This document shows positions 1 through 64,000 of a DNA stretch of 64,000 nt, piece by piece. Both the position numbers and the translations under genes were made by a program. Below the pieces are notes generated by a model, which saw only the letters and a program-made list of their open reading frames with translations, made no database searches and was not told the origin of the DNA. The stretch spans positions 1,302,001-1,366,000 of the forward strand of contig NZ_JAHHDS010000003.1 of the NCBI RefSeq assembly GCF_019739195.1. Reading direction: 5' to 3'. Numbering within the stretch: position 1 is the first letter of the stretch; each line of letters begins with the position of its first letter. The DNA is from Microcella sp. (GTDB lineage Bacteria; Actinomycetota; Actinomycetes; Actinomycetales; Microbacteriaceae).

Positions 1-387
1 CTTGAGGGCATGGTGAAGCTCGTGCCGAGTGCCGAGGTGGGCTTTCTCGGCATGGTGCGTGACCACGACACTCTCGAGCCGAGCGTGTACGCCGAGCGGC
101 TGCCCGACCACCTCGAGGGCCGGCAGTGCTTCGTGCTCGACCCCATGCTCGCGACCGGCGGCTCGCTGCTCGCCGCGATCGAGTTCTTATTCCAGCGCGG
201 AGCCGACGACGTCACGGCTGTGTGCCTGCTTGGCGCGCCCGAAGGTCTCGCCATGATCGAGAAGGCCACGGAGGGCCGCGACGTCACGATCGTGCTCGGC
301 GCGCTCGACGAGAAGCTCAACGAGAAGGGCTACATCGTTCCGGGCCTCGGCGACGCCGGAGACCGTCTCTACGGCACGGTCGGCTGA
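1..387 (+). CDS. upp: Uracil phosphoribosyltransferase, C-terminal part
   Basis: Converts uracil and PRPP to UMP in the cytosolic pyrimidine salvage pathway. Reading frame 1 is open from the first base of the window, so the gene starts upstream. About 128 residues are visible of a family that is usually near 210. The PRPP-binding loop DPMLATGGS is intact, followed by the family tail ending in [12 protein letters not shown]. The N-terminal half is off the window, so the start and promoter cannot be judged. A good promoter for the next small gene begins about 12 bases after the stop. Confidence 0.95.
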
Positions 388-399
388 CCCCGCATCGAC

Positions 400-436
400 T
401 TGACGGTCTACAGCGCGCTCGGGAATACTGAGCGGC
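400..436 (+). promoter_or_regulatory. Sigma-A-type promoter, probable leaderless start
   Basis: TTGACG at 400-405 and AATACT at 424-429 are separated by 18 bases. The expected transcription start, 7 bases after the -10, coincides with the ATG at 437. Any transcript made here would therefore be leaderless. Confidence 0.6.
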
Positions 437-538
437 ATGACCGTCACCGCGAAGCTCCTGACCGCCTCTGAGGCTGCGGAGACCGCCGGCATGATGATGC
501 CGGTGAGCGCTGACGCGTGCTGTCGAATGTGCGCTTGA
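437..538 (+). CDS. Leaderless micro-ORF with Cys-rich C-terminus (33 aa)
   Basis: I do not recognise this peptide. It begins MTVTAKLL, has an Ala/Glu-rich middle that could form a short helix, three consecutive Met, and ends ACCRMCA with three cysteines in the last six residues. Support comes from position: the best-looking promoter in the first 2 kb (TTGACG-N18-AATACT) places its start at this ATG. No Shine-Dalgarno sequence precedes it, which fits leaderless translation. It could be a cysteine-responsive leader peptide, as known upstream of sulfur genes in mycobacteria, but the next gene is a regulator rather than a sulfur gene. It could also be a chance ORF. Confidence 0.4.
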   Translation: MTVTAKLLTASEAAETAGMMMPVSADACCRMCA

Positions 539-590
539 TCGGCTGCCCACCCGCCCGAGTGCCCCTGATTCGCCGTACCCTCGTCTCACG

Positions 591-1445
591 ATGAGTGAGA
601 ACGACGAGCGGGCCCTCCCCGCATCGGGGCCGGATGCTCCGGCTCGAGATGCGCGCACCCTCGACTCCACATCCCGAACCGCCGACGCCCCGACGGGCGA
701 CGAGCCGTTCGATTCTGCAGAAAGCGTCTCGACGATGTCTCTCGCCTCTCTCTCCTCCCGCCCCGCTCCCCCGCCCGCCGCGCCCGCGCCGCCCGCGCTC
801 GAACCCGCCGCCCCGCGCTTGCGCGCCGTGCCCGAGGGCACGGAAGCCCGTGGCTTCGTGCTCTACGTCGGCTTCGACGAGGCCAAGGCCGCCGCCGCCG
901 GCATCGACCTCGGTCGGCTCGTCACCGAGTTGAAGAAGGTCACCGCCGAGCTCGCTCCTGGGTCGGAGACCCACGCCGCTGTGGCTCTCGCCCCCACCGG
1001 TGCAGGAGGTCGCGATGTCGAGGTCGTGCGGCTCGCACTGCAAGACCCCGCCGCGCTCGCGCGCTACCGCCGCACGGCTGAGGCGCCGCCCGAGCCCCCC
1101 TCGCTCGGCGTCGTCATCGACATCTCGCGCAAGCGGGTACTGCTCGACGGTGAGAGCGCCTCCCTCACCTACAAAGAGTTCGAGCTGCTGCAGTACCTCG
1201 TGCTGCGCGAGGGCCGCACGATCGAGCGTGCCGAGCTCATCGGCTCGCTATGGGCCGACGGCGCCGAGGGCGACGACGACGTGCCGAACGAGCGCACCAT
1301 CGATGTGCACGTGCGCCGACTGCGGTCGAAGCTCGGCGGCTACGAAGACATCGTGCGCACCGTGCGCGGCTCGGGGTACCGGTTCGACCGGCACGCCGAC
1401 GTGTCGATCCGCTACGCGTCGACGCCGAGCCCCGACTTCTTCTGA
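591..1445 (+). CDS. Winged-helix (OmpR/PhoB-type) DNA-binding regulator
   Basis: Putative transcription factor of 284 aa. Residues 1-95 are Ala/Pro/Ser-rich and look disordered. A small alpha/beta region follows (about 85-165, containing GFDEAKAAAAGIDLGR). The last 100 residues are a Trans_reg_C winged helix, with the usual pattern LTYKEFELLQYLVL, then RTIDVHVRRLRSKLG and the closing RTVRGSGYRFD. There is no receiver domain with a phosphorylatable Asp, so it is not a standard response regulator and the signal is unknown. A TACCCT box at 576-581 lies 9 bases before the ATG, so the mRNA may be leaderless or nearly so. Confidence 0.8.
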   Translation: MSENDERALPASGPDAPARDARTLDSTSRTADAPTGDEPFDSAESVSTMSLASLSSRPAPPPAAPAPPALEPAAPRLRAVPEGTEARGFVLYVGFDEAKAAAAGIDLGRLVTELKKVTAELAPGSETHAAVALAPTGAGGRDVEVVRLALQDPAALARYRRTAEAPPEPPSLGVVIDISRKRVLLDGESASLTYKEFELLQYLVLREGRTIERAELIGSLWADGAEGDDDVPNERTIDVHVRRLRSKLGGYEDIVRTVRGSGYRFDRHADVSIRYASTPSPDFF

Positions 1446-1455
1446 CGCCGGCCGC

Positions 1456-2109
1456 TCAGCAGTCGATGTTGCTGTTCACCGCGATCGGCAGACCCATGTT
1501 CTGCACGATGCCGCTGTCGGCGAAGGCGGCGACCCCGGCGGTGTAGCCCGAGTCGAGCCAGCCGATCTCGAGCAGCACGATGTCGCTCGACTCGTAGGTC
1601 TCGACATAGCTCGGGTTGCTCGAGGCGATGAAGGCCGAGAGGTCATCGCCGACCTGCTCGCCACCCGGACCCTGCAGAGCGACCGTCTGGCCCTCCGCCC
1701 CCGTGAGAGATTCAGCGAACAGGCGCAGGCTGAAGACCCCGATGCCCGTCGTCGGTGCGTCGAGCCGGATGCCATCGAGCCAGATCCACCGCTCGAACTC
1801 GAGACTGCACTCGCTCGCCGGGAATGCTTCGTAGTCGGGCTCACCGAACACGTCGGTGAGACCGTCGACGGTCTGCTCGACGTCGAGTGCCGAGAGCTCG
1901 TCGAGCACCTGCCCCTCGCTCACGATCTCGATGCTCTCTGCCCTGAGCACGATCGCGTCGACAACGGTGGGGGCTTCTGCCGTCGGCGTGGGGGTCACGA
2001 CGGCAACGGTGGGCTCGGGCGTGGGCTCATCGACAGGAGCGGCGGGAGCGCAGCCGGCGAGAGCGGCGAGCAGCAGGGCCGAAGCCGACGCGAGAACGAG
2101 GCGTGTCAT
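1456..2109 (-). CDS. Putative lipoprotein of unknown function
   Basis: 217-aa secreted lipoprotein. The start is set at the ATG giving MTRLVLAS, because this yields a signal peptide ending in the lipobox LAGC (Cys about residue 19), and because TACCCT lies six bases upstream, a leaderless arrangement. A Pro/Thr/Ala-rich linker follows the Cys. The rest is an acidic globular domain with DVFGEPDYEAFPASEC and a C-terminal cysteine (NIDC), which could form a disulfide. A longer in-frame start at 2151 is rejected because it would bury the signal peptide. No enzymatic motif was seen. It is convergent with the winged-helix gene, 10 bases away. Confidence 0.7.
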   Translation of the reverse strand: MTRLVLASASALLLAALAGCAPAAPVDEPTPEPTVAVVTPTPTAEAPTVVDAIVLRAESIEIVSEGQVLDELSALDVEQTVDGLTDVFGEPDYEAFPASECSLEFERWIWLDGIRLDAPTTGIGVFSLRLFAESLTGAEGQTVALQGPGGEQVGDDLSAFIASSNPSYVETYESSDIVLLEIGWLDSGYTAGVAAFADSGIVQNMGLPIAVNSNIDC

Positions 2110-2165
2110 GCGCTCAGGGTAGAGATCTGCTGGCAGAAGGCGATAGATCACGAAGATTCTGAAAA

Positions 2166-2205
2166 ATAACGAACTGGTAACTAGACAGCGTTACCTTTCC
2201 GTTAT
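2166..2205. promoter_or_regulatory. 40-bp imperfect palindrome, candidate operator
   Basis: ATAACG (2166-2171) and GGTAAC (2176-2181) are mirrored by GTTACC (2190-2195) and CGTTAT (2200-2205). All are symmetric about 2185.5, with an 8-base centre. It lies between two divergent genes in an unusually A+T-rich patch. It is a plausible site for the downstream MarR dimer or another regulator. The regulator assignment is inference. Confidence 0.5.
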
Positions 2206-2314
2206 ATCTTTCAAGTGCGTCAACCGTTTGCTGTGGCGGGGGGCGCGGAATGTGATTGCAGGACACTCTTGGTGCAAGGGAAGAGGGCCGGTCGCTCGCC
2301 TCGGCGACCGGCCC
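2182..2314 (+). ncRNA. Possible small RNA ending in a strong hairpin
   Basis: TAGACA (2182-2187) and TATCTT (2205-2210) are spaced by 17 bases and could start a transcript near 2217. It would run to a perfect 11-bp G+C hairpin, 2285-2295 paired with 2304-2314, followed by a short run containing TT. A terminator is out of place between two divergent start sites unless something is transcribed across the interval. The roughly 100-base interval has no convincing ORF. This is a prediction only: the promoter match is moderate and no RNA family was recognised. Confidence 0.3.
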
Positions 2315-2386
2315 TTCACCATGTTCGGACATGGGCTCTCCACCTCCGTGCCGACACATGCTCACGCGCGCACGTAGAGTAATCGC

Positions 2387-2815
2387 ATGACCGAGAAGGC
2401 TCTGGCAGTCGACGCCTGGGAGGCGCTCTTCCGCGCTCAGGTGTCGGTGCTGCGCACGTTGAGCGCCGAGTTTCCGACCAGCGAGATCTCGTTCACCGAG
2501 TACGACGTGCTGTTCAACCTCTCTCGTGCGCCTGAACGTCGCATGCGCATCCGCGATCTGATTCCGCACCTCTTGCTGAGCCAGCCCAGCGTGAGCCGCC
2601 TCATCGACCGCCTCGCCGCTCGCCAGCTCGTCGACAAGCTGCCCGACGCCACCGACGCACGAGGCACGATCGTCGCCCTGCGACCCGAGGGCTACGAGCT
2701 CTTCAAGCGTGTCGCCGTGATCCACGCCGACGCGATTGCCCGTCGGGTCGGTACGCGCCTGACCCCGGACGAGCTTGCCGAACTGACGAACCTCTGTCAG
2801 CGACTGCGCGACTGA
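2387..2815 (+). CDS. MarR-family transcriptional regulator
   Basis: 142-aa dimeric winged-helix repressor, typical length for MarR. The core lies at residues 35-100: helix-turn-helix region MRIRDLIPHLLLSQPSVSRLIDRL, then the wing with DARGTIVALRPEG. The start codon is supported by TAGAGT ending six bases upstream (2375-2380), so the transcript is probably leaderless. The ligand and targets are unknown. The 40-bp palindrome about 180 bases upstream is one candidate site. The neighbours are unrelated, so autoregulation is the simplest guess. Confidence 0.9.
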   Translation: MTEKALAVDAWEALFRAQVSVLRTLSAEFPTSEISFTEYDVLFNLSRAPERRMRIRDLIPHLLLSQPSVSRLIDRLAARQLVDKLPDATDARGTIVALRPEGYELFKRVAVIHADAIARRVGTRLTPDELAELTNLCQRLRD

Positions 2816-2821
2816 GGCTGA

Positions 2822-3751
2822 TTAGCCGCCCGCGAGGGCTCGCTCGACTCGGGACCGGCGGGCTCGCCTCGCCTGCGGCAGCTGTCGCATCAGCGCCGGT
2901 GCGGCCGTGAGCAAATGCGCCCCCACCCAGCGGGATGCTCGCCGCGTGTCGCGCGCGACGCGACGTCGCTGGCCCACGGGCGCATCCCATACCCCGATGA
3001 ACACCCGCGCGGCCGTGCCGAGCCCCGCCATGCCGAACCGGGCTTCGGTGTACGCGGCTGAGGGCAGGCGCGCCTGACCCGACGGCAGGCCGAGGCGCTC
3101 GAGGAAAGGGCGCATGACGGCCTGGCCGCCGACGGCGCGCACCAGTAGGGGCAGTCGCTCACGCTCGTCGTCGGTGATCACGACGGCGAACTGCTGGAAG
3201 AAGAAATCGGTGTACTCCTCGAGACCGGGCCCACCCGACCGCGGCCCCAGCCGACTGTGCACGGCGAGCATCATCATGCTCAGGCGGTCGACCGCCATGA
3301 CCTCGCGGCCGAACGCGCGAATCGGCCCGCCGCACGCCCAAAGCTGTGCGAACACCGACGAGGGGTGGTGCACGAAGCCCGGAATGAGCGGGTAGAGGTC
3401 GAGTCGCGCACCGGACGCTCTGTGCTGCAGCGTGATGACCGCCGCGGGCAGGAGCGGGTCCGGGGCACCGGGGAGGCGCTGCCACCCTGCGCGACCCAGC
3501 GCGGTGAGCAGGGCATCGACACCCTCCGGGTCGACGATGAGCGAGAGTGCCAGCGACTGGCGGGGCGAGATCAGGCCCAGCTGCACGTAGGCAACGCCGC
3601 CGGCCATGAGAACGCGAACGCCCGCCGAGTCGGCCAGGTCGAGGGCCTCGCGTGACTGCGCTGCGCGCGGGTCACCGTCGACCGCGTACTCGGGCAGCGG
3701 CCCGAAGGCCGGCGTCGGCTCATTCGGGGGACGTGCGGGCGGATCAGACAT
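2822..3751 (-). CDS. Nucleotidyltransferase-like protein, function unknown
   Basis: About 309 aa. Residues 40-110 (VRVLMAGGVAYVQLGL, then LIVDPEGVDALLTALGRAGW) resemble the fold of the uncharacterised nucleotidyltransferase family PF14907. The acidic metal-binding pair expected in an active enzyme is not clear here (RQSLALSLIV where a DxD would be expected), so activity is doubtful. The remainder has an aromatic stretch (YTDFFFQQFAVV) and an Arg-rich C-terminus. The start at MSDPPARPP is chosen over longer starts because the extension overlaps the divergent photolyase gene and is low-complexity. It ends 6 bases from the convergent MarR gene. The family assignment is tentative. Confidence 0.55.
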   Translation of the reverse strand: MSDPPARPPNEPTPAFGPLPEYAVDGDPRAAQSREALDLADSAGVRVLMAGGVAYVQLGLISPRQSLALSLIVDPEGVDALLTALGRAGWQRLPGAPDPLLPAAVITLQHRASGARLDLYPLIPGFVHHPSSVFAQLWACGGPIRAFGREVMAVDRLSMMMLAVHSRLGPRSGGPGLEEYTDFFFQQFAVVITDDERERLPLLVRAVGGQAVMRPFLERLGLPSGQARLPSAAYTEARFGMAGLGTAARVFIGVWDAPVGQRRRVARDTRRASRWVGAHLLTAAPALMRQLPQARRARRSRVERALAGG

Positions 3752-3824
3752 GGGGGGCGACCTAGTGGTGACAGACAGTGCTTCTCGCAGTGATCGTACC
3801 GACGCCCGCCGTACTGTGGCAGTC

Positions 3825-5186
3825 ATGAGCACGAATGCGAGCATCGTCTGGCTGCGCGACGACCTGCGTGTCAGTGACAACCCGGCCCTGACCGCAGCGG
3901 TCGAGCGCGGAGGACCTGTCGTGGTCGTGTACCTGCTCGAAGAGCAATCACCCGACGCGCGGCCGCTCGGCGGCGCGAGTCGTTGGTGGCTGCACGGCAG
4001 CCTCACGGCCCTCGCGGCCGATCTCGCCGCACTCGGCGGAACACTGACGCTGCGCCGCGGAGCGCCCGAGGCGGTCATCCCCGCGCTGGTCAGCGAGACC
4101 GGCGCCGACGCCGTCTTCTGGAATCGTCGCTACGGCGCGATGCGCGAGGTGGATGCTGCGCTCAAGTCGCGCCTGACCGATGAGGGCGTCGTGGTGGCGA
4201 GCTTCGCGGGTTCTCTGCTCTTCGAGCCCTGGCGCATCACCTCGGGCTCCGGTGACCCCTACAAGGTCTTCACGCCGTTCTGGCGGGCCTGCCTCGCGTC
4301 GGGCGACCCGCGGCCGCCGCTGCCCGCGCCGACGGCGATTGACGGCCTCGCCGTAGGCGGCGATGAGCTCGACGACTGGACTCTGCTGCCCACCCGGCCA
4401 GACTGGGCTGAGGGGCTGCGCGCCACCTGGACCCCGGGTTCCACGGGTGCGCACGAGCGCCTCGAGCACTTCATCGAGCACGGCCTGCCGCTCTACCACC
4501 GGCGCGACGAGCCCGGCGTCGAGGCCACGAGCCGGCTGAGCCCGCACCTGCGGTTCGGCGAGCTCAGCCCCCATGAGGTGTGGGCCCGCGTGCACCAGTC
4601 GATCGCGGCCGAGGCGGCGGCGAACCGAGCGAAGTTTCTCAGCGAGATTGGTTGGCGAGAGTTCTCGTACGCGATTCTGTTCGCTCGACCCGACCTCGGC
4701 CGCCAGAACTTCCGGCGCGAATTCGACGCCTTCCCCTGGGGCCAGCCCGATGCAGGCCAGCTCGAGGCGTGGCGGCACGGCCAGACGGGCATCCCGATCG
4801 TCGATGCGGGCATGCGCGAACTGTGGGCCACCGGCTACATGCACAACCGGGTGCGCATGATCGTCGCCTCGTTCCTGACGAAGAACTTGCTCGTCGACTG
4901 GCGCACGGGTGAGGAGTGGTTCTGGGACACCCTGGTCGATGCCGACGAAGCCAGCAACGCCGCGAGTTGGCAGTGGGTCGCTGGTTCGGGCGCCGACGCC
5001 GCCCCGTACTTCCGCATCTTCAACCCCGTGTTGCAGGCCGAGAAGTTCGACCCCCGCGGGGTCTACGTGAACCGCTGGGTGCCCGAAGCGGGCACCCCCG
5101 GCTACCCCGAGCCGATCGTCGACCTGAAGGCGTCTCGCGCCGAGGCGCTCGCCGCCTATGAAGCGGTGAAGGCCGCGAAAGCCTGA
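3825..5186 (+). CDS. phr: Deoxyribodipyrimidine photolyase
   Basis: Light-driven repair of cyclobutane pyrimidine dimers in DNA, FAD-dependent, class I CPD photolyase, 453 aa (normal length). The N-terminal Rossmann-like antenna domain begins VWLRDDLRVSDNPAL. The C-terminal FAD domain shows RLSPHLRFGELSP, GIPIVDAGMRELWATGYMHN and RVRMIVASFLTKNLLVDW, followed by DADEASNAASWQWVAG and YFRIFNP, the family hallmarks including the Trp residues of the electron chain. The start at 3825 is chosen because TACTGT ends seven bases before the ATG (leaderless pattern) and because it begins exactly at the conserved N-terminus. It is divergent from the nucleotidyltransferase-like gene. Confidence 0.96.
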   Translation: MSTNASIVWLRDDLRVSDNPALTAAVERGGPVVVVYLLEEQSPDARPLGGASRWWLHGSLTALAADLAALGGTLTLRRGAPEAVIPALVSETGADAVFWNRRYGAMREVDAALKSRLTDEGVVVASFAGSLLFEPWRITSGSGDPYKVFTPFWRACLASGDPRPPLPAPTAIDGLAVGGDELDDWTLLPTRPDWAEGLRATWTPGSTGAHERLEHFIEHGLPLYHRRDEPGVEATSRLSPHLRFGELSPHEVWARVHQSIAAEAAANRAKFLSEIGWREFSYAILFARPDLGRQNFRREFDAFPWGQPDAGQLEAWRHGQTGIPIVDAGMRELWATGYMHNRVRMIVASFLTKNLLVDWRTGEEWFWDTLVDADEASNAASWQWVAGSGADAAPYFRIFNPVLQAEKFDPRGVYVNRWVPEAGTPGYPEPIVDLKASRAEALAAYEAVKAAKA

Positions 5187-5193
5187 GCCAAAG

Positions 5194-5209
5194 ATGAGAG
5201 TGCTCTCAT
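5194..5209. promoter_or_regulatory. LacI-type operator-like palindrome
   Basis: A perfect 16-bp palindrome with half-site ATGAGAG and centre TG. The half-site TGAGAG/CTCTCA is the same as in the two operators before the beta-glucoside operon at 36427-36466. It lies 8 bases after the photolyase stop and about 100 bases before the 5311 gene. It has no loop, so it is not a terminator. Which regulator binds is inference. Confidence 0.45.
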
Positions 5210-5310
5210 GCACTGCTCCTGGTCATCTCATGCAGGCTCGACAGAGTGTGGTTATCGACGGAGCACCGGGCGCATCGCCCGACTCCCCCACAGCTCGAAA
5301 GGAAACACTC

Positions 5311-5718
5311 ATGGAAGCCAAGAACTGGATCGCCATCGGCGCAGCCTCGGCGCTCGGCCTCGGTGTCGTTGCCGCTGGCGCGGTCACCACAGCTAACGCA
5401 CTGCCGCTCGTGGCGGGTGCGACGAACCTCTCTGTTCCGGGCATCGTGGTCGGCGAGAGTGACGACGACACCAAGGGCAACGCCCTGCTCTTCTCGGTCT
5501 CGAGCGACAGCATCGTCTCGCCCGACCCCACGACCTCGCCGAGCCCGTCGCCGACGAGCAGCGCTCTCGACTCCAGCCCCTCACCGGTCAGCCCGGTCTC
5601 GGCCGCGTCGCCCGTGACTCCGCCCAGCCCGCCGAGCCCGGCGTCGCCCGCGAGCCCCGCATCGCCGGCCTCGCCCGCCTCGGTCGACAGCCCCGCGAGC
5701 GTCGGTTCGTCCGACTAG
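5311..5718 (+). CDS. Secreted Pro/Ala/Ser-rich low-complexity protein
   Basis: 135 aa, not recognised. The start at MEAKNWIAIG is set by the Shine-Dalgarno AAAGGA nine bases upstream. Residues 5-30 form a hydrophobic, Ala/Gly-rich signal segment ending near ANA. A short region (about 30-65) with LSVPGIVVGESDDD follows. Residues 70-135 are almost entirely Ser, Pro, Ala and Val, in SPASPASPAS-like repeats. There is no cell-wall sorting motif and no membrane anchor after the signal. The tail resembles extended wall-spanning or glycosylated linkers. A LacI-type operator-like palindrome lies upstream. Confidence 0.6.
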   Translation: MEAKNWIAIGAASALGLGVVAAGAVTTANALPLVAGATNLSVPGIVVGESDDDTKGNALLFSVSSDSIVSPDPTTSPSPSPTSSALDSSPSPVSPVSAASPVTPPSPPSPASPASPASPASPASVDSPASVGSSD

Positions 5719-5736
5719 TTCGCGGTTGAGCACGAC

Positions 5737-5771
5737 GCCCCGCACGGCTCTTCGGGTGAGCCGGGCGGGGC
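5737..5771. terminator. G+C-rich hairpin terminator
   Basis: GCCCCGC-CGGCT (5737-5749) pairs with AGCCG-GCGGGGC (5759-5771) around a short loop, with one mismatch. Flanking CACGAC/GTCGTG extends the stem. It follows the 5311 gene by 18 bases and ends the transcript before the EamA gene. Confidence 0.6.
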
Positions 5772-5832
5772 GTTGTCGTGTCGACACCGCGGGGTGCAGG
5801 CTCTGAACCCTCACTGCGGCATACTCGCTGAC

Positions 5833-6726
5833 GTGCGCACCTCCCCCGTGATCCACCCCGCAGTGCTCGCAGTGCTCGCCATCGTCTCGGTGCAGTTCGG
5901 CAACGCCATCGCGGGGTCGTTCTTCAGCGAAGTGGGCCCGCTCGGCGCCGCCGCCCTACGGCTCGGCCTCGCCGCCGCAATCCTGCTGGTCGCCGTGCGT
6001 CCGCGGGTGCGCGGCTGGGATCAGCGCACGTGGATCGGGGTCGGGATGCTCGGTCTCGGTCTGGCCGGCATGAACCTGCTGATCTATCAGGCCATCGCGA
6101 GCATCCCTCTCGGCGTCGCCGTCACCATCGAGTTGCTCGGCCCGCTCGCCGTAGCGGTCGCCGGCACTCGGCGCTGGCGCGACCTCAGTTGGGTCGGTCT
6201 CGCGGCGCTCGGCATTGTCGGGCTCTGGCTCAGCGGTGGCGAGGGCGGCGGCTCTCTCGCGCTCGCCGGTGTACTCGCCGCTCTCGGCGCCGCCGTGTTC
6301 TGGGCGCTCTACATCGTCGCCTCAGCCCGCCTCGGCCCGCGCGCGCGAGGAGTCGACGGGCTCGCCATGGCGATGCTCGTGGCGGCGATCATCGTCGTGC
6401 CGTTCGGAGCAGCCCCGGCGACGGCTGCCGTCGCCGTCGAGCCTCTGCTGCTGCTCGTGTTCGTCGGCATCGCGGTGATGACCTCGGCCGTGCCCTACGC
6501 CCTAGAGTTCGTCGCCCTCAAGCGCATGCCGACGCGGGTGTTCGGCGTGCTGTCGAGCCTCGGCCCCGCGGTCGCCGCCGTGGCCGGCCTGCTCGTACTC
6601 GGGCAGGCTCTCGACGCGCTACAGCTCGCCGCCATCGCGGCCGTCATCATCGCGTGCGCGGGGGCCGTGGCAACGGCACCGCGCCCTCCGCTCATCGCTG
6701 CGGAGGCCGTGCCCCCGGCCGAGTGA
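5833..6726 (+). CDS. EamA/DMT-family transporter (RhtA-like exporter)
   Basis: 297-aa inner-membrane transporter of the drug/metabolite superfamily. Ten hydrophobic segments are visible, arranged as two EamA repeats (about residues 8-135 and 145-285). Glycine-rich helices such as LGVAVTIELLGPLAVAVAG and FGVLSSLGPAVAAVAGLL are typical of the threonine/homoserine exporter RhtA group. The substrate cannot be told from sequence. The GTG start is chosen because CATACT lies seven bases upstream. A longer in-frame start at 5773 would place an unlikely Arg/His/Cys-rich extension before the first helix. Its 3' end overlaps the convergent psuK gene by 35 bases. Confidence 0.85.
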   Translation: MRTSPVIHPAVLAVLAIVSVQFGNAIAGSFFSEVGPLGAAALRLGLAAAILLVAVRPRVRGWDQRTWIGVGMLGLGLAGMNLLIYQAIASIPLGVAVTIELLGPLAVAVAGTRRWRDLSWVGLAALGIVGLWLSGGEGGGSLALAGVLAALGAAVFWALYIVASARLGPRARGVDGLAMAMLVAAIIVVPFGAAPATAAVAVEPLLLLVFVGIAVMTSAVPYALEFVALKRMPTRVFGVLSSLGPAVAAVAGLLVLGQALDALQLAAIAAVIIACAGAVATAPRPPLIAAEAVPPAE

Positions 6727-7603
6727 TTGCGAGGCGCGCGACGCGCACGCCCGCTTGGGCGGCCTCGACCAGGTCGGCGCCGCCGAGAAGCGACGTCAGC
6801 AGTCCCGCGGTGAAGGCGTCGCCCGCACCGGTGGGGTCGACGGCCTCTGTAGCCTCGACGTCAATACTCGCGGTCGGCTCCCCCCGACGCGCGACAACCA
6901 CGGCCCCCGCGCCGTGCGTGAGCACGACGGCCGGTGCGAGGTCGAGCAGGGTCTCGGCCAGCCCCGCGTCGGCGGGGACGTTCTCGTCGGTGAGCCCAGC
7001 CAGCAGGCGCCCTTCGGCGAGGTTGGGCAGCAGAACGTCGATACCCCGCAGGGCGGCTCTGAACGCATCGATGCCGTAGTCGGCGATGAAGCCGGCTGAG
7101 CCCGGGTCGAGAGACACCAGCACTCCATGCGCGTGCGCCCGATCGATGAGCCTCGCCAGGTCGTCGGCGCTGAAGGCGTCAACAAGGCTGTAGCCCGTGA
7201 GGTGCAGCACGCCCGCGTCGGCGAGCAGCTCATCGGTGACCGCGTCGACGCGCAGCCCTGCGTTAGCCCCACGGTCGGTCAGCATCGTGCGCTGCTCGCC
7301 CTCGACGACGATCACGATCGTGCCGGTCGTCAGCGACGGATGCTCGCTCAACTGCGATCGAACACCCCAGTCGCGCAGCACGGCCTCGTGCCGCTCGCGG
7401 TCGCCCGGCCCGACACAGCCCACGAAGTCGACCGGGGCGCCCTGGTGGGCCATCCACGCCGCCGTGTTCGCCGCTGAGCCACCCTCGTGCCGCGAGATAC
7501 GCGCGGTCGTGTCGGTGTCGGGCCGCACCGGGCCGGTAGGCACCACGATGATGTCGTCGATAACGTCGCCGACGACGAGGGCGCGCGAACCGGTCACCGC
7601 CAC
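6692..7603 (-). CDS. psuK: PfkB-family kinase, probable pseudouridine kinase
   Basis: Ribokinase-fold sugar kinase, 303 aa. The N-terminal GGSAANTAAWMAHQG matches PfkB signature 1. The C-terminal DPTGAGDAFTAGLL is signature 2, with the catalytic Asp and anion hole. PfkB kinases have many substrates, but this one lies 4 bases downstream of psuG in the same direction. That points to phosphorylation of pseudouridine to its 5'-phosphate, which PsuG then cleaves. The start codon is GTG. The 3' end overlaps the EamA gene on the other strand. Confidence 0.85.
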   Translation of the reverse strand: MAVTGSRALVVGDVIDDIIVVPTGPVRPDTDTTARISRHEGGSAANTAAWMAHQGAPVDFVGCVGPGDRERHEAVLRDWGVRSQLSEHPSLTTGTIVIVVEGEQRTMLTDRGANAGLRVDAVTDELLADAGVLHLTGYSLVDAFSADDLARLIDRAHAHGVLVSLDPGSAGFIADYGIDAFRAALRGIDVLLPNLAEGRLLAGLTDENVPADAGLAETLLDLAPAVVLTHGAGAVVVARRGEPTASIDVEATEAVDPTGAGDAFTAGLLTSLLGGADLVEAAQAGVRVARLAITRPGARPPQR

Positions 7604-7607
7604 CGCC

Positions 7608-8519
7608 TCAGGCTCGAGCGGCCCAGGCCGCGGCGATGCGACCGGCGACGCGCACGTTGTTGCGTGCGAGGTCGAGGTTGACCTCGAGACTGCGGCCCTC
7701 GCTCAGCTCGACGATGCGCCCGAGCAAGAAGGGAGTGACGGCCTTGCCACGGATGCCCTGTGCCTCGGCCTCGGCGAAGGCCGTCGCCAGCACGCGGTCG
7801 TGCTCGTCGCGATGCCACGCCTGTTCTGCGGGAATCGGGTTGGCCACGACGATGCCTTGGGCGTGCCCGAGCGCGTCGTGCGCCGCCATGACGTCGGCCA
7901 CCTGCTCGGGGCTGTCGACCGCCCAGTCGAGTGTGTAGGCGCTCTCGCGCAGCCAGAAGCTCGGGAACACCGTCGTGCCGAGCCCGATGACGGGCACCGA
8001 GTAGGTTTCGAGGCGCTCGAGCGTCGCCGCGATGTCGAGCACGCTCTTCACCCCGGCCGAGACGACCGTGATGGGTGTGACAGCGAGGGTCGAGAGGTCG
8101 GCCGACTCGTCGAAGGTCTCGCTCGCGCCTCGGTGCACGCCGCCGAGGCCGCCCGTCGCGAAGACGCGAATGCCCGCCATCGCGGCGAGATGCGCCGTCG
8201 CCGCAACGGTCGTCGCGCCGCTCGCCCCCCGCGCGGCGAGAATCGGCAGGTCGCGCACGCTCGCCTTGGCGAGGTCGTCGTCGGCGATGCGCCGCACTCC
8301 GTCGGCGTCGAGGCCGATGCGCGGCACCCCGTCGAGCACGGCGACGGTAGCGGGCGTCACGCCGGTCTCGCGCAGCATGCTCTCGAACTCGAGCGCCGCC
8401 TCGTGATTGCGCGGGCGCGGAAGCCCGTGACTGATGATGGTCGACTCGAGGGCGACGACGGGGCGGTGCTCGGCGAGCGCCGCGGCCACCTCGTCTGACA
8501 GTTGCAGGGCGGAGTTCAC
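7608..8519 (-). CDS. psuG: Pseudouridine-5'-phosphate glycosidase
   Basis: Splits pseudouridine 5'-phosphate into uracil and ribose 5-phosphate, completing degradation of modified RNA nucleosides. 303 aa, normal length. The N-terminal signature ALESTIISHGLPRPRN is clear, followed by GVPRIGLDADGV and the conserved ATGGLGGVHRGA and GTTVFPSFWLRES segments. The GTG start at 8519 follows TAGCCT by six bases, a leaderless arrangement. The TAG of that -10 box is also the stop codon of the upstream surface-protein gene. It forms an operon with psuK. Confidence 0.95.
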   Translation of the reverse strand: MNSALQLSDEVAAALAEHRPVVALESTIISHGLPRPRNHEAALEFESMLRETGVTPATVAVLDGVPRIGLDADGVRRIADDDLAKASVRDLPILAARGASGATTVAATAHLAAMAGIRVFATGGLGGVHRGASETFDESADLSTLAVTPITVVSAGVKSVLDIAATLERLETYSVPVIGLGTTVFPSFWLRESAYTLDWAVDSPEQVADVMAAHDALGHAQGIVVANPIPAEQAWHRDEHDRVLATAFAEAEAQGIRGKAVTPFLLGRIVELSEGRSLEVNLDLARNNVRVAGRIAAAWAARA

Positions 8520-8528
8520 CGCCTCAGG

Positions 8529-9848
8529 CTACCGGGCGCCTCTGCGCCGCCAAGCCGCGCCTCGGAAACCGACGAGCGCGAGGCCCGCGAGCAGCAGTGC
8601 TCCCGCGAGGGCCATCAGTGGAGGAGCCACCGCCGACGAGCCGGTCGAGGCGAGGGTGCCGTCCTCCGTGCCGCCGTCGGTACCACCGTCCGTGCCGCCG
8701 TCAGTGCCACCTTCGGTACCACCGTCAGTGCCACCGTCCGTGCCGCCTTCCGTGCCGCCGTCCGTGCCGCCGTCGATGGGATCCTCAGTGGGCGCGAGCC
8801 CTGCCCAGGCGAAGCCCTCCGAATCTGGCGGCACGTCGACCTGTGCTTCGCCATCACTTGCGGACCCCTCGGAATCGTAGGTCACCTCATTGCCTTCCGG
8901 CGCGTCGACCGTCACGTACCACTGCCCCGCATCCAGTTCTTCGACGTAGACCAGTCCGTCTTCGTCCGTGGTCAGGTCGTCACCGGTGGCCATCACGAGC
9001 GTCAAGGGGAGGCCGAATCCGGCGGGTGCCGCGTCGACCACCGGGTCGACCGAGACGCCGATGTTGGGCGCGGGCTGCTCGCCGTCGTCGACTTCTCCGT
9101 TGCGGTTGGTGTCGAACCAGACCAGCACGGCCATCTTCTGCGCACCCCGCTTCCCCGGCAGCTCTGCCGGGGGTCGAGGCCCCCGGGGAACCCGCGGAAG
9201 AGCGTTGAAGCCTGGAGGCATGGCCGCCGGGTCGATCGTGCTGAACGAGTCGATGCCCAGATCGGCTTTCACTGCCGCGTCTTCGAAAGAGTTCTGTTCA
9301 TCGAGATCAGCGAGAATCGAGCGCTGGGCACGCTGCTCGTCTTCGGTGCTGGCACCGGGGTTGTCCGAGCGCCACGCTTCCATTTCCCCGTCGTAGAACT
9401 CTTTGGCCGAGAGACGGCGGCAGAGTCCCAGCTCGGCATACTCGCCAGTCCCCCCATGGATCGCTTGTCCCGCCGGGCTCCAATTCAGTCCTTCGGTCCA
9501 GGTTCCATTCCGGCGCAGCACCGGCGGAATGATGTCTCCCCAGTCTTTTTGGTTGGCGGGGTAGTCGACCTCCGGGTCAAAGAGGGGGTGTTCCCCAAAT
9601 TGCTCGTCGTGGCTCATGTGGCCCGCATTGCCCGTCGCGCCCGCCGCGTTGGTGCTCACGGTGATGAGACGGTAAGGGTTCGTCACAGAGTTGGTGCGGT
9701 GGCAGATCGAGACCTTGTCGCTTCGCGGTGCACTGAGCGCACTAGGCGCGACGGCACCCGTGGCCGCGATGAGCGCCAGGACCAACGCCGTCGACATGAG
9801 CGCTCCCCCTCGGCGAATCGAACTGGGGTGAAGAAAGGTGGCACGCAT
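8529..9848 (-). CDS. LAxTG sortase-anchored surface protein with SdrD-like domain
   Basis: 439-aa cell-wall protein. It has a signal peptide at residues 1-40 (two Arg, then hydrophobic, ending near ALSA). A module beginning KVSICHRT contains NPYRLITV, GHMSHDEQFGEHPLF and DIIPP, a pattern I recall in other actinobacterial wall proteins. An SdrD B-like domain (VLVWFDTNRNGEVDDGE) comes next, then a DGGT/EGGT repeat of period four residues, then LASTG, a hydrophobic helix and a basic tail. LAxTG is the class E sortase motif of actinobacteria. GGAG six bases before the ATG supports the start at 9848. The repeat DNA (about 8659-8780) has period 12. Confidence 0.85.
   Translation of the reverse strand: MRATFLHPSSIRRGGALMSTALVLALIAATGAVAPSALSAPRSDKVSICHRTNSVTNPYRLITVSTNAAGATGNAGHMSHDEQFGEHPLFDPEVDYPANQKDWGDIIPPVLRRNGTWTEGLNWSPAGQAIHGGTGEYAELGLCRRLSAKEFYDGEMEAWRSDNPGASTEDEQRAQRSILADLDEQNSFEDAAVKADLGIDSFSTIDPAAMPPGFNALPRVPRGPRPPAELPGKRGAQKMAVLVWFDTNRNGEVDDGEQPAPNIGVSVDPVVDAAPAGFGLPLTLVMATGDDLTTDEDGLVYVEELDAGQWYVTVDAPEGNEVTYDSEGSASDGEAQVDVPPDSEGFAWAGLAPTEDPIDGGTDGGTEGGTDGGTDGGTEGGTDGGTDGGTDGGTEDGTLASTGSSAVAPPLMALAGALLLAGLALVGFRGAAWRRRGAR
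8659..8780. repeat. 12-bp tandem repeat inside the surface-protein gene
   Basis: About ten copies of a degenerate 12-base unit, CCGCCGTCNGTN on the plus strand, encoding alternating DGGT/EGGT. Copies differ mainly at third codon positions. Such repeats can gain or lose units in frame and so vary the length of the wall-spanning stalk. Confidence 0.75.
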
Positions 9849-9996
9849 GGGGCGCTCCGGACATAGGGCGAATGGTTTCGCAGAAAGAGAATCAAATTCA
9901 CCCTTGAGATGCAAGCCTCGCGCGATCGCCACATTCGTAATGCGACGACTGCGTCGCCCGCGCACCCGTGACGTGAACAGGCGACTTTCGATGATG

Positions 9997-10072
9997 TGGC
10001 GCGCCCGGAGAGACTCGAACTCCCAACCTTCTGATCCGTAGTCAGATGCTCTATCCATTGAGCTACGGGCGC
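9997..10072 (-). tRNA. tRNA-Arg (anticodon ACG)
   Basis: 76 nt including an encoded CCA. Acceptor stem GCGCCCG/CGGGCGC, anticodon loop CTACGGA (ACG), and T loop TTCGAGT are all present. It reads Arg CGN codons after deamination of A34. Confidence 0.95.
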
Positions 10073-10144
10073 ATGCCGACCTGAGTCGGCGGTGGTTGCC
10101 GGAGCAACCTTGCCAGCCTACCAGCGAGAAGCCGGGGCGTGGAG

Positions 10145-10234
10145 CGGAGACGGAGGGATTTGAACCCTCGGACCCCTTAACGGGGTCTCCACCTTAGCAG
10201 GGTGGTGCACTCGACCGGACTATGCGACGTCTCC
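10145..10234 (-). tRNA. tRNA-Ser (anticodon GCT)
   Basis: 90 nt with the long variable arm of class II tRNAs (a GACCCCGTTAAGGGGTC-type hairpin). Acceptor GGAGACG/CGTCTCC, anticodon stem-loop CCACC-CTGCTAA-GGTGG. The CCA end is not encoded, unlike the neighbouring tRNA-Arg. Confidence 0.95.
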
Positions 10235-10283
10235 TGGTGAAGCCGTACCTACTATAGTCGCCTGCCGCGAGGCCGCGGCGCAC

Positions 10284-11579
10284 TCAGTTGGCGACCGAGC
10301 AGGTGTAGTCGGCCGCCGTCTGACCCTGCACTCCTTCGAGCACTGCCGGGGGCGCTACCTCGATCGGCGGCAGTGACGGCTCGACCTCCGGCTCGACCTT
10401 GCCGGTCTTCGGCGGCGTGGTCGGCTCCGGCTCGGGCGTGGGCTCCGCCACCGGCGCGTTCGGGTCGAGTGTCGACCCGACACCGGTGTTGCCCTCTTCT
10501 AGGGCGAAGCGTTCGTCGTTGCGGATGCGCTCGAACAATGCCTCTGACTGTCGAGCCAGGGGCTGCACCTTGCCGAGGAACGGCTCTGCCGTGCCATACC
10601 GAGTGGGGTACTGCACGAAAACGATGTTCTCGATGGGCACGTTGCGCAAAGCCTGGGCCATCGACACCATCGTGTCGAGACTGACGAGGCTCGACGACAG
10701 CTGCATCGACGAGGTCGCGACCTGAGCCATGCCGTACAGCTTCGTGAAGTCGGTGAGAACGCCCTCGTTCTGCACCTTGCGCATGAGCGACGACAGGTAG
10801 ACCTGCTGGTTGCTGATGCGGCCCAGGTCGCTGCCGTCGCCGACGCCGTACCGGGTGCGCAAGAAAGCCAGGGCAGTTCGCCCGACAAGCGTGTACGTTC
10901 CCGCCGCAGGCAGGTCAAGGCCGGTGTAGCGGTCTTTGATGGGTCCGTCGACGCAGACGTCGACGCCGCCGACCGCGGTCGACAGCTGCGCGACCCCACC
11001 GAACGAGATGGCACCGGCGTAGGGAATCGACAGACCGGTCAAGTTCTCGACCGCGAGTACGACGCAGTTCAGCCCGCCGTACGACCAGGCGACGTTGATC
11101 GGCTGGGCCGACATGGCGCCTGAGGGGCGACCGCCCTCGGGGTCAGGGCACGACGGAATCGGAATGACCATGTCGCGGGGGATGCTGACGGCGACGGCCG
11201 ACTGCTGGTCTTCTGCGACGTGCACCAGAATGTTGACGTCGTTCAGGGTCGCCCCTCGTCGCGCGCCACCATCTGACTGGCCGGGCTCGTTGTCGATGCC
11301 GACAAGCAGAACGTTGAAGCCGCCCTCCCACTCGCCAACGGTCGGGATCACCCGGGGCTCTTCACCCTCGGCCGCCACCAGGTCGACGACGTCGATATTG
11401 GCGTTGAACTGAGCGACAGTGATCGCCGCGACCGACACGCCGCTCACGAGCACGACAGCCATCGCTCCGCCGAGAACGGCGAGAATTGTCGACCACGCAC
11501 GAGAGCGCTTGAGGCGCCCGTGGCGCACGGGAGCGGTCGGCAAAGAGCGGATTGTCCGATCGCGGATCGGTTCGCTCAT
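10284..11579 (-). CDS. LytR-CpsA-Psr (LCP) family cell-wall polymer ligase
   Basis: Transfers lipid-linked glycopolymers to peptidoglycan on the outer face of the membrane. 431 aa. It has a short basic cytoplasmic N-terminus, one membrane helix (about 30-52), then the LCP domain with NVLLVGIDNE, AVAVSIPRDMVIPIP, INVAWSYGG and FLRTRYGVGDGSDLGRISNQQ, which carries the conserved Arg and Asp residues. The C-terminal 80 residues are a Pro/Glu/Thr-rich linker ending TCSVAN. The start at 11579 is chosen because GGGGGA lies about five bases upstream and the helix is then correctly placed. It lies between two tRNA genes on the same strand. Confidence 0.93.
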   Translation of the reverse strand: MSEPIRDRTIRSLPTAPVRHGRLKRSRAWSTILAVLGGAMAVVLVSGVSVAAITVAQFNANIDVVDLVAAEGEEPRVIPTVGEWEGGFNVLLVGIDNEPGQSDGGARRGATLNDVNILVHVAEDQQSAVAVSIPRDMVIPIPSCPDPEGGRPSGAMSAQPINVAWSYGGLNCVVLAVENLTGLSIPYAGAISFGGVAQLSTAVGGVDVCVDGPIKDRYTGLDLPAAGTYTLVGRTALAFLRTRYGVGDGSDLGRISNQQVYLSSLMRKVQNEGVLTDFTKLYGMAQVATSSMQLSSSLVSLDTMVSMAQALRNVPIENIVFVQYPTRYGTAEPFLGKVQPLARQSEALFERIRNDERFALEEGNTGVGSTLDPNAPVAEPTPEPEPTTPPKTGKVEPEVEPSLPPIEVAPPAVLEGVQGQTAADYTCSVAN

Positions 11580-11616
11580 GTCGTCCCCCTGAGGCGTGCG
11601 TGAAGGCCATCTCGAG

Positions 11617-11701
11617 CGGAGGGCGTGGGATTCGAACCCACGAGACATTTCTGCCCACCAGTTTTCAAGACTGGCTCCATCGGCCGCTCGGACAGCCCTC
11701 C
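11617..11701 (-). tRNA. tRNA-Ser (anticodon TGA)
   Basis: 85 nt, class II tRNA. Acceptor GGAGGGC/GCCCTCC, anticodon stem-loop CCAGT-CTTGAAA-ACTGG, long variable arm, T arm CGTGGGTTCGAATCCCACG. CCA is not encoded. Confidence 0.95.
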
Positions 11702-11795
11702 TCGGATATCAGTCTTCCATCGTAACCGACAGCGACTCGATACCCCTGATCTCAGTGGCTATGCATCTGCCCACAACTCAGAGCGAGCATCCGTC

Positions 11796-12602
11796 TCAGA
11801 TCGTGGCGAGCGCCTGAGCGAGCCCGTTCTCGGTGTCGCGGCCCGTGACTTCTGACGCGACCGCGACGACATCGTCGGGCGCCTGCCCCATGGCGATGCC
11901 TCGCCCACCGTGCTGCACAGCCCACGAGAGCATCTCGATGTCGTTGCGCCCGTCGCCGATGCACACGACGTTCTCACCAGCGATGTCGAGCGCTGTGCGC
12001 ACCCGCTCGAGAGCGGTCGACTTGTTGACGCCGTCGGGGGCGATGTCGAGCCAGGCCGTCCAGCCCACGTTGTAGCTGACCTGGTGCAGGCCCATGAGCT
12101 CGACGACGGCGAGGAACTCCTCCATGGCGTGGCCGGGCGAGATAACGACGACGCGCGTGGCTGGCTCGGCGCAGAGTTCTTCGAACGGCACTTCTTCGCT
12201 CACGGCGCCGAGCGCACCGTCGGGGAACCAACCGGAGTACCGGTAGAGGCCCGTCTCGTCTTCGACGGCGTAGTTCGCGTGGCGCAAATGCGGGCGGATG
12301 CGCGTGAGCACTTCAGTGGGGTCGAAGGTCTCGACGTGGTGACGTCGGTAGCCCATGGGCGCATCGGGGTCGCGCTTGAGAAGAATGGCGCCGTTCGAGG
12401 CGACGACGTAGTCGGGCGTGATGTCGAGCCGGTCGAGCACGGGCAACGTCATCGCGACCGAGCGGCCCGTCGAGAGCATGACCTCATGCCCTGCGTCACG
12501 CACCCGGTGCACCTCGGCAACCACCTCGTCGGGCAGCGTGCCATCTTCGTGCAGCACCGTGCCGTCGATGTCGAGAGCGATGAGCATGCGCGGGCTCGTC
12601 AC
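11796..12602 (-). CDS. HAD-superfamily hydrolase (Cof type)
   Basis: Cytosolic phosphatase of HAD subfamily IIB, about 268 aa. Motif [14 protein letters not shown] gives the nucleophile Asp and the acid/base Asp. Motif II is MLSTGRS, and motifs III/IV are KSTALERV and [15 protein letters not shown]. The cap domain lies between. The substrate, probably a sugar phosphate or nucleotide, is not predictable. The GTG start overlaps the serS stop as GTGA, giving translational coupling. A longer upstream start would run into serS. Confidence 0.88.
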
Positions 12603-13864
12603 GACGGCACCTCGATGGTCTCGAGGCCTCGCAGGTAGGGCCGCAGCACCTCGGGCACGACGACCGAGCCGTCTGCCTGCTGATGCGTCTCGAGCAGCGC
12701 GACAAGCCACCGCGTCGTCGCGAGGGTGCCGTTGAGGGTCGCGACGGGGCTCGTCTTGCCGCTCTCGCCGCGGTGCCGCGTCTCGAGGCGACGGGCCTGG
12801 TAGGTCGTGCAGTTGCTCGTGCTCGTCAGCTCTCGATAGGCGCCCTGCGTCGGCACCCAGGCCTCGACGTCGAACTTGCGCGCGGCGCTCGAGCCGAGAT
12901 CGCCCGCGGCCGTGTCGATGACCCGGTAGGCGAGGCCGAGGCTCTGCAGCATGCCCTCCTGCAGCGCCAGCAGTCTCTCGTGCTCAGCCTCGGCGTCAGC
13001 CGGGTCGATGTAGCTGAACATCTCGAGCTTCTGAAACTGGTGCACGCGGATGATGCCGCGGGTATCTCTGCCGTAGCTACCGGCTTCGCGCCGGTAGCAG
13101 GTCGACCATCCGGCGTAGCGAAGGGGGCCGGCCGAGACGTCGATAATCTCGTCGGCGTGGTACCCCGCGAGGGCCACCTCGCTCGTGCCGGTGAGGTAGA
13201 GCTCGTCGTCGGAGAGGTAGTAGATCTCGTCGGCGTGCGCACCGAGGAATCCGGTGCCGCGCATGATCTCGGGCTTGACGAGCGTGGGCGTGATGAGCGG
13301 CGTGAACCCTGCCTCGAGTGCCGTGTCGAGCGCGTAGTTCATGAGCGCGAGCTCGAAACGAGCGCCGATGCCGGTCAAGAAGTAGAAGCGCGAACCCGAG
13401 ACCTTCACGCCCCGCTCGATGTCGATGGCCCGCAGCAGCTCGCCCAGCTCGACGTGGTCGCGCGGCGCGAAGTCGAACGCGGGCTTCTCGCCCACCTCCC
13501 GCAGCGTGACGAAGTCGTCTTCGCCGCCTGCCGGAACCCCGTCGATGATGACGTTCTGGATGCTCCCGACGACCTGCTCGAAGCGAACCTCGGCTTCGGC
13601 GGCCTCCGCTTGGGCAGCCTTCACGTCGGCGGCGAGCTGCTGCGCCTGCGCGACAAGGGCGGCCTTCTCGTCTTTCGGTGCGGCCGCGACGGTCTTGCCG
13701 AAGGCGTTCTGCTCGGCGCGCAGCGCCTCGAAAGCGGTGATCGCGGCACGGCGCTCAGCATCGGCGGCGATTGCGTCGTCGACGAGCTCGACGCTCGCCT
13801 GCCGTGCCTGCTGCGAGCGTCGAACGAGGTCGGGGTCATCACGCAGCAGCTGGGGGTCGATCAC
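12599..13864 (-). CDS. serS: Seryl-tRNA synthetase
   Basis: Charges tRNA-Ser (and tRNA-Sec where present) with serine. 421 aa. The N-terminal antiparallel coiled-coil arm (about 30-105) recognises the long variable arm of tRNA-Ser. The class II core shows [18 protein letters not shown] (motif 1), [22 protein letters not shown] seen in two parts around motif 2, and motif 3 near [15 protein letters not shown]. The start is GTG. It is the first gene of a two-gene unit with the HAD hydrolase. Two tRNA-Ser genes lie within 4 kb, an incidental but apt neighbourhood. Confidence 0.97.
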
Positions 13865-13935
13865 GCCTCTAGTCTGGCACGCACTGGTTAACGCAAGCCC
13901 CCTGCTCTCAGGGCGCGATGCTCTACTCTGACCGC

Positions 13936-14943
13936 ATGAGCACCCCCGCTGCGGCGGCCACCAGCGAGAACCGCGCAGCTGACCGCGACCGCATCGCTAT
14001 CATCGTCAACCCGACGAAGGTTGACATGCGCGCCTTTCGGTCGGCGATCGCCGACGCGGAAGCGGCGGCAGGGTGGCGACCCTCGCTGTGGCTCGAGACA
14101 AGCGTCGACGACCCGGGTCAGGGCCGTGCTCGCGAGGCGATCGAGGCGGGCGTCAGCGCCGTGCTCGCCGCCGGTGGCGACGGCACCGTGCGGGCTGTCG
14201 CTGAAGGGTTGCTCGACTCGGGCATCCCGATGGTTCTCGTACCGTCAGGCACCGGTAACCTGCTCGCCCGCAACCTCGATGTGCCCATCGGGCGACTCAC
14301 CGACGCCGTGAGCATGGCCGCAGAGGGTGTCGACCAGGCCATCGACGTCGGCATCGCTGAGATCACACGCGCTGATGGCACGATAGAGAAGCATGCGTTC
14401 GTCGTGATGATCGGCATCGGTCTCGACGCCAAGATGATTAGTGCGACCAACCCCGAACTCAAGAAGCGCGTCGGTTGGCTCGCCTACGTCGAAGCTGTCG
14501 CCCGCATCGCCCGCGACGTCGACGCCGTGCGGCTGCGCTACACCCTCGACGCCAGTGCTGAGCGCTCGACGACCGTGCACACGCTGCTCATCGGCAACTG
14601 CGGCACCCTGCCCGGCGGCGTGCTGCTGCTGCCCGAAGCGCAGATCGACGATGGCCTGCTCGATGTCGTCGCCATGCGCCCCCGCAATCTGTGGGGGTGG
14701 ATGCGCGTGAGCTACGCCGTGGTCTGGGAGAACGGCGTGCTGCAGAGAAGCAAGGTGGGTCGGCGCATCATGGCCGCCGACAAGCGTGTGCGCGCCTTGC
14801 GCTACTTCCAGGGCCGCCACATGACTCTTGCCTTCGATGGCCCCGAAGACTTCGAGATCGACGGCGAAGAGATGGGGCAGGTCACGGCGATCGACGTGCG
14901 CGTCGCGCCCGCCTCGCTCGTGGTGCGTGTGCCGCGCAGCTGA
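13936..14943 (+). CDS. Diacylglycerol kinase family lipid kinase
   Basis: 335-aa lipid kinase of the DagK/YegS type, acting at the inner face of the membrane. The ATP-binding motif [15 protein letters not shown] and the downstream [13 protein letters not shown] are complete. The C-terminal beta domain includes [13 protein letters not shown] and the closing FEIDGEEMG. Its role could be diacylglycerol recycling or phosphatidylinositol mannoside-type lipid synthesis; sequence alone does not decide. The start at 13936 follows TACTCT by six bases, so the mRNA is probably leaderless. It is divergent from serS, and its stop lies 3 bases from the stop of the convergent HNH gene. Confidence 0.9.
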
Positions 14944-14946
14944 TAG

Positions 14947-15849
14947 CTAGCAGCCGCTGAGCACCTGGGTGAGAACTGTGCGATCGTCGCTCGGCACCGA
15001 CAGACGGTACTCAACGAGCACTTTGGTGAAGATCGTCACGTACACGCAGTGCGCGTCGCGGTTCGGGGGCATCCAGGATGCGGGGCCCGACGCCGATTTC
15101 TCCTGGTTGGCTTGCCCGCTCACCGCCAGGAGGTTCAGAGGATCGTTCGCGAAGTCCTGTCGTTGCTCTGTTGTCCAGGTGCTCGCGCCGTTGTCCCAGG
15201 CCCATGCGAGCGGCACGACGTGGTCGATCTGGACCAAGACAGACGTGTCCGCCCCAGACACAAAGGTCATGGCGTCGCCGGAGTATGGATCAATCAGGCC
15301 GCCCCTTAGCACCTTGCAGCCATTCGAGTCGCTCTTGATCATGACGTCGCTCAGGTCCCGCCGCAGGATGTCGTTACGGGTGTCACAGCCATTGCGGTCG
15401 GAGTCGTACCAGCTCTGTCCGAACAGGGTGCGGTCGTACCCGACTACATTGCCCGCGGCGGGTTCGTCGAGAGTCGCAAGGGCGCTCAAGAGCGCTGAGG
15501 CATCGCTTGACTCAGAGGGAGGCGCCGCCGGTGTCGGAGGGCGCTCAGGAGGAGCGACACTCTCCGGCGGACCCGTCGGGTCGGAACGATCCGGAGAAAT
15601 CGAACCCACCACGATGGGCGCAGCCTGACCCGTTATCGACAGGCCCCACGCCAGAAGTGCGACGAGAGCGACGAGGGCAGCCATTCCTGCCGCACCCAGT
15701 ACCACGCCGTGCACAAAGCCCAGGCCGTGCCACCAGGACCTACGCGGTTCGCCAGAGCGGCCCGGGGGGAAGGGGCTGTGCGAGGCGGGGCCTGGCGGCC
15801 GTGAGCGCCCCGGCGGGCGCGGGGGGCCTGAGCCCATCGGCGACGTCAC
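14947..15849 (-). CDS. Membrane-anchored HNH nuclease (DUF1524/GmrSD-C type)
   Basis: About 300 aa. It has a Pro/Arg-rich N-terminal tail (1-40), one membrane helix (about 41-72), then a Pro/Ser linker and a C-terminal HNH domain (about 125-300). Nuclease residues are visible in IDHVVPLAWAWDNGA (His pair), DPLNLLAVSGQANQEK (Asn and Lys) and a closing Cys. The helix orientation, with a basic tail inside, puts the nuclease outside the membrane. DUF1524 proteins of this type are often secreted in actinobacteria. The GTG start overlaps the upstream gene's stop as GTGA, so it is translated with the tubulin/VWA operon. The alternative start ATG is four codons later. It lacks the ParB-like GmrS half. 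Confidence 0.8.
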   Translation of the reverse strand: MTSPMGSGPPRPPGRSRPPGPASHSPFPPGRSGEPRRSWWHGLGFVHGVVLGAAGMAALVALVALLAWGLSITGQAAPIVVGSISPDRSDPTGPPESVAPPERPPTPAAPPSESSDASALLSALATLDEPAAGNVVGYDRTLFGQSWYDSDRNGCDTRNDILRRDLSDVMIKSDSNGCKVLRGGLIDPYSGDAMTFVSGADTSVLVQIDHVVPLAWAWDNGASTWTTEQRQDFANDPLNLLAVSGQANQEKSASGPASWMPPNRDAHCVYVTIFTKVLVEYRLSVPSDDRTVLTQVLSGC

Positions 15850-18800
15850 AGACCCTCTCGCGCGCTCGTGGCGCGGGCGCCACCGTCTGTTCGAGGACGG
15901 CTGTTGGCTTTCTCCCACAAACGAGCAGCGGTGACGGGAATGGGCCCGGCCACGTCAACCCGCAACACCAAGTCGAGTGCGCGTACGTCGGAGTCGGTGT
16001 AGGCCGTGACGTCGAGTGGGGATCGAGAGCCCGCGGCTTGGGCATCCCCGCTCAACCGATCGGGTACGAGCAGGTAGCTCCGCACGTTCTCGTGATGCGC
16101 GTCGGCCAGGGCCATCTCTGCAATGCCGAGTGACCCGATTGGAGTGACCGGGTTCGAGCGACCAGCAACCGAATCGAGCAGGAAGGAGTCCCACTCGACG
16201 GGGACTTCTCGGCGCAGAGCGTCGCGTGCAGAACTCGACTCATCGCCCTCGAGAGGGTCCGCGGCGACGGGGCTCACCCGAGGGTTCGAGTGACTCAAAG
16301 AGACTCCCTGCACTTCAGCAACGATCTCTCGCAAGTAGCTCTGAGCAAGCGACTGGAGAAGCTCAGGGTCATTCGCGTGCTCCATGAGGATTCGACGCGA
16401 GTGATTCGACGCATGGGGCATGTCTGCATCGAGGCTGTCGATGCCCAGGGTTGCGGCGTCGTAGCCGAGGCGTGACCGAAGTTCTTCCAGGAGTCGTGAG
16501 AACGCACGAGCGCGCCATCCTTTGACCATCAGAGCGCGGGAGGCTTCCCTCTTCATGCGCCCGAGTGTCACGGGGTCGTCGTCACGGGCGATCGCGAGTC
16601 TCATTGCATACGGGAGCTGGGAGCGATCGATGCTCGGCGCATCGGTCGCCAACCACGATTCACGAACGGCCCAGGGGTGGTGGAGTGCATCGGCAAGAAG
16701 CTGAAGCCACTCTTGGGCTTGCCGGTGAAGCACCTCCAATCGGCGAAGCTCGCGCCGAGCATTTCGTGACGCGTTCGCCGCCCACTCCAGTCGGTCTCCC
16801 ACCTCGACGATCAGCCTCTCGACTCGTGACCACTGTCGGTAGTACTGAAGCAGGATGGCGATGAGAATAATGACGATGGCAGCAGCGCCAAGCGCGATCA
16901 CCTGCCATGCTTCAGGCCACCAGCTCAACCTCCGCAAGGACGGAACGAGAGCATCGACGGCGAAGTACACGAGCACGAAGCCCGCCGTGATCAACGAACC
17001 AGTTCCGAAACGGCGATGGAAGGACTTTCGCAAGGCGATCAAGCGACCGGGTTCCGGCAACTCAACGCTCTGGAGCGCATCCTCTGCCGAGGCGAGGTCC
17101 TGTGCCGCACGTTCACGACGTTCAGTCATGCCAGCAACGATCCGACCGTAGATCGACGTCTCGTGGCCAGCGATCCACTGTTCGAAGCTCGCAAGAACGG
17201 CGTGTCGGGCCTGTCGCTCGTCGTGAGCAGACGTTACGACAAGGTCAGCAGCGGTAATCCGTCGCTCTGAGGCGGCAAGCCGAGCAGGCAACTCACTGAA
17301 CTCTCTCTTGAGTGCGACGAGATCCAGCGCTCCTTCTTCGACTGCCCCGTCGACCTTCTTCGGGCTCGGCGCACGCTTGCCCTTGATGACGACCGCCAAA
17401 CCGTGCTCGTCAAACTCCACCAACTCGTGCTCGAACAAGACAGCAGCGAGTTCCTCTGACCTCAATTGCAGAGAATCCCGATCGGCGATCGCCTCGTGAC
17501 GCTCGGCTTCACGGGCGGCGATCAGCGACTCTGCAGACTGGGCCCACCGGATGACTGCCTGTCGAACGGCACCAAGCGACTCCAGGTCTTCGAGCCCCAC
17601 ACTGGGGGGAATATCGTCGGGCCGGTCATCGCTCGGAAACCGCCAGCGATCATGCGTAGGCTGCACGAGGTCGCTGACGCGAGCGAAGATCGGGGTCTTG
17701 TCTTCGATCGGAGTGAAGCCAATCTCCGTGAGGTCCGCAGAGCCATCCAGAACTCCGAACATCATCTCTCGGAGCCGAGCCCAGAGGCTCGGCGTTGAGC
17801 GGATTGCCGCGATCTCATCAAAGGCTGCCGCGGAACTGCGCGCAGCGGAGACCTCTGCGGCCACGCGGTCGCGATGTGCGACGAGGTTTCGATCACGGAT
17901 GTCGTACTGCTCGACATCTGAACCGACAACGGCCAGACCTTCGGACGAGTGGAAGGTCTCCGTTGCCGATCGAGAGACTCGACCGACGATCGCCCGGATC
18001 GCCCACTTCGGCATCGCGACGACTTTGTCGAGCGCGAAGGACGCGAACGAAACGGCCTGGCCCCGCAAGGTCATCCGGTCGCGTGCGCGGGTCTCGTACG
18101 CAGCGACTGGAGAGTAATCCAATCGCCCCTTGTCGATCTGGAAGATGCCCTCAACCACTCGATCGACGTAGTGGCTGCGCCGCTCATCGGTGATAAAAGC
18201 CGTTCCCGGAGGGGGAACAGAGGTCAGGGCGTCGACGATGTCGGAGTTGCCATCTCCGGCATCCGCGAGAACCCCCGCGGCGACGCGGTTCGCAAAGCCG
18301 TCCATCAGCACGGCGTTCACAAACACGCGAGACACCCAGATGCTGTGATACATCGAGGCCTCTTGACTAAACAGGTCGAAGGTTCCGACCGGTGCAGCGT
18401 TCCAGAGCCCGCCGACCGTTGCGATGTGCATGAGACAAAAGCCAACGAATCGATCGTTGTCTCGAACAAACGCGTCGCCCGACCACGGGCTCGACCTGTC
18501 TTCGGGTGAGGCGACGACGATCAGGCCCGGATCGTCTGTCGCCCAGGCGACGCGCTGCGTAACCTGAAACTCGGTCGGAGCACAGATCAGTGTCGCCTCC
18601 GAGAGCAGAAGTTGCTGGTCGGAGATGTTCTGGTTCGGATCAGCGGACGGGACGGAGTGTTTGACATACCGATTCAGTGACTCCGCGATCGCATCCTGCG
18701 CCTTATCGAGTTCTCGCCGCGGAGTCGTCGACCGCACCTTCAGCACCCGAACCTGGCGCAGCTCATCACGAGCTAAGACCTCGAACAGGTCGCGCCGCAG

Positions 18801-19022
18801 GTCGAGAAGCTCACGGTTCGGCCCCAAGCGCATGACCCGGGCGAAGATGATGGGAGGTGCGCCGGGCTCGAGCGTGACATCCTCAGGCGCCACCCAGAGG
18901 GCCGGGCCCAAGAGACCCAACTGAACCCAATTACGAGCCAGAGCCAAGACCCGCTGTCCCTGGTCACCGCCCGGAAGCAGAACGATCGGGACCGTGCTCG
19001 ACGGCCAGAAGGTTGAGTCCAC
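15846..19022 (-). CDS. Large coiled-coil membrane protein of unknown family
   Basis: 1058 aa, not recognised. Residues 1-350 look globular (starting VPIVLLPGGDQGQRVLALA); the glycine loop is not a Walker A motif. Charged helical stretches rich in Ala, Glu and Arg (about 385-420, 500-660) look like coiled coil. Two membrane helices follow (about 672-690, LITAGFVLVYFAVDA, and 703-724, VIALGAAAIVIILIAILL). After these come another Arg/Glu-rich helix (about 725-770) and a soluble C-terminus, so both ends face the same side. The GTG start begins 5 bases after the tubulin-like stop. A longer reading from 19115 would overlap that gene by 88 bases. It probably links the tubulin-like protein to the membrane (inference). 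Confidence 0.7.
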   Translation of the reverse strand: MDSTFWPSSTVPIVLLPGGDQGQRVLALARNWVQLGLLGPALWVAPEDVTLEPGAPPIIFARVMRLGPNRELLDLRRDLFEVLARDELRQVRVLKVRSTTPRRELDKAQDAIAESLNRYVKHSVPSADPNQNISDQQLLLSEATLICAPTEFQVTQRVAWATDDPGLIVVASPEDRSSPWSGDAFVRDNDRFVGFCLMHIATVGGLWNAAPVGTFDLFSQEASMYHSIWVSRVFVNAVLMDGFANRVAAGVLADAGDGNSDIVDALTSVPPPGTAFITDERRSHYVDRVVEGIFQIDKGRLDYSPVAAYETRARDRMTLRGQAVSFASFALDKVVAMPKWAIRAIVGRVSRSATETFHSSEGLAVVGSDVEQYDIRDRNLVAHRDRVAAEVSAARSSAAAFDEIAAIRSTPSLWARLREMMFGVLDGSADLTEIGFTPIEDKTPIFARVSDLVQPTHDRWRFPSDDRPDDIPPSVGLEDLESLGAVRQAVIRWAQSAESLIAAREAERHEAIADRDSLQLRSEELAAVLFEHELVEFDEHGLAVVIKGKRAPSPKKVDGAVEEGALDLVALKREFSELPARLAASERRITAADLVVTSAHDERQARHAVLASFEQWIAGHETSIYGRIVAGMTERRERAAQDLASAEDALQSVELPEPGRLIALRKSFHRRFGTGSLITAGFVLVYFAVDALVPSLRRLSWWPEAWQVIALGAAAIVIILIAILLQYYRQWSRVERLIVEVGDRLEWAANASRNARRELRRLEVLHRQAQEWLQLLADALHHPWAVRESWLATDAPSIDRSQLPYAMRLAIARDDDPVTLGRMKREASRALMVKGWRARAFSRLLEELRSRLGYDAATLGIDSLDADMPHASNHSRRILMEHANDPELLQSLAQSYLREIVAEVQGVSLSHSNPRVSPVAADPLEGDESSSARDALRREVPVEWDSFLLDSVAGRSNPVTPIGSLGIAEMALADAHHENVRSYLLVPDRLSGDAQAAGSRSPLDVTAYTDSDVRALDLVLRVDVAGPIPVTAARLWEKANSRPRTDGGARATSAREGL

Positions 19023-19027
19023 AGCGA

Positions 19028-22000
19028 TCAGGTCCCGATGTTGACGGTTCGTGTGACCAGAACCGCTGATCGAACGCTCTGAATCGCATCCGCGATCTGA
19101 CCGCGAATCTCCCAACTGACGGGGTAGTCGTATGCCGACGTGTCGGGGTCCTGACGCATGACCTGATCACCGAAATCGGCCAGTTCCTGGTCAAGGTAGG
19201 CACGCAGCGCTTCCTGCCTCTCCTCGAGCGTTCCGGCCGTGGATCCCGCACGTGCGGGATCGGGAACCGGCGACTTTTCTGGGAGGGAACCAAGTTGCAG
19301 CCAGTCCCGGAGCGTGTCCGACAGGGTTCTGTCCGACCCCCCCAAGTCCATGAGCGCCTGATAGGGACGCAACGGAATGGTAGACGACTGGGCGCTACAG
19401 GCGACCATCGCGACCATCAGCGACTCCATGACAACGCCCGGATAGTCGTGCGGTTCCGCAATCCCGGGGTGCAGCAAGGGGTACGGGAAGGCGGAAAGCT
19501 TCCGAGCGGAGGCGTCCCACACCTTGAGCTCGGGTCCTCGAGCGGAATCGATGCTCGTGCGCTCGAGCCAGCCGAGCGCCTTCGCGACATACCACCCCCG
19601 CAGCATGGACGCGAGCACGGCTGCATCCGCCGGCACAGCCTCGCTAAGCAGGCGTGCTCGCTTGAACTTCCAAAACGCTTCCCGACTATCGATAGTCGAA
19701 CTCTGGGCGAGCCACGTTCGAGCGATTGGCTCCATCACCGAATCCATGACGACGGGCTGGTATGGGAAAGCCGACATCGCGAAGATCTCGATCGACTCCA
19801 CCTGCTGATCGGCAAACCAGTCAGGCGAAATATTGTCGTTCCAGAGCCCCTGCGCGGCCAAGATTCCCTTCGTCAGGCTGTGCATGTCCGTCCCCTCGGC
19901 GAAGGGAATGGCGCCGAAGACAAGCTGCGGGGGCTCATCAATCGACTTGTTGTGGATCTCGCTGAGAAGTGTGGGGTTCAGCTTGACGAGGGGTTCACTC
20001 GCGCCCAGGGCAGCGGTGAACTGCTCGCGGAAGGTAGCGACGCGGCGTGCATAGACGTCAGGGGTGGAGTTGTCCTTGTCGAGATAGGCGTTGAGCGTGT
20101 CACGAATGTAGGCCCCGAATGGCTTGCCGTCCCGGAGAATCCAGCTTCGGGAACGGTCACGGTACGCCTCCGGATCCCCCTCAGTCTCGAACCTCGGCTT
20201 CCGGGTCGCCTGCGTCCGTTGCCGCGGATCCGCGGAGGTGGCCGGCTGCCACGACTGGCTCACACTCACGAACGACCAGCGCTCCTCAGCAGACAGTGCC
20301 GGATCGTCGAAGCCGACCGTAACCTCCGACATGACCGTAAGAATCGCGTCCAAGAATCGTTCGCGTTGTGTCGTCGCGGTGACCAGCCGCTCGAACTCGG
20401 AAGGGTATTCCGCGTGTTCGACGAGCAACCGCTCATTCGGAGCAGGCTCAAACTTGCGGGGGACGATCGAATCGTTTCGGCGCGGCCAGAACTCAAAATC
20501 GTTCTCACGACCATCCAGGGTCCGCTTTGCACTGGTCCGCTCGAGAAGCTGCTTGTGGGTCCCCGCCAGATGAGCGCGAAGAGGGTCGACAACGTCCTTG
20601 CGGATCTCCTCCATGAGTGCCGCACCCGACTCGCGCAGCCGAGCTTCCGAAGCCCACTCGAATCCATCACCCACAGTCTGGAATGCCTTCTGCACGGCAG
20701 GATGCTCAGGACGAATGGATGAAGCATTCGGCGCCATTCGCAGGTCTTCGCTGACGAACGAGTCGAGCCGCTCCGACCACATGCGGTAGTTGCCGCTCTC
20801 ACCACGAAGACCCTCCGCAGCGCTCCCCAAGTCGCGGCTCAGTCGGCGCAGGAGCTCCACGACGACGGGCAGACCATAGTCCGCGACGTATAAGGAGACC
20901 GTCCGAGCGATGTGGCTTGGCATCCGCTCAACCCACTCGTCGAGTCGACGTTGCCGGTTACCGTTGTCCTGTGCGAGGTAGGAATCCACCAGCCCCTGGA
21001 AGGAAGCAACCATTCGTTCTGCCCAGGTGTTGAGGTCAAGGCCTCCGCTCTTATCGAGCCCGACGGTCACCTGCTGTTCTACCGCCGCACGGATGCGAGT
21101 GACGAGCTCTTCTAGACCCTGCTTGTCGCGCAGGGCGTCGATGACGTCGTTGAACTCGTCCGTCTCTTCGTTGAGTTCCAGTGTGCGAATGAAGCCCTCG
21201 TAGGCCTCCGCGGCCTTGACGTCGATCCACTCCGCTTCGGTGCGTTGCAGAAACTGGCGATCCTCTTCGACGTGAGCTTCCAGGATGCGGTCGACCACTG
21301 AGCGTGCGATGCGCTCCGCGGAGTACTCCAGGAATCGCTCACGGCCAAGGGTTACGCGACCGAAGCCGAGGGTGGAGAAAGGAGGCGACTGGTCAGCGGG
21401 ACGCATGAGTCGCGTCGTGTCGGGCAGAACCGAGGCGCTCACTCGCGCCTGCCAGTTGCCCGTCGAGTATGCGCCGATAGAGTCCTGAATGTGGTCATCC
21501 GTCATCCAGGCGGCCAGGCTCGTCGCGACCGCGGAGTAGACCTCGCCTTGGTTCGCGAAGGTGACCTTGGAGTTGCGGCGACCAATGATGAACGGATACG
21601 CAGCTCCGACTCGGGACATTGCAGTCCCGTAGGCGGGGGCGATGCCCTTGGCCCGAAACATCTCGAGGGTGGCCTCCGACGGTGTCTCCGTCCAAAACCC
21701 GTTCATCGCCTCACTGATGGCCGCCAAGGCGTTGCCCGGCATTCCTGTCGTCACATCCAGCTGGTCGAAGACATCGGGGGCGTAGAGGAACGAGAAGAAC
21801 TGATTCGACCAGGGATACTGCTTGACCGTTGACTTGACGATCTCTATGACATCGAGGAACTGGCCGGCACCCGAACCACCCGCGATTGACGACACCACGA
21901 CCACCGTGGGGCTCGCCGTCCGTCCACCATCAGACCGCGCGTTTAGCTTCTCCCCCAGGGTTTGCAGCTCACCAAGTGCCGTCGCGTCGTTCATGCGACT

Positions 22001-22429
22001 GATCGCGTCGCGAGCGGCGACTTCGACCTCTCGCGGGGCTGCCAAGACAACGGTTCGACCAACCGCTCGATACTGCCCGGCTCCCTTGTCCACCGCGACC
22101 CGGACCCGCGTCGGGTCAGGAAGCTGGCGCTTGACGTCGTTGAGCAAAGCATCTGCAATGCTGCCGCCGTGGGAGACGCTGTTATACACCGACCCGTAGT
22201 TCATGCCGCCCGAGACGAGACCCTTGTACTGCTCTGCCGGCAGGAACGGAGCCGGGTAGTCCTGGCCGTCTTGCGCGATGGGGGTGTCGATGTGGATGAA
22301 CTGCCAGGCCTGCGGAAGCCCACCGTTCCATCCCTTCTGTCTCAGAACGAGTTCGAGCTGGTACTTGAGACCACGAAGGGTCTTGCCGCCGGAACCGCCG
22401 ACACCGATGAGGAGGAAGGGACGAAGCAT
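19028..22429 (-). CDS. FtsZ/tubulin-like GTPase-fold protein (Tubulin_2 type)
   Basis: 1133 aa. The N-terminal third is a tubulin-superfamily domain. LLIGVGGSGGKTLRGL (about 6-21) matches the first nucleotide loop. SSIAGGSGAGQFLDVI (about 179-194) matches the glycine-rich T4 signature, GGGTGTG in FtsZ. The remaining 800 residues are charged, mostly helical and unassigned, so this is far larger than FtsZ. Such long FtsZ-like proteins form a separate branch reported next to VWA proteins. GAAAGG about 10 bases before the ATG supports the start. It lies 35 bases after the VWA gene and 5 bases before the next gene. GTP binding and polymer formation are inferred from family. Confidence 0.85.
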   Translation of the reverse strand: MLRPFLLIGVGGSGGKTLRGLKYQLELVLRQKGWNGGLPQAWQFIHIDTPIAQDGQDYPAPFLPAEQYKGLVSGGMNYGSVYNSVSHGGSIADALLNDVKRQLPDPTRVRVAVDKGAGQYRAVGRTVVLAAPREVEVAARDAISRMNDATALGELQTLGEKLNARSDGGRTASPTVVVVSSIAGGSGAGQFLDVIEIVKSTVKQYPWSNQFFSFLYAPDVFDQLDVTTGMPGNALAAISEAMNGFWTETPSEATLEMFRAKGIAPAYGTAMSRVGAAYPFIIGRRNSKVTFANQGEVYSAVATSLAAWMTDDHIQDSIGAYSTGNWQARVSASVLPDTTRLMRPADQSPPFSTLGFGRVTLGRERFLEYSAERIARSVVDRILEAHVEEDRQFLQRTEAEWIDVKAAEAYEGFIRTLELNEETDEFNDVIDALRDKQGLEELVTRIRAAVEQQVTVGLDKSGGLDLNTWAERMVASFQGLVDSYLAQDNGNRQRRLDEWVERMPSHIARTVSLYVADYGLPVVVELLRRLSRDLGSAAEGLRGESGNYRMWSERLDSFVSEDLRMAPNASSIRPEHPAVQKAFQTVGDGFEWASEARLRESGAALMEEIRKDVVDPLRAHLAGTHKQLLERTSAKRTLDGRENDFEFWPRRNDSIVPRKFEPAPNERLLVEHAEYPSEFERLVTATTQRERFLDAILTVMSEVTVGFDDPALSAEERWSFVSVSQSWQPATSADPRQRTQATRKPRFETEGDPEAYRDRSRSWILRDGKPFGAYIRDTLNAYLDKDNSTPDVYARRVATFREQFTAALGASEPLVKLNPTLLSEIHNKSIDEPPQLVFGAIPFAEGTDMHSLTKGILAAQGLWNDNISPDWFADQQVESIEIFAMSAFPYQPVVMDSVMEPIARTWLAQSSTIDSREAFWKFKRARLLSEAVPADAAVLASMLRGWYVAKALGWLERTSIDSARGPELKVWDASARKLSAFPYPLLHPGIAEPHDYPGVVMESLMVAMVACSAQSSTIPLRPYQALMDLGGSDRTLSDTLRDWLQLGSLPEKSPVPDPARAGSTAGTLEERQEALRAYLDQELADFGDQVMRQDPDTSAYDYPVSWEIRGQIADAIQSVRSAVLVTRTVNIGT

Positions 22430-22464
22430 GGATGGACTGCCTTTCGGGGTGGAGCGATGACGAC

Positions 22465-25272
22465 CTAACGCCCAGGGGGGCGGGGCATGGACGGGGGCGA
22501 ATCATTGCCCCGGGTTCGGGGAGGAAGGGACTCTGACCGAGTCGGAGCTGCCGGGCTAGAAGGCGCACTCCGTCCTGGCGGACGGGGTGGACCGCTTGTT
22601 GGTTCCGGCGCAGCATCCCCGCCGGAGGATGGTCGAGATGAGCTGCGTGGTTCCTCCGGGTTAGTGGAGACTGACGGCGGGCCCTCCGCGGACTCCGGCT
22701 GACTGCTCGCTATGGCCTGAGCGAGTTCCCGAACGCGTGCGCGCCAGTCCGTCAGGGTCATGATCTCCAGGAGCCGCTTCGCGTACTGGCCAGATTGTCC
22801 GAGCACAGGCTGGAGATAGACGACGAGGACGCCGGCTACAGCACCGTCAGCCCCACGGCTCCGCAGTTCGCGCTCATCGATGGCGACACCCCACGCGCTC
22901 GACAACACCCCATTGCCGGCCACGAGAGTCCCTTCGGCGAGCTTGGGCGATAGGTGACGCGGTGCGACACCGCCCTGCTTGGCGATAAGCCGGGTTCCGG
23001 CCGGGGCTATGAGGCTGAACCAGGCTGGCTGCAGCGGGCTGAGGGGCACCCGCACGGCGAAGGCGCCGAGTCGAGCGTCTGTGTGGGTCCGCACTCGCTC
23101 GTTCGGCGGCAGGTTACGGAACGCGCTGGCAAGGCTCGCCTCATCGGAGAGGTCAATTTCCGGCATCGTGACCGTGCCGTCTTTGATCACCACCGGGAAC
23201 TCGGCACGCTGGAGGAGGCGACCGTGCTGGAGCCCCACCAGACCGCGCTTGAGTAGCCAGGCGAGGGCCACCGGGATAGCGATTCCGACAAGGAGGAGAA
23301 GAGCGAGCAGCCCGATAAGCAAGCCGAGGTTGATCCGCCGTTCCGTCTGCAACTCGAACGGCACGGACTGAATCACCCGCACGTTCTGGCCGCTGGTCTC
23401 ATCGACCGGCACCTGGAGTTCAACGAGAAGCTCACCTCTCACGACCGAGAACTCCGGGTCTTCACCCTCCACGATTCCGAAGGTGAAAGTGACCGGATTC
23501 TGGTCCGGGCCGAACTGACCACAGACGCTTCCCCCGCTTTCGCAAGCAGTCGAGGGCTCCTCGATCGCGAACTCTCGGCCGAACTCGTCTTGGATCGCGA
23601 GTGGGGCAGCATCGCGAACGATCACGTCCACCACCCCACCGTCCGCAGGCGGATTGGCCAGGATCTCTCCATGGGCAGGTTCACGCGCCGAACCCGCGGG
23701 CCCGCCAAAGCGAATGCTGAGGTCTGCAGGCACCTGGTCAGGATCCAGAACGGTCAATCGCAGCGAGGCGATCGGACCGTCAAGAGCAACAGCGCCGTCA
23801 ACAGTGCGGAGATTCACGAGCGAAATGTCCACGACCGGTTCCGCACCGGGTCGAGCCGAAGTCGCGCCGAAGTCGATGGTGAACTGTGCGCCTTCACCAC
23901 CCGAGATCTCATTGGGCAGCGCTCTTGGGCGCTCTTCATCCTCGAGCCGCTCCTGAATAATCCAGTCGTACTCGTAGAGACTCAGGTTGGCGGGGTTTCC
24001 ATCTCTGTCGAGAATCGCTCCCGTGATGACAGCGCCTTCGCCACTGACCACGCCAAGGTTGCCTCCCCCCAGTCGATCCACCTCGACACGAAGATCGCTG
24101 AAAAGGTAGAGCGACGCGCTCCCTTCCTCATGCCCGACGACCTTCCAGGTGCCGAGTGCGGGGTCGTCTTCGTATGCCGCATCGATCGACACCTCGACTG
24201 CAGAACTCGTGGAATTGGAACTCTCTGTCACCGTGACCCCGCCAGGACTCGAGAGGTCACCCCGCGCTAGCAACTCTCCGCTCGGCATCGCCAAGGACCA
24301 CGAGGTTGAGTTGCCCGGGAAGCGGAGAATGAACCTGCTGACGCCCTTTGGGATGACGAACTCCCCCGCGTCATTCAGATCGTTTGAAATGCTGCTCGGC
24401 GAACCACCTGCGACGAGTATCGACAGTCGATCAAACACGTCGGCCAAGTCACCCGCCTCAGTGACCTTGGTAACTGAACCACGAACATCCGTCGGAGAGA
24501 TTTCCGCGCAGGCACCTCCCTCGGCGGATCCCTCAACCACCCTTACTAGCTGTTCAGCCGAATCTGGATTGGGATTCAGGAAGACCCCAAACACGACGAC
24601 CTGGCGCCCCCTTAGCTGCTGCAGCAGTCCACGTTCGCCGCCCACTCCCGTGCACAAGGCATCGAAAGCCGCCAGGGTCCTGTCGCCATTCACGCCATCG
24701 CCGAGGTTGATTTCACCGTCGGTGAACCAGATCAACATCGAACAGCCGGGAGCCACCTGCTGTTGGGCCGCGAGACTCTGACTGGCACCTCGGATGCCAT
24801 CTTCCCAATTTGTCCATCCCCCGTCCGTTGGCGGAATAACCTCAGCCAAGCGGTTGGCATCGTCGGGAGACTCGAGAACTGACCAATCAGATAGCGGGGT
24901 GAACACGTCCTTGAAGCTCCCGGCCGCCCAATAAACCTTGTCATCCGACGTCAACTGCAAGAGGGATCGAAGGCTGTCAGCAAGGACGGGTCGTCTGAGT
25001 TCACCACGATCTGTGTCAGCCAATGATCCCGAGTCGTCGAGCAGGTAGAAGACGTTGAGAACGTTGTTCACCGCCAGGCAGCCGCGCAAGTCCTGAAGAG
25101 CTGCCTCCTCATTGTTCAGAGGAGCATCCGTGACGGGGGGCGGGGGCGCCGAACGCTCCACAGTGGGGCTCTCGACAGACGGGCCGACGCAGGCCGCTAA
25201 CGCGACAGCAAGAAGCGTCCCTGCCGTCACGGAGTGAAGAATGCGCCCGCGGCGCCAAGTGGTCGCGGTCAT
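22465..25272 (-). CDS. VWA-domain lipoprotein with a C-terminal membrane helix
   Basis: 935 aa. A signal peptide ends in the lipobox VALAAC (Cys about 27). The VWA domain (about 70-290) has a complete MIDAS: DDSGS near 77, Thr in GGWTNWEDG, and Asp in WFTDGE near 181. Beta-rich segments follow to about 640, then one long membrane helix (about 651-675, GLLIGLLALLLLVGIAIPV). A cytoplasmic domain and a Pro/Ser/Arg-rich tail of about 80 residues end the protein. The layout suggests an external metal-dependent binding head tied to an internal tail. The ATG overlaps the upstream stop as ATGA. A longer start at 25383 would lose the signal peptide. Confidence 0.85.
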   Translation of the reverse strand: MTATTWRRGRILHSVTAGTLLAVALAACVGPSVESPTVERSAPPPPVTDAPLNNEEAALQDLRGCLAVNNVLNVFYLLDDSGSLADTDRGELRRPVLADSLRSLLQLTSDDKVYWAAGSFKDVFTPLSDWSVLESPDDANRLAEVIPPTDGGWTNWEDGIRGASQSLAAQQQVAPGCSMLIWFTDGEINLGDGVNGDRTLAAFDALCTGVGGERGLLQQLRGRQVVVFGVFLNPNPDSAEQLVRVVEGSAEGGACAEISPTDVRGSVTKVTEAGDLADVFDRLSILVAGGSPSSISNDLNDAGEFVIPKGVSRFILRFPGNSTSWSLAMPSGELLARGDLSSPGGVTVTESSNSTSSAVEVSIDAAYEDDPALGTWKVVGHEEGSASLYLFSDLRVEVDRLGGGNLGVVSGEGAVITGAILDRDGNPANLSLYEYDWIIQERLEDEERPRALPNEISGGEGAQFTIDFGATSARPGAEPVVDISLVNLRTVDGAVALDGPIASLRLTVLDPDQVPADLSIRFGGPAGSAREPAHGEILANPPADGGVVDVIVRDAAPLAIQDEFGREFAIEEPSTACESGGSVCGQFGPDQNPVTFTFGIVEGEDPEFSVVRGELLVELQVPVDETSGQNVRVIQSVPFELQTERRINLGLLIGLLALLLLVGIAIPVALAWLLKRGLVGLQHGRLLQRAEFPVVIKDGTVTMPEIDLSDEASLASAFRNLPPNERVRTHTDARLGAFAVRVPLSPLQPAWFSLIAPAGTRLIAKQGGVAPRHLSPKLAEGTLVAGNGVLSSAWGVAIDERELRSRGADGAVAGVLVVYLQPVLGQSGQYAKRLLEIMTLTDWRARVRELAQAIASSQPESAEGPPSVSTNPEEPRSSSRPSSGGDAAPEPTSGPPRPPGRSAPSSPAAPTRSESLPPRTRGNDSPPSMPRPPGR

Positions 25273-25733
25273 GAACTGAACTCCTGGACCCATTCGACGA
25301 TGGGCACCGCCACGGTGATGATGTGCCAGAGCGAGACAACGATTCCGAGAGCGGCAGCAAGCTTCAGAGTGGTTCCGAACCACGGTCGAGGAATGAACTG
25401 TGGATTCGACAGACCACGGCCCTGTAGAACTCGATCAATGACGAGCGCGCAAATCGGGATCACCGGTGTCAGCAGATAGCCAACCCAGCCCAAGTACGCA
25501 GCGTCGGCCTGCGGCAGCGTCAGGGCGAACCAGGGAGGGAGAAGGACTGTCGGCTTGCCTACCGAGACACCCACGAAGAGGAGGCCCACGCTCGCGAGTA
25601 CCGCGGCGACTCCGACGATCATCGGCCAGGGTGATGCGTAGGCAGGCGAGTAGGTGACACCGTGACCACCCTGAACGCCGACTCTAGCGCCCACCCGCTT
25701 CGCATCAATGCGATGAGGTGGGGTGCGAGACAT
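25269..25733 (-). CDS. Small three-helix membrane protein, first gene of the operon
   Basis: About 154 aa, not recognised. Three hydrophobic segments: IVGVAAVLASVGLLFVGVSV, then YLLTPVIPICALVI, then a helix near LAAALGIVVSLWHIITVAV. The N-terminal 40 residues are basic and soluble. The start is set at MSRTPP, 10 bases after GAGGAG. ATG codons three and six codons upstream are possible, but the first has the SD too close and the second has none. It is coupled to the VWA gene by ATGA. It may be a membrane scaffold for the complex (inference). Confidence 0.65.
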   Translation of the reverse strand: MSRTPPHRIDAKRVGARVGVQGGHGVTYSPAYASPWPMIVGVAAVLASVGLLFVGVSVGKPTVLLPPWFALTLPQADAAYLGWVGYLLTPVIPICALVIDRVLQGRGLSNPQFIPRPWFGTTLKLAAALGIVVSLWHIITVAVPIVEWVQEFSS

Positions 25734-25814
25734 ATTCGTCATACTCCTCATATCTTGACCAGGTTTCAAGACTAAGGAGAAACTCAGGATTCGCACCCGG
25801 CCAGGCGGTCCCCA

Positions 25815-25843
25815 CTTATAGGGCTACCGGCGACCACCGACAA
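25815..25843 (-). promoter_or_regulatory. Promoter of the tubulin/VWA/HNH operon
   Basis: Read on the minus strand, TTGTCG (25843-25838) and TATAAG (25820-25815) are spaced by 17 bases. The start point would be near 25808, giving a leader of about 75 bases before the first gene. This is unlike the leaderless promoters common elsewhere in the window. It lies just after the pheA stop, so the operon need not depend on pheA transcription. Confidence 0.6.
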
Positions 25844-25872
25844 CGGCTTACGTTTTGCGAAGACCTGGCCGC

Positions 25873-26829
25873 TCAGATCACGTCGGGCTCGCCGCTGAGA
25901 ATGGCGCGCAACCAGTCGCGAGCATCCGTGAAGACGTCGTCGCCGTACTGCGAGACGACCTCGATTTGGCGGGCATCCGCTCTCGGATACGAGCCGAGGA
26001 AGATGACGTTGGGGCTGAAACGCCGCAGGCCGAGCAGGGCGTCGGCGACGCGCTCGTCGTGCACGTGGCCGTCGAGATCGATGACGAAGCGGTAGCGGCC
26101 GAGCGCGTCGCCGATGGGGCGCGACTCGATCAGGCTCATGTTCACCCCGCGCGTGGCGAACTGCTCGAGCATCTCGAGCAGGCGGCCCGGGGCGTCGTCG
26201 GGCAGCTCGGCGATGACGCTCGTCTTGTCGGCACCGGTGCGCGGCGGCAGTTCGCGGCTGCGGCTGACGAGCACGAAGCGCGTGACCGCATTCGGGTTGT
26301 CGCCGATGCTGTCGGCCAGTTCGACCAGGTCGAGCAGCTCGGTGATGCCCGGCGGCGCGATCGCGGCCTGCGCGGGCGAATCGAGCTCGAGCAGACTCTG
26401 CGGCGCGGCGACATTCGAGGCGGAAGGAATGTGGCCGTGGGTCGGCAGCGCGCTCTCGAGAAAACGACGGCACTGCGCGTAGGCGACCGGGTGCGCGGCG
26501 ACCACTCGCACGTCGGCGAGAGTCACCCCGGGCCGGGCCACCAGCACGAAGTTCACGGGCACGAGGTACTCGCCGATGATGCGCAGGCCAGGGATCGTCG
26601 CGAGGGCGTCTTGTGTGGCGCTCACTCCGCCCTCGACCGAGTTCTCGACGGCGATCATGGCGCCGACGCTGCGGCCCGCGATGACATCGTCGAGCGCCTC
26701 GCCCACGTTGCTGACGCTGCGCCACTCGGCACCCTCGGCCTCGGGCACCTGCGCGAGCGCGTGCCAGGTGAAGGTTCCGGCCGGGCCCAGGTAGCTGTAC
26801 ACCGGGGTCTGATCGGGGTGCGCGCTCAT
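25873..26829 (-). CDS. pheA: Prephenate dehydratase
   Basis: Converts prephenate to phenylpyruvate in phenylalanine synthesis; cytosolic, 318 aa, monofunctional type without a chorismate mutase domain. The catalytic domain runs from YSYLGPAGTFTWHAL through NAVTRFVLVSR, the TRF motif. The ACT domain (about 205-290) has the phenylalanine-binding signature ESRPIGDALGRYRFVID. Feedback inhibition by Phe is therefore expected. The start at 26829 follows TAGACT by seven bases (leaderless). It is divergent from pgm, 65 bases away. Confidence 0.96.
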   Translation of the reverse strand: MSAHPDQTPVYSYLGPAGTFTWHALAQVPEAEGAEWRSVSNVGEALDDVIAGRSVGAMIAVENSVEGGVSATQDALATIPGLRIIGEYLVPVNFVLVARPGVTLADVRVVAAHPVAYAQCRRFLESALPTHGHIPSASNVAAPQSLLELDSPAQAAIAPPGITELLDLVELADSIGDNPNAVTRFVLVSRSRELPPRTGADKTSVIAELPDDAPGRLLEMLEQFATRGVNMSLIESRPIGDALGRYRFVIDLDGHVHDERVADALLGLRRFSPNVIFLGSYPRADARQIEVVSQYGDDVFTDARDWLRAILSGEPDVI

Positions 26830-26894
26830 GATCGGCAGTCTATTGCCGCGCATCCACCCTGCCCGCTCTGTCGACCCGGTGGTTGGATGGGCTC

Positions 26895-28505
26895 ATGAGC
26901 CGCGCCGGAACACCCGCCCAGCCCGCCGACCTCGTCGACCTGAGCGCACTGCTGTCGGCCTATGACGATCGAGGGCCCGACCTCGATGATCCTGCGCAGC
27001 GCGTCGTGTTCGGCACGAGCGGCCACCGGGGCTCGAGCCTCGACGGAGCCTTCACCGACACCCACATCGCCGCGATCACGCAGGCCATCGTCGGGTACCG
27101 CGCTGCGCAGGGCACGACCGGCCCGGTGTTCGTCGGCGCCGACACGCACGCTCTCAGCGCGCCCGCGATGCAGACGGCCCTCGAGGTGCTCGCCGCGAAC
27201 GATGTCACCGCGCTCATCGACACCCACGACGACTACGTGCCGACCCCAGCGTTGAGCCACGCGATCATCCGGTACAACCGCGACGCCACCGCGAAAGCCG
27301 ACGGCATCGTCATCACCCCGAGCCACAACCCGCCGCGCGACGGCGGCTTCAAGTACAACCCGCCGCACGGCGGCCCGGCCGACAGCGACGCCACGGGCTG
27401 GATCGCCACGCGCGCCAACGCGATCATTGCCGGAGGCAACCGCGAGGTACGCAGGCAGGCGCAGCTCACGGCCGAGCGGTACGACTACCGCGAGCACTAC
27501 GTGGCCGACCTTGCGAGCATCCTCGACCTCGACGCCGTGCGCGCGAGCGGGCTACGCATCGGAGCCGACCCGCTGGGCGGCGCAAGTGTGAACTACTGGG
27601 CGCTCATCGCTGAGAAGCACGGCCTCGACCTCACCGTCGTCAACCCGAACGTCGACCCGCAGTGGGGCTTCATGACGCTCGACTGGGACGAGAAGATTCG
27701 CATGGATCCGTCGAGCCCCAGCGCGATGGCGAGCGTGCTTGCGCGGCGCCACGACTTCGACCTGCTGACGGGCAACGATGCCGACGCCGACCGTCACGGC
27801 ATCGTCACGCCCGACGCCGGGCTCATGAACCCCAACCACTACCTCGCCGTCGCGATCGAATACCTCGTCACCCACCGCCCCGACTGGCGCGCCGAGGCCG
27901 CGATCGGCAAGACGCTCGTCTCGTCGACGATGATCGACCACGTCGTCGCCGGTCTCGGGCGCAGGCTGTGGGAGGTTCCGGTGGGGTTCAAGTGGTTCGT
28001 GCCCGGCCTCATCGACGGCTCAGTCGCGTTCGGCGGCGAAGAGAGCGCGGGGGCAAGCTTCGTGCGCCGCGACGGCACCGTCTGGACGACCGATAAAGAC
28101 GGCATTCTGCTGGCCCTGCTGGCCGCCGAGATCACGGCCGTCACCGGATCGACGCCCTCCGATCTCTACGCCGGACTCACCGAGCGCTACGGCTCTCCGG
28201 TCTACGAGCGCGTGGATGCTCCTGCCACGCCTGCGCAGAAGGCAGCGCTCGGCAAACTCGATGGAGGAGCCATCACGGCCGAGACCCTCGCGGGCGACCC
28301 CATCACGGCTCGCCTGAGCGAGGCCCCCGGCAACGGCGCGGCCGTCGGCGGGGTCAAGGTCGTGACCGAGCGCGCGTGGTTCGCCGCGCGCCCGAGCGGC
28401 ACCGAAGACGTCTACAAGATCTACGCCGAGTCGTTCGCCGGCGATGACCACTTGCGGCTCGTGCAGCAGGAGGCGAAGGCGATCGTGGATGGTGCCCTTG
28501 ACTGA
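26895..28505 (+). CDS. pgm: Phosphoglucomutase (alpha-D-glucose phosphate-specific)
   Basis: Interconverts glucose 1-phosphate and glucose 6-phosphate. 536 aa, normal length. The N-terminal VVFGTSGHRGSSLDGAF is present. The phosphoserine loop is TPSHNPPRDGGFKYNPP, the metal loop is GNDADADRHG, the sugar-binding loop is GGEESAGASF, and the phosphate-binding loop is RPSGTEDVYK. TTGGAT lies six bases before the ATG at 26895, a weak leaderless match. A TTG start four codons earlier is less likely. Its last codons overlap the start of the next gene. Confidence 0.97.
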   Translation: MSRAGTPAQPADLVDLSALLSAYDDRGPDLDDPAQRVVFGTSGHRGSSLDGAFTDTHIAAITQAIVGYRAAQGTTGPVFVGADTHALSAPAMQTALEVLAANDVTALIDTHDDYVPTPALSHAIIRYNRDATAKADGIVITPSHNPPRDGGFKYNPPHGGPADSDATGWIATRANAIIAGGNREVRRQAQLTAERYDYREHYVADLASILDLDAVRASGLRIGADPLGGASVNYWALIAEKHGLDLTVVNPNVDPQWGFMTLDWDEKIRMDPSSPSAMASVLARRHDFDLLTGNDADADRHGIVTPDAGLMNPNHYLAVAIEYLVTHRPDWRAEAAIGKTLVSSTMIDHVVAGLGRRLWEVPVGFKWFVPGLIDGSVAFGGEESAGASFVRRDGTVWTTDKDGILLALLAAEITAVTGSTPSDLYAGLTERYGSPVYERVDAPATPAQKAALGKLDGGAITAETLAGDPITARLSEAPGNGAAVGGVKVVTERAWFAARPSGTEDVYKIYAESFAGDDHLRLVQQEAKAIVDGALD

Positions 28506-29676
28506 GCAGGGTGATCGTGCGGCGCTCTTCGCCGAGTGGGACGCACTCACCGTCGAGCAATTGCATGCCCGCGGCAGCATGAAGTGGAGTTACTTCCCGA
28601 AAACGATCGGCGCGTGGGTCGCCGAGAGCGACCTCGGCACCGCACCCGCGGTGACCCAGGCTCTGCACGCCGCGATTGACGCGGGCACCATGGGCTACCT
28701 GCCGCGCCCGGTCGGGGCCGAGCTCGGTCGAGCGACCTCTGAATGGATGCTCGACCGCTTCGACTGGCGCGTGCCGCCGAGCCGCGTGCACGCTGTCGGC
28801 GACGTCATCGCAGGACTCGATGCCGCGATCGTGCACTACTCCCGACCGGGCTCGGCCGTCATCGTGCCGACACCGGCATACATGCCGTTTTTGACGGTGC
28901 CTGGCATGCACGGCCGCGCCGTCATCGAGGTGCCCCTGGCCGTCGACGGTCAGCGCGAAGTGCTCGACCTCGAGGCGATCGACCGCGAGCTCGCTGCGGG
29001 AGCGGGACTCGTCGTGCTGTGCAACCCGCTGAACCCCGGCGGTCGTGTGTTCACGAGAGCCGAGCTCGTTTCCCTCTCCGACGTTGTGGAAGCCCACGGT
29101 GCGCGGGTGTTCGCCGACGAGGTTCACGCGCCGATCGTGTTCGGCGACGCGCGGCACGTGCCGTACGCGAGCGTGAGCGACGCGGCGGCGGCGCACAGCA
29201 TCACGACGACGAGCGCCTCGAAGGCCTGGAACCTGCCCGGCACGAAGGCTGCCCAGCTCATCACCACGAATGACGCCGACGAGCAGATCTGGCAGGCGCT
29301 CGGCCCCATGGCTGGCCACGGTGCGAGCACGCTCGGGGTGATCGCCAACACCGCTGCCTACCGAGACGGGCGCGACTGGCTCGACGCGACGGTCGCCTAC
29401 TACGACGCGAACCGCCGCCTGCTGGGCGAGCTGCTGACCGAGCGATTGCCCGAGGTCGGCTATCGGATGCCCGAGGGCAGCTACATCGCCTGGCTCGACG
29501 TGTCTCGGCTCGGCTTGGGCGACGACCCCGCCACGACGATTCGTGAGCGTGCGGGTCTTGCCGTGACCGACGGGCGCGCGTGCGGTGCGGCGGGTGCTGG
29601 CCACGTGCGGCTCATTCTCGCCACCCCCCGCCCGATCGTCGAGCTGATCGTGGACCGCTTGGCAGAGTTGAGGTAA
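28489..29676 (+). CDS. MalY/PatB-family cystathionine beta-lyase (PLP enzyme)
   Basis: 395-aa fold-type I PLP enzyme. CNPLNPGGRVFTR and FADEVHAPIVF give the cofactor-binding Asn and Asp. SASKAWNLPGTKAAQ contains the Schiff-base Lys. The C-terminal Arg for the substrate carboxylate is near GAGHVRLILATPRP. Members cleave C-S bonds of cystathionine or cysteine, and some also act as regulators. The start at ATG 28489 overlaps the pgm stop by 17 bases, with AGGAGG 15 bases upstream, rather far. An internal start shortly after is possible. The stop is directly followed by a GntR-type operator. Confidence 0.87.
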   Translation: MVPLTEQGDRAALFAEWDALTVEQLHARGSMKWSYFPKTIGAWVAESDLGTAPAVTQALHAAIDAGTMGYLPRPVGAELGRATSEWMLDRFDWRVPPSRVHAVGDVIAGLDAAIVHYSRPGSAVIVPTPAYMPFLTVPGMHGRAVIEVPLAVDGQREVLDLEAIDRELAAGAGLVVLCNPLNPGGRVFTRAELVSLSDVVEAHGARVFADEVHAPIVFGDARHVPYASVSDAAAAHSITTTSASKAWNLPGTKAAQLITTNDADEQIWQALGPMAGHGASTLGVIANTAAYRDGRDWLDATVAYYDANRRLLGELLTERLPEVGYRMPEGSYIAWLDVSRLGLGDDPATTIRERAGLAVTDGRACGAAGAGHVRLILATPRPIVELIVDRLAELR

Positions 29677-29689
29677 GAGGTATAACCTC
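29659..29689 (+). promoter_or_regulatory. Promoter with GntR-type operator over the -10 box
   Basis: TTGGCA (29659-29664) and TATAAC (29681-29686) are spaced by 16 bases. The near-palindrome GAGGTATAACCTC (29677-29689) covers the -10 box, so a bound repressor would block RNA polymerase. The same core recurs at 31516 and 34942. It serves the nucleoside phosphorylase-adenosine deaminase pair. Confidence 0.7.
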
Positions 29690-29727
29690 CTACTTGGCGC
29701 GACGGTGCGCCCAGTCAGGAGAACCCC

Positions 29728-30501
29728 ATGTCGCAGTCCGCAGTCGTCGACAAGGACGCCGCCGGCGTCGGTGAGCGCCAGTACCACATCGCTATCGCCC
29801 CGGGAGAAGTGTCGAGCGTCGCTCTGCTGCCCGGCGATCCCTTTCGCGTTCCGCTCGTCGCGGAGTTTCTCACCGATGTGAAGACCGTGGCGCACAACCG
29901 CGAGCACATGACGATGACCGGGTGGTACAAGGGTCGTCACATCACGGCCACCTCGACGGGCATGGGCTGCCCGTCGACGGCGATCGCGGTCGAAGAGCTG
30001 ATTCGCGTCGGCGTCACCTCGTTCATCCGCGTCGGCTCGTCAGCGGGTCTGCAACCCGGGGTCAAGCCGGGCGACCTCCTCGTGAGCGAAGGTGCTCTGC
30101 GCAACGACGGCACCACCGCCGCCTATGCCCACCACGGCTTTCCCGCTGTGCCCGATCTGCAGATCGCACTCACGCTGGCCGAGGTGGCACGTGAACTCAC
30201 GGCGGGCACCCCTGCCGCGGTGCACTCGGGCATCAACGCGAGCGATGACGCCTTCTACGCCGAGACCCCTGAGTGGATTGCCGAACTCAACCGGCTCGGC
30301 GTGCTCAATGTCGAGATGGAGAGCGCTGCCCTCTACGTCGTCGCTCGATTGCGCGGTGTCAGGTCAGGAATGATCTGTTCGACGTCGAGCAATCTCATCG
30401 ATGGCACGAGCCTCTACTCAGGCGTCAAGGAAGCCCTCAAAGAGGGGTGGATGCGCAGCATCGAGGCCGCGCTCGAGACAGCGGTGCGGCTGGAGCTCTG
30501 A
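29728..30501 (+). CDS. Nucleoside phosphorylase (uridine phosphorylase-like)
   Basis: Phosphorolysis of a nucleoside to free base and (deoxy)ribose 1-phosphate; cytosolic, 257 aa. The PNP/UDP family pattern is clear: LLPGDPFRVPLVAEF (phosphate loop), STGMGCPSTAIAVEEL, SFIRVGSSAGLQPGVKPGD, and LNVEMESAALYVVA, where Glu-Met-Glu contacts the ribose. The pattern is closest to uridine phosphorylase. Pairing with adenosine deaminase would also suit a purine substrate, so specificity is open. GGAGAA five bases before the ATG sets the start. A GntR-type operator lies upstream. Confidence 0.85.
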   Translation: MSQSAVVDKDAAGVGERQYHIAIAPGEVSSVALLPGDPFRVPLVAEFLTDVKTVAHNREHMTMTGWYKGRHITATSTGMGCPSTAIAVEELIRVGVTSFIRVGSSAGLQPGVKPGDLLVSEGALRNDGTTAAYAHHGFPAVPDLQIALTLAEVARELTAGTPAAVHSGINASDDAFYAETPEWIAELNRLGVLNVEMESAALYVVARLRGVRSGMICSTSSNLIDGTSLYSGVKEALKEGWMRSIEAALETAVRLEL

Positions 30502-30503
30502 TC

Positions 30504-31472
30504 GTGCTCATCAATCTGCACAGCCATCTCGAGGGTCGCGTGCGGCCGAGCACCGCCGCTGAACTGGCGGCGTCGGAGGGGTTGTCTGCACCTGCGGACG
30601 GCTGGGAGCGTGCCATTGCGCTCGATGCACCAGGCACCCTCACGCAGTACCTCCAGCGCGTCGCCGCGACGTATCCGTTCTTCCGCTCGACAGAGTCAGT
30701 GAGACGCATCGCTCGCGAGGCCGTCATCGATGCCGCGGGCACCGGGCACGACCACCTCGAATTGCGCTTCGGGCCGGCGACGCATGCCGACGACGAGCGC
30801 GCACTCGACGACATCGTGCGTGCAGCATGCGAGGGCCTGCGTGAGGCAGCCGAGTCCACCGGCATCAGCGTGGGTCTGGTGCTGGCTGCACTTCGACATC
30901 ACGACGCCGAGACGAACGAAGTCGTGGCGCATGCAGCGGCGCGCGCCGCCGGCAGGGGCGTCGTCGGGTTTGATCTCGCTGGCGACGAGCTGCTCTACCC
31001 CGCGCTCGAACCCTTCGAGGGGGCATTTTCGATCGCTCGTGCAGCCGGTCTCGGCATCACGTGCCACGCGGCAGAAGCCGGCCCTGCTTCGGCAGCTCGT
31101 CAGGCAGTCGAGCTGCTCGGGGCCACACGCATCGGCCACGGAGCACACATTGTCGATGATCCTGACGTGCTCGCCTGGTGCGCCGATCACGGCGTCATCG
31201 TCGAGATCTGCCCGACATCGAACGTCTACACGGGCGCCATTGCGAGCCTCGACGAACACCCCGAGGCGGCCTTCCGCAGAGCGGGGGTGCCTCTCGTGCT
31301 GGGTGACGACAATCCGATGCAGACGGGCACCGACCTGGCCTACGAACGAGCGCTGCTGCAACGCCAGTTCGACTGGTCGGGCGAAGATCTGCAGGCTCTC
31401 GACCGAACGAGCGTCGAAGCCGCCTTCGTCGACGACGCTGATCGCGCGCGACTTCGGGCTCGGCTCGAATGA
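30504..31472 (+). CDS. add: Adenosine deaminase
   Basis: Deaminates adenosine or deoxyadenosine to inosine in purine salvage. 322 aa, zinc-dependent amidohydrolase fold. Zinc ligands are seen at HSHLEG near the N-terminus, in ITCHAAEAG, and at LGDDNPM near the C-terminus. RIGHGAHIVDDPDV and EICPTSNVYTG are family-typical. The usual first motif HxHLdG is HSHLEG here. The GTG start lies 2 bases after the phosphorylase stop, so the two are one transcript under the GntR-type operator. Confidence 0.9.
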   Translation: MLINLHSHLEGRVRPSTAAELAASEGLSAPADGWERAIALDAPGTLTQYLQRVAATYPFFRSTESVRRIAREAVIDAAGTGHDHLELRFGPATHADDERALDDIVRAACEGLREAAESTGISVGLVLAALRHHDAETNEVVAHAAARAAGRGVVGFDLAGDELLYPALEPFEGAFSIARAAGLGITCHAAEAGPASAARQAVELLGATRIGHGAHIVDDPDVLAWCADHGVIVEICPTSNVYTGAIASLDEHPEAAFRRAGVPLVLGDDNPMQTGTDLAYERALLQRQFDWSGEDLQALDRTSVEAAFVDDADRARLRARLE

Positions 31473-31496
31473 GCGCTTCTGACCTCGCATGACCTG

Positions 31497-31532
31497 TTGT
31501 CAGTCGACAGGGTATGAGGTATAACTTCATAC
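31497..31532 (+). promoter_or_regulatory. Promoter with GntR-type operator for the BMP gene
   Basis: TTGTCA (31497-31502) and TATAAC (31520-31525) are spaced by exactly 17 bases. The core GAGGTATAACTTC (31516-31528) is extended by GTAT on the left and ATAC on the right into a 21-bp near-palindrome (31512-31532). It overlaps the -10 box, as at 29677. Confidence 0.75.
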
Positions 31533-31603
31533 AACCGGGAGAGCATCCACTCTTCCGTTCCTCCCCGCACCAACGACGCCTGCACCAGAGGAGGCACCAC
31601 ACC

Positions 31604-32707
31604 ATGTACCGACGCACCCAGAACAGCACCCGGTTCGCCATCATCGGCGGCACCGCCCTCATCGCGCTCGCCCTCAGCGCGTGCGCCGCGGCTCCTGAGC
31701 CCGGCACGACCGACGAGGCCGAAGCGCCCGACTTCTTGCCCTGCGCAGTGAGCGACCTCACCGGTTTCGACGACAACGACTTCAACGAGCTGACCTTCAC
31801 CGGCGTGCAAGAGGCTGCGGCCGAGATCGGCGTCGAAGCCCGCGGTGCCGAATCGTCGTCTGAGGATCAGTACTCAGGAAACATCGGCACGCTCGTCGAC
31901 GAAGGCTGCGACCTCATCGTCACGGTGGGCTTCGCCCTGGCAAACGCGACACGTGACAGCGCGCTTGTCAACGAAGACGTCAACTTCGCCCTCATCGACA
32001 GCGCTGTCGCAAATGACGACTTCAGCCCGCTCGTGCTCGACAACGTGAAGCCGGTGCTCTTCGACACCGCGCAGGCCGCGGCACTCGCCGGCTATGTCGC
32101 CGCAGGCGCCTCGACCACGGGTGTCGTCGGAACCTACGGCGGAATGCCCTTCCCCTCGGTCACCGTCTTCATGGACGGATTCCAGATCGGCATCGAGCAC
32201 TACAACGAGGTTCACGGCACTGACGTGCAGCTGCTCGGCTGGGACCGCGAGGCGCAGAACGGCCTCTTCGTCGGCAGCTTCGACGACCAATTGCAGGCCA
32301 AGAACATCACGCTCGGCCTGCTCGACCAGGGCGCCGATGTCATCATGCCCGTCGCTGGCACCCTCTTCATCGCCTCGATCGACGCAGTCGACGAGCAGGG
32401 CACGAACGCGGCCATCATCGGAGTCAACTCTGACGCCGTGGTAACCGCACCCGAGTACAGCGCCTACATGCTGACCTCGGTCATGAAGAACCTCACCACC
32501 GCGACGCGCGAGGTCACCCTGGCGGCATTCGAGGGCGGCTTCTCGTCTGACCCCTACGTGGGCACGCTCGAGAACGGCGGCGTCGGCATCGCCCCATTCC
32601 ACGAGTGGGAGTCGAAGCTCGATGCCTCACTGATCGCCGAGGTTGAGGCTCTGCAGCAGGCCATCATCGACGGAGAGTTCGTCGTCGATTCGCCCTCCTC
32701 GCCCTGA
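31604..32707 (+). CDS. BMP-family nucleoside-binding lipoprotein
   Basis: Substrate-binding component of a nucleoside ABC importer (PnrA/BMP family), anchored outside the membrane. 367 aa. A signal peptide with lipobox ALSAC (Cys near 27) is followed by the Bmp domain, with DDNDFNELTFTGVQEAA, DLIVTVGFALANAT, GYVAAGAS, MPVAGTLFIASIDAVDEQG and GVNSDAV. The start at MYRRTQ follows GAGGAGG by about 9 bases. No permease or ATPase follows; the next gene is an MFS transporter after a terminator. It must use a transporter encoded elsewhere. Its promoter carries the GntR-type operator, tying it to nucleoside salvage. Confidence 0.9.
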   Translation: MYRRTQNSTRFAIIGGTALIALALSACAAAPEPGTTDEAEAPDFLPCAVSDLTGFDDNDFNELTFTGVQEAAAEIGVEARGAESSSEDQYSGNIGTLVDEGCDLIVTVGFALANATRDSALVNEDVNFALIDSAVANDDFSPLVLDNVKPVLFDTAQAAALAGYVAAGASTTGVVGTYGGMPFPSVTVFMDGFQIGIEHYNEVHGTDVQLLGWDREAQNGLFVGSFDDQLQAKNITLGLLDQGADVIMPVAGTLFIASIDAVDEQGTNAAIIGVNSDAVVTAPEYSAYMLTSVMKNLTTATREVTLAAFEGGFSSDPYVGTLENGGVGIAPFHEWESKLDASLIAEVEALQQAIIDGEFVVDSPSSP

Positions 32708-32721
32708 GGCTGATGCATGCA

Positions 32722-32758
32722 GAGAGCGCCCGGTCGTCCTCCACGACCGGGCGCTCTC
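32722..32758. terminator. Strong hairpin terminator
   Basis: A perfect 16-bp stem (32722-32737 with 32743-32758), 5-base loop, then GTGCTTTG. It ends the BMP transcript 15 bases after its stop codon. Confidence 0.8.
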
Positions 32759-32812
32759 GTGCTTTGCCCCGCCATCTCCCCGTCCTTCCTTTATCGTGAC
32801 CGGAGCACCGTC

Positions 32813-34090
32813 ATGACCGTGCCGTCGACCACCCCCCGCGTATTCCGGATGCTGGGCCGAGCAGTCGGGCGACCCTATTTTCCGCTCGCCTTCGTCGGCC
32901 GACTGCCCTTCGCAATGATGATCGTCGGAGTACTCACGATCACCGCTGTCGAGCAGGGTTCGCTCGCGCTCGCCGGAGTGCTCGCGGCGAGCGCCGGACT
33001 CGGCACCGCCGTCGTCGGCCCATTGTCAGGCGCCCTCGCCGACAGACTGGGCCAACGGGCTGTTTTGCTGACACTCGCGGCCTGCAGCGTGGTCATTGCT
33101 CTGACCTTTCTGCTCCTGGTGCAGAGCACTGTCTCTGTGTTCGTGCTGATCGCCGGCGCGGCACTGCTCGGGGCAACCACGCCGCAGGTGGCTCCGTTCT
33201 CGCGGGCGCGTCTGTTCGGGGCCGCGGGCGATGCGCCGGTCGCGATGCGCGAACGCGCTCGCTCTGTCGTGATGAGCTATGAGTCGATGGCCGACGAGGC
33301 CTCGTTCGTGCTCGGCCCCGTGATCGTGGGCCTGGCGAGCGCCGCGATCGCCCCATGGGCCCCCCTCGTGCTCTCGGTGGTGCTGACGGCGACCGTGATC
33401 CCCCTCTTCGCCGTGCATCCGACGGCGAGGCTGGTGCCCGCGAGCCGGACGCAGACGGAGCCAACCTCAGACCTCGACAGCAGCGCTGCCGCGAAAGGTT
33501 TGCGCCCCCCGGCCACGCCGATCTCAGCGCTCCTGACTGCCGAGCTCGTGACACTGGTGCTCGCAATGCTCGCAGTGGGAGGAATCTTCGGGGCCACTCT
33601 CACCGGCCTCACCGGCCTGCTCGAGCAGCTCGGCGCCGTCGAGCAGACGGGTCTTTTGTACGGTGCCATGAGCGTCGGAGCCATCGCCACTGCACTGGCC
33701 ATGATCGCCCTTCCCGCCAGCGTCACCCTCGAAAGCCGATGGGTCGCGGCAGCACTGCTTTCGGTCGTCGGGCTCTCGCTGCTGCTGCTCAGCGGCGACC
33801 TGGTGATCACCGTCATCGCCCTCTTCGTCTCGGGGTGCGGCGTCGGCGCATCACTGGTCGCGCTCTTCAGCCTGGGCGCCATCGCAGCGCCTGCCGACCG
33901 CACAAACACGGTTCTCGTCACCCTGCAGAGCAGCCTCGTCGTCGGACAAGCTCTCGTGACGGCGGCGAGCGGTGCCCTCGTGGAATCAGCGAGCCCGCAG
34001 GCCGCCTTCACTCTCGGCGGAACGCTTGCGCTCGCTCTGACCGTGCTTGCACTGGTGCATTCAACGCGGAACTGGCGCGTGCGGCGTTAA
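32813..34090 (+). CDS. MFS transporter
   Basis: 425 aa with about twelve membrane helices in two halves. A central linker (about 205-240) is Arg/Thr/Ser-rich. The loop GALADRLGQRA between helices 2 and 3 matches the MFS signature. The substrate is unknown; it sits between the nucleoside-binding lipoprotein and the GntR regulator, so a nucleoside or base is a reasonable guess. The start at 32813 is chosen from the position of the first helix and a CGGAGC SD-like sequence. TATCGT at 32792-32797 may be its -10 box. Confidence 0.8.
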   Translation: MTVPSTTPRVFRMLGRAVGRPYFPLAFVGRLPFAMMIVGVLTITAVEQGSLALAGVLAASAGLGTAVVGPLSGALADRLGQRAVLLTLAACSVVIALTFLLLVQSTVSVFVLIAGAALLGATTPQVAPFSRARLFGAAGDAPVAMRERARSVVMSYESMADEASFVLGPVIVGLASAAIAPWAPLVLSVVLTATVIPLFAVHPTARLVPASRTQTEPTSDLDSSAAAKGLRPPATPISALLTAELVTLVLAMLAVGGIFGATLTGLTGLLEQLGAVEQTGLLYGAMSVGAIATALAMIALPASVTLESRWVAAALLSVVGLSLLLLSGDLVITVIALFVSGCGVGASLVALFSLGAIAAPADRTNTVLVTLQSSLVVGQALVTAASGALVESASPQAAFTLGGTLALALTVLALVHSTRNWRVRR

Positions 34091-34118
34091 GGTCGACGGT
34101 CTCGCTCAGCACGTCGTT

Positions 34119-34904
34119 CTAGCGGCTCGTGCCGTTCTGCGCGACGGAGAGGTGGCCTGCCTCAGGCGTGAAGGCAGACTTCGCCACAATGACGGGAGTG
34201 CCGCCGACGAGCGCGGTCTGGGTCAGTAGCAGCACAGGGTCACTGGCCTTGATGCCGAGGTGCGAAGCTCTCGTGGGTCCGGCGATGCTCGCAGTTAGCA
34301 CGCACAGCCCGGGCGCCAGATCTGCGCCGAGGCTCTCGATGAGCGACCGAATGAGCGTTTGTCCGTCGGGTTGTGCCCGGCGGAACGCAGCGGCGAGCGC
34401 CGCGCTGACCCCGGCCAGTTGCGGCTCATCGGCCGTGTATTCCTGCACGAGCGCAAGCGGCCGACCTTCCCGCAACAACACCGACTCCCGAAACCATGAT
34501 TGACCGCCCGGCTCGATGGCGACGTAGTCGGTGACGAAGTCGGTGGGCTCTTGAACGTTGAAGGCAATCACCTGCACCTCGAGGTCGTGGTCGCCCAGTA
34601 GCGCTTCGACTGACTGCAGACGCTCAAGCCCGGGGCGAGGCAGCGCATCGGCGACGAAGCGCCCGATTCCGCGTCGAGTCACGATGTGACCGTCTTCCTC
34701 GAGAAGCATGAGTGCCTCGCGCACGACGGTGCGGCTCACCCCGAGCACGATGGCCAGCTCGGTCTCACGAGGCAGGATGCTGCCGGCCGGCAGAACACCC
34801 GACCTAATGCCGAGGGAGAGTCGCGAATAAACGGCGACTCTGAGCGGCTGGCCGGGCGACGTCAGAATCGGCTGAGCCAGGAAGCCCTCGGGAGTCGTGA
34901 CCAC
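34119..34904 (-). CDS. GntR-family regulator (HutC/UTRA type)
   Basis: 261 aa. The N-terminal winged helix (about 20-90) shows YSRLSLGIRSGVLPAGSILPRE, then VLGVSRTVVREALMLLEEDGHIVTRRGIGRFV. The C-terminal UTRA ligand domain (about 100-255) binds a small effector. The GTG start has AGGAG five bases upstream. The operator core GAAGTATAACGTC lies 38 bases upstream. Identical-type sites precede the nucleoside phosphorylase and BMP genes, so this is the likely repressor of nucleoside salvage, induced by a nucleoside or derivative (inference). Confidence 0.88.
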   Translation of the reverse strand: MVTTPEGFLAQPILTSPGQPLRVAVYSRLSLGIRSGVLPAGSILPRETELAIVLGVSRTVVREALMLLEEDGHIVTRRGIGRFVADALPRPGLERLQSVEALLGDHDLEVQVIAFNVQEPTDFVTDYVAIEPGGQSWFRESVLLREGRPLALVQEYTADEPQLAGVSAALAAAFRRAQPDGQTLIRSLIESLGADLAPGLCVLTASIAGPTRASHLGIKASDPVLLLTQTALVGGTPVIVAKSAFTPEAGHLSVAQNGTSR

Positions 34905-34941
34905 GGGTGCTCCTGTCGTGCCGCTGATCGCTGGTATAGGT

Positions 34942-34954
34942 GAAGTATAACGTC
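34942..34954. promoter_or_regulatory. GntR-type operator upstream of gntR
   Basis: GAAGTATAACGTC, the third copy of the motif GARGTATAACNTC. Read on the minus strand it contains TATACT (34949-34944), a good -10 box for the gntR gene, which suggests autorepression. Confidence 0.65.
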
Positions 34955-35003
34955 GTATCTCCAGCGATTCCGGGCCGCGCGATGCTGTCGACGAACCCGT
35001 GCG

Positions 35004-35450
35004 CTACGACTTTGCTCGTGACTCTGCGAAGTCTCGAAAGGCCTCGAGCGACTTCTGCGTCTCGGCAGGGAAGCTGCGCGCGAAGAGCAGGCCGACCACG
35101 CGCATGAATCCGGTGAAGCGGAACAGGTTGCGCTGCTCGACGAGCGTCGTGCGAGCATCCACCTTCTCGAATCGGGTCTCGCAGATGTTGTGCACGCCGG
35201 CGACCTCGTAGACGACACTCCACCTCTCGGGCAGCTCACTGAGCTCGACGGTCTCGGTCATCACCATCGCGCCGTTCTTGCCGCGACGAAAGGTGAGCCG
35301 CGAGCGGGCACCCTGCGCGGGCGGCGCACCCTCGAGCACCTCGATCGACAGCAGACTGGGTTGCCACTCGGCCCACGTCGAATAGTCGACGAAGAGCGCC
35401 GCGACCGCCTCGCGTTCTCCTGCGACAGTGATGCTGCGCGTGTAGTCCAT
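35004..35450 (-). CDS. SRPBCC/START-fold protein
   Basis: 148-aa hydrophobic-cavity protein of the polyketide cyclase/dehydrase group. YTRSITVAGEREAVAALFVDYSTWAEWQPSL is typical of the N-terminal strand-helix, and the long C-terminal helix (FPAETQKSLEAFRDFAE) closes the cavity. The ligand is unknown. The start follows TAGCTT by six bases, the leaderless pattern. It is not obviously co-transcribed with its neighbours. Confidence 0.75.
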   Translation of the reverse strand: MDYTRSITVAGEREAVAALFVDYSTWAEWQPSLLSIEVLEGAPPAQGARSRLTFRRGKNGAMVMTETVELSELPERWSVVYEVAGVHNICETRFEKVDARTTLVEQRNLFRFTGFMRVVGLLFARSFPAETQKSLEAFRDFAESRAKS

Positions 35451-35493
35451 GCGCGAAAGCTAGACCCGTCGGGCGCCACCTGGCAAGGGCGGC

Positions 35494-36267
35494 TCAGCCC
35501 GCGTAGGTCGGGGCGGGCGGCAGCCCGAAGAACTCTTCGAGCGTGCGCACGCCGGTCTCGTGCAGCTCGGTCGCGAGCTCGACGCCGACGTAGCGGAAGT
35601 GCCACGGCTCGTAGCTGTAGCCCGTGATCGGTGTCATGTCGGGTTGGTAGCGCAAGTGGAATCCGAAGCGATGAGCGTTGGCAGCCAACCATCGGCCGTG
35701 GTCGGTGTCACCGAAGCACGGGTCGAGTGCGCACACCGCCGGCAGCGAGCTGATATCGATCGCGAGTCCGGTCTGGTGCTCGCTGTGGCCCGGCTGTGCG
35801 CTGCGCACATCGGCGTAGGCCTGCCCGCGAGACGCGACGATGCCGTTGTAGACCCGCACTTGCACGTTGTAGCTGCGGTAGGCGCTCTGCGCCTGCAGGC
35901 GCAGCCCCGCCTCGGCTTCGGCGGCCGCGAACAGTGCGACGACCGCATCGGCGGCCTCCTGTCGCAAGAACGGCTCGTTCGCGTAGGGCACGGGCACGCG
36001 CACGATGTCGCCCGGCGCGTACGATTCCGGGTTCAGCGGCCGCAGTTTGTTGACGACCACCCACAGCGACGCGGGGTCGTCGATCGAGTAGCGCGTCGCG
36101 TCGAACGTCGGGGTCGGCGTCGGCGTGGGAGTCGGCGTCGGGGTGACCGTCGGCGTGGGGGTGGGCGTCGTCGGTACCGGGATCGGTTCGCGTTGGGATG
36201 CGCACCCGCCGAGCATGAGGACCGTCACGATCGCGGCCACGGCGCGCAGACGGATTCTTCGGGTCAC
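35494..36267 (-). CDS. D-alanyl-D-alanine carboxypeptidase lipoprotein (VanY/M15B)
   Basis: Trims terminal D-Ala from peptidoglycan stem peptides outside the membrane. 257 aa. Signal peptide with lipobox MLGGC (Cys near 22), then a Thr-Pro repeat linker of about 35 residues (wall-spanning), then the M15B domain. Zinc and catalytic residues are in SAYRSYNVQ, SEHQTGLAIDIS and EPWHFRYVG. Two Cys in the domain (CALDPC) may pair. The GTG start follows TAGGCT by six bases (leaderless). Confidence 0.92.
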   Translation of the reverse strand: MTRRIRLRAVAAIVTVLMLGGCASQREPIPVPTTPTPTPTVTPTPTPTPTPTPTFDATRYSIDDPASLWVVVNKLRPLNPESYAPGDIVRVPVPYANEPFLRQEAADAVVALFAAAEAEAGLRLQAQSAYRSYNVQVRVYNGIVASRGQAYADVRSAQPGHSEHQTGLAIDISSLPAVCALDPCFGDTDHGRWLAANAHRFGFHLRYQPDMTPITGYSYEPWHFRYVGVELATELHETGVRTLEEFFGLPPAPTYAG

Positions 36268-36387
36268 CGCACGAGCCTAGCCCGGAAGAGCGGTTCTCTT
36301 TGCGGCGTCAGACGTTCGATTGATGCCGCAGCACCTGCGCGGCGAGAAGCCTCTGACCAGCTATTTCACATCAATATGGAAATTTCT

Positions 36388-36417
36388 TTGACATTCCAGA
36401 CCACTCCTGCGTAGTGT
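36388..36417 (+). promoter_or_regulatory. Promoter of the beta-glucoside operon
   Basis: A perfect TTGACA (36388-36393) and TAGTGT (36412-36417), spaced by 18 bases. The start point is expected near 36424, just before the first operator. The surrounding 60 bases are unusually A+T-rich. Confidence 0.75.
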
Positions 36418-36426
36418 TCCCTCAAC

Positions 36427-36466
36427 GTGAGAGCGCTCTCACGACCACCGCATGAGAGCGCTCTCA
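36427..36466. promoter_or_regulatory. Tandem LacI-family operators
   Basis: GTGAGAGCGCTCTCAC (36427-36442) and TGAGAGCGCTCTCA (36453-36466) are perfect palindromes with a central CG, as bound by LacI-family dimers. Their centres are 25 bases apart, and both lie just after the predicted transcription start. The likely regulator is the LacI gene at the end of the operon. Confidence 0.85.
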
Positions 36467-36498
36467 CTTCAACCCACCACGCACACGAAGGAGTGACC

Positions 36499-37773
36499 GT
36501 GAATCTTTCACGACGCAGCACAGCGGCCGCCGCACTCGCCGGCGCCGCAGCCTTCGCCCTCATCGCCTCGGGCTGCAGCAGCTCGACCGAGACCCCTGAA
36601 GCGGGGGGTGACATCACCCTCACGGTCGCCACGTTCAACGACTTCGGCTACACCGACGAGATGTTCGCGCAGTACGAAGCCGAGAACCCCGGCGTCACGA
36701 TCGTGCACAACCGCGCGGCGACCTCGAACGACGCTCGCGACAACTTCTTCACGAAGCTGGGCGCCGGCAGCGGCCTGGCCGATGTCGAAGCCGTCGAGGT
36801 CGACTGGTTCGCCGAGATGATGCAGTACAGCGACCGTCTCGCCGACCTCTCCGACCCCGAGCTCGCCGACCGCTGGGTGCAGTGGAAGACCGACGCTGCG
36901 ACGGATGCCGATGGCCGCCTCGTCGCGTACGGCACCGACATCGGCCCCGAGGCCGTCTGCTACCGCTCCGATCTGTTCGCCGCCGCCGGTCTGCCGACCG
37001 ACCGCGACGAGGTTGCCTCTCTGCTGGAGGGCGACTGGGACCGCTACTTCGAGGTCGGTCAGGAATACGTCGACGCATCGGGCGCTGCCTGGTTCGACTC
37101 GGCCGGTGCCACCTACCAGGGCATGATCAACCAGGTCGAGTTCGCCTATGAAGAGGCTGACGGCACCGTCATCGCCACCGAGAACCCCGAGGTCGAGGCG
37201 ATCTACACGGATGTTCTCAACGCCAGCTCGACTCTGTCGGCGCACCTCGGCCAGTGGAGCGACGACTGGTTCGCAGGTCTCGCCAACGGCGCGTTCGCGA
37301 CGATGCTCTGCCCCGGCTGGATGCTCGGTGTCATCTCGGGCAACGCACCCGACGTCACCGGCTGGGACGTCGCCAACGTCTTCCCCGGCGGCGGCGGAAA
37401 CTGGGGCGGTTCGTACCTGACCGTTCCCGCCCAGGGCGCCAACATCGAGGCCGCGACGAAGCTCGCCGCGTGGCTCACCGCCCCTGAGCAGCAGATGTCT
37501 GCGTTCGCTGCGGCTGGCACGTTCCCCAGCCAGGTCGAGGCGTACGAGTCGGCCGAGCTGCAGGCGGCGACGAACGAGTACTTCAACAACGCTCCGGTCG
37601 GCCAGATCTTGATCGACCGCTCGAACGCGATCGGCGTCGCGCCCTTCAAGAGCGTGAAGTACTTCCCGATCAACGATGCGCTGCAGCGCGCGCTGACCCG
37701 CGTCGACGTCGATGGTACCGACACCATCGAGAGCTCGTGGGAGCTGTTCGTCGCTGACGTGAACGCGCTCTAG
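36499..37773 (+). CDS. Sugar ABC transporter substrate-binding lipoprotein
   Basis: Extracellular binding protein for an oligosaccharide importer, 424 aa. Signal peptide with lipobox LIASGC (Cys near 27), then a family 1 binding fold: FNDFGYTDEMFAQYEAENPG, DVEAVEVDWFAEMMQ, CYRSDLFAAAGLPTDRDEV and NWGGSYLTVPAQG. The last is similar in style to cellobiose/beta-glucoside binding proteins. Co-location with a GH1 beta-glucosidase supports such a ligand. GAAGGAG five bases before the GTG sets the start. A hairpin after the stop probably raises its mRNA level over the permeases. Confidence 0.9.
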   Translation: MNLSRRSTAAAALAGAAAFALIASGCSSSTETPEAGGDITLTVATFNDFGYTDEMFAQYEAENPGVTIVHNRAATSNDARDNFFTKLGAGSGLADVEAVEVDWFAEMMQYSDRLADLSDPELADRWVQWKTDAATDADGRLVAYGTDIGPEAVCYRSDLFAAAGLPTDRDEVASLLEGDWDRYFEVGQEYVDASGAAWFDSAGATYQGMINQVEFAYEEADGTVIATENPEVEAIYTDVLNASSTLSAHLGQWSDDWFAGLANGAFATMLCPGWMLGVISGNAPDVTGWDVANVFPGGGGNWGGSYLTVPAQGANIEAATKLAAWLTAPEQQMSAFAAAGTFPSQVEAYESAELQAATNEYFNNAPVGQILIDRSNAIGVAPFKSVKYFPINDALQRALTRVDVDGTDTIESSWELFVADVNAL

Positions 37774-37789
37774 CCACCACCTGACAGGA

Positions 37790-37825
37790 ACGGGGGCCGC
37801 GCGCTCGACCGCGCTCGGCCCCCGT
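37790..37825. terminator. Intercistronic hairpin after the binding-protein gene
   Basis: A 10-bp stem ACGGGGGCCG (37790-37799) with CGGCCCCCGT (37816-37825) and a 16-base loop, no T-run. It is probably a partial terminator or 3' stabiliser that makes binding protein exceed permease, as is common in sugar ABC operons. Confidence 0.55.
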
Positions 37826-37873
37826 CTCCGTCTCACCCTCTTCGTCTAGCTCTACTCACCGCCGGGAGCGCTC

Positions 37874-38905
37874 ATGACCACGACCGACACCGGGCGATCA
37901 GCCCCCCGAACCGAGGCCGGGCAGTCTGCGCCCGCGACCCAGTCGGCACCTGACACGGGCCTCTCCGCGCCCATCAAGAAGAAGGAGCGCTCGGTCCGGC
38001 GCATCGCCGTCTCGCAGACGCTCTCACGCTGGGACGTCAAGGTCTCGCCGTACCTCTACATCTCGCCCTTCTTCATCCTCTTCGCCATCACCGGCCTGTT
38101 CCCGCTGCTCTACACGGCGTGGGTCTCGGTGCACGAGTGGAACCTCATCGGCGGCCAAGGCGACTTCGTCGGCTTCGACAACTTTGCCTTCGTGCTCTCG
38201 AACCCGCCGTTCTGGATCGCGCTGCGCAACACCTTCTCGATCTTCCTCATCTCCGCCGTGCCGCAGATCGCTCTCGCCCTCTTCATCGCCGCCGTGCTCG
38301 ACCGCAACATTCGCGCCAAGACCTTCTGGCGCATGGGAGTGCTGCTGCCGTATGTGGTCGCCCCTGTCGCGGTCACCCTCATCTTCAGCAACATGTTCGG
38401 CGACCAGTACGGCCTCGTCAACAACCTGCTGGGCCAGATCGGCATCGACCCCATCGGCTGGCACTCGGATGTGCTCGCGAGCCACTTCGCGATCGCCACC
38501 ATGGTGAACTTCCGCTGGACCGGCTACACCGCCCTCATCCTGCTCGCGGCGATGCAAGCGATTCCGCGCGACTACTACGAGGCCGCGATGATCGACGGCG
38601 CAGGCATCGTGCGGCAATTCTTCTCGATCACGATTCCGCAGCTGCGCCCGACTCTGATCTTTGTCATCGTCACCTCGACGATCGGCGGCCTGCAGATCTT
38701 CGACGAGCCGCGCCTGTACGACCAGACCGGTCAGGGCGGCGCCAGCAGCCAGTGGATGACGATCACCATCTACCTCTACAACCTCGGCTGGGGCCAGCTG
38801 AACTTCGGCCGCGCCGCCGCGGTCGCCTGGCTGCTCTTTCTCATCATCATCATTGTGGGGCTGCTCAACGTGGCCATCACCCGATCGATTGCGAAGGCAT
38901 CATGA
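37874..38905 (+). CDS. Sugar ABC transporter permease (MalF type)
   Basis: 343-aa inner-membrane permease. A 50-residue soluble N-terminus precedes six membrane helices. The cytoplasmic EAA loop that meets the ATPase is YYEAAMIDGAGIVRQFFSITIPQLRP. GGGAG upstream of the ATG fits the start. It is coupled to the next permease by ATGA. No ATPase gene is in the operon; a shared MsiK-type ATPase encoded elsewhere is the usual solution in actinobacteria (inference). Confidence 0.92.
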   Translation: MTTTDTGRSAPRTEAGQSAPATQSAPDTGLSAPIKKKERSVRRIAVSQTLSRWDVKVSPYLYISPFFILFAITGLFPLLYTAWVSVHEWNLIGGQGDFVGFDNFAFVLSNPPFWIALRNTFSIFLISAVPQIALALFIAAVLDRNIRAKTFWRMGVLLPYVVAPVAVTLIFSNMFGDQYGLVNNLLGQIGIDPIGWHSDVLASHFAIATMVNFRWTGYTALILLAAMQAIPRDYYEAAMIDGAGIVRQFFSITIPQLRPTLIFVIVTSTIGGLQIFDEPRLYDQTGQGGASSQWMTITIYLYNLGWGQLNFGRAAAVAWLLFLIIIIVGLLNVAITRSIAKAS

Positions 38906-39786
38906 CCGGCACCGGACTCTTGGAGCGGCGTCCCGCAGGTCGCCGCCGCCGCGGTCTCGTCAACGGCCAGCGCCCCGGCTGGAAGGCCTACGGCTTTCTC
39001 ACGGCGATCATGCTCGGCTCGATGTTTCCGATCTACTGGTCATTCCTCATCGGCTCGGGCGACTCCACCACGATCACGCAGCAAGACATCGTGTGGTGGC
39101 CAGGAGGCAACTTCATCGACAACGCGATCTCGGTGCTCGCCGATGACAGCGTCAACTTCTGGCGTGCGATCGGCAACTCGATCATCGTCTCGACCGTGGT
39201 CTCAGCATCCGTCGTCTTGTTCTCGACGCTCGCGGGTTTCGCGTTCGCCAAGCTGCGATTCCGCGGTCGCAACGGTCTGCTGATCTTCGTCATTGCGACC
39301 ATGGCGGTGCCGACCCAGCTGGGTGTCGTTCCGCTGTTCATCGCGATGAGCCAGCTGCAGCTCGCCGGCACTCTGTGGGCCGTCATTCTGCCCGCAGTGG
39401 TGAGTGCCTTCGGCGTTTTCTGGATGACGCAGTACCTCGCGCAGGCGCTGCCCTACGAGCTCATCGAGGCCGCGCGCGTCGACGGAGCGAGCATGATCCG
39501 CACGTTCTGGTCGGTCGCGCTGCCCGCGGCACGACCGGCTGCGGCGATGCTGGCGCTGTTCATCTTCATCGCCACCTGGACCAACTTCTTCTGGCCCTTC
39601 ATCGTTCTCGACCGCCAGAACCCGACGCTGCCCGTGGCGCTCTCGCTGCTGCAGAGCAACTACTTCGTCGACTACTCGGTCGTGATGGCCGGGGTTATCC
39701 TGTCGACGATCCCACTGTTGATCTTGTTCGTCGTCGCCGGCCGTCACCTCGTGAGCGGCATCATGCAGGGAGCTATCAAGGGATGA
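38902..39786 (+). CDS. Sugar ABC transporter permease (MalG type)
   Basis: 294-aa partner permease with six helices. The EAA loop is YELIEAARVDGASMIRTFWSVALPAARP, and the C-terminus is the typical short tail GIMQGAIKG. Its ATG overlaps the previous stop and its own stop overlaps the beta-glucosidase start (both ATGA), so the three genes are translationally coupled. Confidence 0.92.
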   Translation: MTGTGLLERRPAGRRRRGLVNGQRPGWKAYGFLTAIMLGSMFPIYWSFLIGSGDSTTITQQDIVWWPGGNFIDNAISVLADDSVNFWRAIGNSIIVSTVVSASVVLFSTLAGFAFAKLRFRGRNGLLIFVIATMAVPTQLGVVPLFIAMSQLQLAGTLWAVILPAVVSAFGVFWMTQYLAQALPYELIEAARVDGASMIRTFWSVALPAARPAAAMLALFIFIATWTNFFWPFIVLDRQNPTLPVALSLLQSNYFVDYSVVMAGVILSTIPLLILFVVAGRHLVSGIMQGAIKG

Positions 39787-41240
39787 CCGCCCACACCACC
39801 ACGTCGCCTGCGACGGTCGCATCGTCGCGCCCGGTTCCGGCCGACTTTCTGTTCGGCGTCGCGACCGCGGCGTACCAGATCGAAGGAGCCACGCACCGAG
39901 ACGGTCGCGCCGACTCGATCTGGGATAAGTTCAGCCGCGTGCCGGGCGCCGTCGTCGGCGGCGAGAGCGGCGAGCGCGCCTGCGAGCACTACGACCGATA
40001 CCGCGGCGACGTCACCCTGATGAGCGATCTCGGCGTGCAGGTCTACCGCTTCAGCACCTCGTGGGCGCGCGTGCAGCCCGACGGCCGCACCGCCAACGCC
40101 GCGGGGCTCGACTTCTACAGCCGACTCGTCGATGAGTTGATGGCCGCCGGCATCACGCCGTGGCTGACGCTCTACCATTGGGATCTTCCGCAGGCCCTCG
40201 AAGAGCGCGGCGGCTGGCCCGCGCGCGACACGGCTCTGCGGTTCGCCGACTACGCGGCCGACGTGCACTCGGTGCTCGGCGACCGCGTCGAGAACTGGAC
40301 GTCACTCAACGAACCGTGGTGCTCGGCGTTTCTCGGCTACTTGAGCGGTGAGCATGCGCCGGGTCGGCAAGATCCGCAGGCCTCGATGGATGCTGCGCAC
40401 CACCTGCTGCTGGGGCACGGTCTCGCGACCCAGCGACTGCGCGAGCTTGATTCGACGCTCAGCCTCGGCATCACCCTCAACATGACCGTGCCCGACCCGG
40501 TCGACCCGAGCGACACCGCCGACCTCGACGCAGCACGACGCATCGACGCGCAGCACAATCGGCTCTTCCTCGACCCGATCTTCCGCGGCGAGTACCCGGC
40601 CGACCTGCTCGCCGACCTCGACGAGCGGGGCCTGAGCCTGCCGGTGCTCGACGGCGACCTCGCGGTGATCTCGACCCCGATCGACGCGCTGGGCATCAAC
40701 TACTACCACGGCAACGCCGTGAGCGCCCGGCCCCCGGCTGACGTTCCGCTCTCGACCGCCGCCCCGTCAGAGCGGCAAAAACTTTCGCCCTTCCCGGTCG
40801 GTGATGGCATCTTCACCCACCCGCGCGGCCTGCCGACGACCGCCATGGGCTGGGAGGTGCAGCCCGAAGGCCTCACCCGCCTGCTCACGCGCATCGACGA
40901 CGAGTATGCGAAGCCCGCCGGCGTGACGCTGTACGTCACCGAGAACGGCGCCGCCTACATCGATGTGGTCGCCGATGACGGCTCAGTCGACGATGTCGAG
41001 CGGGCCGACTTCTTGGCTGCGCACCTCGACGCGGTCGCCGATGCGATCGACGCCGGAGTGAACGTCAAGGGCTACTTCTACTGGTCGCTCATGGACAACT
41101 TCGAGTGGGCCTGGGGCTACGACAAGCGATTCGGCCTCGTGCGGGTCGACTACGAGACCCAGCAGCGCACGGTGAAGACGAGCGGCAAGACCTATCGCGC
41201 CATCATCGCGGCGCGCGACCTCTCTGCCACCGCTGACTAG
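39783..41240 (+). CDS. GH1 beta-glucosidase
   Basis: Hydrolyses imported beta-glucosides or cellobiose in the cytosol, retaining mechanism. 485 aa, no signal peptide. Family 1 signatures: DFLFGVATAAYQIEGA near the N-terminus, the acid/base Glu in SLNEPWCSAFLGY, and the nucleophile Glu in LYVTENGAAY, with the sugar-binding FEWAWGYDKRFGLVRVDY at the C-terminus. It is the last enzyme of the operon. Its TAG stop is also the first half of a -10 box for the following transcript. Confidence 0.95.
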   Translation: MTAHTTTSPATVASSRPVPADFLFGVATAAYQIEGATHRDGRADSIWDKFSRVPGAVVGGESGERACEHYDRYRGDVTLMSDLGVQVYRFSTSWARVQPDGRTANAAGLDFYSRLVDELMAAGITPWLTLYHWDLPQALEERGGWPARDTALRFADYAADVHSVLGDRVENWTSLNEPWCSAFLGYLSGEHAPGRQDPQASMDAAHHLLLGHGLATQRLRELDSTLSLGITLNMTVPDPVDPSDTADLDAARRIDAQHNRLFLDPIFRGEYPADLLADLDERGLSLPVLDGDLAVISTPIDALGINYYHGNAVSARPPADVPLSTAAPSERQKLSPFPVGDGIFTHPRGLPTTAMGWEVQPEGLTRLLTRIDDEYAKPAGVTLYVTENGAAYIDVVADDGSVDDVERADFLAAHLDAVADAIDAGVNVKGYFYWSLMDNFEWAWGYDKRFGLVRVDYETQQRTVKTSGKTYRAIIAARDLSATAD

Positions 41241-41274
41241 GATTCAGACCATGGCAACCGGCGGTGCAGCATGA
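41238..41274 (+). promoter_or_regulatory. -10 box and 7-codon leaderless upstream ORF before lacI
   Basis: TAGGAT (41238-41243) lies seven bases before ATG 41251. That ATG opens a 7-codon frame (MATGGAA) whose TGA overlaps the lacI start as ATGA at 41271. The lacI start has no good SD of its own, so translation may depend on re-initiation after this mini-ORF. This is predicted from arrangement only. Confidence 0.45.
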
Positions 41275-42280
41275 CCGCTCGCAGTGCTCCCACCCTCGAG
41301 ATGGTCGCCGAGCGGGCTGGCGTCTCGCGTGCCACGGTCTCGCGTGTCGTCAACGGGTCGCCGCGCGTCACCGAAGAGACACTCGCCGCCGTCAACGCCG
41401 CGATCGCCGAACTCAACTACACCCCGAATCGCGCGGCGCGCTCGCTCGCGAACCGGCGTTCGATGGCGATCGCCCTCGTGATTCCCGAAGACACGACGCG
41501 CTTCTTCGGCGACCCCTACTTCGCCGCGATCGTGCACGGCATCTCGAGGGTGCTCGACGAAACCACTACGTTCTCAATCTGCACCTGGCGAGCTCGGGTG
41601 CCCAGTTCGACAAGACGGTGGGCTACCTGCTCGGCGGCAACGTCGACGGCGCTCTCGTCGTCTCGCATCACACCGACGACCACTTGCTCGCCGAGCTCGG
41701 CGCGAGCATCCCCGTCGTCTTCGGCGGTCGTCCGCTCGATCCCCAGTCGACCGACAGCTACTACGTCGACGTCGACAACGCCATCGCAGCGGCTGACGGC
41801 ACGCGCTATCTCATCGAGCACGGGCGTCGGCGCATCGGCACGGTCGCCGGCCCGGCAGACATGCCCGCCGGCATCGATCGACTGGCGGGGTGGCAGAAGG
41901 CACTGACGGATGCTGGGCTCGAGTCGACCGCCGTCGTGCGCGGCGACTTCACTCTGGCCGGTGGCGTTCGAGCGACGCGCGAGCTGCTCGATGCCCACCC
42001 CGACCTCGACGCGATCTTCGTCGCGAGCGACCTCATGGCGATGGGCACCGTGACGGTGCTGCGCGAACGCGGCCTGTCGGTGCCCGACCAAGTCGCCGTC
42101 ATGGGCTTCGACGACTCGCCCGCCGCTCTCGCGAGCGAGATTCCGCTGACGACCGTGCGGCAGCCTTCGGTCGAGCAGGGTGAGCGTATGGCGCGTATTT
42201 TGCTGGGCCTGCTCGACGGCGAGACGATGCCGCGCCGGCACATCATGCCGACCGAGGTCGTCGTGCGCGCGAGCGCCTGA
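41271..42280 (+). pseudogene. LacI-family regulator, frameshifted near 41563
   Basis: The N-terminal part (41271 to about 41563) gives the DNA-binding domain, APTLEMVAERAGVSRATVSRVV, and continues to GISRVLDE. The remainder of the protein (HYVLNLHLASSGAQFDKT onward to about 42280) continues in the next frame, with DAIFVASDLMAMGTVTVLRERG and GFDDSPAAL, the effector-domain hallmarks. Joining the frames needs one extra base around 41561-41564 and would give a normal protein of about 336 aa. Either the gene is broken or one base is missing from the sequence. The run here is not a long homopolymer. It is the natural repressor for the tandem operators at 36427-36466. Confidence 0.85.
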
Positions 42281-42296
42281 CAGGTAGCGTGGTGGC

Positions 42297-42557
42297 ATGA
42301 GCCGAGGCCGCGCGATTCTCTCTGCCGTGCTGGTCGCCCTGGGGGCGATCGCCTACGGCGCGTCTCCGATCGACATTCTGCCCGAGCTCGTGCTCGGGCC
42401 GCTCGGCCTCGCCGACGACGCCGCGGTGCTTGTAGGTGCCGGGCTCGCGATCTGGAAGCTGTTGTCGGGTCGCAGGTCAGCGCCGCCCGCCCCGCCTCAG
42501 CAGCCTGCCCCGCCCGCAGCCGAGCCGCCTCGGTGGGAGCAGAAGTCGACCGAGTAG
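42297..42557 (+). CDS. YkvA/DUF1232-like small membrane protein
   Basis: 86 aa. It has one N-terminal helix (ILSAVLVALGAIAYG), then SPIDILPELVLGPLGLADDAAVL, which is the DUF1232 pattern, and a second helix. A Pro/Ala-rich tail ends the protein. Function unknown. TAGCGT lies six bases before the ATG (leaderless). Its TAG stop begins the -10 box of the next gene. Confidence 0.75.
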   Translation: MSRGRAILSAVLVALGAIAYGASPIDILPELVLGPLGLADDAAVLVGAGLAIWKLLSGRRSAPPAPPQQPAPPAAEPPRWEQKSTE

Positions 42558-42566
42558 GGTGCCCGC

Positions 42567-42851
42567 ATGAGTCTCACCGTTCGCCACGAACCCGATGCCG
42601 ACCGCTACGCCGTCTATGAGGGCGACGAGTTGCAGGGTTTCATCATCTACGAGCACGCCGGCACGACGCTGAGGCTGTTGCACGCCGAAGTGCCGCCCAT
42701 GATGCGCAACAAAGGCGTCGGAGGCGAGGTCGTGCGTGTCATTCTCGACCACCTGCGCGAGGAGACGTCTGACCGCGTGCAGCCCGTCTGCGGCTTCGTC
42801 GTCACCTGGATGCGCCGCCACCCCGAGTACGCCGAGCTCACGACGCGCTAA
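42567..42851 (+). CDS. Small GNAT-like acetyltransferase (YidJ/DUF4442-free type)
   Basis: 94-aa protein with a compact acetyltransferase fold. LRLLHAEVPPMMRNKGVGGEVVRVILDHLRE matches the acetyl-CoA-binding segment of the GCN5-like N-acetyltransferase-related family. VCGFVVTWMRRHPEYAEL is the typical ending. The substrate is unknown. TAGGGT (42555-42560) lies six bases before the ATG and includes the stop codon of the previous gene. Confidence 0.8.
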   Translation: MSLTVRHEPDADRYAVYEGDELQGFIIYEHAGTTLRLLHAEVPPMMRNKGVGGEVVRVILDHLREETSDRVQPVCGFVVTWMRRHPEYAELTTR

Positions 42852-42888
42852 GCACCCTCACCTCGCACAGCGATTGCGGGCGAGCGCG

Positions 42889-43194
42889 TTAGAGGCGGAT
42901 AGTTCCTTCGTAGCCGTCACCGGCATCCGGGTCGCCCTCGGTCTGGATCACTCCGAGATCGCCGTCGCCGGGAATCGGCGCGGGCGCGGGCAAGGTGGTC
43001 TGCCGGTCGAGCTCGATCGACGCTTCGTGGCGCGTGGGGTTGAAGACCTCATCGCCGATGCCGACGAGCCCGCCGCCCGAGCCACCGCGACGCGACGCGT
43101 CACCCCGCAGGTCGATCCACCCGCGACGCTGGGCGATCGTGCCCATCACGCCGACACCGAGCACGATGAGCACCCACCCCCACCACTCGATCAT
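42889..43194 (-). CDS. Small single-helix membrane protein
   Basis: 101 aa, not recognised. One N-terminal membrane helix (WWGWVLIVLGVGVMGTIA) is followed by an Arg/Gly-rich stretch and an acidic, Pro-rich C-terminus containing EVFNPTRHEA. That motif recurs in short actinobacterial membrane proteins I have seen but cannot name. TAGGCT lies six bases before the ATG (leaderless). Convergent with the GNAT gene. Confidence 0.65.
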   Translation of the reverse strand: MIEWWGWVLIVLGVGVMGTIAQRRGWIDLRGDASRRGGSGGGLVGIGDEVFNPTRHEASIELDRQTTLPAPAPIPGDGDLGVIQTEGDPDAGDGYEGTIRL

Positions 43195-43282
43195 TCGTCG
43201 AGCCTACCGAGAGTGCCCGTGGCGCTAGAGCGTGCCCGCCCGGGATGAGCACCGTCATGCGAGACGGGCACAGTCGGCGTGC

Positions 43283-44071
43283 TCAGTCGCGCAGCGGCAG
43301 CACGATGGGGCGGTCGGATGCTCCCAGGCGGTGAATCTGCACGTCGAGCCCGTAGACACGCCCGACTCGATCGGCCGTCATGACCTCGGTCGGCGTGCCG
43401 ACGGCGTCGAGCCGCCCACCGTCGAGCAGTGCGATGCGGTCGGCGTAGGCACCCGCCAGCGAGAGGTCGTGCACGACGACGACGACCGCGCGGCCTTGGC
43501 CGGCGAGCTCGCGCGCGAGGCGCATGACGTCTTCTTGGTGCCGCAGGTCGAGCGCGGCGGTCGGCTCGTCGAGAAAGACGACCGGCGTGCGCTGAGCAAG
43601 CACCCGCGCGAGCGAAACGCGCGCTTGCTCGCCGCCGCTGAGCGTCGTGAACCGGCGACCGAGCAGGTGCTCGATGTCGGTCGCCCGAATGGCTTCGAGC
43701 ACGGCCTGCTGGTCGTCGGCGAGCTCGGCGGTGCGGATCCAGGGACTGCGCCCCATCTGCACGATCTCGATGACGCGGAACGGAAAGCTCACGACGTTGG
43801 CCTGCGAGAGCACGGCACGGCGCCGGGCGAGCTCGAGCGGACGAAACGAGCCGATCGGGCGGCCGTCGAGCTCGACCGTGCCGGCCGCCGGCTGCAGGTC
43901 GCCGCTGAGCACCGAGAGCAGTGTCGACTTTCCGGCGCCGTTGGGCCCGACGAGCGCGAGCACCTCGCCTGTGCGCACCTCGAGGTCGATGTCGGCGAGA
44001 ATCTCGCGCTCGTCGCGGCGCACGCGCAGACCGCGGGCGATGACGACGGCCGTGCCGGGTTCGGCGCTCAT
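43283..44071 (-). CDS. hmuV: Heme/iron-siderophore ABC transporter ATPase
   Basis: 262-aa ATPase of a type II metal-chelate importer. Walker A GPNGAGKSTLL, signature LSGGEQARVSLARVL, Walker B VVFLDEPTAAL, and the switch His in VVHDLSLAGAYADRI. The pattern fits HmuV/FhuC; heme is a guess. ATGA overlap with the permease gene upstream. A longer frame running into the permease gene is rejected. Confidence 0.92.
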   Translation of the reverse strand: MSAEPGTAVVIARGLRVRRDEREILADIDLEVRTGEVLALVGPNGAGKSTLLSVLSGDLQPAAGTVELDGRPIGSFRPLELARRRAVLSQANVVSFPFRVIEIVQMGRSPWIRTAELADDQQAVLEAIRATDIEHLLGRRFTTLSGGEQARVSLARVLAQRTPVVFLDEPTAALDLRHQEDVMRLARELAGQGRAVVVVVHDLSLAGAYADRIALLDGGRLDAVGTPTEVMTADRVGRVYGLDVQIHRLGASDRPIVLPLRD

Positions 44072-45108
44072 GCCCACCCCCCGCTGCGGCGGCGCTGGCG
44101 GTAGAGCAGCCAGAAGAAGAATGGCCCGCCGACGAGCGACGTCAGCATGCCGATGGGCAGCTCGGCACCCGACACGAGGGTGCGCGTCATGAGGTCGGCG
44201 AGCACGAGCAGCGCCCCGCCGCCGACGGCGCTCGCCAGAATGAGCCCGCGGTGCGCCGGCCCGATGATCATGCGGATGATGTGCGGCACGACGAGCCCGA
44301 CGAACGCGATGATGCCCGTGAAGGCGACGGCCACGCCGGTCAGTAGCGCCACGAGCACGATCGAGACGAGGCGCAGCTGCTCGACGTTGACGCCGAGGTG
44401 CCGCGCGTTGCGCTCGCCGAGCGACAGCAGGTCGTAGCGCCGGGCGAGCGCGAACGACAGCAGAACGCCGATGACCGTGACACTCGCGACGATCGCGACC
44501 TGTGACCACAGCGAGCCGCCGAGCGAGCCGAGCTGCCAGAAGACGATCTGCTCGCGGCTCGCCGTGTCGGCGACGAACAGCACGAAGGCGATGCCGGCCT
44601 GCGCGATCGCGTTCACCGCGATGCCGGTGAGCAGCAGGGTGACGACTTCGGTGCGGCCTCCCGCCCGCGACACTGCGTAGACCAGCAGTGTCGCGACGAG
44701 TCCGCCGAGGAAGGCGAAGAGCGCGACCCCTGCTCCGCCGAGAACGGATGCGCCGAGCACGATCGCCGTCGCCGCCCCGAGAGCGGCTCCTGACGAGACG
44801 CCTACGACGCCCGGCTCAGCGAGCGGGTTGCCGAAGATGGCCTGCATGACGGCACCGGCCACGGCGAGCGCCGCTCCGACGACGAGCGCCATGACAATGC
44901 GCGGAAACCGCACGACCCACAGCGTGCTCTCGATGATGGGGTCGGTCGGCGCCCACACAGTGTCAATGCCGATCGCGCGCAGCAGCGAGCCCGCGACCTC
45001 GGTCGGCGTGATGGCCAGCTGACCCGTGATCGCCGACAGCACGATGCCGCCGACGAGCACGCCGGCGAGCAGCAGAATGAGCGCGAGGGCTCGCGATCGT
45101 GACGTCAC
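44068..45108 (-). CDS. hmuU: FecCD-type ABC permease
   Basis: 346-aa permease with about ten helices, BtuC/FecCD fold. NPLAEPGVVGVSSGAALGA and GAELPIGMLTSLVGGPFFFWLL are family hallmarks. The GTG start at 45108 lies 10 bases after the lipoate-ligase stop. A longer frame into that gene is rejected. The matching periplasmic binding protein is not adjacent: the gene before it is a lipoate ligase, so the importer is incomplete here. Confidence 0.9.
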   Translation of the reverse strand: MTSRSRALALILLLAGVLVGGIVLSAITGQLAITPTEVAGSLLRAIGIDTVWAPTDPIIESTLWVVRFPRIVMALVVGAALAVAGAVMQAIFGNPLAEPGVVGVSSGAALGAATAIVLGASVLGGAGVALFAFLGGLVATLLVYAVSRAGGRTEVVTLLLTGIAVNAIAQAGIAFVLFVADTASREQIVFWQLGSLGGSLWSQVAIVASVTVIGVLLSFALARRYDLLSLGERNARHLGVNVEQLRLVSIVLVALLTGVAVAFTGIIAFVGLVVPHIIRMIIGPAHRGLILASAVGGGALLVLADLMTRTLVSGAELPIGMLTSLVGGPFFFWLLYRQRRRSGGWA

Positions 45109-45118
45109 CGAACCAGCC

Positions 45119-46168
45119 TCACGGCACCCGGTTGAGCCACTCGGGCGTCGAGAACTTGCTGTCGGCGAGCGCCTGCGCTCGAGCGAGCTCGTCGTCGGTG
45201 AGCGCGGAGTCGGTGAGCCCGTACTGCCCTCGGAAGGTCGCGATGAGCCGCTCGATGACCTCGTCGCGCGGCAGACCGGTCTGCGACTTGAGCGGGTCGA
45301 CACGCTTCGCGGCGCTCGCGATGCCTTTGTCGCTGAGCTTCTCGCGGCCGATGCGCAGCACCTCGGCCATACGCGCGCCATCCATGTCGTAGGCCATGGT
45401 CACGTGGTGCAGCACGGCACCCGCGCCGAGGCGCTTCTGCGCGGCGCCGCCGATCTTGCCGAGCGGGCTCGTGATGTCGTTGAGCGGCTGGTAGCTCGCG
45501 TCGATGCCGAGACCCTGCAGCCCCTGAATCACCCACTCGTCGAGAAAGGCGTACGAGTCGGCGAAGCTCATGCCCTGCACGAGCTCGATGGGCGCATAGA
45601 GCGAGTAGGTGATGGCCGACGCAGGCTCGATGAACATCGCCCCACCGCCCGAGATGCGCCGCACGACCTCGAAGCCGTACTTCTGGGCGTTGTCGTGATC
45701 GACCTCGTTCCTGACGCTCTGGAACGAGCCGATGACGACGGCTGGGCTGCTCCACTCCCAGATGCGCAGGGTCGCACCGCGTCGGCCCTCGCCGACCTCT
45801 TCCGACAGCACCTGGTCGACGGCCATCTGCTGTAGCGGAGCGAGCGCCGGGCCGCGCAGCAGCTGCCAGTCGTAGTCGGCGAAGCTCGTGGCACTCGCGA
45901 GCGCGCGCCGCACGGTCGTCGCGACCGCTTCGGGGCTGAAGCCGAGCAGCACGGCGCCGTCGGGCAGAGCATCCCGCACCGCGCGTGCGATCGTCGCGGC
46001 GTCGGTGTCGACGGGCAGCCCGTTGACGGCCGACTCGATGGCCGCGATGGCCTCGTCGGGCTCGACGAAGAAGTCGCCCGCGAGCCGGAAGCCGCTGATG
46101 CGACCGTCGACCGCTTCGAGGTCGACGACGACGAGCTTGCCGCCCGGCACCTTGAATTCAGCGTGCAT
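45119..46168 (-). CDS. Lipoate-protein ligase A family, accessory domain at the N-terminus
   Basis: 349 aa. Residues 1-85 (GGKLVVVDLEAVDGRISGFRLAGDFFVEPDEAI) look like the lipoate ligase accessory domain that normally sits at the C-terminus (Lip_prot_lig_C). Residues 95-345 are the catalytic domain: RIWEWSSPAVVIGSFQSV, VVRRISGGGAMFIEP, and SPLGKIGGAAQKRLGAGAVLHHVT with the catalytic Lys. It activates lipoate with ATP and attaches it to E2/GcvH. TAGGCT six bases upstream (leaderless) includes the stop codon of the preceding gene. The permuted order is noted as a finding. Confidence 0.87.
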   Translation of the reverse strand: MHAEFKVPGGKLVVVDLEAVDGRISGFRLAGDFFVEPDEAIAAIESAVNGLPVDTDAATIARAVRDALPDGAVLLGFSPEAVATTVRRALASATSFADYDWQLLRGPALAPLQQMAVDQVLSEEVGEGRRGATLRIWEWSSPAVVIGSFQSVRNEVDHDNAQKYGFEVVRRISGGGAMFIEPASAITYSLYAPIELVQGMSFADSYAFLDEWVIQGLQGLGIDASYQPLNDITSPLGKIGGAAQKRLGAGAVLHHVTMAYDMDGARMAEVLRIGREKLSDKGIASAAKRVDPLKSQTGLPRDEVIERLIATFRGQYGLTDSALTDDELARAQALADSKFSTPEWLNRVP

Positions 46169-46177
46169 GCTGTCAGC

Positions 46178-47029
46178 CTATTCGCCGGTGGCTGCGGGCC
46201 GAGCCGGGTCTGCTGCGTACTGCGACCACGACCCCGGGTAGAGCCGGCCGGGCGCGAGGCCGACATGCTCGACGACCAATAGGGTGTGGCACGCCGTGAC
46301 CCCAGAACCGCAGTAGCTGATGACCGGGCGCTCATCGGCACCGATCGCCGCCAGGCGGCCGCGCAGAGTGTCGACATCAAGCAGCGTGCCGTCGGCGGCC
46401 ACGTTGTCACGGCACGAGAGGCTCGCCGCACCCGGAATGTGCCCGGGGCGAGCATCCACCGGCTCGGTCTCGCCGCGGTAGCGGTCGAGGGTGCGCGCAT
46501 CGAGCACGAGCGCGGTGCCCTCCGCGGCCGCCGCCTGGGTCTCGTCGATCGTCGCGAGCAGGTGCGCGGGCCACGAGCGTTCGGTGAAGGATGCTGGCAC
46601 CGGGTCGACCGGCCCTGTCTCGAGCTCGTCCTGCGGGTGCGCTCGCTGCCACGCGTCGACTCCCCCGTCGAGCACGGCGGCCTCGAGCCCGAGAGCCCGG
46701 AGCATCCAGACGAGCCGCGCCGCGATCACTCCCCCCGCGTCGTCGTAGACCACGACGATCGACTCGTCGCCGATACCGGCCTCGCTCATGCCGCGTGCGA
46801 AGACATCGGGTTCGGGCAGCGGGTGTCGGCCCGCGTCGGCCGAGGGCGGGCCCGCGAGCGAGCGATCGAGGTCGACGAAGACGGCGCCCGGTACGTGCCC
46901 GGCGGCGTGCGCCTCGGCACCGGAGCGGCCGTCGAGGTACCAGCGACTGTCGACGATCACCACGGCGCGTGCAGCCAGCAGCCGGTCGAGTTCGGCGACG
47001 TCGATGAAGGGGGCGAGGGCGCGACTCAT
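46178..47029 (-). CDS. Sulfurtransferase (tandem rhodanese domains)
   Basis: 283 aa, two rhodanese repeats. The N-terminal one (VVIVDSRWYLDG...) is inactive, as usual. The C-terminal one carries the catalytic Cys in ISYCGSGVTACHTLL. CGSGVTA is the 3-mercaptopyruvate-type loop. It transfers sulfur from thiosulfate or mercaptopyruvate to thiophilic acceptors. The start at 47029 (MSRALAPF) follows TACGCT by seven bases. ATG 47035 is in frame but would begin inside the presumed transcript's first base region. Its promoter overlaps that of the cupin gene. Confidence 0.92.
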   Translation of the reverse strand: MSRALAPFIDVAELDRLLAARAVVIVDSRWYLDGRSGAEAHAAGHVPGAVFVDLDRSLAGPPSADAGRHPLPEPDVFARGMSEAGIGDESIVVVYDDAGGVIAARLVWMLRALGLEAAVLDGGVDAWQRAHPQDELETGPVDPVPASFTERSWPAHLLATIDETQAAAAEGTALVLDARTLDRYRGETEPVDARPGHIPGAASLSCRDNVAADGTLLDVDTLRGRLAAIGADERPVISYCGSGVTACHTLLVVEHVGLAPGRLYPGSWSQYAADPARPAATGE

Positions 47030-47036
47030 GCCCATC

Positions 47037-47046
47037 AGCGTAGGGT
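47037..47046. promoter_or_regulatory. Overlapping divergent -10 boxes
   Basis: TACGCT for the sulfurtransferase (minus, 47042-47037) and TAGGGT for the cupin gene (plus, 47041-47046) share two base pairs. The two start codons are only 23 bases apart. Confidence 0.65.
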
Positions 47047-47052
47047 GCGGGG

Positions 47053-47397
47053 ATGGACCCGATCGCGATGGAACTTGCCGTGCTGGCCGACTTTCTGCTC
47101 GCGAAAGCCGCCGAGAGCCCGCAGCGGCGCGCGGCCCAGAAGATCGACCTCGATCACGAGCAGCTGCGCGTGACGGCGATCGGCTTCGCCGAGGGCGGCG
47201 AGCTGCCCGAGCACAAGAATCCGGGCGAGGCCGTGCTGCAGGTCGTGCGCGGTCGCATCCGTCTGACCGACGCGACCCGCTCGATCGACGTCGGCGAGGG
47301 AACGCTCGCGCGCATCCCGAACGGCGTGCACAGCGTCACGGCACTCGAGCCGAGCGTCATCGTGCTGACGGCGATCTCGTTGCCGGATCGACCGTAG
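47053..47397 (+). CDS. Cupin-domain protein
   Basis: 114 aa, single cupin barrel. GFAEGGELPEHKNPGEAVLQVVRGRIRL matches cupin motif 1 and GTLARIPNGVHSVTALE matches motif 2. Metal ligands are probably His in motif 1, Glu in the GEAV segment, and His in motif 2. No function can be assigned. Leaderless start: TAGGGT six bases upstream. Confidence 0.8.
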   Translation: MDPIAMELAVLADFLLAKAAESPQRRAAQKIDLDHEQLRVTAIGFAEGGELPEHKNPGEAVLQVVRGRIRLTDATRSIDVGEGTLARIPNGVHSVTALEPSVIVLTAISLPDRP

Positions 47398-47414
47398 CGC
47401 TCACGTTGTCGCTT

Positions 47415-47450
<36 letters not shown>

Positions 47451-47470
47451 GCCGCAGCACCGTCCCGTGA

Positions 47471-47525
47471 CTTCCACAACTACGGAACGGGCGAACTTTC
47501 TTCACCCCTTCCGTAGTTGTGGAAG
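47471..47525. terminator. Perfect 17-bp inverted repeat between convergent genes
   Basis: CTTCCACAACTACGGAA (47471-47487) is exactly repeated in reverse complement at 47509-47525, with a 21-base loop. It lies between the convergent cupin and lipase genes, so a bidirectional terminator is the simplest role. The moderate G+C of the stem and the long loop are unlike the other terminators here, so a dispersed repeat is an alternative. The rest of 47526-47640 shows nothing clear. Confidence 0.5.
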
Positions 47526-47640
47526 CGCCGCGGCTGTCATTGCTGTGCGCGCGCGGATGGCGCGGGGCACCCCTTCGGCAGGGCTCCGCAGCGGAGCGGA
47601 CTCGGCAGCGGGACGGAGAGCGAGTTTCGCGCCTTGCGGA

Positions 47641-48513
47641 TCAGTCGGAGGCGAAGAGGCGGCTGTCGAGCCACGCGATGAGGTCGTCGCGCACCTCTTG
47701 CTGATTGGTCTCGTTGAAGACCTCGTGGCGGGCTCCGGGGTAGACGATGAGCTCGACGTCGGTCAGTTCGCCCTTGCGCAGGTAGGCGTCGGCGAGCTTC
47801 TTGGCGCTCTTCTCGCCGGCGAGCGGGTCGTCGTCGCCGACCATGATGAGCAGCGGAACGGGCGGCTGCACGCGTTTCGGCGTGCCGTAGAGCCGCAGAC
47901 CGTCGCGCACGCCGAACAGCTGCAACACCTTCGCATCAGTGGTGAGCGGGTCGGCCACGAAGGCTTCGGCGACGGCAGGGTCGCGGCTGAGCCACTCGGC
48001 CCCCGTGGTGCCGAGGTGCTTGTGGCGCGCGTTGAGGTCGCCGCCGTTCATGTCGAAGGGAGTGCGCAATGCCGTGCCGGTCAGCACGACGGCGTCGTAG
48101 GGGTGCTGACCCTCGTTGAGCAGGTTCTGCACCATAAGCGAGCCCCACGAATGGCCCAGCATCGTGAAGGGAACAGTCGGATGCTCGGCCTTCGCCAGCG
48201 CGGTGAGCTCAAGCAGGTTCTGTTGCGTGGCGCGCAGGCCACCCACCCCGAGCTTGCCGATCTTGCTGAGGTCGCCCTTCCAGTACTCGACGCCCGTGGC
48301 GCCGTGGCCGCGGTGGTCGTCGGCGTAGACCGCGTAGCCGGCGGCGACGAGATCTTGCGCGAGTAGCTCGTAGCGCAGCGCGTGCTCGCCGACTCCGTGC
48401 GCAAGCTGCACGACGCCCTTCGGCTTGCCCGGCGCCCACACGTAGTAATGCACGACGACACCGTGCTGGTCGGTGAAGGTGCGGTGCTGGCGCTCGGCGG
48501 TGATCTTCGGCAT
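47641..48513 (-). CDS. Alpha/beta hydrolase (monoacylglycerol lipase-like)
   Basis: 290 aa, cytosolic, no signal peptide. The lipase pattern VQLAHGVGEHALRYELLAQDL (oxyanion HG), nucleophile elbow MLGHSWGSLM, then the acid Asp near VGDDDPLAG and the His in YPGARHEVFNE. Most similar in style to monoglyceride lipases/lysophospholipases. AGGAGG nine bases before the ATG sets the start. TAGGAT further upstream gives a short leader of about 17 bases. Confidence 0.9.
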   Translation of the reverse strand: MPKITAERQHRTFTDQHGVVVHYYVWAPGKPKGVVQLAHGVGEHALRYELLAQDLVAAGYAVYADDHRGHGATGVEYWKGDLSKIGKLGVGGLRATQQNLLELTALAKAEHPTVPFTMLGHSWGSLMVQNLLNEGQHPYDAVVLTGTALRTPFDMNGGDLNARHKHLGTTGAEWLSRDPAVAEAFVADPLTTDAKVLQLFGVRDGLRLYGTPKRVQPPVPLLIMVGDDDPLAGEKSAKKLADAYLRKGELTDVELIVYPGARHEVFNETNQQEVRDDLIAWLDSRLFASD

Positions 48514-48600
48514 GGGTAGTGGCCTCCTGCGCTCGATCCTAGGCGCGAGCGCTCGTCGCACACAGGTTGTTCGCCAGGCTCATGAGCTATGCTAACGATA

Positions 48601-49032
48601 GTGAGCAAAGAGAACGAAGAGACTGACGCCGACGAGCAGCTGCGCATGGTCATCCAGCGCCTCGCCCGCCGCATACGAGCCGAGCGCGCCGGCGAGAGCA
48701 TCAGCGACACGCAACTGGGTGTGCTGTGGCGCCTGCGCACCGACGGAGCCACAACGCCGGGTGAGCTCGCCACCGCGGAGCGCGTGAGCGCGCCCTCGAT
48801 GAACCGCACCCTCAACGCCCTCGAGGCGAGCGGCTTCGTGCGCCGCGACCCGAGCGACGACGACGCGCGCAAGGTGCGCGTCACGCTGACCCCGGCCGGC
48901 GAGCACGTGATCGCCGAGACGCGGCGGCTGCGGCGGCAGTGGTTCCACTCTCGACTCGAAGAGCTGACCGCCTCCGAGCGCGCAGCACTCGAGGCAGCGC
49001 GTCCGGTTCTCGATCGCCTGGCTGACGCGTGA
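48601..49032 (+). CDS. MarR-family regulator of the adjacent MFS exporter
   Basis: 143-aa MarR protein: ISDTQLGVLWRLRTDGATTPGELA, recognition helix VSAPSMNRTLNALEA, wing DDDARKVRVTLTPAG. The GTG start follows TATGCT (48588-48593) by seven bases. The sequence around the start, CTAT...ATAG over 48587-48601, is partly palindromic and could be an autoregulatory site covering the -10 box. It overlaps the MFS gene as GTGA, so they are co-expressed and MarR probably controls the exporter. Confidence 0.9.
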   Translation: MSKENEETDADEQLRMVIQRLARRIRAERAGESISDTQLGVLWRLRTDGATTPGELATAERVSAPSMNRTLNALEASGFVRRDPSDDDARKVRVTLTPAGEHVIAETRRLRRQWFHSRLEELTASERAALEAARPVLDRLADA

Positions 49033-50390
49033 ACGCGATGTTCCGCTCGCTGGCGGGCGTGAACTACCGCATCTGGTTCGCCGGGGCGCTGATCTCGAAC
49101 ATCGGCACCTGGATGCAACGCACGGCCCAAGACTGGTTCGTGCTCACCGAGCTCACCGAGAACGATGCCGCCGCCGTGGGCGTCACGATGGCGCTGCAGT
49201 TCGGGCCCGCTCTCGTGATCGGCCCCTTCGCGGGCGTCATCGCCGACCGCATTCCGGGTCGGCGTCTGCTCGCCATGACGCAGATCGCGCAGGCGCTGCT
49301 GGCCCTCGCGCTCGGGCTCATCATCGTGCTGGGCGTCGCCGAGTTGTGGATGGTCTATCTGCTCGCCCTCGGCCTCGGCGTCGCCACGGCGATCGACGCT
49401 CCGGCCCGCCAGACCTTCGTCGGCGAGCTCGTCGGCACGGCCGAACTGCCCAATGCCGTGGCCCTCAACTCGGCATCGTTCAACACGGCCCGCCTGATCG
49501 GACCTGCTGTGGCTGGTCTGCTCACCGTGCTCGTCGGTGCGGGCTGGGTGATATTGATCAACGTCGTCACCTTCGCCGCGATGCTCGTGGCACTCGGGCT
49601 GCTGCGCGCAGGCGAGCTGCACCCGATGAAGAAGCAGGGTCGCGGGCGCGGGCAGCTGCGAGCGGGCATCCGCTACGTGACACAGCGCGCCGATCTCGTC
49701 GTGGTGTTCGCGATGGTCTTCGTCGTGGGCACCTTCGGGTTCAACTTCGCGATCTTCACCGCCACGATGGTGCGCATCGAGTTCGACCGCGGAGCCGCCG
49801 ACTTCGGGCTGCTGTCGTCGGTCATCGCGATCGGCTCGGTCGCGGGGGCGCTGATGACAGCTCGACGCGAACGCCCGAGGCTGCGAGTCATCACGCTCGC
49901 CGCGCTGGGCTTCGCGGGCTTCATGGCGATCGCCGCAGTGATGCCCACGTTCGAGCTTTTCGCCCTCGCGCTGATTCCGATCGGTTTCTTCGCGCTGACC
50001 ATGATCACCAGCGCCAACGCCTACGTGCAGACGACGACGCGAGCGAGCATCCGTGGTCGAGTCATGGCGCTCTACTTGACCATCTTCATGGGCGGCACCC
50101 CCATCGGCGCCCCCGTGCTCGGGCTCGTCGCCAACGAGCTCGGCGCGCGCTGGGCCATGGGGGTGGGAGCCCTCGCGGGCCTCACCGCGGCGATCATCGC
50201 CGTTGCATGGATGCGCAGCACGCGCAATCTGCGCATTCGACGCACCCCGGCCGATGAACCGTGGTGGCGACTGCGCGTGCGCTACGACGGCGACGACCGG
50301 GAGCGCGAGGACTACGACGCGCGCATGCGCGACCTCGACACGGCGACGCAGGAGATCGCGATCGTCGAGGCTGAGATGCGCAAGACCTAG
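49029..50390 (+). CDS. MFS transporter (MFS_3/EntS-type exporter)
   Basis: 453 aa, twelve helices, cytosolic ends. YRIWFAGALISNIGTWMQRTAQDWFVL is the characteristic start of the MFS_3 family (EntS, macrolide-type exporters), and GVIADRIPGRRLLAMTQ is its loop 2-3. The C-terminal tail of about 70 residues is charged and soluble, unusually long. GTG start coupled to the MarR gene. The substrate is probably a toxic compound sensed by MarR (inference). Confidence 0.9.
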   Translation: MNAMFRSLAGVNYRIWFAGALISNIGTWMQRTAQDWFVLTELTENDAAAVGVTMALQFGPALVIGPFAGVIADRIPGRRLLAMTQIAQALLALALGLIIVLGVAELWMVYLLALGLGVATAIDAPARQTFVGELVGTAELPNAVALNSASFNTARLIGPAVAGLLTVLVGAGWVILINVVTFAAMLVALGLLRAGELHPMKKQGRGRGQLRAGIRYVTQRADLVVVFAMVFVVGTFGFNFAIFTATMVRIEFDRGAADFGLLSSVIAIGSVAGALMTARRERPRLRVITLAALGFAGFMAIAAVMPTFELFALALIPIGFFALTMITSANAYVQTTTRASIRGRVMALYLTIFMGGTPIGAPVLGLVANELGARWAMGVGALAGLTAAIIAVAWMRSTRNLRIRRTPADEPWWRLRVRYDGDDREREDYDARMRDLDTATQEIAIVEAEMRKT

Positions 50391-50392
50391 GG

Positions 50393-51238
50393 CTAGCCCT
50401 CGCGCGTGATCTCGACCGTCACGAAGAGCTTCGAACTCGACGGCCCGGCGTAGACGCCCCGCAGAGGCGGCACGTCGCGGTAGTCGCGGCCGCGGCCGAC
50501 GATGACGTGGCGGTCGGCGATGTCGATGGCGTTGGTGGGGTCGTAGCCCTGCCAGGCGCCGTCGAACCACTCGACCCAGGCGTGCGACTCGCCCGCGACC
50601 GTCTGGCCGATCTCGGCGTCGGGCACGGGGTGCAGGTAGCCGCTGACGTAGCGGGCGGGAATGCCCACGGTGCGCAGGGCTCCGAGCGCGAGGTGCGTGA
50701 TGTCTTGGCACACGCCGCGCTTGTGCTGCCAGGCCTCGGCGGCCGTGGTGTGCACGCCCGTCACGCCGGGCATGTACTCAACCTCGCTGTGGATGAAGTC
50801 GCAGATCGCGCGGGCCGCCGACTCGGGGTCGGAGGCCGCGCTCGCGAGCTCGCGAGCGCGCTCGGCCACCTCGTCGGGCGGGGTCGTGAGCCGGGTCTGC
50901 ACCGTGCTCTCGACGTTCTGCACGGTGCGCTCGACGAGGTCGGCGAGAGCATCCCAGCTCACGGTTCCTGCAGTGGAGGGGCGCGCACGCAACTCGACGA
51001 GGCAGTCAGAGGTGAGCGACAGCTCGCGGTGGTGGGCCAGCTGTTCGAACGCGGTGACGCGCGTGCCGTAGTAGTCGACGTAGTGGTGCTGCGACGAGGT
51101 CGGGCTGATGTCGAGGTGCGAGAACAGCACGAGCTGCCCGTCGCCACTCGCGGGCAGCATGCGGGCCTCGTTGTACGACGCCGTCACCTCGCCCTCGTAG
51201 TGGAAGCCGGTGATGTGCCGAACGCGCAGACGGTTCAT
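50393..51238 (-). CDS. Transglutaminase-like peptidase-fold protein
   Basis: 281 aa. N-terminal beta domain (about 1-105) of the type found before bacterial transglutaminase cores, then the core: Cys in KRGVCQDITHLALGALR, His in GESHAWVEWF, Asp in GYDPTN. Third gene of the ATP-grasp/alpha-E/transglutaminase operon; its ATG overlaps the alpha-E stop. Families with this order are proposed to make or process peptide tags; the reaction is unproven. Confidence 0.9.
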   Translation of the reverse strand: MNRLRVRHITGFHYEGEVTASYNEARMLPASGDGQLVLFSHLDISPTSSQHHYVDYYGTRVTAFEQLAHHRELSLTSDCLVELRARPSTAGTVSWDALADLVERTVQNVESTVQTRLTTPPDEVAERARELASAASDPESAARAICDFIHSEVEYMPGVTGVHTTAAEAWQHKRGVCQDITHLALGALRTVGIPARYVSGYLHPVPDAEIGQTVAGESHAWVEWFDGAWQGYDPTNAIDIADRHVIVGRGRDYRDVPPLRGVYAGPSSSKLFVTVEITREG

Positions 51239-52164
51239 AGTTTCTCGGCCACCCAGCTCGGCGCCGCGTTGGTCGGAAAGTAGCGCTGACGCACGGCCTC
51301 GCTCGTCGCGCTCGTCGCCGACTGCACCGCATCCATGTGGCGCTGCAGGTCGTCGAGAATGTCGGCGATCGGCCGATACTCGAGCTCGCTACGAATCTGC
51401 CCGAGCTGGCGCAGCGCCAGGTCGCCGATGCCGGCGCGGTCGCTGCGCGGCTCGATGTCGCGCAGACTCTTCTCGGCGCGCGTCACGGCGAAGAGGATCG
51501 AGCGCGGGAAGAGCCGGTCGAGCAGCAGGAACTCGGCGGCGTTCTTGGCGCTCGGCACACCACGGTAGGTGCGAAGGTACGCCTCATACGCGCCGACGCT
51601 GCGCAGAATCGTCGTCCACGACGGTCCGCTCGCCTCGGTGAGCGAGCGGGTCGCGAGCAGTCGAGCGGTCATGTCAGCGCGCTCGAGCGAGCGCCCGAGC
51701 GTGAAGAACGAGTAGGCCTCGTCGCGGCTCGTCGACGACTCGACGATGCCCACGGCAAGCGCCGAGCGCTCGCGCACCCAGCCGAAGAACTCGTGCACCT
51801 TCTCGGGCGCGACCTTGCGCGGCATGCGCGCGCGGGTGGTGTTGAGCACCTCCCACAGCTCGGTGCTCACGACCTCGCGAGCGCGACGGGCGTTCTCGCG
51901 TGCGGCGCCGAGCGAGTAGGCGATCGAGGCGGGATGCGAACGGTCGACGGCGAGAATGTTCAGCACGTCGGCCCGCGTGAGCGCGTTGTCGGGCTGGGCG
52001 TCGCTGCCCATCACGCTGAGCAGCGAACGGCAGGCGGTGTCTTCGTCGATCCAGGGGTCTTCGAGGAGCAGCTGCAGGTGCACGTCGAGGATGCGGGCGG
52101 TGCCGTCACTGCGCTCGACGTAGCGCCCGATCCAGAACAGGCTCTCGGCAATTCGGCTCAGCAT
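51235..52164 (-). CDS. Alpha-E domain protein (DUF403)
   Basis: 309 aa, almost all alpha-helical. It begins MLSRIAESLFWIGRYVERSD, the fixed start of the alpha-E family, and ends in a charged region. No catalytic motif is known; it always travels with the permuted ATP-grasp and transglutaminase genes, as here. ATG overlaps the ATP-grasp gene by 7 bases. Confidence 0.92.
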   Translation of the reverse strand: MLSRIAESLFWIGRYVERSDGTARILDVHLQLLLEDPWIDEDTACRSLLSVMGSDAQPDNALTRADVLNILAVDRSHPASIAYSLGAARENARRAREVVSTELWEVLNTTRARMPRKVAPEKVHEFFGWVRERSALAVGIVESSTSRDEAYSFFTLGRSLERADMTARLLATRSLTEASGPSWTTILRSVGAYEAYLRTYRGVPSAKNAAEFLLLDRLFPRSILFAVTRAEKSLRDIEPRSDRAGIGDLALRQLGQIRSELEYRPIADILDDLQRHMDAVQSATSATSEAVRQRYFPTNAAPSWVAEKL

Positions 52165-53882
52165 GACGATCCCCCTCCCTGACGTGACGACCGACGAATC
52201 GCAGATTCGTCGGCGCTGGCGTCGCGCGAACGCGATGCGTTCGCCCCAGCTCCAGCGCGCAAGCTCTTCTTGATTTGTTGTTGCTGCTGCTCTTGCGCGC
52301 GACGCGGGTCGTCGGCGGGGTTGTGGTCGGGCACGTGCGCCGAGGCGTCGTAGATAATCGGAATCGACTGGGTCACCGTGGCCTGCTCGGCGACGATGCC
52401 CTGCACGTCATGACTGTCGGCGACCATGGGCAACTGACCCACGACCCAGGTGTCTTTCGAGCCGCCGCCCTGGCTCGAGTTCACGACGAGCTGCCCTTCA
52501 GGCAGCGCGACGCGCGTGAGGCCACCGGGCAAAACCCAGACCTCGCGGCCGTCGTTGACGGCGAACGGGCGCAGGTCGGCGTGCCGGGGGCGCACGCCCT
52601 CATCGACCAGGGTCGGAATGGTCGAGAGCTGCACGACGGGCTGAGCGATCCACCCGCGCGGGTCGGCGAGCAGCCGGCCGCGCAGTGCCTCCAGTTCATC
52701 GCGGCTGGCCGCGGGGCCGACCACGAGGCCCTTGCCGCCCGAGCCGTCGACGGGCTTGACGACGAGCTCGTGCAGGCGGTCGAGCACTTCTTCGAGGGCG
52801 CCCGGGTCTTCGAGCCGCCAGGTGTCGACGTTCGGAATGATCGGGTCTTCGTCGAGAAAGTAGCGCACGAGGTCGGGCAGGTAGGTGTAGACGAGCTTGT
52901 CGTCGGCCACACCGTTGCCGACCGCGTTGGTGATGGTGACGTTGCCCAGGCGAGCGGCGAGCATGAGGCCCGGCGTGCCGAGCATCGAGTCGGCGCGGAA
53001 GGTCAGTGGGTCGAGAAACTCGTCGTCGACCCGGCGGTAGATCACGTCGACGCGCTGCGGCCCCGCCGTCGTGCGCATGAAGACGCGCCCGCCCGAGCAG
53101 TACAGGTCGCGGCCTTCGACGAGCTCGACGCCCATGAGCCGCGCGAGCAGCGTGTGCTCGAAGTAGGCCGAGTTGTAGACACCGGGTGTGAGCACGACGA
53201 CGTTCGGCTCGTCGACGCCCGAGGGGGCGGATGCTCGCAGCGCGTTGAGCAGCTGATTCGGGTAGTCGCCCACGGGGCGCACGCGCATCGACACGAACAG
53301 CTCGGGCAGCGTCTGCGCCATGACGCGCCGGTTCGAGATGACGTAGCTCACGCCGCTCGGTACGCGCACGTTATCTTCGAGCACCCGCCAGACGCCGTTC
53401 TCGTCGCGGATGAGATCGATGCCGCTCACCTGAATGCGAACACCGTTGGCACTCTCGATGCCGGCGGCCTCGCGGTGGTAATGGCTCGAGCTCGAAATGA
53501 GCCGCGCGGGGATCACCCCGTCGGCGATGCAGCGCTGTGCGCCGTAGATGTCGGTGAGGAAGGCCTCGAGCGCTCGCACGCGCTGCGAGACTCCCGCCTC
53601 GAGGTGGCTCCACTCGGCGCGGTCGATGACGCGCGGAACAGCATCCAATGGAAAGGGGCGTTCTTCGCCCGCGAAATCGAATGTGACGCCTTGGGCGAGG
53701 TACGAATCGGCGAGCGCTTCGGTGCGCCCGCGCAGCTCGTCGGTGCTCATCTGGGCGAGTGCTGCGTGAATCTGCCGGTACGGCAGCCGCACCTCGCTGT
53801 CGGCCGCGAACATCTCGTCGAAGGCGACGGCCGAGCCCGCACGGGCGGCGGTCGCCGCGTACCCGTCGAAGAGGTCGGCCAT
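52158..53882 (-). CDS. Circularly permuted ATP-grasp protein (DUF404/DUF407 type)
   Basis: 574 aa. The permuted ATP-grasp pattern is clear: LEDNVRVPSGVSYVI, VVVLTPGVYNSAYFEHTLLA, NAVGNGVADDKLVYTYLPDL and VVKPVDGSGGKGLVVGP. It probably forms an amide bond using ATP and an amino-acid or peptide substrate. The C-terminal 60 residues are Gln/Arg/Ser-rich and disordered, an addition to the core. Start: TAGGCT six bases before the ATG (leaderless). First gene of the three-gene operon. Confidence 0.92.
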   Translation of the reverse strand: MADLFDGYAATAARAGSAVAFDEMFAADSEVRLPYRQIHAALAQMSTDELRGRTEALADSYLAQGVTFDFAGEERPFPLDAVPRVIDRAEWSHLEAGVSQRVRALEAFLTDIYGAQRCIADGVIPARLISSSSHYHREAAGIESANGVRIQVSGIDLIRDENGVWRVLEDNVRVPSGVSYVISNRRVMAQTLPELFVSMRVRPVGDYPNQLLNALRASAPSGVDEPNVVVLTPGVYNSAYFEHTLLARLMGVELVEGRDLYCSGGRVFMRTTAGPQRVDVIYRRVDDEFLDPLTFRADSMLGTPGLMLAARLGNVTITNAVGNGVADDKLVYTYLPDLVRYFLDEDPIIPNVDTWRLEDPGALEEVLDRLHELVVKPVDGSGGKGLVVGPAASRDELEALRGRLLADPRGWIAQPVVQLSTIPTLVDEGVRPRHADLRPFAVNDGREVWVLPGGLTRVALPEGQLVVNSSQGGGSKDTWVVGQLPMVADSHDVQGIVAEQATVTQSIPIIYDASAHVPDHNPADDPRRAQEQQQQQIKKSLRAGAGANASRSRDASADESAIRRSSRQGGGSSC

Positions 53883-53929
53883 TGCGTCAGCCTAGTCGGG
53901 GCGTGTTGCGGCGATGTTTCGGGGCTTGC

Positions 53930-54880
53930 TCAGCCTGCGAGCTGCACCTCGAAGCGCTCGACGTCGGCGCGATGGCAGAGCTCGGTGGCCTCGGTCGTCG
54001 CGGTCGCCGCCCCAGCGGCGACGCCCGCTCTGAACGCAGCGGCCAGGTCGTGCCCTTGCGCGAGCCGCAGCACGAGCGCCGCGAGAAAGCTGTCGCCGGC
54101 GCCGACGGTCGATTTCACCGTGATCGGGGGCGACACGAGGTGCGTGACTGAGTCGGCCGTGACGAGCACGGCGCCCTCACCCCCGACAGTGAGCGCGACG
54201 ACCTCGGCTTTGCCCTCGGCGACGAGCTGCTGAGCAGCCGCTGTCTTGTCGGCGATCGAGGTGAGCTCAGCGCCGACGAGCTCGCCCAGTTCGCGGCCCG
54301 AGGGCTTGACGAGGTAGACCCCCTCGTCGAGCGCGGCGGCCAGCGATGGCCCTGACGCGTCGACGATGCAGCGAACTCCGAGTTCGCGTGCACGACGCGC
54401 GACGCGGGCATAGAGGTCGTCGGGCACGCCGGGCGCGAGCGAGCCGCTCGCCACGACGTAGCCTCCCCATTGCATCGCGGCATCGGTAGCGTCGAGGCAT
54501 CGCCGCCACTCGGCCTCGGCCAACTCAGGACCCTGCAGCACGAACCGGAACTGTCTTCCGGTCGACGTCTCGTCGACCGTGACATTCTCGCGCGTCGATC
54601 CGGCGATCGCGATGGCCTTGCCCGTGATGCCCTCGGCCTCGAGCAGCTGACGATAGGCCTGGCCAGTCGGGCCGCCGACCGCGTAGATCGCTGTCGAGTG
54701 GCCGCCGAGCCGATCGATCACGCGGCTGACGTTGACTCCCCCGCCGCCGGGGTCGACCCGGCTCGGGCCGCAGCGCATCTTGTGCTCGGAGCGCACTGTT
54801 TCTGTCATCGTGCTCACGTCGAGCGCGGGGTTGATCGTGAGCGTCACGATCGGGGCGGGACGTGCCGGCAGTGCGACCAT
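53930..54880 (-). CDS. PfkB-family hexose kinase (1-phosphofructokinase-like)
   Basis: 316 aa. LTINPALDVSTMTETV at the start, PGGGGVNVSRVIDRLGG, and GAGDSFLAALVLRLAQG with the catalytic Asp match the FruK/PfkB/LacC group, which phosphorylates sugar phosphates. No PTS or sugar operon is beside it, so the substrate is uncertain. TAGTCT six bases upstream is the -10, and its TAG is the stop codon of the aldo/keto reductase gene. Confidence 0.88.
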   Translation of the reverse strand: MVALPARPAPIVTLTINPALDVSTMTETVRSEHKMRCGPSRVDPGGGGVNVSRVIDRLGGHSTAIYAVGGPTGQAYRQLLEAEGITGKAIAIAGSTRENVTVDETSTGRQFRFVLQGPELAEAEWRRCLDATDAAMQWGGYVVASGSLAPGVPDDLYARVARRARELGVRCIVDASGPSLAAALDEGVYLVKPSGRELGELVGAELTSIADKTAAAQQLVAEGKAEVVALTVGGEGAVLVTADSVTHLVSPPITVKSTVGAGDSFLAALVLRLAQGHDLAAAFRAGVAAGAATATTEATELCHRADVERFEVQLAG

Positions 54881-54889
54881 GCCGTCAGA

Positions 54890-55747
54890 CTACGAGTTCG
54901 GCACCGGAACGCCGCGCGACGCGAGGTCGTCGACGAAGGCCTGCCGAAGTTCGTCGTCGACTTCTTCGGTTGACGCGACCATCGCGTCGCGCACCGACTC
55001 CACCCTCGTCGAGCCGATCACCGGCCACAGACCCGGCAGCGCGTCCAGCACCGCGGCGAGGGCCAGTCGGTGCACCGACACTCCGCGCGCCGCCGCGAGC
55101 ATCCACACCTTCGGCACGCGCGTGGCCAGTGGCGAGGCCCGTGGGCCACCGAATGGAGCGTAGGCGAAGAAGTCGATTCCGGCGTCGAGGCAGTGGTGGT
55201 ACTCGGTGAACGGATCGACGCCGAGCCCCAGCCGGTTCTGCACCGCGTCGATCGGCGCCACCGCGAGAGCTCGGTCGATCACCTCGACCGAGGCGTTCGA
55301 GAGTCCGATCGCCCTCGCCACGCCTTCGTCGCGCAGCGCGGCGAGCGTGCGCACCGAGTCTTCGAGATCATCGGCGCGATCGGCGCGATGCAGCAGAAGA
55401 AGGTCGAGCGGGCCGCCGAGCAGCTCGACGCTGCGCGCGGCGTCGGCGCGCATCCGTTCGGCGGTGCCATCGCTGCTCCAGGCCGACGGACCGGCTCGAT
55501 AGTGGCCCGCCTTCGTGATGATCGGCATCCCGGGCCGCAGCCGGCGTCCCTCGGCGGCCAGCCGCTCGCCGACACCGTCATCATCGACACGTGCGTATGC
55601 TCGCGCGGTGTCCAGCGCGACGGCCCCGCTGTCGACGGCGGCAGCGATGACCTCGCGGGCGTTCTCGTCAGTCGCGCCTTCGTTGAGCACGAGGGCGGCG
55701 ACGCCGAACACGATGCCGGGGCGAACCATCGCCGATGACACGTTCAT
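54890..55747 (-). CDS. Aldo/keto reductase
   Basis: 285 aa, TIM-barrel NADPH oxidoreductase. Catalytic Asp and Tyr in ALDTARAYARVDDDGVGE, Lys in PIITKAGHY, His in LLLLHRADRADD. The NADPH-binding segment near VIGSTRVESVRDAM closes the barrel. Substrate unknown. Leaderless start: TACGCT seven bases before the ATG. 55748-55947 upstream, toward the SDR gene, shows no clear feature besides the SDR ribosome site. Confidence 0.9.
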   Translation of the reverse strand: MNVSSAMVRPGIVFGVAALVLNEGATDENAREVIAAAVDSGAVALDTARAYARVDDDGVGERLAAEGRRLRPGMPIITKAGHYRAGPSAWSSDGTAERMRADAARSVELLGGPLDLLLLHRADRADDLEDSVRTLAALRDEGVARAIGLSNASVEVIDRALAVAPIDAVQNRLGLGVDPFTEYHHCLDAGIDFFAYAPFGGPRASPLATRVPKVWMLAAARGVSVHRLALAAVLDALPGLWPVIGSTRVESVRDAMVASTEEVDDELRQAFVDDLASRGVPVPNS

Positions 55748-55947
55748 GATCTCGAGCGTAGGCGGTTGACGACATGACCGCCCCTAGCACGGTTCCCCTC
55801 GCTGTCAACGGGGGTGCGCGATGGCCGCACGCCGCATAACGTCGCTGGTCACGGGGCCGGGAAACTGCTCACTGCTGCAAGCAGGAGCAAGGCATCTGGC
55901 GCGACGCACGCGCAGTGAACCGGCCCGCTCGAACGAAGGGGAATGAC

Positions 55948-56704
55948 ATGGCACAGTACGACGTGGCAGAACGATCGGCGATCGTGACGGGAGCGGGATC
56001 GGGCATCGGCCGCGCGATCGCTCACGTGCTCGCTGAAAGTGGCGCTGCGGTCGTCGTGAGCGACGTGAACTCTGACGCCGTCGACACCGTGGTGCAGGAA
56101 ATCACCGACACGGGGGGCACAGCTCTCGCGCACGTGGGCGATGTCTCCGACCCGGCGACGGCAACAAGGGCCGTGGAGATGGCCTCGAACGCGGCACCAC
56201 TCAAGATCGCCGTCAACAACGCGGGCATCGGCGGGGCTTCGGCCACCACGGGCGACTACCCGCTCGACTCGTGGCAGAAGGTCATCGACATCAACCTCAG
56301 CGCCGTGCTCTACGGCATGCAAGCTCAGCTGCCGGCGATGATCGACTGCGGCGGCGGCTCGATCGTCAACATTGCGTCAATTCTCGGCAGCGTGGGCTTT
56401 GCTCAGTCGTCGGCCTACGTCGCCGCGAAGCACGGCGTTGTCGGGCTGACGAAAAAACGCCGCGCTCGAGTACGCCCAGCAGGGCGTGCGCGTCAACTCG
56501 GTCGGGCCCGGCTTCATCCAGACGCCGCTCGTCGAGGCGAACCTCGACGCTGACGCGCTCAGCCATCTTGAGCAGCAGCACGCCATCGGTCGACTCGGTC
56601 GGCCGGAGGAGGTCGCGCACCTCGTCGCGTTCCTCGCCTCCGACGCCGCGTCGTTCATCACCGGTTCGTACCACCTGGTTGACGGCGGCTACACGGCGCA
56701 GTAG
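55948..56704 (+). pseudogene. SDR-family oxidoreductase, frameshifted in an A6 run
   Basis: Glucose/3-oxoacyl-type short-chain dehydrogenase. IVTGAGSGIGRAIAHVLA binds the cofactor, VNNAGIGG and SSAYVAAKH give the catalytic Tyr and Lys, all in the first frame. At 56452-56457 six A residues replace an expected five. The rest ([20 protein letters not shown] to VDGGYTAQ) continues in another frame. Removing one A restores a full protein of about 251 aa. GAAGGGGA eight bases before the ATG is a good ribosome site, so the gene was recently functional or the base is a sequencing error. Confidence 0.88.
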
Positions 56705-56707
56705 TGC

Positions 56708-58120
56708 TCAGTGGCGGGGTTCGAACCGCTGGGGTGGGTGGATCTGTGCCACCAGCGCGCGCAACTGCTCGAGCGACCCGCCGAGCCCCTGCGCGCGCGC
56801 TTGCACGAGCACGTTGCCGAGCGCCGTCGCCTCGACGGGGCCCGCGAGCACCGGCAGACCAGCCCGATCGGCGACGAGCTGGCACAGCAGAGTGTTGAGC
56901 GATCCGCCGCCCACGAGGTGAATCACTCCGACCTCACGATCAGCCAACCGGCCAGCGTCGCGCACCGCTTCAGCGAAGGCGACGGCGAGGCTCTCGAGAA
57001 TGCACCGGGCGAGGGCGGCGCGGCTCGACGGCACGACCTCGCCCTTCTCGGTCAGCACCGCGGCGATGCGCGCGGGCATGTCACCGGGGGGCATGAAGCG
57101 CTGATCGTTGGCGTCGAAGACGGGCACAGGCTCGGTGAGGGCAGCAGCCTCGGCCAGCAGCTGCGCGAGATCGACCGGCTCACCCTCGGCCTCCCACGCG
57201 CGCATGGTCTCGGTGAGCAGCCACAGGCCCATGACGTTGTGCAAGAACCGTACGCGGCCATCGACGCCGCCTTCGTTCGTGAAGTTCGTCTCGCGGCTGG
57301 CATCGGTGATCACGGGATGCTCGAGCTCGAGCCCCACGAGCCCCCAGGTGCCGCAGCTGATGTAGGCGGCATCGGGCCGCGTCATCGGTACGCCCACCAC
57401 GGCCGACGCCGTGTCGTGGGATCCGACGGCCGTGACCCTCACCCCGGCAGGCGCGGCCAGTTCGGCGGACATGGTGGTGGTCAACTCGCCCAGGTCGTCG
57501 CCCGGGTTCACGAGCTCGGGGAAGATGCGGCGCGGCAGGCCGACGCGCCCGATGAGCGCGTCGTTCCACTCGCGCGTGCGCGGGTCGAGCAGCGCCGTGG
57601 TCGACGCATTGGTCGACTCGGCCACCGCGCGGCCCGTGAGCCAGAAGGCGACAAGGTCAGGGATGAGCAAGAAGCGGTCAGCCTCGGCGAGCGCCTCTCC
57701 GTCGGCTGCCAGCTGGAAGACCGTGTTGAACGAGAGGTGCTGCAGGCCCGAGGCCGCGTAGAGCTCGTCGGGCGGCACGACCGCGTGCACGGCGGCGATA
57801 CCGCGCGCGGTGCGCTCGTCGCGGTAGTGAAAGGGCTCGGCGAGCATCCGGTCACCCGCCATGAGTGCGTAGTCGACCGCCCACGAATCGATGCCGATCG
57901 ACGTGATCGCGGGGTCGTCGGCGAAGGCCTGGCGCAGCCCCGCGAGAATGTGGCCGCGCAGCGCTTCGATGTCCCAGTGATACCCGTCGTCGCGCAGCAC
58001 CGGTCCGTTCGGAAAGCGTGCGACCTCGATGAGTTCGAGCTGGTCGGGCCCGACGACGGCGCGCATGACGCGACCGCTCGTGGCTCCCAGGTCGACGGCC
58101 GCGACATGCACGAGAGTCAT
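56708..58120 (-). CDS. rhaB: Rhamnulokinase
   Basis: Phosphorylates L-rhamnulose to L-rhamnulose 1-phosphate. 470-aa FGGY-type sugar kinase: VHVAAVDLGATSGRV (phosphate loop), GIDSWAVDYALM, ISCGTWGLVGLELEHPV, and GVIHLVGGGSLNTLLCQ for ATP. It lies 2 bases downstream of the aldolase/dehydrogenase gene, which makes the assignment firm. The stop lies 3 bases from that of the convergent SDR pseudogene. Confidence 0.93.
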   Translation of the reverse strand: MTLVHVAAVDLGATSGRVMRAVVGPDQLELIEVARFPNGPVLRDDGYHWDIEALRGHILAGLRQAFADDPAITSIGIDSWAVDYALMAGDRMLAEPFHYRDERTARGIAAVHAVVPPDELYAASGLQHLSFNTVFQLAADGEALAEADRFLLIPDLVAFWLTGRAVAESTNASTTALLDPRTREWNDALIGRVGLPRRIFPELVNPGDDLGELTTTMSAELAAPAGVRVTAVGSHDTASAVVGVPMTRPDAAYISCGTWGLVGLELEHPVITDASRETNFTNEGGVDGRVRFLHNVMGLWLLTETMRAWEAEGEPVDLAQLLAEAAALTEPVPVFDANDQRFMPPGDMPARIAAVLTEKGEVVPSSRAALARCILESLAVAFAEAVRDAGRLADREVGVIHLVGGGSLNTLLCQLVADRAGLPVLAGPVEATALGNVLVQARAQGLGGSLEQLRALVAQIHPPQRFEPRH

Positions 58121-58122
58121 GG

Positions 58123-60156
58123 TCAGCGCAGGAAGGCCGCGGCGACGCCCGCGTCGACGGGAATGTGCAGGCCGGTCGTGTGCGAGAGGTCGGGGCCCGT
58201 GAGCACCGCGACCGCATTGGCGACGTGATCGGGCAGCACCTCGCGCTTGAGAATGGTGCGCTGCGCGTAGAACTCACCGAGCTTCTCTTCATCGATGCCG
58301 TACGTCTTCGCGCGATTGGCTCCCCAACCCGAAGCGAAGATGCCCGAACCGCGCACGACCCCGTCGGGGTTGATGCCGTTGACCTTCACGCCGTGCTCGC
58401 CGAGCTCGACCGCGAGCAGTCGCACCTGGTGCGCCTGGTCGGCCTTCGTCGCCGAGTAGGCGATGTTGTTGGGGCCGGCGAATACCGAGTTCTTGCTCGA
58501 GATGTAGATGACGTCGCCGCCGAGCCCCTGGTCGATGAGCACGCGCGCGGCGGCCTTCGAGACCAGGAACGAGCCCTTGGCCATGACGTCGTGCTGCAGA
58601 TCCCAATCGGCCTCGGTCGTCTCGAGCAGCGGCTTGCTGAGCGACAGCCCGGCGTTGTTGACGACGAGGTCGATGCCGCCGAACGCGAGCACCGCATCCC
58701 GGATGCCCTGCTCGACCTGAGCCTCATCGGTGACGTTCACCTGCACGCCGATCGCGACGTCGGTCGAGCCGAGCTCAGCCGCCGCCGCCTGTGCCTTCTC
58801 GAGGTCGAGGTCGGCGATCACGACGCACGCCCCCTCGGCGACGAGTCGCGTGGCGATGGCCTTGCCGATGCCGCTCGCGGCACCCGTCACGAAGGCGACG
58901 CGCGTGGCGTGCGACTTGGGGCTGGGCATGCGCTGCAGTTTGGCCTCTTCGAGCGCCCAGTATTCGATGCGGAACTTCTCGGCGTCACTGATGGGGGTGT
59001 AGGTGCTCACCGATTCGGCGCCGCGCATGACGTTGATGGCGTTGAGGTAGAACTCACCGGCGACGCGCGCCGTCTGCTTGTTCGCGCCGAAGCTGAACAT
59101 GCCCACGCCCGGCACGAGCACGACGAGCGGGTCGGCGCCGCGGATGGCTGGCGATTCGGGTGTCGCGTGCTTGTCGTAGTAGGCGGTGTAGTCGGCGCGA
59201 TACGCCTCGTGCAGTTCATTCAGGCGCTGGATGCTCGCCTCGACACTCGCGCCGGCCGGCAGGTCGAGCAGCATCGGCTTGACCTTGGTGCGCAAGAAAT
59301 GGTCGGGGCAGCTCGTGCCGAGCTGCGCGAGTTTCGCAGCGTTCGCGCTCGCGAGAAAGTCGAGCACCCGCGCGTCGTCGCTGAAGTGGCCGACCATAGG
59401 CCGGTCGTGGCTCGCGAGACCACGAATGGTCGGCGCGAGGGCGGCCGCCTTCGCGCGGCGCTCCTCGGTCGGCAAGGCTGCGTACCCCTTGCGTGCGCGA
59501 CCGAACGGCGCCTTCTTGCCCTTTGCGTCGAGATAGGCCTGCGCGGTGTCGATGATCCAGCGGCTGTTCTGCTCGCACTGCTTACTCGTGTCGGCCCACG
59601 CCGTAATGCCGTGGCCGCCGAGGATGCAGCCGATCGCCTGCGGATTCGCGGCCTTGATGGCGGCGATGTCGAGCCCGAGCTGGAAGCCGGGGCGTCGCCA
59701 CGGCACCCACACGACCTTGTCGCCGAAGATCTTCTTTGTGAGCTTCTCGCCGTCTTTCGCCGTGGCGATGGCGATGCCGGCGTCGGGGTGCAGGTGGTCG
59801 ACGTGGGCCGCATCCACCAGGCCGTGCATGGCGGTGTCGATGCTGGGGGCCGCGCCGCCCGTGCCGTGCAGGCAGTAGTCGAAGGCCGCGACCATCTCGT
59901 CTTCGCGCTCGAGGCCGGGGTAGACGTCGACGAGCGCGCGCATGCGGTCGAGACGCAGCACGGCCAGGCCCTGCTCAGTGAGCGTGCCGAGGTCGCCGCC
60001 CGAACCCTTGACCCACAGCAGCTCGACCTGCTCGCCCGTGACCGGGTCGGTCTCGGTGCCCTTGGCCGACGTGTTGCCGCCGGCGTAATTGGTGATGTGC
60101 GGCTCGGCGCCGAGGCGGTTGCTGCGGGCGATGAGTGCTGCCGGTGTGCTGACCAT
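58123..60156 (-). CDS. Bifunctional rhamnulose-1-phosphate aldolase/lactaldehyde dehydrogenase
   Basis: 677-aa RhaEW-type fusion. Residues 15-400 form a class II aldolase domain with HVDHLHPDAGIAIA and GGHGITAW as the zinc-binding His. Residues 410-677 form an SDR domain: AFVTGAASGIGKAIATRLV, NNAGLSLSKPL, YSATKADQAHQ. It cuts rhamnulose 1-phosphate to dihydroxyacetone phosphate and lactaldehyde, and oxidises the latter. Start MVSTPAALIARSN follows a weak GAGAG. Upstream TGTTA/TAACA repeats (60168-60201) may bind DeoR. Confidence 0.9.
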   Translation of the reverse strand: MVSTPAALIARSNRLGAEPHITNYAGGNTSAKGTETDPVTGEQVELLWVKGSGGDLGTLTEQGLAVLRLDRMRALVDVYPGLEREDEMVAAFDYCLHGTGGAAPSIDTAMHGLVDAAHVDHLHPDAGIAIATAKDGEKLTKKIFGDKVVWVPWRRPGFQLGLDIAAIKAANPQAIGCILGGHGITAWADTSKQCEQNSRWIIDTAQAYLDAKGKKAPFGRARKGYAALPTEERRAKAAALAPTIRGLASHDRPMVGHFSDDARVLDFLASANAAKLAQLGTSCPDHFLRTKVKPMLLDLPAGASVEASIQRLNELHEAYRADYTAYYDKHATPESPAIRGADPLVVLVPGVGMFSFGANKQTARVAGEFYLNAINVMRGAESVSTYTPISDAEKFRIEYWALEEAKLQRMPSPKSHATRVAFVTGAASGIGKAIATRLVAEGACVVIADLDLEKAQAAAAELGSTDVAIGVQVNVTDEAQVEQGIRDAVLAFGGIDLVVNNAGLSLSKPLLETTEADWDLQHDVMAKGSFLVSKAAARVLIDQGLGGDVIYISSKNSVFAGPNNIAYSATKADQAHQVRLLAVELGEHGVKVNGINPDGVVRGSGIFASGWGANRAKTYGIDEEKLGEFYAQRTILKREVLPDHVANAVAVLTGPDLSHTTGLHIPVDAGVAAAFLR

Positions 60157-60167
60157 GATCGCTCTCG

Positions 60168-60201
60168 TGTTAGATGTTGTTACTTTTTGCACACGATAAC
60201 A
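60168..60201. promoter_or_regulatory. Inverted TGTTA/TAACA pair before the aldolase gene
   Basis: TGTTA (60168-60172) and TAACA (60197-60201), with a further TTGTTAC between them, in a patch rich in A and T between deoR and the aldolase gene. Candidate DeoR-type site; weak. Confidence 0.35.
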
Positions 60202-60204
60202 GGG

Positions 60205-60954
60205 TCACAGTATCTCGACAAGACCACGGAAGGGATCGAGGCGGTCGTCGCTGGGGTCGAGCTCTGTTACCAGCGTGTCGATGACGTTCCACTCGAGCGC
60301 GAGAGCGAGCGCCTGCTGGCCGAGCTTCGACGAGTCGGCCAGCACCACTGTCGTGCGCGCCCTCGCCGCGAACGCGTGCTTGACGGCAGCCTCTTCGAGT
60401 GACACCTCCATGGTGCCAGTGGCCGCATCGACGGCGCTGGCGGAGGTGAAAAACACGTCGTACGCGAAGCTGCGAGCAGTCTGCTCAGCAGTGGGGCCGA
60501 CCAGGCTTCCGGTCTGCTGCTCGAATTCTCCCCCGGCGAGCACGGCGCGGACGCCCGGGCGCGCTCGGGCGATTGCGGCATTGTCGACCGAGTTGGTCAC
60601 GACGAGAAGACGCTCGCAGCGGATGATCGCGAGAAGAGCCCCACTCGTGGTCGAGGCGTCGACTCCGACAGCCCCCACGCTCGGAACCAGGGCCTCGGCC
60701 TTGCGAGCAACCGAGTTCTTCGCCGACGCTCGGGTCATCGCACGGTCGCCGAACACTCGCGGCAGCACTATCGACACCGCGCCACCTCTGACTCGGCGCA
60801 CGAGACCGTCGGCATCGAGGTCTTGAATGTCGCGGCGCACGGTCATGACGGACACCGCCAATTCGGCGGCGGCGGACTCGAGCCTGATGGCGCCGTCGCG
60901 TTCCAGAATCTCGAGCAATCGAGCCCGGCGACTGGCGGGCAGGGGAACGACCAT
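60205..60954 (-). CDS. DeoR/GlpR-family sugar regulator
   Basis: 249 aa. The N-terminal helix-turn-helix ARLLEILERDGAIRLESAAAELAVSVMTVRRDIQDLD is followed by a sugar-phosphate sensor domain (GVDASTTSGALLAII, VVTNSVDNAAI, SSKLGQQALALAL). TAGCCT (60967-60962) seven bases before the ATG gives a leaderless start. It heads the rhamnose operon and faces the divergent 61156 operon, so it may control both. The effector is probably a phosphorylated sugar (inference). Confidence 0.9.
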   Translation of the reverse strand: MVVPLPASRRARLLEILERDGAIRLESAAAELAVSVMTVRRDIQDLDADGLVRRVRGGAVSIVLPRVFGDRAMTRASAKNSVARKAEALVPSVGAVGVDASTTSGALLAIIRCERLLVVTNSVDNAAIARARPGVRAVLAGGEFEQQTGSLVGPTAEQTARSFAYDVFFTSASAVDAATGTMEVSLEEAAVKHAFAARARTTVVLADSSKLGQQALALALEWNVIDTLVTELDPSDDRLDPFRGLVEIL

Positions 60955-61005
60955 GACACACAGGCTACGCAGTGACCCCCTTGGTGACCGTGATGAGATT
61001 GCGTA

Positions 61006-61065
61006 TTGACACGCCCCCGTCGCCCGAGTTAGGTTCACTGAATCAAGCAGTGGTTCAATGAACCA
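61006..61065 (+). promoter_or_regulatory. Promoter with two operators for the 61156 operon
   Basis: TTGACA (61006-61011) and TAGGTT (61030-61035), spaced by 18 bases. Two similar palindromes follow: GGTTCACTGAATCA (61032-61045) and TGGTTCAATGAACCA (61051-61065, perfect). Their centres are 20 bases apart, about two helix turns, on the -10 and just after the start. A cooperative dimer repressor is expected; DeoR is a candidate but unproven. Confidence 0.7.
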
Positions 61066-61155
61066 GACACGATCTCACTGCGAGAGACCGGCCCGCAGCA
61101 CTGCGCGGGAAAGGCGATGGCGCCGACTCTGGCGCCCGAACATCAAAGGGAAGCC

Positions 61156-62421
61156 ATGAGCAAGGCGGGACCGTACGAGGGAGTCACCTCCACCGAGGCG
61201 AGCATCGAGCGAGCCATGGAGGCCGGCGGCGGCGTCCTGCGTCTCGCGCCCGCCTGGGTGCCGCGGTCGTTCTGCACTCCCGGCAAGCGCCTTCGCCTGC
61301 ACCCTGACGACTATTTCCCGCTCGGCAAAGACCGCGGCGGCATCGACGAGCGCTGGTTCTCGAGTGCGATCCGCGCCGAGAACGGCCCGCTCACCGATCC
61401 GTTCGAGGGCCTCAGCCTCGTCGTCGGACCCGATGGCGAGATCATTCCCTTCGACGAGTTCCTCGCGCACACCAAGAGCGCGGCGATCGGCGGACTCTAC
61501 AACGAGTTCGGCACCTGGCCGATGTACTCGAAGTTCTTCGACAACCAGTTTCCGCTGCCCTTCCACCTGCACCAGAAAGATGAGCACGCGGCCCTCGTCG
61601 GCAAGCGCGGCAAGCCCGAGGCCTACTACTTTCCGCCTCAGCTCAACAACCACGGCGGCGAGTTTCCGTACACGTTCTTCGGCTTCCACCCCGAGACCAC
61701 CCGCCAGCAGGTGCTCGACAAACTGCAGGGCTTCTTGCGCGGAGGCGACAACCGCATCACCGAGCTCTCGACGGCCTACCGCATCACCCCGGGTACCGGG
61801 TGGGATGTGCCGCCGGGCGTGCTGCACGCCCCGGCGAGCATGTGCACCTACGAGCCGCAGTCGGCGAGCGACGTGTTCGCCATGACCGAGTCGTGGTCGA
61901 ACAACCGCGAGGTTCCCGACGAGCTGCTGTGGAAGGACATTCCGGCTGACCGCGTCGGCGACCTCGAGTTCGTGCTCGAGATCATGGACTGGGAGCGCAA
62001 CGTCGATCCCGAGTTCTGGAGCCACCGCTTCACCGCTCCTGTCGAGACCGGCGCGAGCATGGCCTCGAGCGACGACCGATACACCGAGCGCTGGATCACC
62101 TACCGATCGAGCTCGTTCAGCGCCAAGGAGCTCACCGTCAAGCCGGGAGGCGAGGTGACGATCGACGAGAGCGACGCCTACGGCTTCATCGCCGTCGACG
62201 GTCACGGCGACATCAACGGGCTTCCGGTCGCGGCCATCTCGTCGATTCGCTACGGGCAGCTCTCGCACGACGAGTACTTCGTGACCTCGTCGGCCGCTCG
62301 CGAGGGCGTGCGCGTGCGCAACACCTCGCCGAGTGCCGACCTCGTGCTGCTCAAGCACTTCGGCCCCGGCAACAGCGAGCTCGCAGCCGACAACGGCCCT
62401 GTCTCCGGGGAGCGTGCGTGA
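61156..62421 (+). CDS. Phosphomannose-isomerase-like cupin enzyme
   Basis: 421 aa. PFHLHQKDEHAALVGKRGKPEAYYF carries the His-x-His and Lys-Pro-Glu of type I mannose-6-phosphate isomerases. GTGWDVPPGVLHAPASMCTYEPQ gives the third His and substrate Arg/Lys region. A second cupin repeat follows (KPGGEVTIDES). It is likely a sugar isomerase for the transported sugar. GGGAAG before the ATG sets the start. Its stop overlaps the next start (GTGA). Confidence 0.75.
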   Translation: MSKAGPYEGVTSTEASIERAMEAGGGVLRLAPAWVPRSFCTPGKRLRLHPDDYFPLGKDRGGIDERWFSSAIRAENGPLTDPFEGLSLVVGPDGEIIPFDEFLAHTKSAAIGGLYNEFGTWPMYSKFFDNQFPLPFHLHQKDEHAALVGKRGKPEAYYFPPQLNNHGGEFPYTFFGFHPETTRQQVLDKLQGFLRGGDNRITELSTAYRITPGTGWDVPPGVLHAPASMCTYEPQSASDVFAMTESWSNNREVPDELLWKDIPADRVGDLEFVLEIMDWERNVDPEFWSHRFTAPVETGASMASSDDRYTERWITYRSSSFSAKELTVKPGGEVTIDESDAYGFIAVDGHGDINGLPVAAISSIRYGQLSHDEYFVTSSAAREGVRVRNTSPSADLVLLKHFGPGNSELAADNGPVSGERA

Positions 62422-63449
62422 CCTCGTCCATGAACGTGTTCGGCCGATCGCGCGGCGAGGCAGAGCGCCGCGTGGGCGCCCTGCACCAGGTCGCGCGCAT
62501 CGACCGCTTCGTCGAGGACGACGGGCCAGCACGCGGCGCGCGCCGGGTGCGCATGATCACGGGCGGTGGCCTCGAAGTCGATATCCACCCGGACCGCGCG
62601 CTCGACCTCGGTCAGGTCACTTACCGCGGTGTGCCGCTCGCGTGGATCTCACCTGTCGGCATGACGTCGCCCGCGTTGACCGAGTCGCGCGGCAACGAGT
62701 GGCTGCGATCGTTCGGGGGCGGGTTGCTGGCGACCTGCGGTCTCGACACCTTCGGCCCTCCGACAGTGTCCGACGGCGTCGACTACCCGCAGCACGGTCG
62801 GGTGGGTGTGACTCCCGCCACCCTGACGCGCGCCGAGGTCGTCGGTGATGAACTCATCGTCTCGGGCACGGTTCGCCAGACGACCGTTTTCGGCGAGAAC
62901 CTCCTGCTGCACCGCACCTGGTCGGCCGACATCGGGGGTTCGACCCTGCGCCTCACCGACGTCGTGCGCAATGACGGCCTCGCCGACACCGGTCACATGG
63001 TTCTCTACCACGTCAACGTCGGGTGGCCCCTGCTCGACGAATCAGCGACGCTCAATGTCGGCTCGCGAGAGGTGACGCCCCGCGATGAGGATGCTCGCGC
63101 CGGAGCGGGCCGCTGGCACCAGATCGAACCTCCGCACGAGGGCTACCGCGAGCAGGTCTTCGGCCACGACTTCCGCGACCACGGCATGGCGACGGTCTCG
63201 ATCGACAATCCGACCCTCGACCTCCGGCTCGAGCTCGCGTTTGACTCGGCCACGCTTCCCGCGATGCACCAGTGGAAGATGAGCGGCGAAGGCCACTACG
63301 TCATGGGTCTGGAGCCCGTCAACGTCAATACCTTCGGTGGCCGGGCCGGCGCTGCCGCCGCGGGCGTGCTGCCGACGCTGCGTCGCGGGCGCGACGTGAC
63401 CTACTCGCTCGAGCTTCGACTCGGAGCCTCTCAGCAGGGTGGAGTGTGA
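62418..63449 (+). CDS. DUF4432/aldose-1-epimerase-like protein
   Basis: 343 aa of galactose-mutarotase fold. RVRMITGGGLEVDIHPDRALDLGQVTYRGVPLAWISP, then YPQHGRVGVTPA, VLYHVNVGWPLLDE, and GLEPVNVNTFGGRA are the family's typical segments. It presumably interconverts anomers of a sugar. The GTG start overlaps the previous stop. Its TGA shares a base with the ATG of the ATPase gene. Confidence 0.85.
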   Translation: MTSSMNVFGRSRGEAERRVGALHQVARIDRFVEDDGPARGARRVRMITGGGLEVDIHPDRALDLGQVTYRGVPLAWISPVGMTSPALTESRGNEWLRSFGGGLLATCGLDTFGPPTVSDGVDYPQHGRVGVTPATLTRAEVVGDELIVSGTVRQTTVFGENLLLHRTWSADIGGSTLRLTDVVRNDGLADTGHMVLYHVNVGWPLLDESATLNVGSREVTPRDEDARAGAGRWHQIEPPHEGYREQVFGHDFRDHGMATVSIDNPTLDLRLELAFDSATLPAMHQWKMSGEGHYVMGLEPVNVNTFGGRAGAAAAGVLPTLRRGRDVTYSLELRLGASQQGGV

Positions 63450-64000
63450 TGACCACTCCAGCTGCTCTGCGCATGACGGGCATCTCGAAGTCGTTTCCGG
63501 GCATCCGCGCGCTCTCCGATGTCGCCCTCGATGTCGAGGCGGGTGAGGTGCACGCGATCGTCGGCGAGAACGGCGCCGGCAAGTCGACCCTCGTGAAGAT
63601 TCTCGCGGGCGTGCACCACCCTGATGAGGGAACGATCGAGCTTTCTGGCGCGGCGGTGCGACTGGCCGACCCCATCGAGGCCCGACGCCGCGGCATCGGC
63701 ATGGTCTACCAAGAGCTCAACCTCGTGCCTGACCTCACCGTCGCCGAAAACATCCTTCTGGGCGCGACACCGTCGCGAATGGGCGTCGTCAACCGACGGG
63801 CCCTTCGCGATCAGGCCCGCGCCGTGCTCGATGAGCTCGACGCCCGTATCGACACCGATGACCTCGTCGGGTCTCTCACCGTCAGCCAGCAGCAGATCGT
63901 CGAGATCGCCAAGGTCTACGCGGCTCGCCCGAAGATCGTCGTGCTCGACGAGCCGACGTCGTCGTTGAGCGAGCACGAGACGCAGTCGCTCTTCCGCATC
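63449..64000 (+). CDS. Sugar ABC transporter ATPase, N-terminal part
   Basis: 184 codons are visible; the gene continues beyond the window. Walker A GENGAGKSTLVKIL, the Q-loop GMVYQELNLVPDLTVAENI, an altered signature LTVSQQQIVEIAKV, and Walker B VVLDEPTSSL match the first nucleotide-binding domain of RbsA/AraG-type ATPases (usually about 500 aa, two domains). It would energise import of a pentose or deoxyhexose such as rhamnose; permease and binding protein are expected downstream. Confidence 0.93.
   Translation, partial: MTTPAALRMTGISKSFPGIRALSDVALDVEAGEVHAIVGENGAGKSTLVKILAGVHHPDEGTIELSGAAVRLADPIEARRRGIGMVYQELNLVPDLTVAENILLGATPSRMGVVNRRALRDQARAVLDELDARIDTDDLVGSLTVSQQQIVEIAKVYAARPKIVVLDEPTSSLSEHETQSLFRI

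What the first reader, a model, noticed from the sequence alone, without database searches (positions are those of the whole stretch)
14947..25843. Five-gene operon joining a tubulin-like protein, a VWA lipoprotein, membrane proteins and an HNH nuclease
The sequence shows one transcription unit. In order it is a 3-helix membrane protein, VWA lipoprotein with full MIDAS, 1133-aa FtsZ/tubulin-like protein with GGSGAG loop, 1058-aa coiled-coil protein with two membrane helices, and HNH nuclease. Junctions are ATGA, 35 bases, 5 bases, and GTGA. Makarova and Koonin described (from memory) an FtsZ-like branch linked to VWA proteins and predicted membrane remodelling. A membrane-anchored nuclease as the last coupled gene is, as far as I know, not described. 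It suggests a defence, competition or envelope-remodelling machine with a nuclease effector outside or at the membrane.
Basis: partly seen in the sequence, partly recalled or inferred. Interest (0 to 1): 0.85.

Follow-up and report, generated by a model that had tools for sequence, protein, structure and literature searches.

The report
Membrane tubulin machine with swappable enzymes
Some soil and water bacteria carry a gene set that seems to build a tubulin-like scaffold at the cell membrane and to hold DNA- or protein-cutting enzymes on the cell's outer face, perhaps to fight invaders; the scaffold may have a hidden second tubulin-like part, and short matching tags seem to mark which proteins belong together.

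Summary
The five-gene operon is real. The 1133-aa protein is FtsZl1/Tubulin_2 (2.5e-40) and its model matches both tubulin domains (Z 21). The core TM3-VWA-TUB-CC recurs in most of 81 loci, mainly Actinomycetes and Acidimicrobiia; the VWA link has been published since 2010 and a GTPase-bearing version since 2020. New here, from predictions and statistics: (1) relatives carry HNH nucleases (22 of 81 loci) or trypsin-like proteases (9 of 81), mostly right beside the core, once fused in one protein; 22 of 27 are predicted to face outward. (2) VWA tail and effector tail share a lineage-specific tag, in the window SGPPRPPGRS in both. (3) CC models as a degenerate tubulin-like fold (Z 10.5; no sequence support). 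(4) TUB and CC end in matching residues that co-vary between lineages (0 of 20,000 shuffles; controls weak at most, lowest 3.5%), though not in the window itself. Best reading: a membrane-anchored scaffold displaying exchangeable surface enzymes, probably a conflict system; function untested.

The parts
25269..25796 (-). TM3: small membrane protein with three helices, first gene (start uncertain; ATG at 25733 also plausible)
   Evidence: relatives directly upstream of VWA in 52 of 67 loci with enough sequence
22465..25272 (-). VWA: lipoprotein with extracellular VWA domain (full MIDAS by eye), one late membrane helix and a Pro/Arg-rich tail of 256 aa predicted cytoplasmic
   Evidence: (VWA_2 0.0061, below cut-off)
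22567..22596 (-). tag SGPPRPPGRS in the VWA cytoplasmic tail
   Evidence: own-pair tail match test
19028..22429 (-). TUB: FtsZl1/Tubulin_2 protein; model matches both tubulin domains, with a long helical stretch between them
22379..22405 (-). T1 nucleotide loop GVGGSGGKT of TUB
   Evidence: residues 9-17; G9 G11 G12 S13 G14 G15 T17 in at least 90% of 59 sequences
21863..21880 (-). T4 signature loop GGSGAG of TUB
   Evidence: G184 and G187 invariant, G185 nearly so, in 59 sequences
15846..19022 (-). CC: 1058 aa, predicted tubulin-like fold interrupted by coiled coil and two membrane helices; no conserved glycine-rich GTP loop
   Evidence: sequence comparison with TUB negative
16833..17003 (-). 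membrane hairpin (two helices) of CC inside the coiled coil
14947..15849 (-). HNH nuclease: tail predicted cytoplasmic, one membrane helix, outward GmrSD_C/HNH domain
15802..15831 (-). tag SGPPRPPGRS in the tail of the nuclease, identical to that of VWA
14992..15384 (-). HNH (GmrSD_C) catalytic domain
   Evidence: residues 179-309 of the 323-aa frame, E 4e-18

Best explanation
An envelope-associated conflict machine. In the cytoplasm TUB (GTP-binding, tubulin fold) assembles with CC, a membrane-anchored tubulin-like partner that lacks the nucleotide loop; their matching C-terminal peptide suggests that both dock into one kind of pocket, either on TUB itself or on a common partner. VWA puts a metal-dependent adhesion domain outside and a tagged tail inside. 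The same tag on the effector's cytoplasmic tail lets the scaffold gather sensor and effector. The effector's enzyme faces outward and cuts incoming DNA (HNH, here) or protein (trypsin-like, in relatives) at the membrane. Shown: operon, core conservation, effector exchange, tail and C-terminus statistics. Predicted: folds, topology. Inferred: GTP binding, polymerisation, docking, trigger, defence role.
For: Core conserved: VWA directly upstream of TUB in 72 of 76 loci, CC within the next two genes in 74 of 75. Effectors: HNH in 22 and trypsin-like in 9 of 81 loci, 30 with either, one locus with both in one protein; 21 of 23 HNH hits at gene position -1 or +1, in four arrangements (same strand downstream, same strand upstream, divergent upstream, convergent downstream), where 139 of 780 flanking genes lie (binomial 3e-14), and 6 of 10 trypsin hits at +1 (7e-5) (loci are related, so these are not true probabilities). 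The operon HNHs do not form one clade against 10 background HNHs (5 label changes, at least 2 forced). Topology: 22 of 27 effectors with a helix have more K/R before than after it; all 21 HNHs listed have at least 4 Cys after the helix, 16 exactly 4. VWA-tail/effector-tail match: 56.6 against shuffled 45.1, 0 of 20,000 (n 20); controls 10,381 and 1,644 of 20,000. TUB/CC last six residues: 0 of 20,000 at n 64, 44 and 34. Conflict setting: the GTPase version is a proposed conflict system; one locus (L150) has a TIR_2 gene second after CC (3.6e-17). Patchy: 1 of 26 genomes of the genus, 11 of 199 of the family.
Against: The window's own TUB and CC ends (NIGT, REGL) do not match, and other loci fail too (L117 -8, L165 -10, L170 -9). 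One control of that test is itself slightly raised after thinning (positions -30 to -24: 863 and 693 of 20,000). CC has no detectable sequence similarity to TUB; Foldseek alone gave nothing at E up to 0.001 for CC; Z 10.5 is only moderately above the 7 to 8 typical for models without a match, and helix-rich models can reach 14 by the tool's own note. 51 of 81 loci show neither HNH nor trypsin in the sequence held; among 57 loci with at least 1.5 kb on both sides 31 have neither. Five of 27 effectors do not follow the positive-inside rule (L111, L119, L123, L132, L142; in L123 the start is doubtful) and the L134 protease has no helix. Some effectors have almost no cytoplasmic tail (L110, L118, L141). 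The window's neighbours tested are metabolic, not a defence island; PADLOC knows none of the five proteins. No relatives in phage records or viral contigs.
Confidence: 0.4

Rival explanations
1. Envelope housekeeping or membrane remodelling, as Makarova and Koonin proposed for FtsZl1: the scaffold shapes membrane or wall, and the outward nuclease or protease clears extracellular DNA or protein or recycles nutrients, without any conflict role.
For: Membrane proteins throughout, VWA outside, published prediction of membrane remodelling and vesicle biogenesis; metabolic neighbours.
Against: Patchy presence (1 of 26 in the genus, 11 of 199 in the family) and exchange of effector enzymes look more like an arms race than upkeep; a TIR gene in L150.
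Confidence: 0.3
2. A reduced GAP1-N2 conflict system of Kaur et al.: an intracellular sensor complex whose effectors act on the host cell or on the invader inside the cell; the outward topology is misread.
For: The same core with GAP1-N2 and a weak DO-GTPase2 match in L165 and with GAP1-N2 and DO-GTPase2 matches in 3 of 3 GTPase-type genomes searched (G356, G454, G586); the text describes the actinobacterial tubulin theme.
Against: GAP1-N2 is absent from the 17 other genomes searched, the window's included, and DO-GTPase2 from 16 of them, G194 having two hits on another contig than TUB. Positive-inside rule, cysteines and Excalibur domains put most enzymes outside.
Confidence: 0.15
3. The nuclease is a hitchhiker with no link to the core.
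For: GmrSD_C genes are common: 148 of 198 genomes of the family have at least one; 59 of 81 loci lack the HNH.
Against: 21 of 23 HNH hits next to the core, in four arrangements; the window genome's only GmrSD_C match is this gene; tail tag shared with VWA while the linker control is null; a protease in the same slot elsewhere.
Confidence: 0.05
4. CC is only a coiled-coil membrane anchor and its tubulin match is an artefact of aligning mixed alpha/beta parts (not exclusive with the others).
For: No sequence similarity; no conserved glycine loop (a loose pattern in 3 of 46 CC rows, each elsewhere, against 54 of 59 TUB rows); Foldseek silent; rmsd 5.0 over 273 residues, and helix-rich models can reach Z 14 by chance.
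Against: By title and chain length about 37 of the 50 listed entries, among them the 8 best, are tubulin or FtsZ chains at Z 7.9 to 10.5, most aligned from model residue 8-10 to beyond 1027; the strand-helix order fits both tubulin domains by eye; CC shares its C-terminal peptide with TUB.
Confidence: 0.25

Closest known systems
FtsZl1 family (Pfam Tubulin_2, PF13809) with VWA operons, Makarova and Koonin 2010 (PMC2875224; parts 1 and 2 of 5 of the text read, word search of the main text)
   Same: The 1133-aa protein is a member; VWA gene adjacent; membrane proteins in the operon.
   Different: None of the five window genes matched a kinase, OmpA or GTPase family; a nuclease or protease partner is not mentioned in the main text; the later parts of the tubulin fold that the paper could not identify appear in the model.
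GAP1-N2 GTPase-centric conflict systems, actinobacterial tubulin theme, Kaur et al. 2020 (PMC7159879; section 29 read, passages elsewhere)
   Same: Tubulin with a helical region, membrane VWA protein; the same core genes occur with GAP1-N2 in L165 and near TUB in G356, G454, G586.
   Different: The window genome has no GAP1-N2 or DO-GTPase2 match at all; it has an outward nuclease; section 29 describes a single tubulin per actinobacterial system and mentions no CC-like second protein.
NucA-trypsin systems (System 3 of Kaur et al. 2020; passage read)
   Same: Nuclease of the HNH superfamily and trypsin-like protease coupled, sometimes fused, with membrane segments, as in L149.
   Different: Different nuclease family (GmrSD_C rather than NucA), different core (tubulin/VWA).
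Zorya (recalled, from no call)
   Same: Works alike in outline: a membrane machine that senses at the envelope and deploys a nuclease.
   Different: Recalled: motor proteins and a cytoplasmic nuclease there; here a tubulin core and an outward nuclease; PADLOC finds no match for the five proteins.

Membership tests
FtsZl1 / Tubulin_2 (TUB) | Tubulin_2 domain over the curated cut-off | tested here: met
   2.5e-40, 139.3 bits against 27
FtsZl1 / Tubulin_2 (TUB) | T1 and T4 nucleotide loops kept | tested here: met
   GVGGSGGKT and GGSGAG in the window; glycines at least 90% conserved in 59 sequences
FtsZl1 / Tubulin_2 (TUB) | VWA gene in the operon | tested here: met
   window and 72 of 76 loci with at least 1 kb upstream
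FtsZl1 / Tubulin_2 (TUB) | forms GTP-dependent filaments | not testable with these tools
   needs biochemistry
Tubulin/FtsZ superfamily (CC) | tubulin fold | tested here: inconclusive
   predicted model only: Z 10.5, rmsd 5.0, 273 aligned to gamma-tubulin; Foldseek nothing at E up to 0.001
Tubulin/FtsZ superfamily (CC) | glycine-rich GTP signature loop | tested here: not met
   a loose glycine pattern in 3 of 46 CC rows, each at a different place, against 54 of 59 TUB rows; so CC is called tubulin-like, not filed as a member
GAP1-N2 GTPase-centric conflict system | GAP1-N2 protein | tested here: not met
   no match in G000; none in 17 of 20 genomes searched, present in the 3 GTPase-type ones
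GAP1-N2 GTPase-centric conflict system | DO-GTPase | tested here: not met
   no match in G000
GAP1-N2 GTPase-centric conflict system | FNIII/HRDC protein | not tested
   no such gene follows CC in the window; the genome was not searched for it
GmrSD type IV restriction (HNH) | GmrSD_C domain | tested here: met
   4e-18
GmrSD type IV restriction (HNH) | N-terminal GmrSD/DUF262 domain (recalled as defining) | tested here: not met
   no such Pfam match up to E 1; the N-terminus is a tail and one membrane helix
Known anti-phage systems of PADLOC-DB 2.0.0 | profile match at E below 0.001 | tested here: not met
   none for the five window proteins; best is Cas9 at 0.083 for the HNH

The most novel reading that the evidence does not exclude
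CC is a hidden second tubulin-type subunit, and TUB and CC co-assemble through an exchangeable C-terminal peptide that co-evolves with one pocket; a second peptide code on cytoplasmic tails recruits the VWA sensor and whichever outward enzyme (nuclease, protease or fusion) the lineage carries. That would be a membrane-anchored two-component bacterial tubulin system that sorts surface enzymes by peptide tags.
Probability: 0.35. Interest if true: 0.9.

Novelty: new variant of a known kind. Interest (0 to 1): 0.78.

Why it matters
FtsZl1 proteins were described in 2010, and the papers that I opened on them offer predictions only. The exchangeable outward enzymes, the shared tail tags and the matched TUB/CC ends turn the open question of their function into direct experiments: which pocket binds the C-terminal peptide, which protein reads the tail tag, and what the outward nuclease protects against. 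A cryptic second tubulin-like subunit would also add a new architecture to the tubulin superfamily.

Tried and rejected
Single-protein scan of genome contigs found no relative; the alignment scan found 186, of which the tool kept the best 80, all used in the census. Viral contigs and phage records: none. Plasmids: two Rhodococcus records at 26%, not pursued.

Integration hotspot for defence genes: 25 of 25 other genomes of the genus lack TUB. I fetched the pheA-lipid kinase stretch of 18: the two genes lie within 41 bases of each other in six (L210-L214, L216), within 600 in four more, and 4 to 6 kb apart in eight; in the four of these eight that I opened (L209, L217, L219, L222) a long xylanase-like frame (named by eye) lies between. 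So a variable site, no sign of a defence island.

The first gene caller picked wrong frames in GC-rich loci and was replaced. The first iterative HNH profile drifted into shadow frames of CC; HNH counts come. A regular expression for the HNH spacing was badly written and returned 0 of 24; the DH...FANDP.NL...N..K pattern was judged by eye from that listing. The binomial used 820 flanking genes; the table sums to 780, and the figures given are.

Tail test: 23 HNH and 10 trypsin hits are 32 genes in 30 loci (L149 counts twice). Two fragments (second hits of L110 and L111) and the loci without an identified VWA (L115, L149) were left out, giving 28 pairs, which include effectors not next to the core (L104, L132, L134, L145, L111). 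Eight pairs (L110, L111, L118, L119, L123, L132, L133, L141) had a called tail under 25 aa and were dropped, leaving 20. In L123 the longer frame does show PPPPR. Thinning to 16 was by hand. Own pair ranked first in only 6 of 20. Shuffles treat loci as exchangeable although they are related; the two controls carry the same relatedness and are null. On all 28 pairs a cruder test (longest common string) gave 4.61 against 3.47, 0 of 5,000. TM3 tails match VWA tails more weakly (9 of 20,000, n 49); I ran no control for that, so a tag on TM3 is left open. VWA tail against TUB end 8,401 and against CC end 721 of 20,000; the script then stopped with an error in a CC control, which was not repeated.

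TUB against CC by profile: nothing, whole or cut into domains. TUB and CC profiles against PDB sequences: only helical stretches, none matching tubulin.
Full report
Observation. Pfam puts TUB in Tubulin_2 (2.5e-40) and the last gene in GmrSD_C (4e-18); the VWA match is below its cut-off (0.0061) but the MIDAS residues are readable by eye. NCBIfam and PADLOC give nothing over chance.

Distribution. Tubulin_2 occurs in 1 of 26 genomes of the genus and 11 of 199 of the family sampled. The window genome carries one copy. The site between pheA and a lipid kinase gene is empty or filled otherwise in the 18 genus relatives that I fetched, none of which has TUB. So it is an accessory, patchy locus; the ten further window genes that I tested are metabolic, transport-related or without a match.

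Conservation. An alignment scan of genome contigs found 186 relatives; the best 80, with up to 10 kb on each side, plus the window form the census of 81 loci. VWA directly precedes TUB in 72 of 76 loci with at least 1 kb upstream, CC lies within the next two genes in 74 of 75 with at least 1 kb downstream, and TM3 precedes VWA in 52 of 67 with at least 4.5 kb upstream. By record title most are Actinomycetes or Acidimicrobiia; a few records with odd names (Planococcus, Luminiphilus, Saprospiraceae, Bifidobacterium breve MAGs) may be misnamed or misbinned, which I did not test.

Effectors. HNH domains of this kind occur in 22 of 81 loci (23 hits) and trypsin-like domains in 9 of 81 (10 hits), 30 loci with either. 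Among the 57 loci with at least 1.5 kb on both sides, 26 have one or the other. Of the HNH hits 21 of 23 are the gene next to the core (15 after CC, 6 before TM3, one of these a fragment in L110), although such positions are only 139 of 780 flanking genes (binomial 3e-14); of the trypsin hits 6 of 10 are the first gene after CC (7e-5). The loci are related, so these figures overstate the independence. The arrangement differs between lineages: same strand after CC in the window, Rathayibacter, Clavibacter, Cellulosimicrobium and others; divergent before TM3 in Occultella and Georgenia (L121, L123-L125); same strand before TM3 in L122; convergent after CC in L142. In L149 one frame, called at 436 aa, holds a trypsin domain and then an HNH domain (both profiles hit it). 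Pfam confirms the trypsin domain in L115, L153, L159, L161 and L145 and an Excalibur calcium-binding domain in L111 and L142. A tree of 34 HNH domains (24 from TUB loci, 10 background) does not group the operon ones as one clade: 5 label changes, at least 2 forced by well-supported branches; repeated recruitment fits, as does one gain with losses and rearrangement in part. As background, 148 of 198 genomes of the family carry at least one GmrSD_C match, yet 7 of the 11 TUB-bearing ones have it within 10 kb of TUB.

Two branches. In Curtobacterium PhB115, Gordonia, Rhodococcus, Corynebacterium, Mycobacterium and Nocardia loci the core is followed by three or four further genes. In L165 the second of these matches GAP1-N2 (7.6e-21) and GAP1-M, and the fourth DO-GTPase2 weakly (2.1e-5, below cut-off). 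Those families go back to Kaur et al. 2020, whose section on GAP1-N2 systems describes an actinobacterial tubulin theme with a membrane VWA protein, within a paper that proposes conflict roles. In a search of 20 TUB-bearing genomes GAP1-N2 was found in three (G356, G454, G586), each time near TUB, and in 0 of the 17 others, the window's included; DO-GTPase2 in four, the fourth (G194) on another contig than TUB. The window's version is thus the same core without the GTPase module and with an outward enzyme.

Structure of TUB. The model (mean pLDDT 91.1, 59 sequences) aligns with tubulins, CetZ and bacterial BtubA/B at Z 19.1 to 21.3, 304 to 358 residues, rmsd 3.7 to 4.8, beginning at model residue 2 or 3 and ending between 910 and 1020 (50 rows listed); Foldseek agrees (best 5.1e-4, CetZ2). 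I infer from the model's elements that the long helices of about residues 400-790 are an insertion between the two tubulin domains. The 2010 paper could not identify the second half of the fold.

Structure of CC. The model (mean pLDDT 86.8, 46 sequences) has no Foldseek match at E up to 0.001. The second look by VIA-align lists gamma-tubulin first (Z 10.5, rmsd 5.0, 273 residues, model 9 to 1043), and by title and chain length about 37 of the 50 entries listed are tubulin or FtsZ. The tool warns that models without a match typically reach 7 to 8 and helix-rich ones 14. By eye the order of strands and helices fits: an N-terminal part to about residue 300, an insertion of coiled coil with two membrane helices, and a C-terminal part from about 800. 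There is no conserved glycine-rich loop and no sequence similarity to TUB. I treat CC as tubulin-like with probability about 0.75.

Matched C-termini. The last residues of TUB and CC resemble each other within many loci and change together between lineages: DEREFL/ADREFL (L121), DDPGVWN/DDPNVWN (L122), EAEPLL/IEEPLL (L132), VEDRLS/EEDRLS (L157), DDETM/DEDSM (L161), KSGI/NSGI (L101), DTGV/DSGV (L099). Scored on the last six residues: observed 8.55 against shuffled -2.76 (n 64 of 81, those with complete TUB, CC and VWA); after thinning at 70% and 55% TUB identity 6.91 against -3.87 (n 44) and 6.79 against -4.21 (n 34); 0 of 20,000 shuffles each time. Controls: positions -30 to -24 give 1,636, 863 and 693 of 20,000, so they are slightly raised; positions -12 to -6 5,381, 2,102 and 1,355; VWA ends 1,476, 4,030 and 7,433; TM3 ends 4,575, 11,796 and 17,445. 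Of other genes in the loci 9 of 818 reach a score of 9, of CC genes 33 of 70. A second set of 28 loci, partly the same genomes, gives 10.6 against -3.3 (0 of 20,000) and adds DEIEY/DPLEY and LFGSGF/FFGEGF. The window pair itself does not match.

Matched cytoplasmic tails. The window's VWA tail and nuclease tail share the ten residues SGPPRPPGRS. Over 20 pairs the own VWA tail and effector tail align better than shuffled pairs (56.6 against 45.1, 0 of 20,000; 16 pairs after thinning 56.5 against 42.5, 0 of 20,000), whereas the outward linker of the effector (10,381 of 20,000) and the first 130 residues of VWA (1,644) do not. The motif differs by lineage: PPPPPPRR (L121), PPPRPG (L106), GPPS and DGPRL (proteases of L145 and L161), RPQSLFDD beside RPRSIFDE (L122).

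Topology. By hydropathy and the positive-inside rule 22 of 27 effectors have the tail inside and the enzyme outside; all 21 HNHs listed have at least four cysteines after the helix, 16 exactly four.

Mechanism. The simplest picture that uses all of this: a cytoplasmic TUB scaffold, fixed to the membrane by CC, gathers the VWA sensor and the effector by their tails and so places a nuclease or protease on the outer face. Defence against incoming DNA or phage is the most likely purpose, because of the exchange of enzymes, the patchy presence and the published conflict-type relatives, but nothing here tests it.

Literature. Searches for FtsZl1, Tubulin_2/PF13809 (20 of 121 listed), tubulin-like with vWA and conflict systems, DO-GTPase/GAP1-N2, and three combined searches showed, in the listings and in what I opened, no report of a nuclease or protease partner of this core, of a second tubulin-like subunit in actinobacteria, or of matched C-termini; no search was aimed at the last two. 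The library holds open-licence papers only. I saw parts 1 and 2 plus word searches of PMC2875224, section 29 and passages of PMC7159879, passages of PMC9871819 and PMC5898192, and listings of the rest.

Noticed in passing
L150:15976-23005: Directly after CC in this actinomycetotal MAG come a 754-aa gene with no Pfam match and a TIR_2 gene with weak WD40 matches (TIR 3.6e-17); an NB-ARC gene follows on the other strand. Perhaps another effector type for the same core.
   Followed up: partly
CC C-termini of L101-L104, L107, L109, L115, L135: CC carries a cysteine-rich C-terminal stretch (RCPRCGKTTCPAAD type, by eye like a zinc ribbon) before its last residues; most of these loci have no effector next to the core.
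   Followed up: no
CC of L131, L134, L144, L151, L153, L159, L174: CC has six or seven predicted hydrophobic segments there, mostly Acidimicrobiia, instead of two.
   Followed up: no
L089 and L097, ends of TUB and CC: TUB and CC end in EIEY/PLEY and DEVF/PEVF, reminiscent of the EEY end of eukaryotic alpha-tubulin (recalled).
   Followed up: no
window:14943-25873: The pheA-lipid kinase junction is a variable site in the genus: empty, a long xylanase-like gene (by eye), or this operon.
   Followed up: partly
L111:16622-19056: Aquiluna locus: an Excalibur-bearing membrane protein after CC and a trypsin-like gene that the caller reads in two pieces a little further on.
   Followed up: no
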